A DNA stretch of 56,017 bases from Deltaproteobacteria bacterium (GTDB lineage: Bacteria; Desulfobacterota; DSM-4660; Desulfatiglandales; Desulfatiglandaceae): assembly GCA_003646995.1 (NCBI GenBank), contig QMLZ01000002.1:1-56017 (forward strand), written 5' to 3'. This document shows, piece after piece, positions 1 to 56,017 of this stretch (position 1 is the stretch's first letter; the number at the start of each line of letters is the position of its first letter). The position numbers and the translations under genes were made by a program. The notes beneath the pieces were generated by a model. That model saw nothing but the letters and a program-made list of their open reading frames with translations, had not been told where the DNA came from and ran no database searches.

Positions 1-2
1 AT

Positions 3-92
3 GGGGACGAGAATACAATACGAGACTATGTCAAGAAACAAGGTTCCGAATACCGAAAGCTGTATGAAGATCGGCAGCTGTCCCTATTCTAA
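3..92 (+). CDS. C-terminal end of an unidentified protein, possibly an IS200/IS605-type transposase (partial)
   Basis: The gene is cut by the left edge; only 29 codons remain in the frame that ends with TAA at 90-92. The tail is charged and ends in QLSLF, preceded by a VKKQGSEYRKLYEDRQ-like stretch. From memory this resembles C-termini of small IS200/IS605-type transposases, and a compact GC-rich hairpin follows immediately, as at the right end of such elements. The family call is a guess. What is seen is only an open frame with a stop followed by a stem-loop. The other two frames are open for shorter or less convincing stretches. Confidence 0.4.
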   Translation, partial: GDENTIRDYVKKQGSEYRKLYEDRQLSLF

Positions 93-128
93 TACCCCGC
101 TGCTTGCGGCGGGGTAGTTTATTATATT
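93..128 (+). terminator. Stem-loop after the left-edge gene (terminator or IS right-end hairpin)
   Basis: TACCCCGC (93-100) pairs with GCGGGGTA (109-116). Two inner pairs can extend the stem and leave a CTTG loop. A T-rich stretch follows (about 118-128). It can act as a rho-independent terminator isolating the chemotaxis genes, or be the hairpin end of an IS200-like element. The sequence alone cannot separate the two. Confidence 0.55.
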
Positions 129-165
129 TACTGCTTAACAGTGGTCTTAGTAGGAGAGGAGGCTA

Positions 166-1506
166 ATGCACAAGAAAAGTATACCCTCGGGCTCCTTTGC
201 TCTGGGCGGGAAAAAGAAGGAGGTCTTAGAGGCATACCTGGGCACATGTGTGGGAGTGGCGCTGGTTGACAACGATGCAGAGATTGGAGGACTCATTCAC
301 ATTCTTCTCCCCGAACCTACGGGCACAGATATACCTTTTAGCCCAGCAGTTTACGCCACCACGGGTCTTCCGCTTCTTATAGAGAAGCTCAACGAAGCTG
401 GCGCTCGCAGGAGTAAACTCAAGGGGTGTATAGCCGGTGGAGGGCTTGTAGGAGAGGTCAGCGAACAGGATCTAATGTTGGATATTGGTGGCAGAACAGC
501 GGAGACTGTGGAGGATATACTGCGGGAGCAGGGTGTGGCAGTAGAGAGCGTTGAAACAGGGGGGCTGTTTCCTTGCAAGATATCTTTGAGAATGGATACC
601 TTCGAAACAAGCATTGAGCCTATTGTCCAGCAAGGAGGAGGTCAAGAGGCGGGCGACATCAACATTAGCAAAGACGAGATAATGCAAGCAATAAAAGAAG
701 TGAAACCCATTCCCCAAATAGCCCTCAAGGTAATCCGGATGCTAAGGGAAAAAGAATATGACATAGATGATATTGCAATGGAGATAATGCAGGACCAAGT
801 GATTAGTGCCAAAGTCCTAAAATTGGCGAACAGTCCCATTGTGGGTGCTGCTACTACGGTGGATTCAATAGATCGGGCACTGATCGTGCTTGGGGAAAAG
901 AAGCTGTTTCAGCTTGTGCTTTCTGCTACAGTAGAGATGCTTTTCGCGGATACTAGGACTGGCGGATACTCCTTGTGCAAAGGGGGCATATTCCATCATG
1001 CCTTGGCCACCGCCATGACTGCCCATGAGATATCCGTGTTTACTCGAAGATCTCAGCCGGATATAGCGTATACAGGAGGACTTCTTCACGACATCGGCAA
1101 GATAGCGCTGGATCAGTACGTGATAACCAATGCGCCTTTGTTTTATAGGTCGCTTCAAGACAAGGGAGTTGACCTGTGTAAAGTGGAAAAGGTGAGATTC
1201 GGCCTTGAGCACACTGAAATGGGTTTTATGCTTGCCAAAAAGTGGGGATTGCCTTCCGTTTTGTCAGACGTGATAAGGTATCACCATGAGCCGGAAAACT
1301 CACAGGAGGATAGGGAACTTGTAAGCATCGTATACCTTGCCGACCTGCTAATGACCAGGTTCAGAGTGGGGTATCAAGTTGATAGACCAAACACGGAGAT
1401 GCTGGAAAAGTCCTTATCGCATATTGGACTTGGCAAAGAAGACTTCCCAATCATAATTGACAGGATACCGAGGGCCGTGTTCGAATCAACACTGCTTGCA
1501 ACCTAA
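166..1506 (+). CDS. CheD-HDOD fusion protein (chemoreceptor deamidase domain plus HDOD signalling domain)
   Basis: 446 residues with two recognisable halves. Residues 1-150 are CheD-like, with LGTC (Cys28) followed 17 residues later by His45 in the GGLIH segment, matching the Cys/His spacing of CheD glutamine deamidases that modify chemoreceptors. Residues about 168-370 form an HDOD domain (PIPQIALKVI start, KLANSP motif) with His308-Asp309 in LLHDIGK. The remaining ~75 residues include a YHHEP motif, usual for HDOD C-terminal parts. The start is supported by GGAGAGGAGG just upstream of the ATG. Separate CheD and HDOD genes lie 4.6 kb downstream and overlap each other, so the same pair occurs here as one polypeptide. 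I infer that HDOD-mediated signalling is tied to receptor deamidation; target receptors are not in the window. Confidence 0.88.
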   Translation: MHKKSIPSGSFALGGKKKEVLEAYLGTCVGVALVDNDAEIGGLIHILLPEPTGTDIPFSPAVYATTGLPLLIEKLNEAGARRSKLKGCIAGGGLVGEVSEQDLMLDIGGRTAETVEDILREQGVAVESVETGGLFPCKISLRMDTFETSIEPIVQQGGGQEAGDINISKDEIMQAIKEVKPIPQIALKVIRMLREKEYDIDDIAMEIMQDQVISAKVLKLANSPIVGAATTVDSIDRALIVLGEKKLFQLVLSATVEMLFADTRTGGYSLCKGGIFHHALATAMTAHEISVFTRRSQPDIAYTGGLLHDIGKIALDQYVITNAPLFYRSLQDKGVDLCKVEKVRFGLEHTEMGFMLAKKWGLPSVLSDVIRYHHEPENSQEDRELVSIVYLADLLMTRFRVGYQVDRPNTEMLEKSLSHIGLGKEDFPIIIDRIPRAVFESTLLAT

Positions 1507-1551
1507 CAATGAGATTAAAAGTAGTTTTAATTCTGCTTTGTGGGTTAGATG

Positions 1552-1857
1552 TCATTTGACTATATCAAGCACGGTCCCTAACATCTCGTCCTCTGTGCGG
1601 ATGCTTTTGAGATTCGCCTCGTAGCCCCGAACGGCAACTAATGACTGGGGTATTTCCTCGGCCAAGTCTACCGCATGGTCTCCTGGCGGATTATGGCTTA
1701 TCTTTATCACCACATTTTGAATTGGGCCTTCCATCATTACTGCTCGCTTTTTCCCATACCCTTCAGAGCAAATATTAGCGACGTTTTCAGCAATTATATC
1801 CATTTTTTGCCCAAAGGCCTTAAGGGCTGAAAGACCAATACCAAATATAGAAATCAT
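1552..1857 (-). CDS. Small FlgC-like flagellar rod-domain protein
   Basis: 101 residues, shorter than typical FlgC (about 135-150). The N-terminus (GLSALKAFGQKMDIIAENVAN) carries the amphipathic rod/hook signature with the NVAN motif. The C-terminus (SLVAVRGYEANLKSIRT) matches the flagellar basal-body C-terminal helix. The central part of a rod protein is almost absent, so the two terminal helices are nearly joined. It stands alone, convergent with the CheD-HDOD gene (45 bp between the stops) and away from any rod operon. A sigma-28-like promoter lies 77 bp upstream. Assembly into the rod or a role as a truncated paralogue cannot be decided. Confidence 0.72.
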   Translation of the reverse strand: MISIFGIGLSALKAFGQKMDIIAENVANICSEGYGKKRAVMMEGPIQNVVIKISHNPPGDHAVDLAEEIPQSLVAVRGYEANLKSIRTEDEMLGTVLDIVK

Positions 1858-1934
1858 CTGTGTACCCTCGGCTGCTAAAAAGTGGTACTGTTCATCAAAT
1901 TTTACAAAGGTCCCTTCAAGACACCCCCATATTT

Positions 1935-1961
1935 AAATCGGCACAAAGTAAAGGATCCTTA
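1935..1961 (-). promoter_or_regulatory. Candidate sigma-28 (FliA) promoter for the mini-FlgC gene
   Basis: On the minus strand TAAGGATC, an 11-nt spacer, then GCCGATTT. Against the FliA consensus TAAAGTTT-N11-GCCGATAA this gives 5/8 and 6/8 matches with the exact spacer. It ends 77 bp upstream of the start codon. A FliA promoter would fit a late flagellar gene. Pattern match only. Confidence 0.4.
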
Positions 1962-2092
1962 ACAACGTGGATGAAGTAGAGGATGTAAGCTGGGAACCAT
2001 GCCAAAAACATGGAACTCATGTCAAAAAAGTGGCAATAACCGAGGGCCTTGGATTGAAGGTGATGTGATAGGTGAACATGAATAGAGTTTGT

Positions 2093-2108
2093 TGGGGTTT
2101 ATATTGCA
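2093..2108 (+). promoter_or_regulatory. Candidate sigma-54 promoter for cheZ-cheY-cheA
   Basis: TGGGGTTTATATTGCA matches the -24 GG and the -12 TTGCA with the required 12-nt GG-to-GC spacing; the C and A after the GG are missing. It lies 125 bp upstream of the cheZ ATG. Similar elements precede other motility genes in this window, which raises its credibility. Confidence 0.45.
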
Positions 2109-2232
2109 GGCCTCCTAAAATTACTTGGTATAAATGTTGCAAACTTAGGAACAAAGGCGGCAGAAGGGCTTGCTCTTCAATTGAGAAAAGTTCTCTTTCG
2201 CATGTAAATTGCTCGCAGGAGGATTACCCTTC

Positions 2233-3381
2233 ATGGATCTCGCGGTGGCCGTAACTCTAAGGAGAGAAAAGCAGAGGATCATTCTTGTTCAATCTCAAGT
2301 GAAACAGATATTAAGCTCTGGTGCTCCAGCTTTAAAAATTACAAGCGTTGGTGATACATTATGCCTCCATGTGCAAGGTGAGACGGCTGAGGTAATTAAC
2401 CTAAATGCTTCCTTAGATAACGCTCCTTTTTTCGTTATACTTGAAGGACAACGCGCATTGGCTGTAGATGATTATGAGTTTTTGTTCCGACTCAAGATTC
2501 TTTCCAATGGATGTGTATCGGGTTGGGATGTAAACGGAAACAAACTGATAGGTAAATTATTTGACCCGCAAAAGGAACAGGGCGAGGAGGGGACCCCCAT
2601 CAAGGAGGCATGTAAAGCTGATTCAGAGTCTATTTCAACAACGGAGCTGGATTCTTTGAAAGAGATCTTAAAAAGGCTCAAGAAAGGGGAGTTTTATGAG
2701 GCGCTTACAATGGAATTATCCGAGAGAATAAGGGAAATAGCAGATGAAATGATTGCATGCAGAAGAGATCTCCAGAAAAGGATAGAGCCCAGCATAGTTG
2801 GGCTGGCAAAAAATGAAATTCCAGAGACAAGCAATGAACTCGAAGGTATCAATGATACGTTAGAAAAAAGCACTATGAAAATATTGGACATAAGTGAAGG
2901 GGTGTTAGCAGAATGTATGAACAGGCTTGAGGAACTTGACAGGATATACTCAGAGCTTTGCGCAGGCGTGGAAAGGCTATCTACAGAGATCTCTGCAGTA
3001 GGGCCGGAACAAGCACGAGGCATAAAGACAGGTGTTTTTACTGACTTGAAGCCGCTGGTGGATATGATAGCACGAGACAGAAAGGCATTTGAGAAAATCC
3101 GGAAATTATCGATGAACATGACAGAGCCTCTTTGTTTTCAGGATCTTGTCGGGCAGCGGATCCAAAGGATTGTCAATCTGGTAAAGACCATGGAAAAGCG
3201 AGTTCAGGACCTGATAACTTCCCTGGGATTGAGAATCAAGGAGTACGAGATGGAAAGTTCACTTCACCCCGAGGAGATGGCAACAGAGCTTGGGGAAGAT
3301 CGGTCTTTGTTAAAGGGTCCTCAAGGGGAAGGGAAGGGTCTGAATCAAAACGCAGTAGATGATTTATTGGCATCATTATAG
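2233..3381 (+). CDS. cheZ: Chemotaxis phosphatase CheZ, enlarged N-terminus
   Basis: CheZ dephosphorylates CheY-P. The C-terminal 250 residues show CheZ features: an ETSNELEGINDTLEKST helix, the catalytic FQDLVGQR segment with Asp304 and Gln308 at the spacing of Asp143/Gln147 in E. coli CheZ, and a C-terminal AVDDLLASL tail resembling the CheY-binding peptide. At 382 residues it is much longer than the E. coli protein (214). Residues 1-130 are an unassigned, probably globular extension followed by a charged linker. I placed the start at the ATG at 2233 because AGGAGG lies 10 nt upstream (2217-2222); an in-frame TTG at 2209 has no such site. cheY begins 62 bp downstream, so cheZ, cheY and cheA are probably one transcript. 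Confidence 0.87.
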   Translation: MDLAVAVTLRREKQRIILVQSQVKQILSSGAPALKITSVGDTLCLHVQGETAEVINLNASLDNAPFFVILEGQRALAVDDYEFLFRLKILSNGCVSGWDVNGNKLIGKLFDPQKEQGEEGTPIKEACKADSESISTTELDSLKEILKRLKKGEFYEALTMELSERIREIADEMIACRRDLQKRIEPSIVGLAKNEIPETSNELEGINDTLEKSTMKILDISEGVLAECMNRLEELDRIYSELCAGVERLSTEISAVGPEQARGIKTGVFTDLKPLVDMIARDRKAFEKIRKLSMNMTEPLCFQDLVGQRIQRIVNLVKTMEKRVQDLITSLGLRIKEYEMESSLHPEEMATELGEDRSLLKGPQGEGKGLNQNAVDDLLASL

Positions 3382-3443
3382 CGTTTCAACGTGGAAGTGT
3401 GCACCGTCGGCAAAACAAGAACTTACTTTGGAGGTAACGTGTA

Positions 3444-3827
3444 ATGGCGCTTGATACGTCTATCAAGGTTCTCGTTGTAGATGATTTTGCTACAATGAGG
3501 CGCATCGTAAAAGGAGTACTCAAGCAGCTGGGTTTTAAGAACATTATTGAAGCCGAGGACGGTACCGCAGCATTAAATGAACTTAGAAAGGAGAAAGTGG
3601 GTTTAATCGTCTCTGATTGGAACATGCCCAAGATGACAGGTCTTGAACTACTGAAAGAGGTGCGGGCAGACGAGGAGCTGAAAAGTATACCATTTATTAT
3701 GGTAACAGCAGAGGGGCAGAAGGAAAACGTTATTGAGGCAGTGAAGGCAGGGGTGAGCAATTACATAGTAAAACCTTTTACACCAGAGACCCTGAGCGAG
3801 AAACTGGAAAAGGTCTTCCAACGTTAA
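3444..3827 (+). CDS. cheY: Chemotaxis response regulator CheY
   Basis: A 127-residue single receiver domain that, when phosphorylated by CheA, is expected to bind the flagellar switch. Key residues are in place: acidic pair Asp13-Asp14, phosphoacceptor Asp58 (VSDWNMP), Thr88, Tyr107 and Lys110, one residue offset from E. coli CheY throughout. A GGAGG ribosome-binding site precedes the ATG. It sits between cheZ and cheA. Compared with the second CheY-like gene at 7512 this one looks like the canonical motor-binding CheY. Confidence 0.95.
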   Translation: MALDTSIKVLVVDDFATMRRIVKGVLKQLGFKNIIEAEDGTAALNELRKEKVGLIVSDWNMPKMTGLELLKEVRADEELKSIPFIMVTAEGQKENVIEAVKAGVSNYIVKPFTPETLSEKLEKVFQR

Positions 3828-3878
3828 GGTTTGGCGCGGATTCAAGCGACGCCATTGAATCCCATAAGGGGAGGAACG

Positions 3879-6128
3879 ATGGAAGAAGAGCTAAAAACCA
3901 TTGAAGATTTGATAGACCAGCTTGCCCTCGAGATCATTAACCTGGATGAAGGCGATATTCTAGGCTTGGGCAAGGCGATGAATTTGATTGAGACCCTCGA
4001 AGACAAGGGTGATCATATTAGTGAACCCAATTTTGGGAAGCTCCTGAAGGCTCTGAAACGTTATGTAGAGAAGTTGATCTTGGCGGAAGAAACGGACGTT
4101 GATCCTCTTGAGAGAGGGGTTGGAGCGCTCCAGGCTGCCTTGAGAGCTGTAAGCCGAGGGGAGTCTTATGATGATAACTTATCGGCGATGCTCTCCGAAC
4201 TCGGTCGTTACGGGCTCGAGGAATCAAATGCAAGCGATTCTCAAGGGGGCAATGGGTCCGAAGCCGAGCAGGGCCTAGAGGAGCAAGGACAGGAAGAAAG
4301 GGAAGCGTGCCCTGAGTTTCTAAGCGATGAAGATCAAGAGGTCATGGCGGATTTTGTTGTCGAGGCGTTGGAGAACCTGGGAACCATAGAGGTCAACCTT
4401 GTAGAGCTTGAGCACGATCCCTCCGACGCAGACATAATTAACGCCATTTTCAGACCATTCCATACGATAAAAGGTGTTTCGGGTTTCTTGAACCTTGCCG
4501 AAATAAACAAACTATCTCATTGTGCTGAAAATCTCCTGGACCTAGCGCGTAGCGGGGAACTGAGCATTGATGCAGACATAATTGATATCATCCTAGAATC
4601 GGTAGATATGCTCAAAAAGATGATAGAGAATGTCAAGGTGGCCCTTGAGGTAGGGCGACGGCCGTCTTCCAATGAGGGCGTGGGGCCCCTCATTGCTCGC
4701 ATTCAAGATGTGATTTCAGCCTCCAAAGAGCATAAAGATAAACCCTTGGGAGAACTGCTTGTTGAAAAAGGGGCCATCGACAGAGAGGAAATGGAAAGGG
4801 TTCTGGAGGAGCAGAAGAAAGACGGGAACAAGAAGGTAGGAGAGATACTGGTTGAAAAGGGACTCGTGGGATCAAAGGAGGTTATCAGTGCGCTGAGGGA
4901 GCAGAAAAGAGTCGGAAAAAAGAAGATTGATCTGCAGGTTAAGGTGGACACGAAAAAGCTTGATACCCTTGTGGACATGACAGGCGAATTGGTTATTGCT
5001 CAATCCATGTTGAGGCAAAACAAAAGAATCCTCTCTGTTACCGATCAGCGCCTATTTCATGCCCTGAACCAACTCCACCAGATTAGTTCCATGTTGCAGA
5101 AGACGGCCATGTCCATGCGGATGGTGCCTATTAAAAATACCTTTCAGAAAATGGTGCGATTAGTTAGGGATCTTGCCCGCAGCTCGGGAAAAAAGGTCTC
5201 TCTTGAAATGAAGGGAGAAGAGACGGAGATAGACCGAAACGTGGTTGAAGAGCTTTATGAGCCAATGGTCCATATGATAAGAAACGCCGTTGATCATGGT
5301 ATTGAGCCCCCTGAACAGCGTCTTGCTAAAGGAAAACCAGAAAAAGGGACCATTGAGCTTTTGGCCTACCAGAGAGGCGGGAGCATCATTATTGAAATTC
5401 GCGACGACGGCAGGGGTCTTGACAAGGAGAAGATCCTAAGCAAGGCTATTGATAAAGGAATAATTTCGGGAGTTGAACAATTGTCTGAGAGCGAGATCTA
5501 CAACCTCATATTCAAACCAGGTTTTTCGACCTCAGAGACAGTCACTGAGATCTCCGGGCGCGGGGTTGGTATGGATGTTGTCAAGAAGGCACTGGAAAAA
5601 CTAAGGGGCAGGGTGGAGATAAAAAGTAAGCCGGATAAGGGTTCAACCTTCATAATAACCTTACCCCTCACACTTGCTATTATTGACGGGATAATCGTAA
5701 GGGTCGCTGAACAGCGATATATTATACCAGCTTTGGGAATCCTAAAATCCTTCAGGCCTAATCCAAACGACTACAGCACCGTAGAGGGCAAGGGTGAAAT
5801 GATAATGGTCCGGGGAGAACTAGTGCCGTTGGTGAGACTCCATCATCTTTTTGAATTGTCCGAACGCACGATCAAGCCATGGGAAGGGCTAGCAGTTCTA
5901 ATTGGGAATGAGAACGAAAAGCTTTGCCTACTGGTAGACGAACTCGTTGGGAAAGAAGAAGTAGTGATCAAGACTTTAGGTGAAGCCCTGAAAAATGTTA
6001 AAGGTCTCGCGGGAGGAGCCATCTTGGGAGATGGCAGGGTGGGGCTGATACTTGATATCCCAGGGTTGTTTGCAATTGCGAAGAACAGCCAAGACTTGCC
6101 CGCATACTCGGTACAGAAGGTGGCTTAA
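3879..6128 (+). CDS. cheA: Chemotaxis histidine kinase CheA with unusual N-terminal domain and repeat insertion
   Basis: 749 residues from the ATG at 3879, chosen for GGGGAGGA just upstream; an in-frame TTG at 3831 lacks this. Order of parts: residues 1-120, a helical acidic domain not typical of CheA; an acidic linker; an Hpt domain with phosphoacceptor His195 (FHTIKG); residues 290-346, two tandem ~27-residue repeats (LGELLVEKG... and VGEILVEKG..., each ending in an EQK segment) resembling MshEN/GspE-N type motifs; dimerisation domain from about 350 (LVDMTGELV); ATPase with N box (HMIRNAVDHG), DDGRGLD and GRGVGMDVV; CheW-like domain at the C-terminus. A classical P2 CheY-binding domain is not obvious. 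cheD follows immediately after the stop. Confidence 0.93.
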   Translation: MEEELKTIEDLIDQLALEIINLDEGDILGLGKAMNLIETLEDKGDHISEPNFGKLLKALKRYVEKLILAEETDVDPLERGVGALQAALRAVSRGESYDDNLSAMLSELGRYGLEESNASDSQGGNGSEAEQGLEEQGQEEREACPEFLSDEDQEVMADFVVEALENLGTIEVNLVELEHDPSDADIINAIFRPFHTIKGVSGFLNLAEINKLSHCAENLLDLARSGELSIDADIIDIILESVDMLKKMIENVKVALEVGRRPSSNEGVGPLIARIQDVISASKEHKDKPLGELLVEKGAIDREEMERVLEEQKKDGNKKVGEILVEKGLVGSKEVISALREQKRVGKKKIDLQVKVDTKKLDTLVDMTGELVIAQSMLRQNKRILSVTDQRLFHALNQLHQISSMLQKTAMSMRMVPIKNTFQKMVRLVRDLARSSGKKVSLEMKGEETEIDRNVVEELYEPMVHMIRNAVDHGIEPPEQRLAKGKPEKGTIELLAYQRGGSIIIEIRDDGRGLDKEKILSKAIDKGIISGVEQLSESEIYNLIFKPGFSTSETVTEISGRGVGMDVVKKALEKLRGRVEIKSKPDKGSTFIITLPLTLAIIDGIIVRVAEQRYIIPALGILKSFRPNPNDYSTVEGKGEMIMVRGELVPLVRLHHLFELSERTIKPWEGLAVLIGNENEKLCLLVDELVGKEEVVIKTLGEALKNVKGLAGGAILGDGRVGLILDIPGLFAIAKNSQDLPAYSVQKVA

Positions 6129-6608
6129 GTGAATATTATTGTCGGTGTTTCAGATATGAAAGTCAGCGATGATGTCCAAGCATCGCTTATTACCTATTCG
6201 TTAGGTTCTTGCATAGGCGTGGCAATTTATGATTCGGTCGCTCATGTGGGAGGACTTCTACATTTCATGTTGCCTGACTCAAACTTGGACAAGGCAAAGG
6301 CGGATAAGAATCCGTTCATGTTCGCTGATACAGGAATACCCGCCTTGTTCAAGGCCAGCTACAGGCTCGGTGCGGAGAAGAAGCGACTAAGGGTTGTGGT
6401 TGTGGGTGGTGCACAGGTGCTGGATCAAAAAGGATTTTTTAACATTGGCAAGAGAAATCACATGGCGGTGAGGAAAATTTTTTGGAAGAACAAGGTGATG
6501 GTAGATTATGAGGACGTCGGGGGTAACGTTAACAGAACCATCCGGATTGATATCGGGACTGGGGACATGTGGGTAAAGGTTTCTGGTCAGGAGTACAGGA
6601 AGGTATGA
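6129..6608 (+). CDS. cheD: Chemoreceptor glutamine deamidase CheD
   Basis: A 159-residue stand-alone CheD. The catalytic Cys28 is in LGSCIGV and His45 in GGLLHFMLP, followed by a FADTGIP segment. The family deamidates specific glutamines on methyl-accepting receptors and in several bacteria binds CheC/CheX-type phosphatases. The GTG start directly follows the cheA stop codon. The gene end overlaps the next gene as ATGA, a sign of translational coupling with the HDOD protein. Length and motifs are normal, unlike the fused copy at 166. Confidence 0.94.
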   Translation: MNIIVGVSDMKVSDDVQASLITYSLGSCIGVAIYDSVAHVGGLLHFMLPDSNLDKAKADKNPFMFADTGIPALFKASYRLGAEKKRLRVVVVGGAQVLDQKGFFNIGKRNHMAVRKIFWKNKVMVDYEDVGGNVNRTIRIDIGTGDMWVKVSGQEYRKV

Positions 6609-7453
6609 GCACAATAGATAAGATAATAGAAGAGATAAATAGCCTTAGGCCTATTCCCAAGGTTGCTCATAGGGTGCTCGCAATAGTGGACGATCCCAAC
6701 AGCTCGGCTTCTGATTTGGCGGAAGTAGTTATGTATGACCAAAGCCTGACCGCGAACGTGCTTAGAATCTGTAACTCGCCGTTTTACGCGCTCCCAAGAA
6801 AAATAGACTCTATTGACCAAGCTGTTGCATACTTGGGCATGGGAAAAATAGCTGAGATGGTCTTAATGAAAATGGGCGCCGACTACCTAAAGGCCGAACA
6901 CAAGGGGTATGATTTACGTGAAGGTGATCTTTGGATGCATGCGGTATCTTCCGCGGTTATTGCAAAGGAGATCTGTGAGCTCAAGAAGGTGAGAAACCAG
7001 CAACTTATTTTTACCGCGGCCCTTCTCAAGGATATTGGTAAGGTGATTTTGCACAGGTATGTTGGAGAGATGTTCGATCAGATATTTACTCTTGTAGAAA
7101 AAGAACAGGTAACTTTCAGAGAAGCCGAAAAAAAGGTCATAGGGATAGACCACGCAGAACTGGGGGCAAGGGTGGCGAAGAAATGGCAGTTCAGTGCAAA
7201 AATGGTTCATATCATCGGCAATCACCATCTTAATGGCTCTTGGTCTGAAGAGGACATTGAGACGGCCATAGTGTACTTAGCAGATACCATTTGTATGATG
7301 ATGGGTTTAGGTGTAGGCTGCGACGGTCTTGCCTACAGGTTTCATAACAAGGTAGTAAGAACCCTTCAGATAAGTGACGTTGATATTCAGGGGATAATGG
7401 CGGGATTTGGACAGAGATTGCACGAAGTAGAGGAGTTAATGGGCATGTGCTAA
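6605..7453 (+). CDS. HDOD domain signalling protein
   Basis: 282 residues from the ATG that overlaps the cheD stop; a GTG 36 nt upstream is possible but less likely. HDOD landmarks: RPIPKVAHRVL at the start, RICNSPFY near residue 55, and ALLKDIGK where the His of an HD metal site is Lys. No phosphodiesterase activity is therefore expected; HDOD proteins generally act as protein-interaction or output modules in signalling. Its translational coupling to cheD mirrors the CheD-HDOD fusion at 166, which suggests that the two proteins interact. Confidence 0.88.
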   Translation: MSTIDKIIEEINSLRPIPKVAHRVLAIVDDPNSSASDLAEVVMYDQSLTANVLRICNSPFYALPRKIDSIDQAVAYLGMGKIAEMVLMKMGADYLKAEHKGYDLREGDLWMHAVSSAVIAKEICELKKVRNQQLIFTAALLKDIGKVILHRYVGEMFDQIFTLVEKEQVTFREAEKKVIGIDHAELGARVAKKWQFSAKMVHIIGNHHLNGSWSEEDIETAIVYLADTICMMMGLGVGCDGLAYRFHNKVVRTLQISDVDIQGIMAGFGQRLHEVEELMGMC

Positions 7454-7457
7454 AAAC

Positions 7458-7473
7458 TGGCGCGCCCATAGCT
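7458..7473 (+). promoter_or_regulatory. Candidate sigma-54 promoter for cheY2-cheX-cheB
   Basis: TGGCGCGCCCATAGCT fits the -24/-12 pattern TGGCACG-N4-TTGCW with mismatches at one position in each half and the exact GG/GC spacing. The predicted transcript start near 7484 is about 28 nt from the start codon and leaves the AGGAG ribosome-binding site inside the leader. Confidence 0.5.
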
Positions 7474-7893
7474 CTATGGTTAATCCCAACATCCAATATT
7501 AGGAGCAAGAAATGGGATTCAACGTGCTCATCGTAGATGATTCGAGAGTGATGAGGTCGGTTCTTAAAAAGACTATGCAGATGTGTGGGTTTAACGTCGG
7601 CCAGATACTTGAGGCAGGTGATGGCCGTGAGGCGCTGGAGGTTTTGAAGACCAATTGGGTGGACTTGGTAGTCACTGATTATAACATGCCTCAAATGAAT
7701 GGACTAGAGTTAATAGAAGAGATGAAAAGGGACGAGGTGCTATCTGGTATACCAGTAATCGTGGTGACTACAGAAGGAAGCGAACAAAAGATAAAAGCGC
7801 TGCTAGACAAAGGGGCATCTGATTATCTTCAAAAACCTTTCACACCGGAACAAATGAAAAGTAAGTTAAACCGCCTTGTGGGAGAAGGTCATA

Positions 7894-9407
<1,514 letters not shown>

Positions 9408-9497
9408 TGGGAATAATGTGAGATACATAAAAGAGGCTTAATTTTCCTATCTCCGGGAAGAAATTGCTCACCCATTGTTTATTTTCTCAATCAGCAT

Positions 9498-9530
9498 TGG
9501 CCCTCTATTGCGGGGCCAGGATAGTTTTGT
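9498..9530 (+). terminator. Weak candidate terminator after cheB
   Basis: A six-pair stem TGGCCC/GGGCCA with a nine-base loop, then GGATAGTTTTG. The stem is short and the T-run interrupted, so this is only a candidate. Confidence 0.3.
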
Positions 9531-9604
9531 TCAAAATATAGTCATTTCAATGGGTTATGAGAAATAAATTCCCGCTTTACCTAAGTGGATGATATCTCTA
9601 GAGA

Positions 9605-9620
9605 TGGCAATGTTTTTGCA
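9605..9620 (+). promoter_or_regulatory. Sigma-54 promoter upstream of the gene at 9719
   Basis: TGGCAATGTTTTTGCA matches the -24 TGGCA and the -12 TTGCA perfectly, with the GG and GC 12 nt apart. The transcript would start near 9631, giving a leader of roughly 90 nt with an AGGAGG site in front of the ATG at 9719. Confidence 0.68.
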
Positions 9621-9718
9621 TACAATCATCAAATGATAGGGGGGGACTCTTAGCGGAAGACCTCCCGGTACTGGAGACCAGGACCAAGTTCAGAAGAAAT
9701 GAGAGAGGAGGTAAGCTG

Positions 9719-10180
9719 ATGAAAATAACAGGGATCTATGGCCCTCAGGGCGAACAGCCCTCCACTAAACTAAAGACAGGGAATTCAGGAAAGGATGAGT
9801 TTAAGAAAGTGATGGAAAAGGTTTTGAATGACAACTCGCCTGGATCGATCAGTTCCCCCACTGTAACCGGACCTAAGACGGCTAGCGAGATAACAGCAGC
9901 CCTAGCACCACACGGGCTGGCATCCCCTGTGCTCAGGGCATCCAATCAAATTGAAATGGTATTGGATACGCTGGACTTTTATGCGCATAAGCTTGGGGAC
10001 CAATCGATAAAACCCAAAGATATAGATACATTGGTAGATGACATGATGACAAAAATCTCTGCCCTTGATGAGTTCAGGTATAAAAACAGCCTGCCCCGGG
10101 CCCTTGACGACATAATCTCAGATCTCGTTGCTACCGTAAGCTCAGAGGTGGAGAAGTTCAAGAGGGGTGACTACTCATAG
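9719..10180 (+). CDS. Unknown protein, probably flagellum-associated
   Basis: 153 residues; I cannot assign a family. The N-terminal 70 residues are polar and rich in Pro, Ser and Thr, probably disordered; residues about 75-150 are predicted helical and end in EVEKFKRGDYS. There is no signal peptide or membrane segment. AGGAGG precedes the ATG, and a well-formed sigma-54 element lies 100 bp upstream, the promoter type common for flagellar genes. The 3' end overlaps the convergent kinase-like gene by 10 bp, so both reading frames use that stretch. Confidence 0.75.
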   Translation: MKITGIYGPQGEQPSTKLKTGNSGKDEFKKVMEKVLNDNSPGSISSPTVTGPKTASEITAALAPHGLASPVLRASNQIEMVLDTLDFYAHKLGDQSIKPKDIDTLVDDMMTKISALDEFRYKNSLPRALDDIISDLVATVSSEVEKFKRGDYS

Positions 10181-10917
10181 GGAAAGCCAAGGTGTATCTC
10201 TGAGTGATCAGTTGAGGAGTCGTGCGACAACGATACGCCGGATGATCTGATAGTTGAGACGGCTACCAGCATTTCAACACTGCACTTTCCCCCCAATTCC
10301 ATGAATCCCTGCTCCGGTTTACCTTCACTGGTCATCAGTTCGAGAATATCAGAGGACAGGGAATGTTCTCTGGTGGTGAAACAAGCCAATAGTTGATTAG
10401 GCTCTCCCCTGGTCATGATATGGAGTGCTTGAATTTGATTTCTCTCTATGTCTTCCACCAATCCTTGGAGGAACCATCTCAAGGCCGGGGACAAGTAACT
10501 CGTTCTAGGTTTCACAGTCTTTGCCTTTTCATCCAAATCCAGGCTTACCTGCACGCGGTGTTTGAAATACAAGTTCGCGCTCAAGAATTCCAGTTCCTCT
10601 TGTAGGAGATGGTTAAGGTTAATAAAAGCGGGTGGTGGACTGGAAAAGAGTTCGGCTCTGTCGGCTGTCTGGCGAATAAGGCGGTTCAGTTTCTCAAATT
10701 CCTCTTCCATCCTCTTCAGCCTAGTGGAAAAGTTGCTAGCAAAGTCAGGTTCGAGATCGGGATTCTTGGAGAAAAGAAAGGACAGCACATCCATCTCCAT
10801 CCCAAGTGTGTGTAAAGGACCATTTAAGTTATGAACAAGTCCATTGATAAGCTTTCCTATGGAAGCCGCACTGAACAGCTCTAACGCCTGATCAAGTTCT
10901 AGTTCGACCTTGTTCAT
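10171..10917 (-). CDS. Histidine-kinase-like phosphotransfer protein without a recognisable ATPase domain
   Basis: 248 residues. Residues 15-95 look like a dimerisation/phosphoacceptor helical hairpin: LVHNLNGPLHTLGMEM places His29 in an H-box-like context with the following Pro34. The C-terminal half (about 110-245) has the size of a kinase ATPase domain but I see no N, G1 or G2 box. This layout resembles ChpT-type histidine phosphotransferases or a degenerate kinase. The start overlaps the upstream PilZ gene by 26 nt, so the two are co-translated; the 3' end overlaps the convergent gene at 9719. A phosphorelay role with the nearby receivers is inference. Confidence 0.62.
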   Translation of the reverse strand: MNKVELELDQALELFSAASIGKLINGLVHNLNGPLHTLGMEMDVLSFLFSKNPDLEPDFASNFSTRLKRMEEEFEKLNRLIRQTADRAELFSSPPPAFINLNHLLQEELEFLSANLYFKHRVQVSLDLDEKAKTVKPRTSYLSPALRWFLQGLVEDIERNQIQALHIMTRGEPNQLLACFTTREHSLSSDILELMTSEGKPEQGFMELGGKCSVEMLVAVSTIRSSGVSLSHDSSTDHSEIHLGFPYE

Positions 10918-11488
10918 CCTTTGCCTCCCTCAGGGCTTTTTCCTTCCTGATAATCTTTCGTTGTTTCTTGAATACTGACTCAATGATTGCGTCCCTCGCA
11001 CTTTCGTCTATCTCAAGAATCTTGGCCGCAATGACATACTTGGCAGATTTGTCGTCCTTCACACACCTGATAATCTCGGCTATTAATTCTATGCGAAATT
11101 GGACAGTGCTGGGAATGATGAGGTCCACCTTTGCAAGGGAACCCTCTACTACAGGCTCATTACTCAAAAACTTAAAGCCCGATCCACTTAATTCAACAAC
11201 TTCCTTAAAAGCATTGATCCGATTTTCAGCTGGTAGAGTCAGTTCTTCTATTATGAAGTCAAGCTTGTTGTTAAAATTCTTAAAGCACTGATATAATATG
11301 CTCGTTTGGGGGTTAGTCGGCATTGTACTTATGAATTCTTCCAAAGGATCAGGTTGGTCACCTCCGCGGAAAAGAGTAATCCCAAGCCCCTGCCTGGCAA
11401 GGTTAAAATCTTCCCCTTCCAAAAAGTGAAATTTAGCGGGGAAAGACACCTTGGCCCTTACAAATTCACGCCTGTTGTTTGGTTCCAT
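10892..11488 (-). CDS. PilZ-domain protein, putative c-di-GMP receptor
   Basis: 198 residues. The N-terminus NRREFVRAKV fits the arginine-containing PilZ switch, and VELSGSGFKF fits the second motif ([DN]xSxxG) with Glu in place of Asp/Asn, so binding may be weakened. A long insertion (about residues 30-90) separates the motifs, and the last 30 residues are Lys/Arg/Glu rich. GAGGG lies upstream of the ATG and a sigma-54-type element about 77 bp upstream. It is co-encoded with the kinase-like gene and near an HD-GYP gene, so a c-di-GMP link to motility is plausible. Confidence 0.78.
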   Translation of the reverse strand: MEPNNRREFVRAKVSFPAKFHFLEGEDFNLARQGLGITLFRGGDQPDPLEEFISTMPTNPQTSILYQCFKNFNNKLDFIIEELTLPAENRINAFKEVVELSGSGFKFLSNEPVVEGSLAKVDLIIPSTVQFRIELIAEIIRCVKDDKSAKYVIAAKILEIDESARDAIIESVFKKQRKIIRKEKALREAKDEQGRTRT

Positions 11489-11564
11489 CGTCTTCCCTCG
11501 GGTCCAGGATTTTCAGCTAACCAGTCGAGGTAGCCGAAAAATGAAAAAGTCATAAAACGAAAGA

Positions 11565-11580
11565 TGCAATAATAGTACCA
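11565..11580 (-). promoter_or_regulatory. Candidate sigma-54 promoter for the PilZ operon
   Basis: On the minus strand TGGTACTATTATTGCA: GG and GC are 12 nt apart, TTGCA is perfect, and only two positions of TGGCACG differ. It lies 77 bp upstream of the PilZ ATG and would drive both the PilZ and the kinase-like gene. Confidence 0.55.
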
Positions 11581-11682
11581 AAAGAACTCGGGGTCCACTG
11601 AAGCAAGGACTCCAACCACATGTGTACTTAAATCATGTATTGGCAAAAATCAACGTAGTTTGGACGTAGGGGGATTTTGTCG

Positions 11683-13239
11683 TCAAAATTTCAACACCCG
11701 CAGGGCAGCTTCCACGATTTCGGGGTCGAACTGTGTACCAGCATTCTTTTTCAACTCTCGAAGGCATTGGGAAAAGGGCAATCTATTACGGTAAGCTCTG
11801 TCAGAATTCATGGCATCAAAGGCATCGGCTACTGAAAGTATTCGCGCCAATTTTGGTATCTCTTCTCCCTTGAGCCCATCTGGATATCCTGTTCCGTCCC
11901 AACGTTCGTGATGGTTTCTTATAATGGCGAGTTCATCCTGGTCTAGGCCAAGGTGAGAAACTATGTTCACGCCTATTATGGGATGGGTCTTGATGACTTG
12001 GAACTCTTCCGGAGTCAGCCCGCCCGGCTTCTTGAGGATATGGTCGTCTATTCCGATCTTGCCTATGTCGTGGAGTGGACCGGCTGACTCAAGTTTCCTG
12101 ATCTCATCGGGTTTGCACCTTAGCTCATAAGCTATCTCAACAGACAGGTGGGTAACTCTTTCAGAATGCTGTTGAGTATATCGGTCCCTAGCTTCTATTG
12201 CGCTTACAAGCGAGGCCAAGGTGGCAAACATGTTTTCCTTAAGGTTGTGATACAGAGCCATATTTTCCACGTTAAGCGCAGCCTTTTCAGCCAGGAAATT
12301 AAGTACAAATTCATCGTCACGGTCAAACTCACTGCCTTGTTTTTTGTTGGCCACCAGTAACACACCAAACAGTTCACCTCTAATCTGAAAAGGAACAGAA
12401 ATAATGTTTGGAAGCCTGCACGTGCGGTTAGAAAATATGGGCCTGCCATTGCACGAAGTCAGATAAGTCTCGATGAAATTTCTGTCTATATAAGAGGACT
12501 TCCGATCCGCACGATAAACAGGAACTTCTGTTCCGGCCCGCAGATTGCTGACCCCGTGGTAGGTGAACGCGAATAGGGAGCCTTTGGATGGATCGTGGAT
12601 CAAGAAGCAAGCCTTTTCAGCATTGCAGGCCTCGCAAGCCTTTGTTACAAGGAATCGGTAGAGATCCTCGGAGAGATTCAATTGCGAAAGAGTGTCGATT
12701 ATTTCATAAAGAAGGGTTTTCTCCTTTATCTTCTTTTGTAATTCGTCATTGAGCTTTTCAACTTGTTTTTTCTGCTCCAATTCCTGGTTCAAGGCCCAAT
12801 TTTTTTCCATGAGCGCATGAAGTCGGTGAATTCTCTCCATGGAGACTTTGACGTCTTGAAGTCTGAAAGGCTTAATGAGGAAATCAGAGGCACCGTACCG
12901 CATTGCCTCTATTACTTTCTCCATGGAGGGATATCCAGTCATTACGATCACAGCCGTGGGTAAACCCGAATTGCTCAGATAGGTCAGCACCTCCATTCCA
13001 TCCATTTCGGGCATCATAAGGTCCATGAACACGTAGTCGTATGCCACCGAGCTAAGGGCCTCTACCGCCCTCTTACCATTCTCAGCAGTGTCCACGTGTT
13101 TGACACCGAGGTGATAGAGGTATGAGCTAAGGGTTTCCCTGATCAGGGCCTCGTCGTCTACAACCAGCACGCTGAGCGCACCCAGTTCATTGGCCGGCGC
13201 TGGGGCTATCTTAGGTTTTGGAACAGCCTGGCTTTGCAA
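11683..13239 (-). CDS. Receiver-GAF-HD-GYP response regulator, predicted c-di-GMP phosphodiesterase
   Basis: 518 residues. Receiver domain at about 20-140 with Asp28-Asp29 and phosphoacceptor Asp73 (FMDLMMP); a coiled coil at about 140-180 (LEQKKQVEKLNDELQKK); a GAF domain at about 185-330; an HD-GYP domain at 345-515 with His390-Asp391 (LHDIGK) and the HHERWDGTGYPDG signature. HD-GYP proteins hydrolyse cyclic di-GMP, and the receiver suggests phosphorylation control. The start overlaps the 3' end of the REC-SHOCT gene by 34 nt, so the pair is co-translated. It sits between flagellar genes and the PilZ gene, which makes a motility role likely. Confidence 0.93.
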   Translation of the reverse strand: MQSQAVPKPKIAPAPANELGALSVLVVDDEALIRETLSSYLYHLGVKHVDTAENGKRAVEALSSVAYDYVFMDLMMPEMDGMEVLTYLSNSGLPTAVIVMTGYPSMEKVIEAMRYGASDFLIKPFRLQDVKVSMERIHRLHALMEKNWALNQELEQKKQVEKLNDELQKKIKEKTLLYEIIDTLSQLNLSEDLYRFLVTKACEACNAEKACFLIHDPSKGSLFAFTYHGVSNLRAGTEVPVYRADRKSSYIDRNFIETYLTSCNGRPIFSNRTCRLPNIISVPFQIRGELFGVLLVANKKQGSEFDRDDEFVLNFLAEKAALNVENMALYHNLKENMFATLASLVSAIEARDRYTQQHSERVTHLSVEIAYELRCKPDEIRKLESAGPLHDIGKIGIDDHILKKPGGLTPEEFQVIKTHPIIGVNIVSHLGLDQDELAIIRNHHERWDGTGYPDGLKGEEIPKLARILSVADAFDAMNSDRAYRNRLPFSQCLRELKKNAGTQFDPEIVEAALRVLKF

Positions 13240-13880
13240 ATTTCAAATTCCCTCGCAGTGATTAAACCTTTATCGCGCAATAATGATATGCGTTCGAGAT
13301 CACTCACAAATGATTCAGAAGAAGCGCTCTTTCCGCCACCCAGCAAGTGCGGGGTAAGGTCATCAGATATAAGCGTCCTTGCGCTTTTCCCCACCAAAGG
13401 ATTTGCAGGGATGGAATCGGGGCTACTACTGGTCCCAAGAATCTGTTTTACCAATCTGAGTTCTTCATACGCCCTCTTAAGCAAGCTAAGCAGCTTTCTG
13501 TTTTCCTTAATCAGGCTTATCTTGTCCATTGCGTTATTCACGGCAATTTTTATCTGCTCAAGCTTAAAGGGCTTTGTTATGTAATCATATGCCCCCTCTC
13601 TGATTGCATTGATGGCCGTTTCCAAGGAAGCGAAACCTGTAATGAGAATAACCAAGGTCTCCGGTCTTATTTTTTTTGCTTCACGAAGGATTTCTATGCC
13701 GCTTGCACCGGGTAACATTATGTCAGTAATTATTAAGTCGTATGCTTTGGTGCGACATCTCTCAATGGCTTCCAATCCATCCGAGCAAGTATCAACAGAA
13801 TAATCCTCTTCACTGAAGACATCCGCTAGTATGGACAAAAGATCTTTGTCGTCGTCCACAATAAAGAGTTTACGTGCCAT
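13206..13880 (-). CDS. Response regulator with receiver domain and C-terminal SHOCT-like domain
   Basis: 224 residues from the ATG at 13880, chosen because the longer frame begins with a TTG inside flaG and AGGTGA precedes this ATG. The receiver domain has Asp9-Asp10-Asp11, phosphoacceptor Asp53 (ITDIMLP) and Lys in TKPFK. A helical stretch (120-150) and a Ser/Pro-rich linker lead to residues 191-224, LRDKGLITAREFE, which fits the short C-terminal (SHOCT) domain often used for oligomerisation. No DNA-binding domain is present. It overlaps the HD-GYP gene and follows flaG. Confidence 0.85.
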   Translation of the reverse strand: MARKLFIVDDDKDLLSILADVFSEEDYSVDTCSDGLEAIERCRTKAYDLIITDIMLPGASGIEILREAKKIRPETLVILITGFASLETAINAIREGAYDYITKPFKLEQIKIAVNNAMDKISLIKENRKLLSLLKRAYEELRLVKQILGTSSSPDSIPANPLVGKSARTLISDDLTPHLLGGGKSASSESFVSDLERISLLRDKGLITAREFEICKARLFQNLR

Positions 13881-13926
13881 CTTCACCTGTACGCAATCCT
13901 GCACCTGGGGGGTGTCCTGAAACACC

Positions 13927-14316
13927 TTAAGCGCTCTTCTCAAAAAATACTCCCACCATCTCTTCCATTCTCGCAGCCAGCTTCAGTAACTCCTCGGGAG
14001 GAATTTGCCTGATCACTTTTCCGCTGCTCTTAGAAATAACCTCTATGACTATGTTTTCGGTCTGATCATCAACTCTGATGCGAAGATCCCTTTGGATTGA
14101 CTCAATGTAATCTGACATGGCACTGGCAATACGCTGGAGTTTATCCTGAACGGTCTGCCTGATATTGTCAGAACTCTTTTGGAGAGTTTCAACCATCCCA
14201 GATTTCTGGGAAGATCTCTGGTTGCCTTTCACATTCCCGGGAAACCCTGTTCCCATAGCGGCTGTTCTATCATCCCCATTAATCTTCTGAATAGCGGTTA
14301 ATTCTGATATTCCCAT
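13927..14316 (-). CDS. flaG: FlaG family flagellar protein
   Basis: 129 residues. The C-terminal half has the FlaG signature: RVDDQTENIVIEV then GKVIRQIPPEELLKLA, ending in a short helix. The N-terminus is polar. FlaG family proteins are usually encoded beside fliD/fliS and are linked to filament length or assembly. GGAGGTGA precedes the ATG. fliS ends 49 bp upstream, and the receiver gene begins 46 bp downstream. Confidence 0.9.
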   Translation of the reverse strand: MGISELTAIQKINGDDRTAAMGTGFPGNVKGNQRSSQKSGMVETLQKSSDNIRQTVQDKLQRIASAMSDYIESIQRDLRIRVDDQTENIVIEVISKSSGKVIRQIPPEELLKLAARMEEMVGVFFEKSA

Positions 14317-14365
14317 GGCTCACCTCCACCCTTTTCCGGCTGGGCTTTGCTTTGGATAAAATCCG

Positions 14366-14824
14366 TCATGCTGCAACGCCTGCATGTAATTTAATGCTAG
14401 CCGTTGCTTCAGTATCAAGCTTGCCCTCAGCTTCCTTGCCTTTTTGCTCCATTCCATTCTTAGGAATATTCACCCAGGCGTTTTTTAGTTCTTCGAGTAT
14501 GGTTACCGCATTATCGAAGTCTTGCAACTTGCGATTTATATCTGCTTCCAGGAGTGTTTTAATCAAGAAGTTATAAATGGACTCGAGGTTCCGGGCTATT
14601 TCTCCGCCTCTCTCAAAGTCAAGACTCAGTTTCAGTTCAGCGATTATATCTAATGCCCTTTGAAGGGACTTTCCCTTTTCTATGTATTCTTTGCGCTCAT
14701 AATGCTCTTTGGCCTGCTTGAGAAACCGTATTGCATGTTCATAGCACATCACAATGAGGTCCACCCCGCTCGAGGTTTCGATGTTTGTCTTTTGGTACTG
14801 CAAGAGCTGCTTGCCATAAGTCAT
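14366..14824 (-). CDS. fliS: Flagellar export chaperone FliS
   Basis: 152 residues, all helical in appearance. The N-terminal YGKQLLQYQKTNIETSS and LIVMCYEHAIRFLKQA are typical of FliS, which binds the flagellin C-terminus and keeps it unpolymerised before export. The C-terminal 25 residues (after IPKNG) are a low-complexity charged tail beyond the usual domain. AAAGGAGGAG lies upstream of the ATG. fliD is 107 bp upstream. Flagellin itself is not in this window. Confidence 0.94.
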   Translation of the reverse strand: MTYGKQLLQYQKTNIETSSGVDLIVMCYEHAIRFLKQAKEHYERKEYIEKGKSLQRALDIIAELKLSLDFERGGEIARNLESIYNFLIKTLLEADINRKLQDFDNAVTILEELKNAWVNIPKNGMEQKGKEAEGKLDTEATASIKLHAGVAA

Positions 14825-14931
14825 TTTGAGACACTCCTCCTTTGTTTTAAAATTCGGTCAAGATCCCTTTTCGGTCCCCACCACCCATTCAACAACCGCC
14901 GTACCTGGCCAAGGGAACGCTAGCTCCTCAG

Positions 14932-17900
14932 TTATACCCATCCAACGGATATGGCCTGAATTTGGCCAGTTAGCCACTGGCTTTGACTTTGAACCGCCGC
15001 CAGAGCCTTTTCCATGGCTATGAACTGCCTAACCATTAACTCCATTTTCTTGTCCAATCGGGCCTCCATTTGCTGGATCCTGTCTTCTAGCCCCTTGATG
15101 GTGCTTTGAAGTGAATCTTCTTTGTAAGATAAGTAGCCTTCGTAGGGGTCAGTGATCCCGAAAAGTATTCGGTCGAAACTCTCGGCTACACCAAGGGTTA
15201 GCTTTATGGTTCCAATCTCTCCGGTTTGCGTTCCATCGTAACGTATGCTGAGGCCCGCCACATTGGGTTGGTCATCATCGCCAGTTAGTACCTGTCCCTT
15301 GCCTGTTGCAGACTCGCCATTGATCGTTCCAGCCACATCCTGCCCATTATTTACTGTTTGATCCCCGCTGGTCCAAAGCAGATTCGCTGATTCTGAGATA
15401 GTAAAGCTATGATTACTGCCATAGGCATTGTGACTTAACACAAGGTGGTTGCTGTCATCTCTTGATGCTGTGATATCTATGGCATAACGCCCTTCTTGCC
15501 CTCCTGTGTTGGTGGCCAATACTGACCCAAAATCAAGATTTCTGTCAGTAGGCTCTTCGATTGTGAGGCTCAGCTGGCTGTCACCAGGCCTTTTGTCAGT
15601 TACTACTATTCTGCCTGAACTATCCAAAGAAACACTGACTTCTCCTCCAAAAGCACTTTCGATGGCACTGATCAAACCCTGAACTGTATCTGAGCTGACG
15701 TCAGAAATAGTATAGGATCCACTGACTGCCGAGCCGTTCCTTTTGGTGCCGGAAAAAGTGATAACGTCCCCATCTTGCAGCCCAGCAGACTGGCCCGAAC
15801 TATCATAAACGCTGTCCCAGGTAGTATCTAATGTTATGGCCTGATTTTGAGAAGAATCCGAGTACAGACTTTCAGATCCTACAAGTATTTCTGTGTATAT
15901 GGTATCAAGTTCAGTATTTATTGCGTTGACAATGTCAGTTATGGTCATGTCACTTGTCAGTTCTATGGTAGCACTCTTGTCCCCTTCGGTGATTGTTATG
16001 GTTTCATCGGACCCTATGGTGGTGTCTACTTGAGTATCACTGGTAGAAGAGCTTTTCGTAGCAATCTGCGTTATGTTTACTGAATATTCGCCCGCCTTTG
16101 TTTGACGAGTGTGAGTGAGATATTCAATAGTACCGTTACTGCTTATACCGCTGGCGGTAAACAGGTACCTAACATCGTTAAAATTGGTTTGGAGGTAACC
16201 ACGCAACTTGTCATCGTCGATGCTCAATTGACCTTCTTTGTCCACACTGATACCAACCAGGCCCAGCGTTGAAAAGTTTTCTGCTACTCCCCATACCGCT
16301 TGGACAATGGCTCCACTTAGCTGGGATTGAATGGAAAACAAAGTGCCATCTCCAAATAAGATCCCGCCTGGCTCCTGCTTCTCTTCATCATAGGATTGTT
16401 GATCATGGATGTACTGGGCAACCTCATTGTAAGCATCAACGAATGCCTGAATCTTGTTGATTAGTCCGTCTACATCACGGTCAATATTCAAGGTAACTGT
16501 TGTATTGCTATCAGCATTCAAAAGGTTCAAAGTCACCCCAGGGATAACATCCGTAATGGAATTGCTCGAGTTGGTAATTGTGACACCGTCGATTACCACG
16601 GATGCGTCTTGTCCGGCTACAAGCTCCCTTTTCCTGACAGTAGAAAGGGTATTGAAGGACCCGAAATCAAGGGAAGAGTAATTATCTTGAATGTGGGATG
16701 TCAGTGAAACCGATAGTGAGCTAGCGCCGCTTTGCATGTCAGCTATTTGTATTTGGCCCTGCGAGGTTAAGTATACAGCTACCTCTCCACCATTTGCTTC
16801 GAATGCGGTTTCTATTGCGTCTAGGAGGTCTTGAACGGTTGACCCGCTGGTTATGGTAAAGTCAGTGTTTACGCTATTTCCATTGTGGTCTGTCCCGGAT
16901 ATGGTTATATAGTCGCCCGTAGTATAGAGGTTATAGCCATCAATCGCGGATAAAAGGGTGTCAGCTGCTATGGTTTCTCCGTCACTTGTCATGGAGTTCG
17001 TTGATGTGGTTCCCTGGATATCTGAAACCCCGCCCTGCAGAATGCCCAGGGTTTCTAGGATATTTGAGGAGTCATTGAAACCCTGGCTTCCGTCGATTTG
17101 CAGTATGTATCTTGTATTATCTCCATCGTCTGCAGTGACCACTGAGGCGCTGACTCCGGCAATGGAAGCGTTATTGATCTTTGTCTTAATATCCTCCAAT
17201 GAGTCTGTAGACAGATCGATCGTGACATCTTGGTATACGCCGTCTCCATCAAGAATCTGGATTGTGCCGGTTTGGGTGGACGAAAGCCCTAGCAAGCTCT
17301 TTATGTCCTGGGTAGAGCTCGAGAAGGAATCGGATTGCACACCGTTTGTGATGGGATTCTTGATGTTTTCACTAGTATCTTTCCAGCCGAATGCTTGGAT
17401 TATGTCCTCTGAAGATGCGTTTTGAAGGCCTATGCCCTCTGCTCCGGTTTCGTCACTGGTGAGTATCAACCTAAAATCATTGGTGCCGTAAGCGAGTATA
17501 CTGGCAGTCACACCAGTAGGATGGGTCCCTGCATTGGCAGCATTAATTTTATCCCTGACACTTGTCAGGGTATCGGTAGCGGCAACATGGATGGCGACTC
17601 CGTTAATAAGGATGTCTCCCTCGTAGGAGGCCCCCAAGGCATTGTCGAGAGAAGCAAAGGAAGAGGAAGACAGTTTCTGCGCAGTAGCTATTGAGGAAAT
17701 TTGTATGGTATAAGTGCCCGGCGAAGCGGTTGAACTAGCTGTCGCGCTCAAAAGGCTTGAAGCACTTGTATCGCCAGTGGACTGCATGCTAGTGGTGTAA
17801 AGGTTGAAATCTTCTGGGTCTTTAAGGCTCTCGCTTGCTGATTTGAGGGACAGGAGTTTGCTGTTGAAGGATTGCCATTCAGAAAGCTTTTTTTCGTAGT

Positions 17901-18021
17901 CTGATTTTTGATTTTCCACCAAATCGACAGGTCTGTGCTCGATTTTCATAAGGTCATCTATTATGCTTCGCCAGTCAAGCCCACTGGCTAGCCCACTGAC
18001 TGACTGTGTGCTCATTACCAT
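14932..18021 (-). CDS. fliD: Flagellar hook-associated protein 2 (filament cap) FliD, very long form
   Basis: 1029 residues, about twice the usual length (450-700). The N-terminal domain is canonical (GLASGLDWRSIIDDLM), followed by repeated flagellin-IN-like segments (for example TGTIQILDGDG, SVRDKIN, SLEDIKTKIN). The C-terminal FliD domain (FDRILFGITDPYEGYLSY, then a coiled coil and AMEKALAAVQSQSQWL) is intact. Residues 369-455 and 751-833 are a clear internal duplication, both starting GD-I-(T/S)-G and ending LDFGS. The insertions are Ser/Thr/Asp rich with almost no Cys, as expected for a surface cap. FliD caps the filament and promotes flagellin polymerisation. TAGGAG precedes the first ATG. 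Confidence 0.94.
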   Translation of the reverse strand: MVMSTQSVSGLASGLDWRSIIDDLMKIEHRPVDLVENQKSDYEKKLSEWQSFNSKLLSLKSASESLKDPEDFNLYTTSMQSTGDTSASSLLSATASSTASPGTYTIQISSIATAQKLSSSSFASLDNALGASYEGDILINGVAIHVAATDTLTSVRDKINAANAGTHPTGVTASILAYGTNDFRLILTSDETGAEGIGLQNASSEDIIQAFGWKDTSENIKNPITNGVQSDSFSSSTQDIKSLLGLSSTQTGTIQILDGDGVYQDVTIDLSTDSLEDIKTKINNASIAGVSASVVTADDGDNTRYILQIDGSQGFNDSSNILETLGILQGGVSDIQGTTSTNSMTSDGETIAADTLLSAIDGYNLYTTGDYITISGTDHNGNSVNTDFTITSGSTVQDLLDAIETAFEANGGEVAVYLTSQGQIQIADMQSGASSLSVSLTSHIQDNYSSLDFGSFNTLSTVRKRELVAGQDASVVIDGVTITNSSNSITDVIPGVTLNLLNADSNTTVTLNIDRDVDGLINKIQAFVDAYNEVAQYIHDQQSYDEEKQEPGGILFGDGTLFSIQSQLSGAIVQAVWGVAENFSTLGLVGISVDKEGQLSIDDDKLRGYLQTNFNDVRYLFTASGISSNGTIEYLTHTRQTKAGEYSVNITQIATKSSSTSDTQVDTTIGSDETITITEGDKSATIELTSDMTITDIVNAINTELDTIYTEILVGSESLYSDSSQNQAITLDTTWDSVYDSSGQSAGLQDGDVITFSGTKRNGSAVSGSYTISDVSSDTVQGLISAIESAFGGEVSVSLDSSGRIVVTDKRPGDSQLSLTIEEPTDRNLDFGSVLATNTGGQEGRYAIDITASRDDSNHLVLSHNAYGSNHSFTISESANLLWTSGDQTVNNGQDVAGTINGESATGKGQVLTGDDDQPNVAGLSIRYDGTQTGEIGTIKLTLGVAESFDRILFGITDPYEGYLSYKEDSLQSTIKGLEDRIQQMEARLDKKMELMVRQFIAMEKALAAVQSQSQWLTGQIQAISVGWV
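15523..15771 (-). repeat. FliD internal repeat, copy B (residues 751-833)
   Basis: This segment matches copy A at 16657-16917 at protein level: GDVITFSGTKRNG against GDYITISGTDHNG, TVQGLISAIESAF against TVQDLLDAIETAF, and the shared ending LDFGS. It is a diverged in-gene duplication of about 83-87 residues. Confidence 0.8.
16657..16917 (-). repeat. FliD internal repeat, copy A (residues 369-455)
   Basis: Partner of the segment at 15523-15771. The order of motifs is the same in both copies and the lengths differ by four residues. Confidence 0.8.
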
Positions 18022-18067
18022 GATGTGTACTCCTAATAGGTTATAGTCTTGACCGTGCCTAAACTTC

Positions 18068-18095
18068 CTATCGGAAAAGCTTTGGGGTGACTTGA
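18068..18095 (-). promoter_or_regulatory. Candidate sigma-28 promoter for fliD-fliS-flaG
   Basis: On the minus strand TCAAGTCA, a 12-nt spacer, then TCCGATAG, about 47 bp upstream of the fliD ATG. Matches to TAAAGTTT-N11-GCCGATAA are 5/8 and 6/8, with the spacer one base long. fliD operons are often FliA-dependent, which supports it, but the match is imperfect. Confidence 0.33.
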
Positions 18096-18244
18096 GGGGT
18101 TTAGTATTGGGTACTTTGGGACTTAGTTGTGTTTTTTCAATAACTTTCTAGCCAATAAGTGCTTAACTTAACATATATTGCATCCAGTTATACGAATTGA
18201 AACATAATAGGAAAAGAAAGGGGTCTTTGGTAGGAACGGGACTA

Positions 18245-18892
18245 TCAAGCTTTCCAGCCGTGGATTCCTATTAGGTCCACAAAACGACATCCCCCTAGGT
18301 TTTTTTGAATTAGTTCTCCGTTTCTTTTTACCACTTTTATTAGCTCTTGGCTGAACTTGCCCCCTACGGGTATTACTAACCTCCCACCATCTGCAAGCTG
18401 ATCAACAAGGGGCTGGGGAATTCTTGGGGCCCCGGCTGTCACTATGATCGCGTCGAAAGGCGCGTGCTCTTCCCACCCCAGGGTTCCGTCAAACGCCTTG
18501 AAAAGAATATTGGTGTACCCCAGATCCCATAGCCTTTTTCTGGCTTGTTCCAGTAAGGGCCGAATCCTCTCTATTGTGTATACCTTTTCAGAAAGTTCAG
18601 CTAGTATAGCGGTTTGATAGCCACTTCCTGTTCCAATTTCGAGGGTGTGTTCGTTTCCTTTGAGGTCTAAGGCTTGGGTCATCAAGGCGACGATGTACGG
18701 CTGGGAAATGGTTTGCTTGTGGCCTATTGGCAGGGGATGATCATTGTATGCCTCACCCCGAAGGGCCTCTTCTACGAACAGGTGCCGCGGAACCTTCATC
18801 ATAGCCTCCAGTACCCGCTTGTCTGTTATGCCCCGGGGAATAAGCTGGGTTTTGACCATTCTCTCTCGTGCTAGTCTGTAATCGTGTGACAT
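18245..18892 (-). CDS. pcm: Protein-L-isoaspartate O-methyltransferase
   Basis: 215 residues from the ATG at 18892; a TTG nine bases upstream (18901) is an alternative since neither has a strong ribosome-binding site. The enzyme methylates isoaspartyl residues with S-adenosylmethionine and so repairs damaged proteins. Family features: [25 protein letters not shown] and the cofactor loop [11 protein letters not shown] (about residues 85-95), plus a later [10 protein letters not shown]. Length is normal. It reads toward fliD but is separated from it by 223 bp, and it is divergent from glyQ. Confidence 0.95.
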
Positions 18893-19062
18893 GGCTGACA
18901 AAAATACCTATGGGCACGGGCAAATGACTGCCTAATGCCTTTTAGACATATGGTGATAAGTAACTAAAGGGGGTTCGTGACGCCCAAAGAATCTCAAAAC
19001 TGCTTAAAATCATCCTAACATAGTCATGCAAGTGTTGCAAATTAATCATACAATTGGGTTTC

Positions 19063-19091
19063 TTGACATGGATTTTTCCCGGTGCTACCTT
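19063..19091 (+). promoter_or_regulatory. Sigma-70-type promoter for glyQ-glyS
   Basis: TTGACA (19063-19068), a 17-nt spacer, then TACCTT (19086-19091). The -35 is perfect, the -10 weak (3/6). It lies 40 bp upstream of the glyQ ATG. No T-box-like structure is apparent in the short leader. Confidence 0.5.
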
Positions 19092-19130
19092 GGCCCAGTC
19101 TGATACCATCTTTTATGAGAGGTTTGAACA

Positions 19131-20018
19131 ATGACTTTCCAAGAACTTATCATGAGTCTAGAAAAATATTGGGCCGATAGAGGGTGTATAATCCAACAGC
19201 CTTACGATATAGAGGTCGGAGCTGGTACTATGAACCCCGCTACATTACTCAGGGTGCTTGGGCCTGAGCCGTGGGCAGTAGCATATGTAGAGCCGTCCAG
19301 GCGGCCAGCAGACGGCAGGTACGGAGAGAACCCGAACCGCCTAGGCCACTATTACCAGTATCAGGTTATTATCAAGCCATCTCCCTTGGAAATCCAGGAA
19401 ATCTATCTTGGAAGTTTGAAGGCCCTTGGCATTGAACCTTTGGACCATGACATAAGATTTGTAGAAGATGACTGGGACTCCCCGAATGTGGGAGCCTCCG
19501 GCCTGGGCTGGGAAGTTTGGCTGGATGGAATGGAAATCACCCAGTTCACATATTTCCAGCAGGCAGGGAGCATTCGTCTTGACCCCATCTCAGTCGAAAT
19601 AACCTATGGCCTGGAGAGGATCGCCATGTATCTTCAGGAGAAGGAAAATGTATTCGACCTAAAGTGGAATGATGATATTACTTACGGAGACGTCCACAAA
19701 ATGGGAGAATGGGAGCTATCGGTTTATCATTTTGAGGAAGCGGACATAGAAATGCTCATGAAGACCTTTGAGATGTATGAAAAGGAGTCAATACGCCTAA
19801 GCCAAAAGGGACTGGTGCTACCGGCCTATGACTACTGCCTTAAGTGTTCTCATATATTTAATATATTGGACGCAAGGGGTGCTATTAGCGTTACCCAAAG
19901 GACCCAGTACATAGATCGCTTGCGTAATTTGGCGCGGCAGGCAGCGAAGAATTATATTGCCCAAAGGGAGGAAATGGGGTTTCCGTTATTGAAGTCAGGA
20001 GCAAAGCTAAAGGTGTGA
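19131..20018 (+). CDS. glyQ: Glycine-tRNA ligase alpha subunit
   Basis: 295 residues, the normal length. It is the catalytic-core subunit of the tetrameric bacterial glycyl-tRNA synthetase. Typical segments are [20 protein letters not shown] near the N-terminus, [17 protein letters not shown], and [10 protein letters not shown] in the active-site region. GAGAGG precedes the ATG. glyS starts 54 bp downstream in the same direction, so the two subunits are co-transcribed. Confidence 0.97.
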
Positions 20019-20072
20019 AGCCTGGAAACCAAGAAATGGAGTGAATCAAAATTCTTTAGTCGGGGAAGGATA

Positions 20073-22148
20073 ATGGCTGAGTTGCTTTTTGAGATAGGAA
20101 CTGAAGAAATACCTTCAGGCTATTTAACTGATGCACTGGAGGAGTTTAAGAAATTGGCCTTTGAAAAGCTGAAAGGGCTTCGTATACCAGTTGATGGTGG
20201 TCTGAGGACCTATGGTACGCCTCGACGCTTAGTACTGATGGGGGAAGGAGTCTATGAGAAGCAAGAAGATATAGAGGAGGAGGTAACCGGTCCCCCAAAG
20301 AACGTGGCATTTTCGCCAGATGGAGAGCCCACAAAAGCAGCAATAGGGTTTGCCAAGAGACAGGGCGTTGCCTTGGAAGACCTGCAAGTCAAGTCTACGC
20401 CAAAAGGTGATTATGTTTGCGTCAGACGAAAGATTGAAGGAAGGCCTACTGTTGAGGTATTGGCACAGGCCCTCCCTGAGCTTATCGCTCAGATACCATG
20501 GCCAAAGTCCATGCGCTGGGGAAATATCGGTTTTCCTTTTGTACGGCCAATTCATTGGATACTGGCGTTACTGGACGGCCAAGTAATTTCATTTGAGGTT
20601 GCAGGGATACGCAGTGGGAACAAGACCAGGGGTCACCGTTTCATGTCTCCTGGGGAGATAGAGGTAAGTGGCATTAATGACTACTTGGAAAAAATGAAAG
20701 ATGCATGGGTCGTGGTTGACCCCGTGGAGAGGAGGTCTGAGGTGCTGAGGGTTGCGGAGATTGCAGCCCGCGAGGCTGGTGGATTACCTGTGCCGGATGA
20801 AGAGCTGGCTTGCATCGTCGCAAACTTGGTGGAATACCCTTCGGCAGTTTGCGGCAGCTTTGAGGAAAGATTCCTTGCCTTACCGGAGGTAGTTCTTATT
20901 ACAGCAATGAGGGAGCATCAGCGATACTTTGCTGTACGGGATTCTGAAGGAAAGCTGATACCCAATTTCGTGACCATCAATAATACCATTGCCAGAGATC
21001 CTGCGGTAGTTCGGAAAGGAAATGAGAGGGTTTTGAGGGCAAGGCTGGCTGACGCGGATTTTTTCTTCAAGGAAGACAGAAAAAGGCCCCTTATAGATCG
21101 GCTAGAGGATTTAAAAGAAGTGATCTACCAAGCTGACCTGGGGACCTCATATGCAAAGGTGCAAAGATTTACTGCCCTCGCTGAATGGCTGGCTAGCGAA
21201 AGTTGCCCGGAAAAAGTGGAGAATATAGTGCTTGCGAGCAAGTTGTGCAAATGTGACCTTGTGACCCACATGGTTGATGAGTTTCCCTCACTTCAGGGTA
21301 AAATAGGAGAGGTATATGCGCGATTAGACGGCCATCCCGAGGAAGTATGCGTTGCAATACGAGAGCATTACATGCCTTTGCGGGCGGGAGGAGAATTACC
21401 CAAGACACTGGCTGGCTCGATTGTGGGCTTGGCTGATCGAATGGATACTATTGTGGGGTGTTTCGCAGTGGGATTGGAACCAACAGGAACTGCTGATCCC
21501 TTTGCCTTGCGCAGGCACGCCCTTGCCATTTTGCGGATATTAGAGAGCATCTCAGTCCCGGTAAGGTTGGGAGATTTTGTCTCGAGATCTGCAGAGCTTC
21601 TCGCTAGAGACATCGCGTTTGAGAGAAACACATTAATGGGGAGAGTGTTAGGATTTTTCAGAGAGCGGTACAAACAAATGATGCTTCGCAGGGGTTACGG
21701 CTCTGCAGAGGTGGAGGCGGTGATTTCTGCTGAATTTGACCGTATCGAGTGCTTGAAAACCCGTGTGGAGGCAGTTAAGCAATTTTCCGAGTCTTCGCCT
21801 GAGTTCGAGCCGTTGGCGCTAACTTTCAAGCGGGTTAAGAACATACTTAAAAAGGCGGACAAGGAGTATGCAGTGGATCCCGGGCTCTTCAGGGAGAAGT
21901 GTGAGAAAGACCTTTGGGCTTTTTATGGCAAGTTTAAACCCGAAGTGGAAGAGGCAGTGAACCAAGGTGATTATGAGAAGGCTTTTGAGACCTTGAGCAA
22001 GTTTAGGAATCCTGTGGACAGCCTGTTTGAGGACGTGGAAATCCTTACAAAGGAAAACGATCGCCTAAGAGAAAACCGCCTTGGCCTCTTACAGGCCATT
22101 GAGAAGCTTTTCTTGTTGGTCGCTGACTTTTCTAAATTTTCAATTTAG
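20073..22148 (+). CDS. glyS: Glycine-tRNA ligase beta subunit
   Basis: 691 residues, the usual size. The N-terminus LLFEIGTEEIPSGYL and the internal MREHQRYFAVRDSEGKL are hallmarks of the beta subunit, which carries tRNA recognition, an HD-like region and a C-terminal anticodon-binding domain. GGAAGG precedes the ATG. It ends 37 bp before the convergent mltA stop. Confidence 0.97.
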   Translation: MAELLFEIGTEEIPSGYLTDALEEFKKLAFEKLKGLRIPVDGGLRTYGTPRRLVLMGEGVYEKQEDIEEEVTGPPKNVAFSPDGEPTKAAIGFAKRQGVALEDLQVKSTPKGDYVCVRRKIEGRPTVEVLAQALPELIAQIPWPKSMRWGNIGFPFVRPIHWILALLDGQVISFEVAGIRSGNKTRGHRFMSPGEIEVSGINDYLEKMKDAWVVVDPVERRSEVLRVAEIAAREAGGLPVPDEELACIVANLVEYPSAVCGSFEERFLALPEVVLITAMREHQRYFAVRDSEGKLIPNFVTINNTIARDPAVVRKGNERVLRARLADADFFFKEDRKRPLIDRLEDLKEVIYQADLGTSYAKVQRFTALAEWLASESCPEKVENIVLASKLCKCDLVTHMVDEFPSLQGKIGEVYARLDGHPEEVCVAIREHYMPLRAGGELPKTLAGSIVGLADRMDTIVGCFAVGLEPTGTADPFALRRHALAILRILESISVPVRLGDFVSRSAELLARDIAFERNTLMGRVLGFFRERYKQMMLRRGYGSAEVEAVISAEFDRIECLKTRVEAVKQFSESSPEFEPLALTFKRVKNILKKADKEYAVDPGLFREKCEKDLWAFYGKFKPEVEEAVNQGDYEKAFETLSKFRNPVDSLFEDVEILTKENDRLRENRLGLLQAIEKLFLLVADFSKFSI

Positions 22149-22165
22149 GGCGTCAACCCAATAGG

Positions 22166-22181
22166 GCCAGGATTTCCTGGC
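22166..22181. terminator. Palindrome between convergent glyS and mltA, possible bidirectional terminator
   Basis: GCCAGG and CCTGGC flank ATTT, giving a 16-nt hairpin in the only non-coding stretch between the two stops. No T-run follows on either side, so terminator function is uncertain. Confidence 0.3.
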
Positions 22182-22185
22182 TGCC

Positions 22186-23430
22186 TTATGTCTTGCTTGC
22201 GATGGTTTGTTTGATAAGGAGGATGTAAAGCTCTCCTTCGTGTCTCATGTGGCCGGCCGCCACTTCTGCATAATGTCCACTACCCCAAAAGAGGTCTGCG
22301 CGCCCCGGTCCCTTTATGGCCCCGCCAGTATCTTGGTTTAAGACAAAGCGAGAGAAGGGCACCCACTTCATACCTTGGCCCGTACCATCAAGCACTGGCT
22401 TTTGGCAGTTGATAAATCCCAATGCACCTCTGGGGAAAAGTCTGGAATCAAGGGCAATGGATCGTCCAGGAGTTAATGGCACGCCGATGTTGCCCAGGGG
22501 GCCTTCTTCAAGAATTCTGAAAAACACATAAGAGGGATTCTTGCTGAATATTTCCTCAATCAGGTCAGGGTGCGTATGTAAGAAATCCCTGATCTTCTGC
22601 ATGGACATTTGGGCCTGATCGATATACCCCTTGTCTATCATATAACGACCAATACTCCTGTAAGGATGCCCATTGGATGCAGCGTAGCCCACCTGTATGG
22701 TATTTCCATCGGGAAGCAAAAGCCTACCTGATCCCTGAATTTGCAAGAACAACACGTCCACAGGGTCCTTCAGCCAGGCGATCTCCAGGTTCTTCCCCGA
22801 AAGTACGCCTCGAAGATCAATATCGTCTCTAGAGTAGTAGGGAACCACCGTGCGGCCATGCAGTCGGCCGACTAGCCGCAGACTCCTGTATCCTCTCCCG
22901 AACTGTGACAGGTCTATTTGAACTAGATCGGTGGGAGTTTGATATATGGGGTAGCGAAAAACATCATTTTTGACAAGGCTGGCCTCATACGTCGGTTCAA
23001 AGTATCCAGTAAAAAGGACCTTGCCGCTACCATGCAGTCCTGTTGCCTTTAGCACAATGAATTGGTTCTTAATTGCTTTTTGAAGGGCCCTAGGCGTTGA
23101 GATGGATGACAAGATTTCCAGGAGTCTTTCCTGGGTGGCTATAACGCGGCGGCAAGGGACCTTGAGCGTGCCGTAAGAAAAGGAATAGGTTGGGCTGAGC
23201 CTTCGTAAGTAAATCATATTTCTCTTAATGGCAAGTTTGAGAGAACTAAAGTCCAAGTCGTCAGCAAAGTCGGGGTAAAAGAACCGAACTTGTTTCAGGG
23301 CCTGTTCAGGGCCGGTCACCTTTTTTTGTTGAAATGGGTGGCACCCAAAAAGGGAAACCAGTGGGAGTGATAAACAAACCCAGGTTATCAGGGAGAAGTT
23401 TCTCAATCGAGTCCTGTAACAAATGTTCAC
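22186..23430 (-). CDS. mltA: Membrane-bound lytic murein transglycosylase A
   Basis: 414 residues with a GTG start. A lipoprotein signal ends in LVSLFGC (Cys30), so the enzyme is probably anchored in the outer membrane. The MltA domain shows FTGYFEPTYEAS and a C-terminal 3D domain containing NQDTGGAIKGPGRADLFWG, where the conserved catalytic Asp lies. MltA cleaves peptidoglycan glycan strands to 1,6-anhydro-muropeptides. The length is slightly above the E. coli protein (365). It is convergent with glyS and divergent from lpxC. Confidence 0.94.
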   Translation of the reverse strand: MNICYRTRLRNFSLITWVCLSLPLVSLFGCHPFQQKKVTGPEQALKQVRFFYPDFADDLDFSSLKLAIKRNMIYLRRLSPTYSFSYGTLKVPCRRVIATQERLLEILSSISTPRALQKAIKNQFIVLKATGLHGSGKVLFTGYFEPTYEASLVKNDVFRYPIYQTPTDLVQIDLSQFGRGYRSLRLVGRLHGRTVVPYYSRDDIDLRGVLSGKNLEIAWLKDPVDVLFLQIQGSGRLLLPDGNTIQVGYAASNGHPYRSIGRYMIDKGYIDQAQMSMQKIRDFLHTHPDLIEEIFSKNPSYVFFRILEEGPLGNIGVPLTPGRSIALDSRLFPRGALGFINCQKPVLDGTGQGMKWVPFSRFVLNQDTGGAIKGPGRADLFWGSGHYAEVAAGHMRHEGELYILLIKQTIASKT

Positions 23431-23835
23431 TACCTGAGTTACCCCCTTTATTGATTACTTAGTTGTGTACGAGAGGTTGGAAAGTCGGGTCTTGACCGCC
23501 CATGAAATAAAATATCTACTTATCACACCTAGCAGACGTGGTAAACAAGGTGTTATTGTTTTTCGTGAGGTGATATGAAAAATAGTTCTGAGCGAGGATA
23601 AAAAATATACGGTTATGGCATACTTGGCACAGTTTGAGACACCAGATGTGTCTTTTTTACCACACTAGGGTAACATGGTATTGAATAGAGCATTCGATGA
23701 CATAGGAGTTAGGTAATTTTACCTTTAAATTACAACAAGATATATTATTTTATTAATGTATCGTTTTAGATTAGCTTTCCTGGCACATATTTTGCTGGGA
23801 GAAAAGAAGCAAATTTTCGTATTAAGGGGTGCCCC
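23431..23835. other. Intergenic region between divergent mltA and lpxC
   Basis: 405 AT-rich bases with no supported gene. A near-perfect sigma-54 element for lpxC lies at 23781-23796. No comparable element was seen for mltA; short inverted repeats such as GGTAATTTTACC occur but are weak. Confidence 0.6.
23781..23796 (+). promoter_or_regulatory. Sigma-54 promoter for lpxC
   Basis: TGGCACATATTTTGCT fits TGGCACG-N4-TTGCW at all but one position, with GG and GC exactly 12 nt apart. The transcript would start near 23807, leaving a leader of about 29 nt that contains the AGGGG site before the GTG. This is the best sigma-54 match in the window. Confidence 0.7.
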
Positions 23836-24765
23836 GTGGATTACAGACAAAGGACATTGAGTTCGGAAGTAGGCTGCACTGGAATCGGGCTTCATTCTGG
23901 AGAAAGGGTTCACATAACGCTTAAACCTGCTCCTGTGGATACAGGGATTAAGTTCGTGCGCAAAGACTTGCCCGGCTCCCCTGTGATAGAGGCCAAGTTT
24001 GAAAATGTTATAGATACGACCCTTGCCACCACAATCGGGCGGAATGGTTGCCGGGTTTCCACCATTGAACACCTGATGGCGGCTTTGTTTGGTTTGGGGA
24101 TAGATAACGCTGTGGTGGAGCTGGATGGACCGGAAGTTCCGATTATGGATGGAAGCGCTGCTCCATTCGTCTTCTTGATAAAGAGTGCTGGCATCCGTGA
24201 CCAAGAAAAACCGAAGAACTTCATTATTGTTAGGAAACCATTCAATGTAAAGAATGGAAATAGATCTGTGGAAATCCTTCCATCCAAAGAGCTAAAGATT
24301 ACTTATGAGATCAGCTTTGACCACCCCTTACTAAAAAGCCAGGCTTATGAACTAACTTTTTCCAGCAGAAACTTTACCAAGGAGATCAGCAAGGCACGTA
24401 CCTTTGGGTTTTTGAAGGATGTGGAGACGTTAAAGCAAAATGGCCTTGCAAGAGGGGGCTCTCTTGATAATGCAATAGTGGTGGACGAGTTTAGAGTGTT
24501 GAACGAAGATGGGCTCAGGTACGATGATGAATTCGTGAGGCACAAGATTTTAGACTTCCTCGGCGACCTGTCCATAGTGGGTGCTCCCATAATAGGCCAT
24601 TTCAAGGTGAAGAAGTCAGGGCACTTTTTAAATCAATACATGCTAAAGAAATTGATGGAATCCAAAAAGCACTGGAAGCTTGTAAACCTCGGCGCCGAGG
24701 TTAAGCCCACTGATCAATCCGTAAAAATGCCGTCTTTCGCATTGCCTGATTCAGCCTTCGCATAG
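23836..24765 (+). CDS. lpxC: UDP-3-O-acyl-N-acetylglucosamine deacetylase
   Basis: 309 residues, GTG start with AGGGG upstream. LpxC is the zinc enzyme of the first committed step of lipid A synthesis. The zinc and catalytic residues are visible: TIEHLMAAL with His79 (same number as E. coli), His236 and Asp240 in RHKILDFLGDL, and His263 in SGH. The gene has its own sigma-54-type promoter and is closed by a strong terminator, so it appears monocistronic, separated from the lipid A genes waaA and lpxK further on. Confidence 0.97.
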   Translation: MDYRQRTLSSEVGCTGIGLHSGERVHITLKPAPVDTGIKFVRKDLPGSPVIEAKFENVIDTTLATTIGRNGCRVSTIEHLMAALFGLGIDNAVVELDGPEVPIMDGSAAPFVFLIKSAGIRDQEKPKNFIIVRKPFNVKNGNRSVEILPSKELKITYEISFDHPLLKSQAYELTFSSRNFTKEISKARTFGFLKDVETLKQNGLARGGSLDNAIVVDEFRVLNEDGLRYDDEFVRHKILDFLGDLSIVGAPIIGHFKVKKSGHFLNQYMLKKLMESKKHWKLVNLGAEVKPTDQSVKMPSFALPDSAFA

Positions 24766-24785
24766 CTAAATTTCACCAATAATTT

Positions 24786-24827
24786 AAGCCATCTTTCAAT
24801 TTTCATGAAAGATGGCTTTTGTTTTTA
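24786..24827 (+). terminator. Rho-independent terminator of lpxC
   Basis: AAGCCATCTTTCA (24786-24798) pairs perfectly with TGAAAGATGGCTT (24806-24818) around a seven-base loop, followed by TTGTTTTTA. Thirteen perfect base pairs with a T-tract make this the clearest terminator in the window. Confidence 0.88.
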
Positions 24828-24855
24828 CTTTATGCGGTGAACCCTTTGTTCCCGC

Positions 24856-24884
24856 TTGCATTCCCACCTCTGCTAATCTAATAT
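24856..24884 (+). promoter_or_regulatory. Sigma-70-type promoter for the DUF4390-kinase-waaA-lpxK run
   Basis: TTGCAT (24856-24861), a 17-nt spacer, then TAATAT (24879-24884), located just after the lpxC terminator. It would restart transcription for the downstream genes. Confidence 0.5.
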
Positions 24885-24921
24885 CTAAAAAGTATATTTA
24901 TTTTGCAAGATTAGCCTGGAT

Positions 24922-25530
24922 GTGGCACAGATAAGTATAGATGTTATGGGACCCAGGTGCAGATATAAGGCTTTGATGATGCTTCTATTGCTGTTATGTG
25001 GAGGTATGCTCTTTGCATCATGGAGTTTTGCCAAGGAAAAAGACGCTGTTATTTCTGACATCGTTCTTACTAATACTCGCGACGATTTGCTCTTGTATTT
25101 TTCTGTGAAAAACTGCTTTACACCGGATATCACCAAAGCCATTGAGAACGGAATACCCACCACTTTCACATTTGCGGTCGGGCTCTATGAAATCAGGGAT
25201 TTTTGGCTCGACAGAACAATAGCGAAGTTCCGCTTTCAACACGAAATAGTATATGACAATCTGAAGAGGCTATATACTCTAAAACTTTCTGAACGTGACA
25301 ACGGAGTTATCCGGGTGAAGGATTTCAGGACTGCGAAAAAGCTCATGTCCGAAGTCGTGGCCTTGAAGCTGACTAGCCTAAAGAATTTGAAGAAAGGGTC
25401 TCATTATCAAGTGAGAATGATGGCTGAGCTCGATAAAATAAGGTTACCATATCATTTGAATTCAGTTTTATTTTTTCTATCCCTTTGGGACTTTGAGACG
25501 GATTGGTATACACTGGACTTTAAGTTCTAA
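24922..25530 (+). CDS. DUF4390 protein, exported
   Basis: 202 residues from the GTG; the ATG at 24946 is an alternative start that keeps a better signal peptide n-region (RCRYK), followed by a hydrophobic stretch (MMLLLLLCGGMLFASW) and a likely cleavage after SFA. The mature part has NGIPTTFTFAVGLY and the aromatic-rich WDFETDWY near the end, as in DUF4390 proteins usually found just upstream of NtrY-type kinases. Function is unknown; the location suggests it is periplasmic or envelope-bound and may feed the kinase sensor. It ends 41 bp before the kinase gene. Confidence 0.8.
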   Translation: MAQISIDVMGPRCRYKALMMLLLLLCGGMLFASWSFAKEKDAVISDIVLTNTRDDLLLYFSVKNCFTPDITKAIENGIPTTFTFAVGLYEIRDFWLDRTIAKFRFQHEIVYDNLKRLYTLKLSERDNGVIRVKDFRTAKKLMSEVVALKLTSLKNLKKGSHYQVRMMAELDKIRLPYHLNSVLFFLSLWDFETDWYTLDFKF

Positions 25531-25571
25531 AGAAGGGAATGTGGGTTTAACTGTTAATCGCAAGCGCTCCC

Positions 25572-27803
25572 ATGAAAAACTACGAGCAAGCGCGAAAAAG
25601 GGATTTGAGGCGTAGAAGAAGGGAAAGGTATATCATTGCCTTTCTTCTTGTCGTGATATCCTCATTCACCTACCTTGGCTCGCGAGTCTTCGACCTTGGT
25701 TTAAACCTGCCCATATCAAACAGTATCCTAATATTTGCCCTGATCAATTTAAACGTAATATTGCTTCTGCTCCTATTGTTCCTCACTGTGCGTAACCTCG
25801 TCAAACTGCTCTTCGAGCGGCGAAAGAATATTATGGGGGCAAAGCTACGCACGAAATTGGTCTTGGCATTTGTGAGCCTTTCCTTGCTTCCTACTATCAT
25901 CCTATTTTTCGTGTCAGCACAATTCATCTCTTCTTCCATAGAATACTGGTTCAATTTGCAGATTGAGCAGTCCCTTAGGAAGTCTCTAGAGGTGGGTCAG
26001 GACTATTATGACCAGCTGGGAGAGGAGATTTTGGCTTTTGGGAATAATATCAGCAGGGTTATTACGTATGAGGGTTATCTTCTCGTTTCCAAGAAAGAAG
26101 AGCTGGCTAGGTACGTCAATGAAAAAAGAAAGGAATACCGACTGGCCTCTTTGCGCGTTTACTCTAAGAAACTTGTAGAAAGATCCTCGTCTGTAGACCA
26201 TAAGATAGACCTGGGAGTATTCTCTCCGCCTGGTGCTGATGTCCTAAGGGAGACCTTTGAGAAAGGTACGGACCGAAAATATATCCTCTCTTCCCCGCAT
26301 GGCGATCTCGTGGTTGGAATCGTCCCGATATTTTCCAGGACTGAATCAAAGGCAGTGGTAGGCCTTATCACACTGAGCAGGTTTGTTCCGGGGAATCTCG
26401 TAAACCGATTGAAAGCCATTTCTAAGGGATTACAGGAATACAAACAGCTAAAGATGCTGAAGCGACCCATCAAAGCAAGCCACTTTATCACACTTTCCAT
26501 TGTAACCCTGCTTATCATATTTTCGTCGGTCTGGTTCGGGTTTTATCTGTCCCAAGAAATTACCGTTCCCATAAGGGAGCTGGCCGAAGGAACAAACAGG
26601 ATCGCCTCTGGGGACTATGATTTTTTCATTGATTTGGAGGCAAAGGATGAAATCGGGGTCCTTGTCAACTCATTTAATAAGATGACTGCTGACCTGCGTC
26701 AGAGTAAGAAAGAGCTGGAAGCGACAAATCAGGAACTCCGCCGCACTAATTTAGAGCTGGAGCAGCGAAGGGCATATATGGAAATTGTCCTGGCGAATGT
26801 GGCCGCTGGCGTAGTTTCCGCTGACAGGGATGGGAAAATACTCACAATAAATAAGTCAGCAGAGAAGATGCTGGGCGTCAATGCAAAGGATCTGATTGGG
26901 AGGCACTATAGAGACGTATTATCAGAAGAGTACATTGAGGTTATAGACGGATTTTTCTCAGACAGAGGCCTTTTTAGAAAAGGCTTCCTTAAGAAAGAGA
27001 TTAGAATTGCAACTAGTGATCGATCTTTAATCCTTTTGCTATCCTTAAACGTGTTGAGGGACGAGCAGGGAAAATACCTTGGATTGGTGGCGGTATTTGA
27101 GGACGTAAGCGAAATTGAGAAGGCCCAGAGAATGGCAGCATGGAGAGAGGTAGCTAGGCGCATTGCGCATGAGGTGAAGAACCCACTGACACCGATACAA
27201 CTTTCGGCCCAAAGGTTAAGGAAGCGGTATGGTGAAAGGCTTGCAAAAGATGATGGACAAGTATTTGAGGAATGTACAAACATGATCATAAGGCAAGTGG
27301 AGGAATTAAAGCGGCTTGTGGATGAGTTTTCCAATTTTGCAAGGATGCCCGCCGCTAATCCCGTTCCATCTGATATAAGGAAGATTGTGAGAGAGGCACT
27401 AACCCTTTACAGAGAAGCTCACAAGGAAGTAGAAATCACCTTTCATGATTCTGAAGAGATACCCATTTTCAACTTAGATAGGGAGCAAATGAAAAGGGTG
27501 ATGATTAATCTCTTGGACAATGCGATTGCTGCTGTTGATGGTAAAGGGAAAATCGAGATAATTCTAAACTATGACAGCCTTCTCCAAATGGTACGTATCG
27601 AGGTCGCTGACAATGGAAAAGGCATTCCCCCCGAGCACAAGATGCGCCTTTTTGAACCATATTTTTCTACCAAGAAGCATGGTACCGGGCTGGGACTTGC
27701 GATAGTGAATACAATTATTACGGACCACAATGGTTTTATCCGTATTCAAGACAACAAGCCCAGGGGTACCCGTGTCATAATTGAGTTGCCTGTGAGAAAA
27801 TAA
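25572..27803 (+). CDS. NtrY-like membrane sensor histidine kinase
   Basis: 743 residues. A basic N-terminus (RRRRR), then membrane segments at about 20-36, 49-77 and 92-118, an extracytoplasmic sensor region, a further membrane segment at about 305-330, HAMP (to about 380), a PAS domain (about 395-510), a phosphoacceptor helix with His533 (RRIAHEVKNPLTPIQLSAQR, the NtrY-type H box), and an ATPase domain with NLLDNAIAAV, DNGKGIPP and GTGLGLAIV. Kinases of this type usually signal to NtrX, a sigma-54 activator-type regulator, but no such gene follows. Its stop overlaps the waaA start by one base (TAATG). Confidence 0.92.
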   Translation: MKNYEQARKRDLRRRRRERYIIAFLLVVISSFTYLGSRVFDLGLNLPISNSILIFALINLNVILLLLLLFLTVRNLVKLLFERRKNIMGAKLRTKLVLAFVSLSLLPTIILFFVSAQFISSSIEYWFNLQIEQSLRKSLEVGQDYYDQLGEEILAFGNNISRVITYEGYLLVSKKEELARYVNEKRKEYRLASLRVYSKKLVERSSSVDHKIDLGVFSPPGADVLRETFEKGTDRKYILSSPHGDLVVGIVPIFSRTESKAVVGLITLSRFVPGNLVNRLKAISKGLQEYKQLKMLKRPIKASHFITLSIVTLLIIFSSVWFGFYLSQEITVPIRELAEGTNRIASGDYDFFIDLEAKDEIGVLVNSFNKMTADLRQSKKELEATNQELRRTNLELEQRRAYMEIVLANVAAGVVSADRDGKILTINKSAEKMLGVNAKDLIGRHYRDVLSEEYIEVIDGFFSDRGLFRKGFLKKEIRIATSDRSLILLLSLNVLRDEQGKYLGLVAVFEDVSEIEKAQRMAAWREVARRIAHEVKNPLTPIQLSAQRLRKRYGERLAKDDGQVFEECTNMIIRQVEELKRLVDEFSNFARMPAANPVPSDIRKIVREALTLYREAHKEVEITFHDSEEIPIFNLDREQMKRVMINLLDNAIAAVDGKGKIEIILNYDSLLQMVRIEVADNGKGIPPEHKMRLFEPYFSTKKHGTGLGLAIVNTIITDHNGFIRIQDNKPRGTRVIIELPVRK

Positions 27804-29074
27804 TGTTTTTTTATCATCTTCTGTGGACATTTATTGGTGGCCCGCTCCTTTTTGGCTGCCGTTTTTTTGGCAACTTAAGGTTAGCGGAAAGAACCGCAAT
27901 TGCCATCCCAACAACCAGAATTAACCCAGGCGGCATATGGGTTCACGCTTTGTCCGTTGGGGAGGTTAAATCTGCCATCCCCCTAGTGCAAAGGATCAAA
28001 GAGGATTATCCAGGGAAGCCCCTGATTTTCAGCTCAACAACCAAACAAGGGCTGGATCTGGCCCGGAAGGAAGTCGGCAGGATAGTTGATACTGTTATTA
28101 CAATGCCTCTGGATTTTTGGTGGTCTTACCGGCGGGTGGTTCGGCTTGTGCAACCGGAAGCCTTCTTGCTAGTGGAAACAGATGTGTGGCCTGGGATCCT
28201 GAGTGACCTGAAAAGTATTGGGGCAAGGGCTTTGGTAATAAATGGAAGGGTGTCTGACCATAGCTACAAACTATACAAGAGGGTCCCGAAGGTGGCGCAG
28301 TGGCTTTTCAAAAACTTCAAATTATGCCTGATGCAGACTGAGGAAGACAGGAGGAGGCTGCTAAGCATAGGGTTGCCACCCCAAAAGGTGATTGCAGTGG
28401 GCAATGTAAAGTTTGATAGACCAAGTCCTCCCATGGGTGATGAAGAAAGGGAACAATGGAGGAAAATACTGGGGCTTAAGGAAGATGATATTATCCTGGT
28501 TGCAGGAAGTACTCATGGTCAAGAATCTTTTTCCATCCTGGAAGTGTTTTTCGAGCTTCAAAGCAGATATCCTTATCTAGTCCTGGTCTTGGCACCACGG
28601 AAAATAGAGCAAGGGCCTGAACTACAGGAAGCTGTGAAAAGCCAAGGGAAAACTTGCCACCTTAGAAGCAAGGGAGGTGGGGTTGGGCGGCGGCCTGATG
28701 TAGTGATACTAGACAGCATTGGAGAGTTAGAGAGGGTCTATGGCGTGGGTCACATCAGTTTCGTGGGGGGAAGCCTGGTGCCATTTGGAGGGCATAACCT
28801 GCTAGAGCCGGCCAATTTTGGCATCCCTGTTTTGTATGGCCCTCACACGCAGAATTTCGCTTGGATGTCTGATACATTGGAACTCTCGGGGGGAGGAATA
28901 CGGGTAAGGGACTCGGCTGATCTTAAACGGTCCATACAAAGACTTCTCGAGGACGAGGAACTGAGGACTGGGATGGGGAGGGCTGCACTTGCTTTTGTCA
29001 AACAGAACCAGGGGGCTTTGGACAGGGCTATGAGCCATATCAGGGCCTGCATAAAAAGGGGGGCCGGTTGCTGA
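27803..29074 (+). CDS. waaA: 3-deoxy-D-manno-octulosonic acid (Kdo) transferase
   Basis: 423 residues. WaaA transfers Kdo from CMP-Kdo to lipid IVA at the inner membrane. Seen: an N-terminal hydrophobic anchor, GIWVHALSVGEVKSA, the ETDVWPG motif, and the C-terminal GGSLVPFGGHNLLEPA region that binds the nucleotide sugar. It starts on the last base of the kinase stop, an unusual tie between a sensor kinase and a lipid A gene, and overlaps lpxK by one base (TGATG). Confidence 0.96.
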   Translation: MFFYHLLWTFIGGPLLFGCRFFGNLRLAERTAIAIPTTRINPGGIWVHALSVGEVKSAIPLVQRIKEDYPGKPLIFSSTTKQGLDLARKEVGRIVDTVITMPLDFWWSYRRVVRLVQPEAFLLVETDVWPGILSDLKSIGARALVINGRVSDHSYKLYKRVPKVAQWLFKNFKLCLMQTEEDRRRLLSIGLPPQKVIAVGNVKFDRPSPPMGDEEREQWRKILGLKEDDIILVAGSTHGQESFSILEVFFELQSRYPYLVLVLAPRKIEQGPELQEAVKSQGKTCHLRSKGGGVGRRPDVVILDSIGELERVYGVGHISFVGGSLVPFGGHNLLEPANFGIPVLYGPHTQNFAWMSDTLELSGGGIRVRDSADLKRSIQRLLEDEELRTGMGRAALAFVKQNQGALDRAMSHIRACIKRGAGC

Positions 29075-30162
29075 TGAGTATCGATTGGGCAAGGGCCCAT
29101 GCTTATTTTTCCAAGTTCCCCTTTTCACTTTTGCTGGCAGGGTTCTCAGTTGTCTACGGGCTATGTGTGAAGGCCAGGTCTGGCGCCTACCACCACGGTG
29201 TTCTTAGGCGGCAACAGCTTCCGGGTTTCGTACTAAGTGTAGGGAATATTACGGTAGGCGGGACGGGTAAGACTCCTGCTGTTATCATGCTTGCCCGTTG
29301 GGCTAAGAAGCTGGGCTACTTTCCTTGCGTGCTATCGCGTGGCTACGGAGGGAAGTACAGGGAAGAGGTTTTGGAGGTAAGCAATGGCAGAGAAATTAGA
29401 TCCACGTGGCAGAAGTGCGGTGATGAACCTTATCTTTTGGCAAACAAGCTCCTGGCACTGGGCATTCCAGTGATCGTTTCTAAAAAAAGGTACTTGGGCG
29501 GCCGATACGCGGTTGAAAAATTCGGCTCCGAGCTCTTTATTCTGGATGATGGGTTTCAGCATCTGGGCATCAAGCGGGATTTTGATCTCCTACTTCTGGA
29601 TTCGCGAACTCCTTTTGGCTCTGGAAGGCTTATTCCATGGGGTACATTGCGGGAACCTCCAAGAGCGGTTAGGCGAGCCGATGCAATCATTCTCACAAGG
29701 TGGAAAGAGGGCAGTGAAGGGGATGTCGCCATTAAGCGATATTCCTCAGGAATTCCGATTTTCTCAGCGGAACACCGCGCTGAAAAGATTGTAATGCCGC
29801 AGGAGGGTGGAGAGATGAGGCCAAGCGCGTTGACCGGCCAAAGGGTGGCAGCATTTGCCGGAATTGCCAATCCAGATTCTTTTCGTGCAACCCTGGAAGA
29901 ACTGGGCGCCAAGGTCTGTTTTTTTAAGTCATTTGGAGATCACCACCTGTATACAAGTCAGGATTTAATAGAATTAGAAAAGGCGGGCTATGAACACGGA
30001 GCGCGCTACATCCTTACAACCGAGAAGGATTGGGTCAAGCTCCAAGGTATGGGATCAAAGAACAAGATGTTCGGGTACCTTGCAGTCAAATTTGAAATCA
30101 TAGGGGCACGCAAAAGATTATTTTCATTAATTGAAAGGAAACTGGAGCAATTGACGGGGTAA
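29074..30162 (+). CDS. lpxK: Tetraacyldisaccharide 4'-kinase
   Basis: 362 residues from the ATG at 29074, which overlaps the waaA stop; a TTG six bases upstream is unnecessary. LpxK phosphorylates the 4' position of the lipid A precursor. The P-loop SVGNITVGGTGKTPAV is near residue 55-70, followed by LSRGYGG and DDGFQH, both family signatures. The N-terminus has the usual amphipathic membrane helix. gmhB follows after 22 bp. Confidence 0.96.
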   Translation: MSIDWARAHAYFSKFPFSLLLAGFSVVYGLCVKARSGAYHHGVLRRQQLPGFVLSVGNITVGGTGKTPAVIMLARWAKKLGYFPCVLSRGYGGKYREEVLEVSNGREIRSTWQKCGDEPYLLANKLLALGIPVIVSKKRYLGGRYAVEKFGSELFILDDGFQHLGIKRDFDLLLLDSRTPFGSGRLIPWGTLREPPRAVRRADAIILTRWKEGSEGDVAIKRYSSGIPIFSAEHRAEKIVMPQEGGEMRPSALTGQRVAAFAGIANPDSFRATLEELGAKVCFFKSFGDHHLYTSQDLIELEKAGYEHGARYILTTEKDWVKLQGMGSKNKMFGYLAVKFEIIGARKRLFSLIERKLEQLTG

Positions 30163-30184
30163 AGGAGGAAAAACGGGAAGGGAC

Positions 30185-30757
30185 ATGAAGCCGGCAGTTT
30201 TCCTAGACAGGGACGGGACCATCTGTGAGCAAATGGGATATATAAACCACGCGAGTCGCTTGGTCATATTACCCGGTGTGCCCGAAGCAATTCGTGTGCT
30301 TAATGAAAAGGGTTTTTACGTAATAGTTGTATCTAATCAGTCGGGTGTGGCCCGCGGCTATTTCCCCGAGTCGCTTGTTCAGGATATCAACAAGATAATG
30401 GTACAGAGTGTCTTAAGACAAGGCGGACGGATCGATGCTGTTTACTATTGCCCCCACCATCCTCATGGCATCGTAAAGAAGTATGCCAAGAGATGTGAGT
30501 GTAGAAAGCCGGATATAGGGCTGATAAACCAGGCCTTGAAAAGGTTCCCTATTGACATGGGGGGATCGTGGGTAGTGGGCGATACGTGCTCTGATCTGGA
30601 AATGGCAAGAAATGCCGGGCTTAAGGGTGTGCTTGTGAAAACGGGCTATGGATTGGGCGAGCTCCAATACGTTATGCCTGGGAGGCAGGTGAAACCGGAT
30701 TATGTTGCCCATGATCTGCTCGATGCTGCGCGCTACATTACCTCTAGGTACCCATAG
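30185..30757 (+). CDS. gmhB: D-glycero-beta-D-manno-heptose 1,7-bisphosphate 7-phosphatase
   Basis: 190 residues, a HAD phosphatase in ADP-heptose synthesis. Catalytic Asp8 and Asp10 lie in FLDRDGT; SNQSGVARG is motif II. The structural zinc ligands Cys89, His91, Cys104 and Cys106 are present. This supplies heptose for the LPS inner core, in line with the GT9 heptosyltransferase encoded at 41211. Its stop abuts directly, without a spacer, the stop of the convergent sulfotransferase gene. Confidence 0.95.
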   Translation: MKPAVFLDRDGTICEQMGYINHASRLVILPGVPEAIRVLNEKGFYVIVVSNQSGVARGYFPESLVQDINKIMVQSVLRQGGRIDAVYYCPHHPHGIVKKYAKRCECRKPDIGLINQALKRFPIDMGGSWVVGDTCSDLEMARNAGLKGVLVKTGYGLGELQYVMPGRQVKPDYVAHDLLDAARYITSRYP

Positions 30758-31411
30758 CTAGTCAAATTTGTACCCAAACATATCTATGTCCTTGTGGAAG
30801 TGCTGGGCAATCAGTTCAGCTGTCTCGTCCGTGTAGTATTCTTGGTAGGGTTTTCTGTCCTTGGCCTGTCTTTTATGGGGGAGCCTCTTGGGGCTTATCC
30901 CGATCCTGTTACATGCTTCAACAAAGTCCTGTTGGAGGTTTTCGTATCTTCCTATGAAGTCCACAATAACTTTGCCATTGAGATCTACAAGGTAATCGGA
31001 TTGCAGTTCGATGGAGGTATCAATAATGTAGTGGTAAGGCCTATCTGGATCCAATTTCCATTTCAAAAAGTCCTGGAAACTATTTATTCCTTTCAGTAGG
31101 TGGGGCCTTTCTCTCATGATGTGGTGATATGAACTGACCTGAAGGTCCCAGGGATTTCTCACAAAGGCAAATTTGAAAAGCTGGTCAAATATCTCACGGG
31201 GCAGCATCTCATATGCAGTGATTATCTTGGCGTGCCTAGGAATCTTACAGGCTATCTTGTGACCAGTAAGTGCACTCAACCTGCTGCAAAGGAAGAAGGG
31301 AATCCTGTAAGGATCAGTCCATTTGTAATATCGCAACGCGGCCCGAATACTTGTCCCGCCTGTCTTGGCGATATGTACAAATATAAATTTATATTTGAGA
31401 GAGATCAGCAT
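30758..31411 (-). CDS. Sulfotransferase family protein (Sulfotransfer_2 type)
   Basis: 217 residues. The PAPS-binding features are visible: HIAKTGGTSI (Lys16 to Ser21) for the 5'-phosphosulfate loop and FAFVRNPWDLQVSSY with Arg85 and Ser93/94 for the 3'-phosphate. A basic patch lies near the C-terminus. Members move sulfate from PAPS to carbohydrate hydroxyls. It is the last gene of the glycosyltransferase run, 14 bp after a GT4 gene, so the acceptor is probably the glycan built by that locus. The substrate is not determinable from sequence. Confidence 0.85.
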   Translation of the reverse strand: MLISLKYKFIFVHIAKTGGTSIRAALRYYKWTDPYRIPFFLCSRLSALTGHKIACKIPRHAKIITAYEMLPREIFDQLFKFAFVRNPWDLQVSSYHHIMRERPHLLKGINSFQDFLKWKLDPDRPYHYIIDTSIELQSDYLVDLNGKVIVDFIGRYENLQQDFVEACNRIGISPKRLPHKRQAKDRKPYQEYYTDETAELIAQHFHKDIDMFGYKFD

Positions 31412-31425
31412 TTCCCTCTTTCCGG

Positions 31426-32574
31426 TTAATTCCTATCCAACAGAAGCTCCATGTAACGCTTGCAGCTGCTTTCCAGAGTATACCTACCTATGGCCGATTT
31501 TAAAAATGATTTTTCCGGGGGCGAGCTTAGGGTATTAATCATAGCGCGGCTCATGGCCTCAGCATCCCCTATCGGGACAAGCTCCCCAAACTTACCATCC
31601 TGAAGGATTTCCCTCGGCCCATTGGGACAGTCAGTGGAAACAACAGGAGTACCAAGGGCCAGTGCCTCTGTAAGGGCATTTGGAGAGCCCTCCCAAGCTG
31701 AGGACAATACAAACAGATTAGCATGCTTTATATATGGATATGGGTTTTTTACAAACCCCGCTAGATGAATATCTGTTGCGACTCCAAGTTCCTCCGCCAG
31801 AAACTTCAGCTTTTCCCTGTCTCGCCCATCGCCCAATATCATCAGACGGCAAGGGATGGTGGCGCGGGTCTTTGCAAAGGCCCGAATGAGAGTGGGAAAA
31901 TCCTTTTGCCTGGTCAGCCTTCCAACCCCTACGATCACCGGAGGTTGGCCTGAAGCAAACCACGGGTGCTGGGGCCGTTGGGCTGCCATCTCCCACAAGT
32001 GAGGAGAAACAACGGGGTTTTCCACCACAGTTACCAATTTGCCTGAGAGACCCGCATTTTCCATCAAATCCCTGGCCACCCCTTTGGAGACGGCAATTAC
32101 AGAATCGGCCATGGGATAAAATATTTTCATTCTGAGGTACCACAGCCTTTTTTTTATGGCCTTGTGTGGTCCCAAAGCTGCAGACACGGTTGTCCCCATC
32201 CTGAGCACAAGTTTGGCTTTACGGTGTACCAGTGCCCTCGCAATTACAGCAACTATGTTGGCACGATCCTTTGCAGCCAAAAGCGCCGCTGGCCTCGTTT
32301 TGCGGAGGTATGCCATCAGGGGAAGAACACTGGTAAAGGTATGAGACGCCTTCAGATCAATGCGCCTGATTCTTTTGGGCAGCAAGTCGATATATGCACT
32401 TTTGCTTTTGACAGTAACGAGGTCCACAGAACACCCTAATTCAGAAAGGCCATGTGCTAGATTGACCATCATTCGCTCAACGCCCCCCTGCCCGGAGAAC
32501 GACACGAAAATAGCAATCCGGGCGCCCCTCTTCCCGGGGGGATGGGCCTCCAGATTTTGCAGTTGTTGTGTCAT
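31426..32574 (-). CDS. GT4 glycosyltransferase, array member 1
   Basis: 382 residues with a GT-B fold pattern. N-terminal acceptor domain with GQGGVERMMVNLA; C-terminal donor domain with VGVGRLTRQKDF, the catalytic EGSPNALTE (E-x7-E) and STDCPNGPREIL. The VLSS..EG block and the TDC..GP.EIL..G...LVP block are shared with the next four genes, showing a common origin. The donor and acceptor sugars cannot be named. It starts 23 bp after the previous gene and precedes the sulfotransferase. Confidence 0.9.
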   Translation of the reverse strand: MTQQLQNLEAHPPGKRGARIAIFVSFSGQGGVERMMVNLAHGLSELGCSVDLVTVKSKSAYIDLLPKRIRRIDLKASHTFTSVLPLMAYLRKTRPAALLAAKDRANIVAVIARALVHRKAKLVLRMGTTVSAALGPHKAIKKRLWYLRMKIFYPMADSVIAVSKGVARDLMENAGLSGKLVTVVENPVVSPHLWEMAAQRPQHPWFASGQPPVIVGVGRLTRQKDFPTLIRAFAKTRATIPCRLMILGDGRDREKLKFLAEELGVATDIHLAGFVKNPYPYIKHANLFVLSSAWEGSPNALTEALALGTPVVSTDCPNGPREILQDGKFGELVPIGDAEAMSRAMINTLSSPPEKSFLKSAIGRYTLESSCKRYMELLLDRN

Positions 32575-32597
32575 ATGTGGATTGCCTCAGGTCCAGA

Positions 32598-33701
32598 TTA
32601 GCTCAAAAGCCCAATAGTTTGCAAATAGCAATCGGTTGCTTTTTTCACAGTGAACGGCATCGAGGCCGATCTCAATAACTCGGGATCGGGAGGCTTGTCA
32701 AGAACAGAGAGTATGGCCTGTGCCATAGTTGCTGGATCTCCAATGGGCACAAGGGGCGCAATCTTTCCGCCTTCCAATATTTCCGCAGGTCCGCTGGGGC
32801 AATCGGTGGAAACCACGGGGATACCCAGAGCTAGGGCCTCCATAAGGACTACGGGTGCTCCCTCGCATAGTGACGATAGGACAAAGACTGATGCTCTGGC
32901 CATGAAGGCATAAGGATTGGAAACAAACCCAGGAAGCGAAATTCTGTCCGCAATGCCAAGTTCTCCTGCCAGATGCTGCAGGTGAGCACGCTGTCTCCCT
33001 TCCCCGAGAATTATAAGTCGGCTTGGAACCTTGTTATTAACCAAGGCAAATGCCCTGATGAGGCAGGAGAAGTTCTTGCGGCCACAAAGCTCGCCCACTC
33101 CTAATATAATAGGCTCCTGCCGGTCCGTCAGCCATGGGTGGACTGGAACTTGCCTTGAAAGGAGTTCTAGCTCCGGGCTTGCCACGGGGCTGGGGGTTAC
33201 CTTGATTTTCTTTGAGAGGTGAGGGGCGATGCGTTCAAGGTCTTGGGCGGCCCCCTTAGAGGGAAGAATAATACAGTCAGACCAAGGATAAAGGTGCTTG
33301 ATGGAAAGGTATTGTAGGTGACGATGGATAAAGCCTCTCCGTGCCAGATTGAGGGAAACCGTTGTTCCAACCCTAATGACTATGCGGGTGTTAACACCTG
33401 AAATACGTCGCGCCAAAAGGGCGACGCGGTTTACTCGGTCCTTGTCGGATAAAAGGACCTCAGGGCGTTCCATTCTCAGGTAACGCACGAGGGGAAATAG
33501 GGCGCTATTTACGTGCGAGGTGGGCAGAGTAATTGGTCGAACGTTGGGTAACTCTTCTGCAAGGTATGGACCGTGGCCTCGAATACGAATTAGATCAACG
33601 GCTTGCCCTCGCGATGCAAGTTCGCGGATAAAGTTACCCATCACCTTGTCAACGCCACTGTGACCAGAAGTAGCAAGAAATATGGCCAGGCGTCTATCCA
33701 A
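32598..33701 (-). CDS. GT4 glycosyltransferase, array member 2
   Basis: 367 residues. Starts with GHSGVDKVMGNFI in the acceptor domain. The donor domain has LGVGELCGRKNF, EGAPVVLME and STDCPSGPAEIL. It differs from the others in having LCEG instead of WEG in the catalytic block. It overlaps the neighbouring GT4 gene by 8 nt, consistent with translational coupling. Confidence 0.9.
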   Translation of the reverse strand: MDRRLAIFLATSGHSGVDKVMGNFIRELASRGQAVDLIRIRGHGPYLAEELPNVRPITLPTSHVNSALFPLVRYLRMERPEVLLSDKDRVNRVALLARRISGVNTRIVIRVGTTVSLNLARRGFIHRHLQYLSIKHLYPWSDCIILPSKGAAQDLERIAPHLSKKIKVTPSPVASPELELLSRQVPVHPWLTDRQEPIILGVGELCGRKNFSCLIRAFALVNNKVPSRLIILGEGRQRAHLQHLAGELGIADRISLPGFVSNPYAFMARASVFVLSSLCEGAPVVLMEALALGIPVVSTDCPSGPAEILEGGKIAPLVPIGDPATMAQAILSVLDKPPDPELLRSASMPFTVKKATDCYLQTIGLLS

Positions 33702-34839
33702 GCTTCAAGGCCTCCAGGTATCTTTTTGCACAAGTATCTGCCCGATAGCGCGATGCGCTTTTCACGAGCAGGTCACGGTTCGGGGGGGTGGCTAAAGTGT
33801 GAAGGATACTTTCCGCCATTGCCTTGTCGTCGCCCACTGGAACAAGCGGGCCAAGGCGGCCATCTTCAAGGATTTCCCTAGGCCCACTCTTGCAATCAGT
33901 GGCAACTGAGGGAACACCTAGCGCAATAGCTTCTATCAACACGTTCGGCAGCCCTTCCCAAGCCGAGGATAATACAAAAAGGTCGGCTCTATTTAAAAAG
34001 CAATAAGGGTTTTCTGCATACCCATAAAGGTGGACACAATCATCCAATCGTAATCTATTAATCAGTGACTGTAAGTTGGACCGCTCTTTGCCTTCCCCCA
34101 GGATAATGAGCTTGGCATTAAGTTCTGCTCGAACTGTGTGAAAAGCCCGGATAAGGGTACTGAAATCCTTTTGCTTGGCCAGCCTACCTATAGCCAACAC
34201 TACCGGAGAGTCTTTCTTGCTCAGCCAGGGATGGTCCGGAGTGGCTTCGGCCAGGTCGTACAACAGCTGCGACACCGTTCCATTGGGGATCACGTGGATC
34301 AAATGCTCGGAGATCCCTGTTACCTCTGAAATGTCTTTTGCAACGGCGCCGTGGTTAGCTATTATTACCTCCGCCCTTTTGTAACAAAACTTAATGGCCT
34401 CGCGCCTCAGGAATCTTTTGATGAGACCTCTCCGTGCCAAGGCTATGCTAATTGGCATCCCTACCCTAAGGCCGGCTATTGTACGTTGCTTGCTCATCTG
34501 GCGGGCAGCGATCAAGGCCCTGTTGCCTGGTTCGCGGACTGAAATGACCGCCGCGGGTCTGGATTCTTTCAGGTACCAAGACAAAACGCGCGAACGGGCC
34601 AAAAGGTTTCCTCCGGGCAGTTCAATCTGTTTGATGTCTTCATGCACAAACTTGCGCTCAGGGATATTGCTGTTGTGCAACAGAAGGTGAACCTCATGTC
34701 CGGCGGAGGCAAGCTCATTCATCAGACTCAAAACTGTAAAGTTTATCCCTCCAGGTCCACCTCGAAATCCATAAAACGCTATAGGAGCGGGCTTTTTCCA
34801 AGTATTTCCACTATCGGAGTTATGAGATCTTGGATCCAA
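33694..34839 (-). CDS. GT4 glycosyltransferase, array member 3
   Basis: 381 residues. Acceptor domain with FRGGPGGINFTVLSLM; donor domain with LAIGRLAKQKDF, EGLPNVLIE and ATDCKSGPREIL. The spacing to array member 4 is one base. The Lys in TDCKSG is specific to this copy, which suggests different donor or acceptor preference within the array. Confidence 0.9.
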   Translation of the reverse strand: MDPRSHNSDSGNTWKKPAPIAFYGFRGGPGGINFTVLSLMNELASAGHEVHLLLHNSNIPERKFVHEDIKQIELPGGNLLARSRVLSWYLKESRPAAVISVREPGNRALIAARQMSKQRTIAGLRVGMPISIALARRGLIKRFLRREAIKFCYKRAEVIIANHGAVAKDISEVTGISEHLIHVIPNGTVSQLLYDLAEATPDHPWLSKKDSPVVLAIGRLAKQKDFSTLIRAFHTVRAELNAKLIILGEGKERSNLQSLINRLRLDDCVHLYGYAENPYCFLNRADLFVLSSAWEGLPNVLIEAIALGVPSVATDCKSGPREILEDGRLGPLVPVGDDKAMAESILHTLATPPNRDLLVKSASRYRADTCAKRYLEALKLG

Positions 34840-34840
34840 C

Positions 34841-36070
34841 TTAATTCCCAGCTGTATTTTCTAAGTTTAATGGGTGTCTATCTTCGTTGCTACTACGGCC
34901 TGGCGTATCCCCAAAACCCAGGACATTGAGATAAGCCTCAGCCACCCTTTCAACTGTATATTTTCGGGCAGCTTGAATCAAGGGCTCGGAGGGAGGTCTG
35001 GCTCTTAGCGTTTCAATAATGGCTTTGGCCATTTGTTCGGTGTCGTCTACAGGGACAAGTTTACCTAGTTTTCCCTGTTCCAATATTTCACCTGGTCCTA
35101 CTGGACAATCAGTTGAGACTACTGGAGTGCCGAAGGCCATGGCCTCCACCAGTACAATTCCAAATCCTTCCCATTTGCTTGAAAGAACGAATAAATCGGA
35201 ACATCTCATAAAAGGATATGGATTTGAAACAAAGCCAGGCATGGACACATGCTCTTGAAGCCCCAGCTTGTTAATAATGGACTGCAGTTCTTTCCTTTTG
35301 GATCCTTCCCCAAGTATTATCAGGCGGCAATCCACGAACTGGCGGACCTTCAAAAAGCTCTCCAAGAGGCAGGGGTATCCCTTCTGTTCTTCCAGTCTAC
35401 CCACTGATAAGATTACAGGGTTGGCCTTTGGGTTAAACCAGGGATGGGTGGGGGCGTCTTGACCTTTTTCCATTACCTCGGGAGCAAGCACAGGATTGTA
35501 AATGACATGAATTTTTCTCTTGGGTATGTGGAAATGGTGGTGAAGATCCTCGCCAATTCCCCTGGAAACTGCTATGAATCCGTCGTTGTTAGGATACCAT
35601 TTTCTAATGAGGGCATATTTTTTTTGTCTTTTTTTTTCGCTCAGCCCTTCATGCTCCAATTTGTGGGTCAAGGGCCCGTGAATGCTGGCGAAGATCCTGC
35701 AATCAGATCCGGCCAACCTTTTCGCTCTTTGGGCCACGACATTAACCCTGAGTTTTTCACACACCACCACCTTCGGGCGGCGGCGCATAAGATACAAGGC
35801 GAAAGGCAATACGCCAAGTAAGGAATGTGTAGTACTAATATTATAAACGCCCGGGAAGTCCAGGTACTTCCTGTATGGGCCGGAGAGCTTGCCAAGTGCT
35901 AGATCAACTTCCAGTCCCTTTTCTCTTAGTCCTTTTATTAAATGGATATGGAGCCTCCCGATTCCGCCTGAGCCAAGGCGAGAAAGAAAGAAGGTGATAT
36001 CTGGATTCTTGGAAGGACTTTGTTTAGCTGGTGACATAATTCGGCAAACCCCGGCTTTCGGCGGTGTCAC
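34841..36070 (-). CDS. GT4 glycosyltransferase, array member 4
   Basis: 409 residues from a GTG that overlaps the previous stop as GTGA; an internal ATG at 36037 is an alternative start. Acceptor domain with SRLGSGGIGRLHIHLI; donor domain with LSVGRLEEQKGY, EGFGIVLVE and STDCPVGPGEIL. Catalytic block WEGFG is shared with member 5, so these two seem the closest pair. The C-terminal 30 residues are polar and unrelated to the other copies. Confidence 0.9.
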   Translation of the reverse strand: MTPPKAGVCRIMSPAKQSPSKNPDITFFLSRLGSGGIGRLHIHLIKGLREKGLEVDLALGKLSGPYRKYLDFPGVYNISTTHSLLGVLPFALYLMRRRPKVVVCEKLRVNVVAQRAKRLAGSDCRIFASIHGPLTHKLEHEGLSEKKRQKKYALIRKWYPNNDGFIAVSRGIGEDLHHHFHIPKRKIHVIYNPVLAPEVMEKGQDAPTHPWFNPKANPVILSVGRLEEQKGYPCLLESFLKVRQFVDCRLIILGEGSKRKELQSIINKLGLQEHVSMPGFVSNPYPFMRCSDLFVLSSKWEGFGIVLVEAMAFGTPVVSTDCPVGPGEILEQGKLGKLVPVDDTEQMAKAIIETLRARPPSEPLIQAARKYTVERVAEAYLNVLGFGDTPGRSSNEDRHPLNLENTAGN

Positions 36071-37182
36071 TTCAGCCCTTGGTCTAGGAGCCCGAGGGCC
36101 TTTAAGTATCCGTCAGTGCTTCTATCCACAGTATATCTTTCCATGGTCCTTTTTGCGAGCTTCATGTCAGGAGGTTGATTCAAGGTCTCGATAATGGCAG
36201 AGGCCATCTTGGGAGCATTTCCAACGGGTACAAGCTTTCCTAAACGACCGTGTTCCAGGATTTCCCGCGGACCAATCGGGCAGTCTGTAGAGACAACAGG
36301 CACGCCAAGGGCAAGCGCCTCTACCAATACATTACCAAAACCTTCCCACTTGGATGAAAGTACGAAAACCGAGCTTCTGGCTATGTATTTGTATGGGTTT
36401 TTCTTGAAGCCCGGAAATGTCACATCCTTTGCCAGTCCTAGGTCTTTGACTAGAAGCATCAAACGCTCATATTGTTTCCCATGTTCCCCGAGAATAAGAA
36501 GGTGACAGGGCATCTGGTCCTTCACAATTCGAAATGCTCTCAAAAGCGTCTCAAAATCTTTTGGCTCTGTCATTCGCCCGGCTGTTATCAGCACGGGAAC
36601 ACCCGTGTCAAAGAAAGATTCCTCCACTGGCTCCTTCGCTAGATCCGTCATTTCTGGGGTAACCACAGGATTAAACACCACATCTATGCTGTTCGGGCTG
36701 ACTTTCAAACGGGTGATTAACTCCTCCCTAATGCCATTGGATATTGCGATGAGCTTGTCATTTCTCGGTGCCCATTTCCGTATCTTTTTCTTGAAAGTTC
36801 TAGCTCTTGAGGTTGGAAGTTTTTCAAGCTTGACGGAGATGGGAGAATGAAAGGTAAGGGCAATTCGGGTGGGGACTAAAGAAAGTCGCCTGGCCGTCAG
36901 GGCCGAGGCGCTTAAGCGTAATCGGTCAGTCAAAAGGGCCGCGGGCCTACGATTCTTGAGATATGTCCACAAGCCAAAAAGGCTCCAGAATTGGTGGGTA
37001 GTTCTGAGCTTTAATACATAGACCTCTTCCGGTAAGATGGCAAACAATGGACTGGAGTCGTTTGAAACCAGAAGATCAACGGCCCAGCCCCTGCTGAGCA
37101 ACTCCCTTGCCAGATGGAGGTAGACCCTTCCTGTTCCACCGGTGCTGAGCCCTGGGGTATAAAAGGTGATTATCTTGTTCAT
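36067..37182 (-). CDS. GT4 glycosyltransferase, array member 5
   Basis: 371 residues. Acceptor domain with GLSTGGTGRVYLHLA; donor domain with ITAGRMTEPKDF, EGFGNVLVE and STDCPIGPREIL. First of the five tandem paralogues in transcription order, 13 bp after the GT-C gene. Confidence 0.9.
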   Translation of the reverse strand: MNKIITFYTPGLSTGGTGRVYLHLARELLSRGWAVDLLVSNDSSPLFAILPEEVYVLKLRTTHQFWSLFGLWTYLKNRRPAALLTDRLRLSASALTARRLSLVPTRIALTFHSPISVKLEKLPTSRARTFKKKIRKWAPRNDKLIAISNGIREELITRLKVSPNSIDVVFNPVVTPEMTDLAKEPVEESFFDTGVPVLITAGRMTEPKDFETLLRAFRIVKDQMPCHLLILGEHGKQYERLMLLVKDLGLAKDVTFPGFKKNPYKYIARSSVFVLSSKWEGFGNVLVEALALGVPVVSTDCPIGPREILEHGRLGKLVPVGNAPKMASAIIETLNQPPDMKLAKRTMERYTVDRSTDGYLKALGLLDQGLK

Positions 37183-37195
37183 GGTCGTCTTATGT

Positions 37196-38830
37196 CTATT
37201 GCCTTGGGTCTTCTTGCTCTCGGAAGCATTTTTTGATTATCTCCCGCGAAGCAAAAAGGTAAACGGTCTTTTTCTTGCCTCTAAAGGTTTTAACCAACTG
37301 GAAATGTACAAAACGCGGAATGGTTGCGCTCTTCTTATGGCGAATTTTAAGGGCTATGAGATTATACCCTTGATTTAAGGCAATTTTTTCCAAGCGTGAA
37401 TAGTCTTGGGCTGAAAAGTCCCTGGTCTTCGATGGTCGGAAATCCAGGTATGGATTATCTGGCCTGTTGTCTAGATAAAACCTGAAACCAGCAGCCAAAG
37501 GGATACGATAATCATTGCCGATAATCCTTAGCCGAGGGCAGTCGGCCTGGGAGATCCATTTTCCTGACAGCAATGAGACTTGGTCCGGGCATCTGAAAAT
37601 CTTTGGATATCCTGTCAGGGGCGTAAAAAAGAAGAGAAGGGCCAGGGGAGCCTGCCATAGCAGCGTGCTTAAGCGCTTTCTTCTTATCGATTCCAGCAGT
37701 ACGTCCATTCCCTTGCCCACCCAAGGATAGAGCAAGTACGCGATCCCCCAAACGAAGCGCCTGTTAACAAAGTCGGTGGCTATCAAACTGAGGTAAAGAA
37801 TGAGAAAATACAAAATTAACAGAAAGAATAGAAAATGCTGGAACTTGGTTTTGCTCTTAGCGGAACTCCTTAGCCCAACAAATAGAGGAATTACGTAAGG
37901 CAGAAAAAGAGTTTTGACTACTGTTTGCAATGCCCCAATAAGATAAATTAGCCACAGAAAATGACGTGCTATTTCACTGAAGTTTTGGTTTTGAGTGGGG
38001 TAGGGCGAAAGGGGCTCCAAGGATTTTATCTGGTTGTATATTTCTCGATACGTATCCATGAATTTAAAGGTCAGGAGTTGCTCGGCCCTTTCGCGCACCG
38101 CGGCAAACCTGTAAAAGTTAAGCTGATCGTTAGGGGCGGCGAAAAACGTATACAAAAGAAGGCAGAGCATCAGTGCCATCCAGATTGTAGATAGCATAAG
38201 GGGCTGCCCGCGAAATCTTTGGTCTTTTATGCTGTAATAGATATAAATAGCGGGGAAAAACGGGATTAAGAAAATCCCCTCGATACGAAAGAGGGCGGGG
38301 AGCAAGCTGAAAAAGAATGCTGTGGCAACTCTACCTCCTGATGGGGAATCAATAGCCCTCTGCATGGCGAGCACAGCCATTCCGAGGAAAAAGATGAAAG
38401 GTGGACCTCTCAAGATAAGGGTGCTCATCTGATTGGCAAAGGGTTGAAGGCAAAATGCTAGAGTGGCCCAGAAGGCCGCTTTAGGCCCAAACCACCTGTA
38501 AGTTATTTTGTACAGGGGTATCTGGGCAAGGAGGGTAAAAATACAGGAGAGTATCTTCCCAGCTAAGGACCAGTCGTAGATCAGAAGGTGTATAATCCCC
38601 AGTAATAGTGTAAATGCCGGCATCGGATACAAGGCAAGAGAATCTCGTATGTTGCCTGCCATCAACTCCTGTGCAGCGCGTATGTAAATAACCCCGTCTG
38701 CAGTAGGAGCCTTTTGATACACCGATGCTATCAGCACCAGCTTCCAAATTGTTGAAACTACCAATAGTAGGTAAAGACCCCTTGAGGTGCTTACCAGGGA
38801 TTCCCAATGGGACGCAAAATTCTTGACCAA
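37196..38830 (-). CDS. GT-C membrane glycosyltransferase (GT39/ArnT-like)
   Basis: 544 residues, TTG start with GAGGG upstream. About ten hydrophobic segments in the first 400 residues, a TADGVIYIRAAQ segment after the first membrane helix that carries the acidic residue expected of GT-C enzymes, and a polar C-terminal domain of about 130 residues. Such enzymes use polyprenyl-phosphate sugars on the periplasmic side. Within an LPS-type locus it could modify the glycan or lipid A after export. The exact donor is unknown. Confidence 0.8.
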   Translation of the reverse strand: MVKNFASHWESLVSTSRGLYLLLVVSTIWKLVLIASVYQKAPTADGVIYIRAAQELMAGNIRDSLALYPMPAFTLLLGIIHLLIYDWSLAGKILSCIFTLLAQIPLYKITYRWFGPKAAFWATLAFCLQPFANQMSTLILRGPPFIFFLGMAVLAMQRAIDSPSGGRVATAFFFSLLPALFRIEGIFLIPFFPAIYIYYSIKDQRFRGQPLMLSTIWMALMLCLLLYTFFAAPNDQLNFYRFAAVRERAEQLLTFKFMDTYREIYNQIKSLEPLSPYPTQNQNFSEIARHFLWLIYLIGALQTVVKTLFLPYVIPLFVGLRSSAKSKTKFQHFLFFLLILYFLILYLSLIATDFVNRRFVWGIAYLLYPWVGKGMDVLLESIRRKRLSTLLWQAPLALLFFFTPLTGYPKIFRCPDQVSLLSGKWISQADCPRLRIIGNDYRIPLAAGFRFYLDNRPDNPYLDFRPSKTRDFSAQDYSRLEKIALNQGYNLIALKIRHKKSATIPRFVHFQLVKTFRGKKKTVYLFASREIIKKCFREQEDPRQ

Positions 38831-38842
38831 CTCTCTCAGCCC

Positions 38843-40069
38843 TCACAACTCTTGTGATTTGATGATAGAATATATGCTGTCCAGGAGATTTACCACATAA
38901 TCACTGAATCTGAAGTTCGTCGCACAGATGTTGCTTGCGGATTCACTCAGTGATCTATACTTGTCACGGTCCTCCCATAAAGAAACAATGGCCTCGGCCA
39001 GCCTGTCCGGTGCAGGGATTCTCGGCCCAATTAGGGAGTCGGAGTCCGGATCATAAACAAATTCGGGCACGCCTTCAATACCTCCTCCCAATTTTGGATA
39101 ATCAGAAAGGGGAAGCTCAGGGCTGACGCATAGGCCGGTAACGTTGTCGCTGACGACTTCCGGCAGGCCATCAACCTTGGTTGCTATCACTGGGACTCCA
39201 TGGGCCATGGCCTCTACGCACACAAGGCCAAAGGATTCGTGAAGTGAAGGGCAGAGAAATATATCTATACGTGAAAAGAACGAATTCATATCCCGCACCA
39301 TTCCCAGGAACTTAACTCGCTCTCCCAAATTGAGCTTTTTGACCACATTTTTCAGATTTGGAAATTCTGAACCTGTTCCCGCCACGTATAATCGTGCTGG
39401 GATGTTGTTCTTTGACAGCACGGCCAAAGCGTGGATAGCTAATGAGAAGCCCTTGCCTGGGGCCATTCTGCCGGCAACTCCGAGTCGTAACGAGGAGTCC
39501 CGGAGAGAACGGCGCTCATTTTTTTCGGGATAGCATGTAGGGCGTAAGGAATTGTAGCAAACCTTTATACTTTCACCGTAATGCTGGCCCCATTTCAGTT
39601 CAATAACTCGTTTGGATGCCACGGAATTTGAGATAATTCCCGCCACATGGTCTAGTGTGTGTCGTATTTCCGAGGCATCGCTCTTGAACCATGATGCTCC
39701 ATGCTCATAATATATGGTGGGTATATCCTTTGGGATTTGTTCTATGGGGACGAGTGTGGGGCTGTTCCAAAACACGAGTGCATCGGGTTTAGTGGAGCTA
39801 AGGATCCGCCTTAAATTGAGATTCCTAAAGACCCTGGGAAACCTGGGAATATGAAAGGGGCCTAGTTTCTTGAGGCATTTGACTGTATCGGAACAGGAGC
39901 CTACCTCTTTGGCCATTTCTGGAGCTAGGAATGGCCGGGGCAATATAGTGTGATGCTTCAAGGAATATTGTGGAACTCCGGTGCAAATAAACTCACAATA
40001 GCACCTTTCAACTCCACCCACTGCCCGAAGGCTTACAATGTGGGCAAGGGTTAACGCCCGGGTTAACAC
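38843..40069 (-). CDS. GT4 glycosyltransferase
   Basis: 408 residues, GTG start overlapping the previous stop by 7 nt. N-terminal SLRAVGGVERCYCEF; donor domain with LGVAGRMAPGKGF, ESFGLVCVE and a PEFVYDPDSDSL insertion before the last helices that is absent from the five-gene array. It lacks the TDC..GP.EIL block and has ATKVDGLPEVV instead, so it belongs to a different GT4 subgroup. Confidence 0.88.
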   Translation of the reverse strand: MLTRALTLAHIVSLRAVGGVERCYCEFICTGVPQYSLKHHTILPRPFLAPEMAKEVGSCSDTVKCLKKLGPFHIPRFPRVFRNLNLRRILSSTKPDALVFWNSPTLVPIEQIPKDIPTIYYEHGASWFKSDASEIRHTLDHVAGIISNSVASKRVIELKWGQHYGESIKVCYNSLRPTCYPEKNERRSLRDSSLRLGVAGRMAPGKGFSLAIHALAVLSKNNIPARLYVAGTGSEFPNLKNVVKKLNLGERVKFLGMVRDMNSFFSRIDIFLCPSLHESFGLVCVEAMAHGVPVIATKVDGLPEVVSDNVTGLCVSPELPLSDYPKLGGGIEGVPEFVYDPDSDSLIGPRIPAPDRLAEAIVSLWEDRDKYRSLSESASNICATNFRFSDYVVNLLDSIYSIIKSQEL

Positions 40070-41214
40070 TGTTGGCTTTCCTCCTTGCCAGGCTCCACTA
40101 TCGGCACCTTATGGTTTTGGTTTATGTGTACCAATTTTCCATAAAGAGCCAGGTAATTAGTTACCATTTTTTGTATTGAGAAATTGGCTCGCACGTATTC
40201 CTTAGCCGACCGGCCGTACTGTCTGGCCATCTCCGTGTTTGTGAGTAGCCTCACCACCTCGTGGGCGAATTGCACAGGCTGCCCAATCTTAACAAGCCTC
40301 CCGGTTTTTCCATGTTGAACGATTTCCGGTATTCCACCAGCCTCCGTAGCTACGACCGGCACCCCTGCAGCGCCTGCTTCTAGGAGGGCAACTCCGAGCC
40401 CCTCCATAGTGGCCGGGTGAACAAGAAGGTCCAAACAGGGGAAAATATTTTCCATGTCCTCGCGGAAACCTGCGAACAGAACTGCATTGGAAAGTCCTTT
40501 GTCTTGACATGCACGCTGTATCTCTGATTCCAGTGGGCCCCGGCCGAAAAGCAAGAACTTGGTATTCGGGCATTTTTCCAAAATAAGCGGTACGATCTCC
40601 AAAAAGGAGCGGTGTCCCTTTCTGGGGATGAACTGGGCAACCATGCCCACTGCCTTTTGATCAGAAGACAAGGAAAATTCCCGAAGGAACCAATCCTTAT
40701 TACAGGCTCCCGAATACTTATCAACATCTACTGCACTGTATATACAAGTTATCTTGCTTGGAGGGATGCCCTCGGCTACAAGAATTCTTGTTATGCCCTG
40801 AGAGATGGTAACAACCTTTTCATACATGTCATACTTAAGGCGAGCTATATATGGGTGTTCAGGGTTATCCACCCTTCGTGTGATAATTGCTGTTGACCGA
40901 GCTAGTTTCGCTGCCATTCCTCCCCAGAGGTCTGCACCTCGTCTGCTGTGTACGTGCACGATGTGGGGCCTTATTGTTCGGATGATCTTTAACAACCAAA
41001 AGAGTTGCCTTGGGTCCAGCTCCCCAAACGCAGGCAGTGCGTGGACAAGGGCAAAGCCCATGGCCTTGGTTTCAATTGCACTTGCCTTCAAGCATGCCAA
41101 AATGTTCTGATGACCCTTTTGCTTTAACCCTTTCAACAGGTAAAGCACCTGCAGCGCCCCTCCGTAAAGGTGCCTTCCTGTCTCAATGTGGAGAATTCGT
41201 AATCCTTCGGTCAT
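40063..41214 (-). CDS. GT4 glycosyltransferase
   Basis: 383 residues. N-terminal YGGALQVLYLLKGLKQKG; HVHSRRGADLWGG in the acceptor domain; GMVAQFIPRKGH, EGLGVALLE and ATEAGGIPEIV in the donor domain. The features are those of classical LPS-core or O-antigen transferases. The start overlaps the GT9 gene as ATGA, suggesting that the two act in sequence on the same core. Confidence 0.9.
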   Translation of the reverse strand: MTEGLRILHIETGRHLYGGALQVLYLLKGLKQKGHQNILACLKASAIETKAMGFALVHALPAFGELDPRQLFWLLKIIRTIRPHIVHVHSRRGADLWGGMAAKLARSTAIITRRVDNPEHPYIARLKYDMYEKVVTISQGITRILVAEGIPPSKITCIYSAVDVDKYSGACNKDWFLREFSLSSDQKAVGMVAQFIPRKGHRSFLEIVPLILEKCPNTKFLLFGRGPLESEIQRACQDKGLSNAVLFAGFREDMENIFPCLDLLVHPATMEGLGVALLEAGAAGVPVVATEAGGIPEIVQHGKTGRLVKIGQPVQFAHEVVRLLTNTEMARQYGRSAKEYVRANFSIQKMVTNYLALYGKLVHINQNHKVPIVEPGKEESQQC

Positions 41215-42293
41215 GTCAGAACCTTGTTTGCCGCGTTCACTACCTCTTCAACGCTTATTTTTTCCATGCAATAATAGTTCCCACCGCAGGTGGGGTTTCT
41301 CTTGCATGGCGAACATGGCAAGCCATGATACAAAACAAGAAAGTTGTTGCGAGAAGTAAAGAGATAGGGGCAAGTTGCGCCGAACAGGGCTATTGTAGGA
41401 GTAGCAAAGGCCGCGCCCATGTGGGTTATTCCAGTGTCTACTCCCACAAGAATTGATGCCTCTTTTACAATGGTCATTGTCTCACCGATAGTGGTATCCC
41501 CTACGAGACTCACACACGTGCCTTTGGAACGGGCGACAATCTCCCGTGCCTTGCTCACATCCTGGCTGCCCCCTAATAGCACAGAGGAAATATTATGTGT
41601 TTCCCGGAGCCTTCTTGACACATCTGCCCACCTGTCCGTGATCCAGTGCTTTTGGGGTCTAGTGGTGAAAGGGGCAAGAACTGCGTACTTGCCAGGTATT
41701 CCTATTCTTCTCAACTTCTTGCTGGCAGTGGCGGTATCTTGTTCGGTAACCCGGAGATCAGGGGCGAATTCTTTCCCTACCTCCGCTCCCACCTCGTTTA
41801 GCATATGCAGATACTCGGAGCCCATTTGCTTGCTCTCCGGGCCCTTAGAAATCATTCTTGTCATCAGGAGACGTCCGGGTTCATTGGAACAGAAGCCCAC
41901 CCTTTCCCTTGCTCCAGAAAGCCAGGCCAAAAGCCTGCTCCTGAAGAGCCCCTGGGCCTCCAAAGCCAAATCGAATTTCTTTGATCGAAGCGACTTGGAA
42001 AATCGGAGTAATTGGGAAGTGAGGGCAAAAACCCTCCCCGTCTTGAGTGACTTTTGCCATTGCTTTTTCTCCCATACCACTATTTCATCCACCAGCGGGT
42101 GAGCTTCAAGAATGGGTGAGTAGGCCGGCTCCAAAAGCCATGCGATATAGGAACCCGGGAATGACAGCTTTAAGGGCCTAAGCATTGAGGAGGCCATTAC
42201 TATATCCCCCATGGAGCTAGGGCGGATTATCAATATTTTGAATTCGCTGCTTTTTTTCCCAAACAGGGATTTCATAGATTTGCGGTGCCCCAT
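41211..42293 (-). CDS. GT9 heptosyltransferase
   Basis: 360 residues. RPSSMGDIVMASS holds Asp30, matching the catalytic Asp of WaaC/WaaF; the C-terminal domain has GGSQDVSKAREI, LVGVDTGITHMGAA and a Cys-rich CSPCKRNPTCGG segment. Enzymes of this family add heptose from ADP-heptose to the LPS inner core, fitting gmhB at 30185. GGAG lies seven bases before the ATG at 42293. It could be WaaC, WaaF or WaaQ-like; I cannot choose. Confidence 0.9.
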   Translation of the reverse strand: MGHRKSMKSLFGKKSSEFKILIIRPSSMGDIVMASSMLRPLKLSFPGSYIAWLLEPAYSPILEAHPLVDEIVVWEKKQWQKSLKTGRVFALTSQLLRFSKSLRSKKFDLALEAQGLFRSRLLAWLSGARERVGFCSNEPGRLLMTRMISKGPESKQMGSEYLHMLNEVGAEVGKEFAPDLRVTEQDTATASKKLRRIGIPGKYAVLAPFTTRPQKHWITDRWADVSRRLRETHNISSVLLGGSQDVSKAREIVARSKGTCVSLVGDTTIGETMTIVKEASILVGVDTGITHMGAAFATPTIALFGATCPYLFTSRNNFLVLYHGLPCSPCKRNPTCGGNYYCMEKISVEEVVNAANKVLT

Positions 42294-42343
42294 TAAGCTC
42301 TCCGGTTATCGTGTTCCATTGTCTTGCCCTGAGATGAGGTCTC

Positions 42344-43429
42344 TCAGTGATAACGTCCTTTATGGTTTATCAATTCTTCATACATCGTAAGATACTTTTT
42401 CACCACGGTCTCCTTGCTATGTTCTCTGTCAAGGGTTTCTTTCCCTTTTGCCCCTAATGCCTTTTTTGTATTTGGGGGCTCTTTAAGGAGGGCCATAAGT
42501 TCGTTGGCCAAGGCCTCGGGGTCTTGGATTGGAACAAGCAGACCATTGACCCCTGGCTCGATCAATTCCAAGGCCGCCGGTGTCTTGGTCGCAACCACGG
42601 GTAGGCTATGAGACCACGCTTCCAATATAACATTTCCCATTGTCTCAATCCTAGAAGGGCATACAAAGATATCTGCCAGCGCATAGAATATGGTCGGGTC
42701 TTTTTGCCATCCCAGCCACAGCAGATTCGGATATAAGCCCAGCTCTTGGCCCAGTGAATGAAGCGTGTGTTTCAGTTCCCCATCACCCGCTATTATGAGA
42801 TACACTGGATTATTCTTGCATTTGGATTTAACGATTTTGAAGGCCTGCAAGAGATCCTCAAAACCTTTCTTGTAATTAAATCGTCCCAGGGAAAAGATAA
42901 TCGTCGCTTCGTCTGGGAGGCCTATGGAGTTTCGGAGTTTACTCATCTCCTGCTTTGGCGGTGCTTGCCTTTTTTCCACAAAATTTCCTATGTGGTAGAC
43001 CCGGTCAGCCGGGAGACCGTTTTTGACCAAGTAGTCGCATAATCCTCTGGTATTCCCTACCCAGGCATCGGCGTGTTCGTAATATCCTCTTACCTTGTAG
43101 TACCCCCCCAATCTTGCTATGTGTATGGCACAATGTTCTTTAGGGACTCTGGTAAGTCTAGTGGCCCGGCCCATATAAGTCTGGACAATTTCCGGCCTTA
43201 ACCTTTTTATTAATTTCCTAATGGCAATTGCCGAAAAGATATCCCACCCATTACGCATCCCAATGTGGTACTTGGGAATTCCAACAAGGGATTGAGCAAG
43301 CGGGCTGGAAGGCCTAACAACAGCACAGGTCTCATGGCCTGTGTCTCGAAGCGCAGGAAGGAGGCGCTCAAAAAACCTTTCTGCCCCTCCCATTTGCCGA
43401 CTTCCGATGATGTGGAGGGAGTCAGTCAT
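42344..43429 (-). CDS. GT4 glycosyltransferase
   Basis: 361 residues. N-terminal SRQMGGAERFFERLL; donor domain with FSLGRFNYKKGF, ETMGNVILE and ATKTPAALELI. The N-terminal IVQTYMGRATRL segment resembles core glycosyltransferases. The start overlaps the deacetylase stop as ATGA. It is separated from the GT9 gene by 50 bp. Confidence 0.89.
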   Translation of the reverse strand: MTDSLHIIGSRQMGGAERFFERLLPALRDTGHETCAVVRPSSPLAQSLVGIPKYHIGMRNGWDIFSAIAIRKLIKRLRPEIVQTYMGRATRLTRVPKEHCAIHIARLGGYYKVRGYYEHADAWVGNTRGLCDYLVKNGLPADRVYHIGNFVEKRQAPPKQEMSKLRNSIGLPDEATIIFSLGRFNYKKGFEDLLQAFKIVKSKCKNNPVYLIIAGDGELKHTLHSLGQELGLYPNLLWLGWQKDPTIFYALADIFVCPSRIETMGNVILEAWSHSLPVVATKTPAALELIEPGVNGLLVPIQDPEALANELMALLKEPPNTKKALGAKGKETLDREHSKETVVKKYLTMYEELINHKGRYH

Positions 43430-44172
43430 GCGAGAGGTTGCCTTTGTAATTTCTTCTTATGTTTCATGTGGAGTTTCCAGAAGTAACCCAACAGGCTGTC
43501 GCCAAAAGAGATGGCCTTTCGGGGAAGTAGGAATGGATCATCAAACATGGTGGCTGCCCCTCTATCGCATGTCAAGGCGGCATCGTACCCAGCCTCCCGA
43601 ACCTTTGCTACCACCATCTCGTTGTATATACCGCCTGGATAACAAAAATAGTGTACCCTGTGACCCAGCAAGGCCTCTAAGATGCTTTTGCTTTCTATTA
43701 TTTCGCGTTCCATGGCGCGTGGGTCAAGGGCCGTTAGGCGGGGATGGGTGAGGCTGTGGGATCCGAATGTGACACCTTGAGAATGAAGTTTGCGGATTGT
43801 ATCCACATCGAGGAGTTCGGGGGCGTACCTACCGTCATCAGCAAGCCACTTGGCATTCTTTCCTAGCAGTCCCGCTACAAGAAATACTGTTGCCGGGTAT
43901 CCGCGTGCGCTTAATACCGGGAAAGCGTATTCAAAGAAGTTCTTATACCCATCATCAAAGGTTAACACCACAGCATGCTGATAATCCCCTTTCTCATTCT
44001 TAAGATAAAGTGCTTTTAGGGCTTCTTCAAGGCTTACAACCTTGTAGCCAAAAAGTCTAAGGTAGGCCATTTGGGCCTTGAATCTTCTTATGTGGCAAAA
44101 GGTTGCTCTATGTTCTCTCGGTCTGTCGAAAACCCCGATCTGATGATACATCAAAATAGAGATCTTCAGCAT
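43426..44172 (-). CDS. Polysaccharide deacetylase (NodB family)
   Basis: 248 residues, no signal peptide visible. Metal and catalytic motifs: LTFDDGY (Asp73, Asp74), SHSLTH (His139, His143) and FCYPGG. NodB enzymes remove acetyl groups from N-acetylated or O-acetylated glycans. Being cytoplasmic by appearance and embedded in the glycosyltransferase run, it may act on a lipid-linked or nucleotide-linked intermediate. It starts one base after the acyltransferase gene ends. Confidence 0.89.
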   Translation of the reverse strand: MLKISILMYHQIGVFDRPREHRATFCHIRRFKAQMAYLRLFGYKVVSLEEALKALYLKNEKGDYQHAVVLTFDDGYKNFFEYAFPVLSARGYPATVFLVAGLLGKNAKWLADDGRYAPELLDVDTIRKLHSQGVTFGSHSLTHPRLTALDPRAMEREIIESKSILEALLGHRVHYFCYPGGIYNEMVVAKVREAGYDAALTCDRGAATMFDDPFLLPRKAISFGDSLLGYFWKLHMKHKKKLQRQPLA

Positions 44173-44173
44173 T

Positions 44174-45118
44174 CTATTGCTTTAACCTTTCTTGCCGCAT
44201 CTTTTTCCGCATTTTTTTCTTTTTTCGACGGATTATCTCTTCAGGATATAGGTACGGGTGATGCCGTTTCCACCGCTTGTGAAACCAAAACCATTGCTCA
44301 GGGTGTTCCCTGATGGTATTTTCTATACAGTCCATCATTTTTTGGGTGTTTGCTTGGATGTCTTGTTCATAGTTTTCTGTTTTTTGAAGGGATAGGGGCT
44401 TAAGAACCTGCATTTCTAATGTACCATCCTCTTTCCTCACACAAAATATCGGGACAACAGGGCACTGATATCGTCTGGCCAGGATGGCGGCAGCCGGAGT
44501 GGCGTTTGTGGTTTTTCCAAAGAACCGAATCTCGATGCCATCGGAAAGAAGGGTTCCTTGATCAATAAGGATTCCCAGGATTCGACCCTTGCGCAAGGCC
44601 CTTATCATTTTAGGTAAAGCAGATCCCTTGTCTAGGATTTCATTGCCGAAGCGACTTCTCAGACGCTCTAGCCAAGTATTAACAAGCTTGGGCCTTATTT
44701 TCCTAGCCACCAGCACAAGAGGTTCCCTCAGATAGCAAGAACCGAAAATATGGCCCATTTCCCAGTTGCCGAAATGGGCAGATATAACTATGGCCCCGTT
44801 CCTGCCTCCCCTTGCAGCCAGCAGGTTTTCCTCCCCCAAAACCTTCACGCGTCTCAAAATGTCCTCTGGTGAAAGGGCTGCCATTTGAATGATTTCCAAG
44901 AGGGATATGGCAGCGTTTTGAAATACCTTTCTGGAAATCTCCCTGATCTGATGGATGGTGAGCTCGGGCATGGCGAATCTTAGATTTCGCCATACTATCC
45001 TTCGATGGCGAGCGTCAACTAAGTACGCAATATTCCCCAGGGCCTTTCCGCTCAAAAGGACTACTTTGTTAGGGACTTTTACTAACATAACGATGCAGAT
45101 TTCAAGAATCCAAAGCAA
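44174..45118 (-). CDS. LpxL/HtrB-type lipid A acyltransferase
   Basis: 314 residues from a TTG; an internal ATG at 45088 is a possible start, and neither has a clear ribosome-binding site. The catalytic SAHFGNWEMG (HxxxxE) motif, RRIVWRNLRFAMPE and ATPAAAILARRY are typical of acyltransferases that add the secondary acyl chains to Kdo-lipid A. The C-terminus ends in a strongly basic tail (RRKKKKMRKKMRQE). It places lipid A maturation in the same run as the glycan genes. Confidence 0.92.
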   Translation of the reverse strand: MLWILEICIVMLVKVPNKVVLLSGKALGNIAYLVDARHRRIVWRNLRFAMPELTIHQIREISRKVFQNAAISLLEIIQMAALSPEDILRRVKVLGEENLLAARGGRNGAIVISAHFGNWEMGHIFGSCYLREPLVLVARKIRPKLVNTWLERLRSRFGNEILDKGSALPKMIRALRKGRILGILIDQGTLLSDGIEIRFFGKTTNATPAAAILARRYQCPVVPIFCVRKEDGTLEMQVLKPLSLQKTENYEQDIQANTQKMMDCIENTIREHPEQWFWFHKRWKRHHPYLYPEEIIRRKKKKMRKKMRQERLKQ

Positions 45119-45132
45119 GTTAAAGATCTAGT

Positions 45133-45336
45133 TCATGAAGTCCTTGTGTGGCCGTTACCGGCCTTGCTTGTAAGGGGTTTGGCTTCCTCAATCAGCATAA
45201 CCGGTATACCATCGCGTATTTCATACAGAAGCTGGCATTTCTGACAAATCAGCCCGTCTTCTGATTCATTCAGCTTTATTTCTCCCTTGCATTTTGGGCA
45301 AGCAAGGATTTCTAGTAGTTCTTTACTGATTCCCAT
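45133..45336 (-). CDS. Trm112-like small zinc-ribbon protein
   Basis: 67 residues. Two Cys pairs, Cys13/Cys16 (ILACPKCKGEI) and Cys31/Cys34, form a probable zinc site, followed by YEIRDGIPVML, the Trm112/UPF0434 signature. The last 15 residues are polar. Proteins of this family are often encoded beside lipid A genes in Proteobacteria; their role there is not defined. Spacing to the neighbours is 6 and 14 bp. Confidence 0.9.
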   Translation of the reverse strand: MGISKELLEILACPKCKGEIKLNESEDGLICQKCQLLYEIRDGIPVMLIEEAKPLTSKAGNGHTRTS

Positions 45337-45342
45337 CTCAAT

Positions 45343-46374
45343 CTATGCCTCCATGTTTACAATTAGCCTGCCTGACAAATCCGAAAGAAACTCGTTCTTT
45401 CCCAAATGCCTTTCCTGTATCTTTGGTAGCCTACAAAGCCTCAACCTGTATGCGATGGGGTTTGAGCTTCCAAACAGCTCCTGGGCGCACTGCGTTAGGT
45501 CGCTTTTTTTCTCGTTCAAGAGGTTTTCAAGGTCTTCAATGGGATGTCTGCCCACTAGGTCAAAGAGTAGTCCCGCCTTCTGCCTGAATTCAGAGATCCG
45601 GCTTGACAGTAAATCTTTTAATGGAACATGCGCACAAGAGGGCAGAGAAAAAATTGCTACTCGCAGTGCCTTCGCAGATGCAATATCTGTGTTAATAGCT
45701 TCTTCGAACTGCTCTGTGATAAAGGCAAATACCTGTGGATTGACCGTAATTATAATATCACCTGGCCTTAAGACAGAGGGGAACAAGGTGACCCACCCCC
45801 TCAGTACCTCCCGAAGCGTAGATTCGTCTATGGGAAGGGCTATTTCTTCGGAATCCTTTGCTGGCTCAAGGACTTCCACTGGTTCGTCCTCTCCCAGGGC
45901 TTCTGCCAAAGGCGAGCCAGACACCCCGAGGGATTGTAAATCCAGTTCGGCCTGCTTCTTGTTTTCCACGGTCTCTTGATAAAGATGTAAGAGAATTTGT
46001 AGGAAGATCCCTTCTGAATTTTGTGCTGTGGGATCATTCTGGTCCATATCCTTAATAGCCTGGCTTATTTCCCACCTGGTTTCCTCTTGCCCCTTCACAG
46101 CTGTCGCCTTGAGAAAGGAGGATAACGACCCATCCTTGTACCAGCGGATTAAATTGTCATAGTCCTTTAAAAGGGCCTTGAGCTCGGCGGCCATGGGAGA
46201 AGCCTGTTCCGAGCTATGGACCTCTAATAATCCCAGTTCGCGCGCTTCTTGCATCGTAGGAGTGGGATCCATAGCCAAGGGCACGCCCATGCGGATAATA
46301 TCAAAAAGGGCGCATAGGTTTTTGAGAAAATCATCCTGGATGCGCCCTTCGGGGATAAGGACTCCAGAGGACAT
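45343..46374 (-). CDS. Unknown 343-residue protein
   Basis: I recognise no family. The protein is soluble, without signal or membrane segments. Residues 1-145 look helical, residues about 150-185 form an acidic linker (EALGEDEPVEVLEPAKD), and 190-343 form a second mixed domain with FPSVLRPGDIIITVN. Its ATG overlaps the stop of the acetoacetyl-CoA synthetase gene by one base (TAATG), so it is co-translated with that gene. Codon usage looks like that of its neighbours. Confidence 0.75.
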   Translation of the reverse strand: MSSGVLIPEGRIQDDFLKNLCALFDIIRMGVPLAMDPTPTMQEARELGLLEVHSSEQASPMAAELKALLKDYDNLIRWYKDGSLSSFLKATAVKGQEETRWEISQAIKDMDQNDPTAQNSEGIFLQILLHLYQETVENKKQAELDLQSLGVSGSPLAEALGEDEPVEVLEPAKDSEEIALPIDESTLREVLRGWVTLFPSVLRPGDIIITVNPQVFAFITEQFEEAINTDIASAKALRVAIFSLPSCAHVPLKDLLSSRISEFRQKAGLLFDLVGRHPIEDLENLLNEKKSDLTQCAQELFGSSNPIAYRLRLCRLPKIQERHLGKNEFLSDLSGRLIVNMEA

Positions 46375-48332
46375 TAATCCTCCTGTAATTCTTTGAGGTT
46401 GGCGTAGTAATCCAAGGCCTCGGGATTACGCAATGCATCTTTATTAAGGACGGGTCTATTGTGAATTACGTTTTTCACGGCCAATTCCACCTTCTTCATG
46501 TTAAGAGTATAGGGGATATCGGGCACCGCGATAATCTTTGCTGGCACGTGTCTAGGGGAGGCATTGGTTCTTATCACGTCGCGGATCTTTTTCTTGAGTT
46601 CTTCGGTCAGTTCGAATCCTGGGGCCATTTTAACGAACAGGATCACCCGTACATCGTTTTTCCAATCCTGGCCCACCACGATACTGTCCTCGATCTCTTT
46701 TAGCTGTTCCACTTGGCGGTAGATTTCAGCAGTTCCTATCCTCACGCCGCCAGGATTGAGGGTGGCGTCGGAACGTCCATAGATTATAACACCACCCCTT
46801 TCATTTATGAGTATATAATCCCCGTGTCGCCACACACCAGGGTAAACATCGAAGTATGCAGAATGATACTTCTTTCCATCGGGGTCGTTCCAAAAATATA
46901 TGGGCATTGATGGGAAGGGGGCGGTACAAACCAGCTCGCCTTGTTTATTTATAACAGGCTTGCCGTTTTCGTCCCATGCCTCCACCTTCATTGCAAGCCC
47001 TCTGCACTGCAGTTCACCTGCATAAACAGGTTTAAGCGGGCAGCCAAGAGCGAAGCAGCCATTCAGGTCCGTGCCCCCTGAAATAGAGGATAGTTGCACA
47101 TCTTGTTTGACTTCCCTGTAAACATACTCGAAACCTTCCACTGAGAGGGGAGAGCCGGTTGATAGCACAGTGCGAAGGGCAGAAAGATCGTAAGTGCTAC
47201 CAGGTTTTACCCCCTGGTTCATAAGTGCACTGATATAGCCAGCACTTGTTCCGAAGATCGTAATTTTCTCTTCCTGTGCCAGCTTCCAGAGCGCTCCGGG
47301 GTCGGGATAAAAGGGGTTCCCGTCAAAAAGAACTAAAGTGGCGCCGAGGGAAAGGGAGCTGGTCAACCAATTCCACATCATCCAGCCACAAGTGGTAAAA
47401 TAAAAGATGGTATCCTCCCTCTTTAGATCAGTGTGCAGCATTAATTCCTTCATATGATGGACAAGAATCCCGCCTGCGCTCTGAACCATGCACTTAGGAA
47501 GTCCTGTCGTACCTGAAGAATACATGATATAAAGGGGGTGATCAAAGGGAAGTTGCTCAAATTGGATGTCAAGATCGCTGTCCGAAGACTTAAACTCATC
47601 GTAAGAAACGGCATTTGGAACCCCGGAAATATCGGGCTCTGCTACAGTGTAAGGGACAACCACCACTTTCTCAGTGGTTGGCAACTGCTTCAACACCTCA
47701 GATATTCGTCCAAGAGAATCAAACTCTCTCCCTTTGAAGGAGTAACCATTTGCCGTAAAGAGAACCTTGGGTTGAATCTGGCCAAAACGGTCGAGTACTC
47801 CCTTTATGCCGAAGTCCGGTGAGCAGGAGGACCAGATGGCGCCGATGCTCGTGGCAGCGAGCATTGCAACTATAGTCTCTGGCATATTGGGCATGAATCC
47901 AACAACTCTGTCACCTTGGGTTACACCCATTTCTCTCAGGGATTTTGCAACCCTAGCAACCTCCTCGTACAGCTCCCTGTAAGTCATCTTTCTGGAGGTG
48001 TCCATGGCTTCGCCCTTGAAAATAAGGGCTACCTGATCATCTCTGTAACGGAGCAAATTTTCGGCAAAGTTCAGTTCGGATCCTATAAACCATTTGGCCC
48101 CGGGCATCTTTGTAAGATCATCCACCACTTGCTGATAAGGGCGGCTGTGGATGATGTGGGTGAAATCCCAGAAAGAGGCCCAAAACTCTGGAATATTGTC
48201 GATAGACCATTGGTAAAGTTCCTCGTATTCTTTGAATTCCTTGCTATATTTTTCATTGATTGTGGTCAGGAATTTGTACATAGTGGAACTTTTCATCCTC
48301 TCTTCAGAAGGCTGCCAGAGTATTTTTGCCAT
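46374..48332 (-). CDS. Acetoacetate-CoA ligase (acetoacetyl-CoA synthetase)
   Basis: 652 residues from the ATG at 48332; AAAGGGGGAAG lies just upstream. A longer frame to 48527 exists but its added residues resemble no family. The AMP-binding motif MYSSGTTGLPKC, the GVRIGTAEIYRQ core and the C-terminal TLNMKKVELAVKNV with the adenylation Lys place it in the acetoacetyl-CoA synthetase branch of the acyl-CoA synthetases. It activates acetoacetate with ATP and CoA. Its link to the envelope locus downstream is unclear. Confidence 0.92.
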   Translation of the reverse strand: MAKILWQPSEERMKSSTMYKFLTTINEKYSKEFKEYEELYQWSIDNIPEFWASFWDFTHIIHSRPYQQVVDDLTKMPGAKWFIGSELNFAENLLRYRDDQVALIFKGEAMDTSRKMTYRELYEEVARVAKSLREMGVTQGDRVVGFMPNMPETIVAMLAATSIGAIWSSCSPDFGIKGVLDRFGQIQPKVLFTANGYSFKGREFDSLGRISEVLKQLPTTEKVVVVPYTVAEPDISGVPNAVSYDEFKSSDSDLDIQFEQLPFDHPLYIMYSSGTTGLPKCMVQSAGGILVHHMKELMLHTDLKREDTIFYFTTCGWMMWNWLTSSLSLGATLVLFDGNPFYPDPGALWKLAQEEKITIFGTSAGYISALMNQGVKPGSTYDLSALRTVLSTGSPLSVEGFEYVYREVKQDVQLSSISGGTDLNGCFALGCPLKPVYAGELQCRGLAMKVEAWDENGKPVINKQGELVCTAPFPSMPIYFWNDPDGKKYHSAYFDVYPGVWRHGDYILINERGGVIIYGRSDATLNPGGVRIGTAEIYRQVEQLKEIEDSIVVGQDWKNDVRVILFVKMAPGFELTEELKKKIRDVIRTNASPRHVPAKIIAVPDIPYTLNMKKVELAVKNVIHNRPVLNKDALRNPEALDYYANLKELQED

Positions 48333-48379
48333 CTTTCTTCCCCCTTTCAGTAAGTTTAAGGTAACAGCAAAATGGGATT

Positions 48380-48394
48380 CGTCACAGTGTGACG
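48380..48394. promoter_or_regulatory. Perfect 15-nt palindrome, candidate operator of the acetoacetyl-CoA synthetase gene
   Basis: CGTCACAGTGTGACG is a perfect inverted repeat (seven bases each side of a central G). It lies 48 bp upstream of the start codon and about 27-41 nt downstream of the predicted transcript start, a position suited to repression. The binding protein is unknown. The half-sites are reversed relative to a CRP site. Confidence 0.5.
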
Positions 48395-48427
48395 CGCTCG
48401 GCAATTCAACAGTTTGTATGATTTGGA

Positions 48428-48457
48428 TGTATATCACCATTTGCCAATAATTGTAAA
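48428..48457 (-). promoter_or_regulatory. Sigma-70-type promoter for the acetoacetyl-CoA synthetase operon
   Basis: On the minus strand TTTACA (48457-48452), an 18-nt spacer, then TATACA (48433-48428). Five of six and four of six matches to the consensus. Start point about 48421. Confidence 0.45.
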
Positions 48458-48615
48458 GGGCTTCAATCTCTCCCTGCCACATGGACTCCTGGACAATCCT
48501 ACCCGGGTCGACAACAAGGGTGTCCATGGTTTTACCTTGACTCCCTCGGGCAATTGTTCTAGAAGGTAACGTTTAATTTATTAAGATTTTTGTGCAATTA
48601 ACGAGAAAAGAGGAA

Positions 48616-50100
48616 ATGGAAAAAAGATCGCATTTGATAGAAGAGAGGCTTCAAAAGGTAGAAAAACTCCGTTCGATGGGAGTCAATCCTTATCCTACAG
48701 GTTTTAAGCCTAGTACCTCCATAGATCATGTTTGGACCCATTATGGCCAATGGGACCAGGACAGGCTTGAACAGGAGGAAATCGAGGTCGTTCTGGCAGG
48801 CCGCATCATGTCCATGAGGGACTTCGGGAAGGCATCCTTTCTCCACATAAAGGACGGAACAGGCCGGATTCAGATATATGTTCGAAAGGACAAGGTAGGA
48901 GAGGATGCATTCAAGATCTTCAAGCTTATGGACATCGGCGATTTCATTGGTGTCAGGGGAGTTCTCTTCAGAACCAGGACCGGCGAATTAACGACATTGG
49001 CCCACGAGGTAAGATTGCTGTGCAAGGCGCTCAGGCCTTTGCCGGAGAAGTGGCACGGGCTGACTGACGTGGAGACAAGATACCGCCAACGTTACCTTGA
49101 CCTCATTGTTAACGACCATGTGAGGGAAGTCTTTGTACTAAGAAGTAAAATCGTGCAGGCTTTCAGGGGATTCTTCATAGAGAAGGGATTCTTGGAAGTG
49201 GAAACCCCCATGATGCAACCCATTCCAGGGGGAGCCACTGCTCGGCCGTTTAAGACCTATCACAATGCACTGGGTATGCATCTGTATTTGAGGGTGGCCC
49301 CTGAACTCTATTTGAAACGTCTTGTGGTTGGTGGTTTTGAAAAGGTCTTTGAAATAAATCGTAATTTTAGAAACGAAGGGATATCGGTGAAGCACAATCC
49401 CGAATTCACTATGCTGGAATTTTACATGGCCTATGCCACGTACGAAGACTTGATGGAGCTTACCGAAGAGCTTTTCAGCAAGGTGGCCCAAGGTATTCTG
49501 GGTTCCACACGGATAACTTACCAAGGAAACGAAATAGAATTGAAGCCCCCATGGAAGAAGATCAGCCTTTTTGACTCCTTGCGAGAAATCGCCGGAGTAG
49601 ATGAGGCAGCTTTTTTAGACAGACAAAAGGCTGTGAAGACTGCGGAGAGTCTCGATATTGGCGTCATTCCCAGGGAGACCCATGGGAAAATCTTGACCAA
49701 AATATTCGATCACCTTGTTGAACCCAAGCTGATCCAGCCAACCTTTGTAGTGGGGTATCCAGCTGACGTATCTCCCCTTTCCAGGCGAAACGATGAGAAT
49801 CCTGAAGTAACGGACCGATTTGAGCTTTTCATAGGGGGGAGAGAAATAGCAAATGCCTTTAACGAGTTAAATGATCCTCTGGATCAGAGGGAAAGATTCA
49901 AGGCACAAGTGGCGCTGCGGGAGGCTGGGGACGAGGAGGCCCAGTTTATGGATGAAGACTTTCTCACCGCCTTGGAGTATGGAATGCCTCCAACTGCCGG
50001 GGAAGGCATCGGGATCGACAGGGTGGTCATGTTGTTTACTGACTCTCCTTCTATCAGGGATGTTATACTTTTTCCTCATATGAGATCAAGGCAGGATTAA
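48616..50100 (+). CDS. lysS: Lysine-tRNA ligase, class II
   Basis: 494 residues from the ATG at 48616; a GTG at 48592 is in frame but has no ribosome-binding site. Class II motifs are present: motif 1 region ([15 protein letters not shown]), motif 2 ([18 protein letters not shown]), and motif 3 ([11 protein letters not shown]). An N-terminal OB-fold domain binds the anticodon. Length is normal. It is followed after 7 bp by the lipoprotein export gene, so it probably shares a transcript with the envelope genes. Confidence 0.97.
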
Positions 50101-50107
50101 CTCGTCA

Positions 50108-51331
50108 ATGTTTTTCGAAGTATTCTTAGGCCTTAGATATCTCAAAGCCAAACGAAAACAGGCTTTTATCTCGGTGATTACTGTTATTTCGGTGCTCGGG
50201 GTGATGGTGGGCGTGATGGCGCTCATCGTAGTGCTTTCGGTCATGAACGGATACCGTGCCGACCTTATATCAAAGATCCTAGGGGTGAACTCCCACGTTT
50301 TGGTCTTGAGCTACGGGGGGCCTTTCGAGAACTATGGCAAGGTAAGGGATTCGGTGGACGAGGTGGATGGCGTGGTTGCTTCTGCGCCATTCATCTACGC
50401 GCAGGTAATGGTAAGCCACCTCGGTAATTCCTCAGGGGCCATTCTCAGAGGTGTGGACTGCAATAACCAGTACACAATGAAGTTCCTGAGGCCTTTAGTG
50501 AAAATAGGCTCTGTAGCGAGCCTCAAAAAGGCAGCCAAACCTCCTCCCATAATAATCGGGCGGGAATTGGCAAGACAGATCGCAGCACATGTAGGTGATA
50601 TTATTACGCTCATTTCGCCGGAAGGAAAACTTACACCCTTGGGCAGAGTCCCCAATTCAATGAAGTTCAGGGTGGTCGGGTTGTTTGATTCGGGAATGTA
50701 TGAATATGACGCTTCTATGGTCTACGTTTCCCTGGTTGAGGCACAGAGGTTCCTGGGGCTGGGCCATAAAGTAACAGGCCTGGAGGTTAAGGTAAGGGAT
50801 ATTTACTCGGCAGACCAGATCGCGAAACGGATACAAAAGCACCTAGGCTACCCCTATTGGACAAAAGATTGGAAGGCAATGAACAGAAACCTCTTTTCTG
50901 CGTTGAAGCTGGAAAAGATTACCATGTTCGTAATACTTACGATGATCGTACTGGTGGGAGCCCTGAATATAATTAGCACACTGATCATGTTGGTAATGGA
51001 AAAAACGAGGGAAGTGGCCATTTTGAGGGCAATGGGGGCGTCGGCCAGAAGCATTATGGCAATATTTGTTTTCCAAGGAGTTTTCGTTGGGATTCTTGGC
51101 ACTGTGGCCGGCCTTTTCTCGGGTCTTGGGCTTTGCGAGCTCCTGGCTCGATACAAATTCATAAAATTGCCCTCCGATGTTTACTATATCTCGACACTCC
51201 CTGTCCAGGTGCAGTGGGGCGACGTGATTATGGTCGCGCTGGCGGCCCTTGGTATTTCGTTCCTGGCCACCCTGTACCCATCCTGGCATGCATCGAAGGT
51301 AAATCCTGTTGAAGCATTGAGATATGAATAA
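50108..51331 (+). CDS. lolC: Lipoprotein-releasing ABC transporter permease LolC/LolE family
   Basis: 407 residues. An N-terminal membrane helix (FISVITVISVLGVMVGVMALIVVL region), a periplasmic domain of about 220 residues, and three C-terminal helices from about residue 270, the FtsX-like layout. LolCDE extracts outer-membrane lipoproteins from the inner membrane and hands them to LolA. Only one such permease is present here, so it may act as a homodimer. It overlaps lolD by 8 nt. Confidence 0.94.
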   Translation: MFFEVFLGLRYLKAKRKQAFISVITVISVLGVMVGVMALIVVLSVMNGYRADLISKILGVNSHVLVLSYGGPFENYGKVRDSVDEVDGVVASAPFIYAQVMVSHLGNSSGAILRGVDCNNQYTMKFLRPLVKIGSVASLKKAAKPPPIIIGRELARQIAAHVGDIITLISPEGKLTPLGRVPNSMKFRVVGLFDSGMYEYDASMVYVSLVEAQRFLGLGHKVTGLEVKVRDIYSADQIAKRIQKHLGYPYWTKDWKAMNRNLFSALKLEKITMFVILTMIVLVGALNIISTLIMLVMEKTREVAILRAMGASARSIMAIFVFQGVFVGILGTVAGLFSGLGLCELLARYKFIKLPSDVYYISTLPVQVQWGDVIMVALAALGISFLATLYPSWHASKVNPVEALRYE

Positions 51332-52034
51332 GCAACCTAAGAGAAATGGGGCCCTAAATGATGAGCCTTGGCTCATGGTATTGAAAGATATCCACATGAG
51401 CTTCAAACACCGTGGAAACGCAATAGATGTGCTGCGGGGCATTTCATTGAAGGTCCGAGAGGGAGAGAGCCTTGCGATTACAGGCGCCTCGGGAGTGGGA
51501 AAGTCGACATTGCTGAATATCATGGGAAGCCTGGAGCCACCTACAAAAGGCATCGTAAGGTTCATGGGCAATGATCTCTATTCGTTACCGGAAGAAGAAT
51601 TGTGCAGGGTGAGAAACCAGTACATCGGCTTTGTTTTCCAGTTCCACCATCTTTTACCAGAGCTGACCGCCTTGGAGAACGTGATGATGCCGGCCTTGAT
51701 TGCAAGATATGACAAAGAAAGAGCGGAGAAGATGGCAAAGGAGGTTCTGGAAAAAGTAGGCCTGCAACAGCGATTGGCTCACAAGTCTGGCGAGCTTTCA
51801 GGGGGTGAGCAACAAAGAGTGGCGATAGCCAGGGCCTTGGTGATGAAACCTAAGCTGGTGCTGGCCGATGAGCCGACCGGCAATCTGGACTGGTTTACTG
51901 CCAGGGAAGTGTCCGAACTTCTGTTCCATCTGAATGAGCAAGAGAACATCACAATGATCGTGGCCACACATAATATGAGCCTGGCCAAAAGGATGTCGCG
52001 AAGGATGGAAATTGTGGGTGGGAGAATTCAGTAA
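51324..52034 (+). CDS. lolD: Lipoprotein-releasing ABC transporter ATP-binding protein LolD
   Basis: 236 residues. Walker A GASGVGKST (54-62), signature LSGGEQQRVAIARA and Walker B LVLADEPTGNLD are all intact. It powers lipoprotein release together with the permease encoded just before. bamA begins one base after its stop codon. Confidence 0.96.
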   Translation: MNKQPKRNGALNDEPWLMVLKDIHMSFKHRGNAIDVLRGISLKVREGESLAITGASGVGKSTLLNIMGSLEPPTKGIVRFMGNDLYSLPEEELCRVRNQYIGFVFQFHHLLPELTALENVMMPALIARYDKERAEKMAKEVLEKVGLQQRLAHKSGELSGGEQQRVAIARALVMKPKLVLADEPTGNLDWFTAREVSELLFHLNEQENITMIVATHNMSLAKRMSRRMEIVGGRIQ

Positions 52035-52035
52035 C

Positions 52036-54738
52036 ATGCGGTTGCAAGGTGAGCTCGGATTTGGTGTGTTATTCCCGCAAAGTAGAGGCCGGGCGTGCTG
52101 GGCTGGAATTGCCTTGGTGGTTTTTTTCTTTCTTCAAGGGCTGTGTGTTGTTGCGTGGGCAGGTCAAAAACAAAAGATAGCGGTGATGCAATTTGAGGTG
52201 CAAGGAGCCAAGCCAACACCGCAACTTGACATCTCTTTGCAAATTAAGCTTGCAGAGCGTTTGAGTGAGATGGGATTGTCAGTTGCAGATCCTCTTGTAG
52301 TGAACCAGTATATGCCCATAGGGTTGCCGGCGGACCAGCTGAAAGATAAAGCCCGCGGTCTGGGCGTGCGGTGGTTAATTCGGGGCACTGCAACCCAGAT
52401 TGGCAAGCGGCTGAGTATTGACATCAGGATTGATGATCTCACAGGGAGGGAGAAGACTTCCTATCTGTACGCAGTGGCTGATGGTGTACGGAAGATACCC
52501 CAAGCGCTGAATAAATTAGCAAAGAGGATCAAGAACAAGGTGCGCGGCTACATCCAGGTGTTTGAGGTGAAGGTCACCGGAAACAGGAGGATAGAAACAG
52601 ATGCAATTCTGGCTGTTGTAAAGACCAGAAAAGGGGATGCCCTGGACTATGAGCAATTAGACAGAGATCTTCGAGCCATTTACAAAATGGGTTACTTTAA
52701 AGATGTTCAGGTTGAAATTGAGGATGCGCCTGTAGGGAAAACCGTTGTTTTCCGAGTCAGCGAGAAACCATCTATTGGAAGGATAGTTTTCAACGGTAAC
52801 AAACATGTGGATGATGATGACCTGAAAAAGGAGATAGGCTTCAGCCTGTACTCTATTTACAAGCCGTACGAGGTTAAGCAAGGCGTTAACAGATTGAAGG
52901 ATTTCTACCGGCAGAAAGGCTACTATGCAGTAGAGATAAAAGTAAAGGTGGAGCCCCTTTCGAACAACGAGGTCTCTGTGGAGTTCGATATCCAGGAAAA
53001 CGAAAAGGTTTATATCAAGAAGATAGAATTCGTAGGCAACAGGGTGTTCAGCGATGGCAAACTGAAAGACTTGATGCAAACCAAGGAAAAGGGAATATTT
53101 TCTTGGTTTACCAAGTCGGGGGTGTTGGATGAGAAGAAACTTGAGTTCGATGTCCAGAAAATAAATGCATTCTATCATAATCATGGCTTCGTGAAAGCAA
53201 AGGTTGGTACACCCAAGATAGTATACAAGAAGGGCGAGGGGTTATTTATTACCATTGAGGTGTACGAGGGCCCCAGGTACAAGGTGGGCAAGGTTTCAAT
53301 CAAGGGTGATTTGATAACAAAGGAACATGATCTCCTCAAGCATGTGAAGATAACGCACGAGAAGTACTTCAATAGCGAAGTTGTAAGAATGGATACCTTA
53401 ACCCTGACAGATATTTATAGGGATCAGGGTTATGCCTACGCAGAGGTTTCTACCAGTACACGTCAGGATGATGAAACACGCACCATAGATCTTACATTCA
53501 AGATATCCAAAGGGCCTAAGGTTACCATTGAGAGGATAAATATTGCAGGAAACACCGTTACCAGAGACAAGGTGATACGTCGGGAACTTGGGATTGTGGA
53601 GGGGGATTATTTCAATGCAACGGCCTTGAGAAGCAGTATGTGGCGGCTCAATAGATTGGGTTATTTTGAAAACGTGGATATCCAGCACCATAGGGGCTCC
53701 CAGGAAGATAAGATGGTTATGGACATCCGGGTCAAGGAAAAGGCCACGGGGAGCTTTAGCTTTGGCGTAGGCTACAGCGCGGTGGACAAGTTGACAGGTA
53801 GTGTCCAAATAGCTCAGCAAAATTTCCTTGGGCGGGGCCAGACACTGAGCATAACCGCAAGATTGGGCTCTGTGTCCAATGATTTCAATATCCGGTTTAT
53901 GGAGCCATGGTTATTTGATAAGCCAATTGCCGGGGATGTAAACACATACAAGTTCATGAGAGAATACGATGACTATACAAAAGATGCGCTTGGGGCCAGT
54001 TTGCGTATTGGATTTCCTATTAGATGGAGGCAATACTTGAGAGGATCGGTGAGGTATTTACTGGAGAGAGCCAATATTACCGATGTAGGGGAAAATGCCG
54101 CTATCGAGATTAAGGACATGATGGGAAGAAATGTCACGAGTAGCATAACATTCGCCATAAGGAGGGACAGTAGGGATAGACTTTGGAATACAAGCAGAGG
54201 TTCCTTGAACAGCATTAGCTTGGAGTATGCTGGTGGAATACTTGGAGGAGACATCTATTTTAATAAGTACCTGGCCAGATCTGCCTGGTTTATTCCAGCT
54301 TGGTGGGATACCGTATTCATGGTCCAGGGCAGGTGGGGGTATGTGCAGGAGCGCGAAGGAGGCAAACTACCTGTGTACCAGAAATTCAAGATAGGCGGAA
54401 TAAACACGGTCCGTGGTTTTGAGTTTGAGGACATTTCTCCAAAGGATCCTGTTACCGGGGATGCCATCGGCGGAACTAAGATGATGGTCTACAACTTTGA
54501 ATACCGCTTTCCGCTTATCAAGAATATGGGGGTAACCGGGTTGGTCTTTTTTGATATGGGAAATGTTTTCTGCGACGATGAGAATGTAACCTTGAGTGGG
54601 ATAAAGAAATCCATGGGTGCAGGGATAAGGTGGTATTCGCCTCTCGGACCATTGCGACTTGAATATGGCAAGGTTATAAGCCCAGAGGATGATGAACCCT
54701 CGGGCAACTGGGATTTTACTATCGGTGGTATCTTTTGA
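52036..54738 (+). CDS. bamA: Outer membrane protein assembly factor BamA with an extra N-terminal domain
   Basis: 900 residues from the ATG just after lolD; the GTG at 52012 lies inside lolD and is not needed. A signal peptide (about 1-42, ending in AWA) is followed by residues 47-170, an extra domain (KIAVMQFEVQG, then LGVRWLIRGTATQ) resembling TolB-N/FlgO-like folds, then five POTRA repeats from about 173 (VFEVKVTGNRRIETD, VFNGNKHVDDDDL and others), then the beta-barrel with a terminal Phe. BamA inserts barrel proteins into the outer membrane. E. coli BamA (810 residues) lacks the extra domain. Confidence 0.96.
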   Translation: MRLQGELGFGVLFPQSRGRACWAGIALVVFFFLQGLCVVAWAGQKQKIAVMQFEVQGAKPTPQLDISLQIKLAERLSEMGLSVADPLVVNQYMPIGLPADQLKDKARGLGVRWLIRGTATQIGKRLSIDIRIDDLTGREKTSYLYAVADGVRKIPQALNKLAKRIKNKVRGYIQVFEVKVTGNRRIETDAILAVVKTRKGDALDYEQLDRDLRAIYKMGYFKDVQVEIEDAPVGKTVVFRVSEKPSIGRIVFNGNKHVDDDDLKKEIGFSLYSIYKPYEVKQGVNRLKDFYRQKGYYAVEIKVKVEPLSNNEVSVEFDIQENEKVYIKKIEFVGNRVFSDGKLKDLMQTKEKGIFSWFTKSGVLDEKKLEFDVQKINAFYHNHGFVKAKVGTPKIVYKKGEGLFITIEVYEGPRYKVGKVSIKGDLITKEHDLLKHVKITHEKYFNSEVVRMDTLTLTDIYRDQGYAYAEVSTSTRQDDETRTIDLTFKISKGPKVTIERINIAGNTVTRDKVIRRELGIVEGDYFNATALRSSMWRLNRLGYFENVDIQHHRGSQEDKMVMDIRVKEKATGSFSFGVGYSAVDKLTGSVQIAQQNFLGRGQTLSITARLGSVSNDFNIRFMEPWLFDKPIAGDVNTYKFMREYDDYTKDALGASLRIGFPIRWRQYLRGSVRYLLERANITDVGENAAIEIKDMMGRNVTSSITFAIRRDSRDRLWNTSRGSLNSISLEYAGGILGGDIYFNKYLARSAWFIPAWWDTVFMVQGRWGYVQEREGGKLPVYQKFKIGGINTVRGFEFEDISPKDPVTGDAIGGTKMMVYNFEYRFPLIKNMGVTGLVFFDMGNVFCDDENVTLSGIKKSMGAGIRWYSPLGPLRLEYGKVISPEDDEPSGNWDFTIGGIF

Positions 54739-54853
54739 CAAAGGCAAATGATTCCCCTAGCTTCACGGTGTAGCACAACGGAAACATCGTCGAAAAAGCA
54801 CGAATGGGAGAGAGGGTTAAAATACCCAAAAATACCTTAAGGAGGAGGGTAGG

Positions 54854-55384
54854 ATGAGAAAGCTAATTGTGATCGGGATAATTCTGGGCCTGGTAATGGC
54901 CTATCCCCTTTATGCGGAAGCGCAGAGTTGCAAAATCGGGCTTGTTGACATGGCCAAGTTTCAGCAAGAGTCTGTGGCATTTCAGAGAATTAGACTCCAA
55001 TTGGAGAAGAAGCTTAATAAACTCAAAGAAGAGCTTGATGCCAAAAAGCAGGAAATTGTGAACTTGGAGCAGGAGCTAAGAAAGCAAAGCCTGATGCTGA
55101 GTCTCGACGCGAAGGAAGACAAGGCCAGGGAACTTGAAAAGAAAAAGCGCTACTATAAGTACCTGTATGATGAGTTTAGCCAGGAAGCGCGGCAAGCACA
55201 GCAGGATGCCAAGCGCACAATAGCGAATGAGCTACAAAAGATTGTAGAGGAAATCGGCAAGAAGGAAGGGTACACCATTATACTAGATAAAGGTGTGGCA
55301 GGCCTCATTTACTACGATGATGCCATTGACATCACCGATAGGATTATTAAGGCTTACGACAAGATGAAAGGTAACGCTAAGTGA
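54854..55384 (+). CDS. skp: Periplasmic chaperone Skp/OmpH family
   Basis: 176 residues. A signal peptide (MRKLIVIGIILGLVMAYP, cleavage after the AEA region) precedes KIGLVDMAKF and a long coiled coil (about residues 45-120), typical of the trimeric chaperone that carries unfolded outer-membrane proteins to BamA. AAGGAGGAGG precedes the ATG. It lies 115 bp after bamA and 22 bp before lpxD, the usual order. Confidence 0.95.
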   Translation: MRKLIVIGIILGLVMAYPLYAEAQSCKIGLVDMAKFQQESVAFQRIRLQLEKKLNKLKEELDAKKQEIVNLEQELRKQSLMLSLDAKEDKARELEKKKRYYKYLYDEFSQEARQAQQDAKRTIANELQKIVEEIGKKEGYTIILDKGVAGLIYYDDAIDITDRIIKAYDKMKGNAK

Positions 55385-55406
55385 TTAGAGGAGCATGGGG
55401 TCATAG

Positions 55407-56017
55407 ATGGAAATTTCACTGGGTGAAGTTGCTGAGATTCTGCGCGGCAAGCTCCACGGAGATCCCAGAATCCGGATAAAGGGAATCAACTCCCTAGAGC
55501 ACGCATCGGAATCAGACATTTCATTCTTTTTTTCTCAGCGTTACAAGGATCTTCTCAAGGCTACGAGGGCTTGCGCACTTATTGTGCCAGAGCAAGTTCA
55601 GGATTTTGCAGGCGCTCAGATAGTGGTGGACAATGCTGAGTTGGCTTATGCAAAACTTGCGAGCTTGTTTGCGCCAGAAGTTCCAAGGTACCCGGGGATA
55701 AGCGACAAGGCCTTTGTGCACAATAGTGCCAAGATAGCTCAGGGAGTATCGATTTACCCATTTGTTTACATTGCGGAAAGGGCGGAAGTTGCCGAAGGCA
55801 CGATACTTTTTCCGGGTGTCTATATAGGCAAAGAGGTTTCCATCGGCTCGAACACGGTCATATACCCCAACGTCACCATACTAGAAAGGACTAGGATTGG
55901 GTCCGAAGTGATTATCCATGCCGGGACCGTAATCGGCAGCGATGGGTTTGGTTTCGTTCAACATGAAGGGGAATCCATAAAGATCCCTCAGCTCGGTTAT
56001 GTGGAGATAGAGGATTA
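55407..56017 (+). CDS. lpxD: UDP-3-O-acylglucosamine N-acyltransferase, N-terminal part (runs off the window)
   Basis: The first 203 codons are present; no stop occurs before the right edge. The uridine-binding N-terminal domain (IKGINSLEHASESDISFF) is followed by hexapeptide repeats of the left-handed beta-helix (for example SIGSNTVIYPNVTIL) and AGTVIGSDGFGFVQH, matching LpxD. The catalytic His of the family lies beyond the edge. LpxD adds the second acyl chain in lipid A synthesis. The ATG at 55407 follows AGAGGAG at a distance of about 10 nt. Confidence 0.93.
   Translation, partial: MEISLGEVAEILRGKLHGDPRIRIKGINSLEHASESDISFFFSQRYKDLLKATRACALIVPEQVQDFAGAQIVVDNAELAYAKLASLFAPEVPRYPGISDKAFVHNSAKIAQGVSIYPFVYIAERAEVAEGTILFPGVYIGKEVSIGSNTVIYPNVTILERTRIGSEVIIHAGTVIGSDGFGFVQHEGESIKIPQLGYVEIED

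Follow-up and report, generated by a model that had tools for sequence, protein, structure and literature searches.

CheD is usually viewed as a receptor enzyme, and HDOD is, to our knowledge, a domain without an established mechanism. The two meet twice in the window analysed here (56,017 bp of contig QMLZ01000002.1, from a Deltaproteobacteria bacterium), once as a single protein and once as an overlapping gene pair. The question raised by this locus is whether the two domains work together, and whether HDOD is thereby linked to receptor deamidation, as the original prediction had it.

The CheD-HDOD fusion and the neighboring che operon

The fusion gene (166-1506, plus strand, 446 aa) was characterized by Pfam, residue alignment and a fold model. 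CheD occupies residues ~1-152 and HDOD residues ~169-440, joined by a low-confidence linker at ~155-162. The domain search places both in one protein, each above its cut-off (PF03975 for CheD, 65.1 bits against 25; PF08668 for HDOD, 158.6 bits against 22.9); the cut-off of the NCBIfam CheD equivalog was missed, with a best score of 79.9 against 251 bits. The predicted structure resembles the HDOD structures 3p3q, 3ljx, 1vqr and 3hc1, and its N-terminal half is CheD by fold as well as by Pfam. A complete CheD joined to HDOD had been proposed; a single ORF with both domains and with Cys28 and His45 is indeed present, but the third triad residue is Glu22 where Thr is expected. HD-type ligand residues in the HDOD half are His278, His308-Asp309, His349, His373-His374 and Asp393. 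HD-GYP (PF13487) was not listed for the fusion or for the separate HDOD in the Pfam scan of window proteins.

The fusion was thought to lie within the same cluster as the gene pair; it adjoins the che operon without being inside it, separated by a short flagellar rod-like gene on the reverse strand (1552-1857, 101 aa). The product of this small gene has little beyond Flg_bb_rod and Flg_bbr_C motifs, and it is kept next to the fusion in another locus, L001 (11412-11762). The operon itself runs on the plus strand. Pfam identified a CheZ-like gene (2209-3381; 390 aa, with a C-terminal CheZ domain), a cheY-like response regulator (3444-3827), cheA (3831-6128; Hpt, dimerisation, ATPase and CheW-like domains) and, together with alignment, the standalone cheD (6129-6608; 159 aa, GTG start). 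These are followed by the standalone HDOD gene (6605-7453; 282 aa), a second cheY-like response regulator found by Pfam (7512-7940), a cheX-like gene (7876-8376, whose longest-frame TTG overlaps the preceding gene, the real start possibly being later) and cheB (8373-9407; receiver and methylesterase domains by Pfam). The CheZ-like and CheX-like genes thus share an operon with two CheYs, that is, two kinds of CheY-P phosphatase; no CheC was found among the ten window proteins scanned with Pfam.

Coordinates and frames agree with the ATGA overlap described for cheD and HDOD. The separate CheD, in its operon with cheA and cheB, passes PF03975 with the Thr-Cys-His triad intact, and also misses its NCBIfam equivalog cut-off (121.5 against 240 bits). 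The separate HDOD scores 191.1 bits on PF08668 (cut-off 22.9). Its motif LLKDIGK aligns Lys142 with His308 of the fusion, so that the difference reported at this position, the His308-Asp309 pair in the fusion and Lys in the separate protein, is real.

Distribution of the fusion

The protein search gave 2360 relatives among 8000 scored proteins, and the best 120 of the 2360, one being the window's own, all carry CheD, HDOD and HD Pfam domains. A contig scan with one genome per species gave 438 relatives, and the best 80 were taken as fusion loci; in all 80 best-matching loci both domains lie in a single ORF, so that the architecture sought in databases is found well beyond this contig. Record titles are mostly Deltaproteobacteria or Desulfobacterales; we presume Desulfobacterota to be the group name for the bacteria bearing the fusion and the pair. 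Among the matches listed for a sample of this phylum, 17 CheD frames reached at least 400 aa; 15 were fetched and 13 of these are fusions. The long frame of genome G004 is the fusion of locus L038, and that of G120, inside L121, has no HDOD.

The fusion rarely sits beside genes such as those of the window's operon. In a neighbor count that took in no CheR, CheW or MCP genes, and with many flanks short, window-type che genes adjoined it in just 3 of 80 loci (L001, L003 and L004); the remaining che-type matches nearby were weak CheA-like kinases or receiver domains. Neighbor families were named from a single representative each. By these names, selA lies immediately 3' of the fusion in 29 of 79 scored loci, with hem genes further along. 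We considered these neighbors as a functional clue and set them aside, since both look like housekeeping. A GGDEF gene immediately 5' (5 of 79 loci) and a response regulator/HD-GYP block with FlaG, FliS and FliD downstream (6 of 80) are suggestive only. A second set of fusions, L194-L204 except L197, often has same-strand flanking genes of ~190 and ~290 aa, and shows a Glu-Thr motif ahead of the Cys loop.

Standalone cheD genes and downstream HDOD

In an even sampling of the Desulfosarcina widdelii phylum, 104 of 198 genomes had a CheD match. The standalone-cheD loci were the best 100 short-frame CheD rows by E-value, which lean to high-scoring CheDs, and the CheD and HDOD profiles were built mostly from fusions and pairs. 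Six-frame scanning of these loci gave 112 CheD matches, a few of them fragments; 8 matches too close to a contig end went unscored. An HDOD lies directly downstream (same strand, within 500 nt) of 49 of the 104 scorable matches, which bears out the expected adjacency of the two genes in other genomes, and 55 have none. The reverse order was never seen: HDOD lies upstream of cheD in 0 of the 55 unpaired matches, and likewise in 0 of 98 CheD ORFs. The cheD stop and HDOD start overlap by 4 nt in 39 of the 49 pairs (32 ATGA, 6 GTGA, 1 TTGA).

In 59 genomes there were 401 HDOD matches (6.8 each on average), so that at an assumed ~3000 genes per genome a random neighbor would be HDOD in ~0.2% of cases; the 49 of 104 observed exceed this by far. 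In a second phylum, whose sample left out three long-frame CheD rows (G297, G253 and G302), none of the 30 best-scoring loci has HDOD downstream of cheD (49/104 against 0/30, Fisher p 1.6e-7, ignoring kinship). One member genome of that phylum, G231, does hold a fusion (L053). The proposal that the two domains work together thus gains support beyond the window, with the fusion intact in 80 of 80 loci and the gene pair in 49 of 104 matches, against 0 of 30 in the second phylum.

Some loci hold a second CheD nearby. In seven (L095, L099, L106, L109, L154, L183 and L191) the catalytic Cys of the second CheD is replaced by Ala, Gly or Ser, and in three others (L116, L121 and L136) it is retained.

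Catalytic residues and phylogeny

The CheD triad of Thermotoga maritima is Cys27/His44/Thr21, according to the part of PMC7022378 available, which also describes the third residue as variable in the fold family (Ser in NTAN1, a backbone oxygen in CNF1). In our alignment Cys and His are present in 94 of 94 fusions and Thr at the third position in none; the residue there is Glu (42), Gln (32), Asp (8), Lys (4), Asn (4), Val (2), Tyr (1) or Gly (1). Paired CheDs keep Thr-Cys-His in 58 of 64 rows, equivalent to 57 of 63 distinct genes since L213 repeats the L136 gene.

All 94 fusions have His278, His308, Asp309 and His349 in the HDOD half; at Asp393, 14 of them carry Asn or Glu instead. At the His of the HD pair, paired HDODs have His in 50 of 64, Lys in 12 and Gln in 2 (L174 and L182). 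Lys was considered as a mark of the unfused HDOD and rejected, since most paired HDODs (50 of 64) have His; the Lys copies lie in the window-type subgroup.

In the HDOD tree, a free search split the fusions, yet the best tree keeping them together scored higher (p-AU 0.939). A branch with a support of only 65 separates the fused and paired HDODs from 23 controls, a set that excludes six HDODs from fusion or pair loci as well as L224, which grouped with the pairs. The CheD tree sets the fusions apart with support 76. Both trees are compatible with a single origin of the CheD-HDOD link and with multiple origins.

Fusion-bearing genomes lacking CheA, CheW and receptor matches

We screened 45 fusion-bearing genomes, covering 46 of the 80 fusion loci, for pathway components. 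CheA was matched in 34, CheW in 37, MCP in 38 and FliG in 38. The fusion therefore does not always accompany chemoreceptors, with an MCP match in 38 of the 45 and none in 7, all draft genomes. In 17 of the 45 no CheD other than the fusion was found, and 16 of those 17 have an MCP match; with receptors so widespread and the fusion often the sole CheD, it could serve receptors there.

Eight of the 45 (G003, G208, G209, G221-G224 and G227) lack matches to both CheA and CheW, and seven of these eight lack MCP as well; seven of the eight are drafts of unstated completeness. As a proxy, four large class-I synthetase frames were found in G208, G222, G223 and G224, and such frames are split or partial in G209, G221 and G227. 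The eighth, G003, is a one-chromosome record that has two MCP-type matches despite lacking CheA and CheW, and no FliG match. CheB is missing in six of the eight and CheR in two. Five of the eight have full-length FliG, and these genomes therefore look flagellated without receptors.

Standalone CheDs persist in six of the eight genomes, in 8 copies, and HDOD follows in 7. In L085 the cheD-HDOD pair and a second HDOD gene lie between flgN and flgK; L081 and L083 have the same gene content and order, all three loci being close kin. These three show tandem HDOD genes after cheD within a flagellar operon, in genomes without CheA, CheW or MCP matches.

Kinship among loci reduces the effective numbers in what follows. 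All six non-intact paired CheDs fall within the eight genomes, one of them (L084) cut by a contig end, while the triad is intact in 56 of 56 distinct pairs outside the eight, most of whose genomes were unscreened for receptors. Only one of the six readable pairs from the eight genomes (L083) has an intact triad, or one of seven if the unpaired L087 is counted. Thr-Cys-His has become Ala-Gly-Asn in L082, L088 and the unpaired L087; L081 has His to Arg, L085 His to Gln, and L086 Thr to Ala. The decay occurred on at least three branches of the CheD tree (L082/L088; L081 and L085; L086). In these eight genomes every fused CheD (8 of 8) retains Cys and His. Our main new result, read from sequence, is that where receptors seem gone, the paired CheD appears to lose its chemistry and keep its HDOD, and the fused CheD to keep Cys and His. 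The predicted tie between receptor deamidation and HDOD agrees best with the paired form, given the triads of those 56 pairs, and less well with the fused form, which has Thr in 0 of 94 and persists in the eight of 45 genomes that lack CheA and CheW matches.

A proposed two-part signaling module and its alternatives

We put at about an even chance the reading that CheD and HDOD form a two-part signaling module, in which CheD would be the partner of HDOD and its switch, the paired form would also serve receptors, and the fused form would have a separate Cys/His job with no necessary tie to receptors. The observed part is the recurrent linkage itself, as a fusion and as neighbors, in the order cheD-HDOD and mostly with the 4-nt overlap. 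HDOD may be a direct partner of CheD, by analogy in the role that CheC has elsewhere; the state of HDOD would control CheD, and CheD binding would control the output of HDOD. That output would most likely be flagellar motility, as with HDOD proteins elsewhere. In window-type che clusters the paired CheD, with its triad, presumably still deamidates receptors. Where receptors are seemingly lost, the paired CheD would tend to lose catalysis and remain as a binding partner of HDOD. The fused protein would be a separate branch, its CheD half, with Cys and His and without Thr, apparently not dependent on chemoreceptors. Its target or signal most likely lies outside the receptors; a non-receptor amide would fit, as would a thiol-sensing role. 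Against the module stand the 55 of 104 scorable standalone CheDs without an HDOD neighbor, the receptors of 38 of the 45 fusion-bearing genomes, the 17 genomes with the fusion as sole CheD (16 of them with an MCP match), the draft state of seven of the eight genomes, the two MCP-type matches of G003 and the CheR match in six of the eight. A more specific version is tentative and, in our estimate, falls somewhat short of even: that in bacteria now devoid of receptors, CheA and CheW, CheD was recruited as the sensing or switching half of a regulator, with HDOD as the other half, that controls flagella (something else in G003), giving a receptor-independent CheD system, and that the fused protein is an amidohydrolase using Cys and His on a non-receptor target, usually with an acidic or amide residue for Thr.

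Perhaps the fusion is an ordinary receptor deamidase, its HDOD merely placing or tuning it and the loss of Thr tolerated. Such an enzyme would suit the retention of Cys and His by all 94 fusions, the variability of the third residue in the fold family (Ser in NTAN1 and a backbone oxygen in CNF1, per the available portion of PMC7022378), and the MCPs in 38 of 45 genomes, including 16 of the 17 where the fusion is the sole CheD. It is harder to see what it would do in the 7 of 45 genomes without MCP or the 8 without CheA and CheW, where Cys and His are still 8 of 8, and window-type che genes adjoin it in only 3 of 80 loci; we regard this reading as unlikely, though not negligible. A direct partnership might also be illusory, with cheD and HDOD simply co-transcribed motility genes and their overlap a feature of compact operons. 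Both genes are found in motility or chemotaxis operons, and 55 of 104 scorable CheDs manage without an HDOD neighbor, but full fusions are present in many species, and the idea sits poorly with neighbors that are always cheD then HDOD, with the 4 nt shared by the two genes in 39 of 49 pairs, and with pairing that survives the loss of CheA, CheW and receptor matches and of the CheD active site. We consider it distinctly improbable.

At the other extreme, CheD could everywhere be a pure scaffold, a structural ligand of HDOD for which catalysis is irrelevant. The standalone CheDs of the genomes lacking CheA and CheW lose catalytic residues and 7 of 8 retain HDOD, as a scaffold would; the fused CheDs, those from the same genomes included (8 of 8), nevertheless all keep Cys and His (94 of 94), which makes this very improbable.

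Relation to known systems

The structure of T. maritima CheD (PDB 2f9z) is a complex with the phosphatase CheC. CheC-CheD resembles our module in that CheD has a dedicated signaling partner, but the partner here is an HDOD protein and there a CheC-type phosphatase. The fusion differs from the deamidase of 2f9z in lacking Thr (94 of 94), in its appended HDOD, and in being present without receptor matches in some genomes. SadB of Pseudomonas (PDB 9qzk) likewise places a hydrolase-like domain ahead of a C-terminal HDOD; its N-terminal domain is YbaK-like, whereas that of the fusion is CheD by Pfam and fold, so the fusion is not of the SadB type. SadB is a motility regulator reported, in an excerpt of PMC6543031, to bind c-di-GMP. 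HDOD proteins that alter swimming include PSPTO_4229, PFL_0554, PFL_5871, GsmR, CJ0248 and SadB (from the accessible text of PMC11813219, PMC11004494 and PMC6543031). The group-alpha che clusters of Geobacter contain standalone HD-domain genes that were thought in 2008 to be probably regulated by, or participating in, chemotaxis-like signaling (PMC2577667, one section); they share with our loci an HD-type protein in a che cluster, and that section describes neither an overlap with cheD nor a fusion. Our literature search, which covered few subscription papers, returned no description of a CheD-HDOD fusion or pair, and the portions available of PMC12607878, PMC4894983 and PMC9239204 contain nothing on CheD together with HDOD.

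The lasting genetic tie of CheD to HDOD offers HDOD a candidate partner and CheD a role beyond receptors. The genomes seemingly without receptors act as a natural experiment, in which the paired active site decays and the fused Cys and His stay. The fusion also makes HDOD function testable with one purified protein.

Rfam and PHROGs searches found nothing. Elsewhere in the window, a FliD-like ORF on the reverse strand (14932-18021) is long, at 1029 aa, and has a similar length in L009, L015 and L052.
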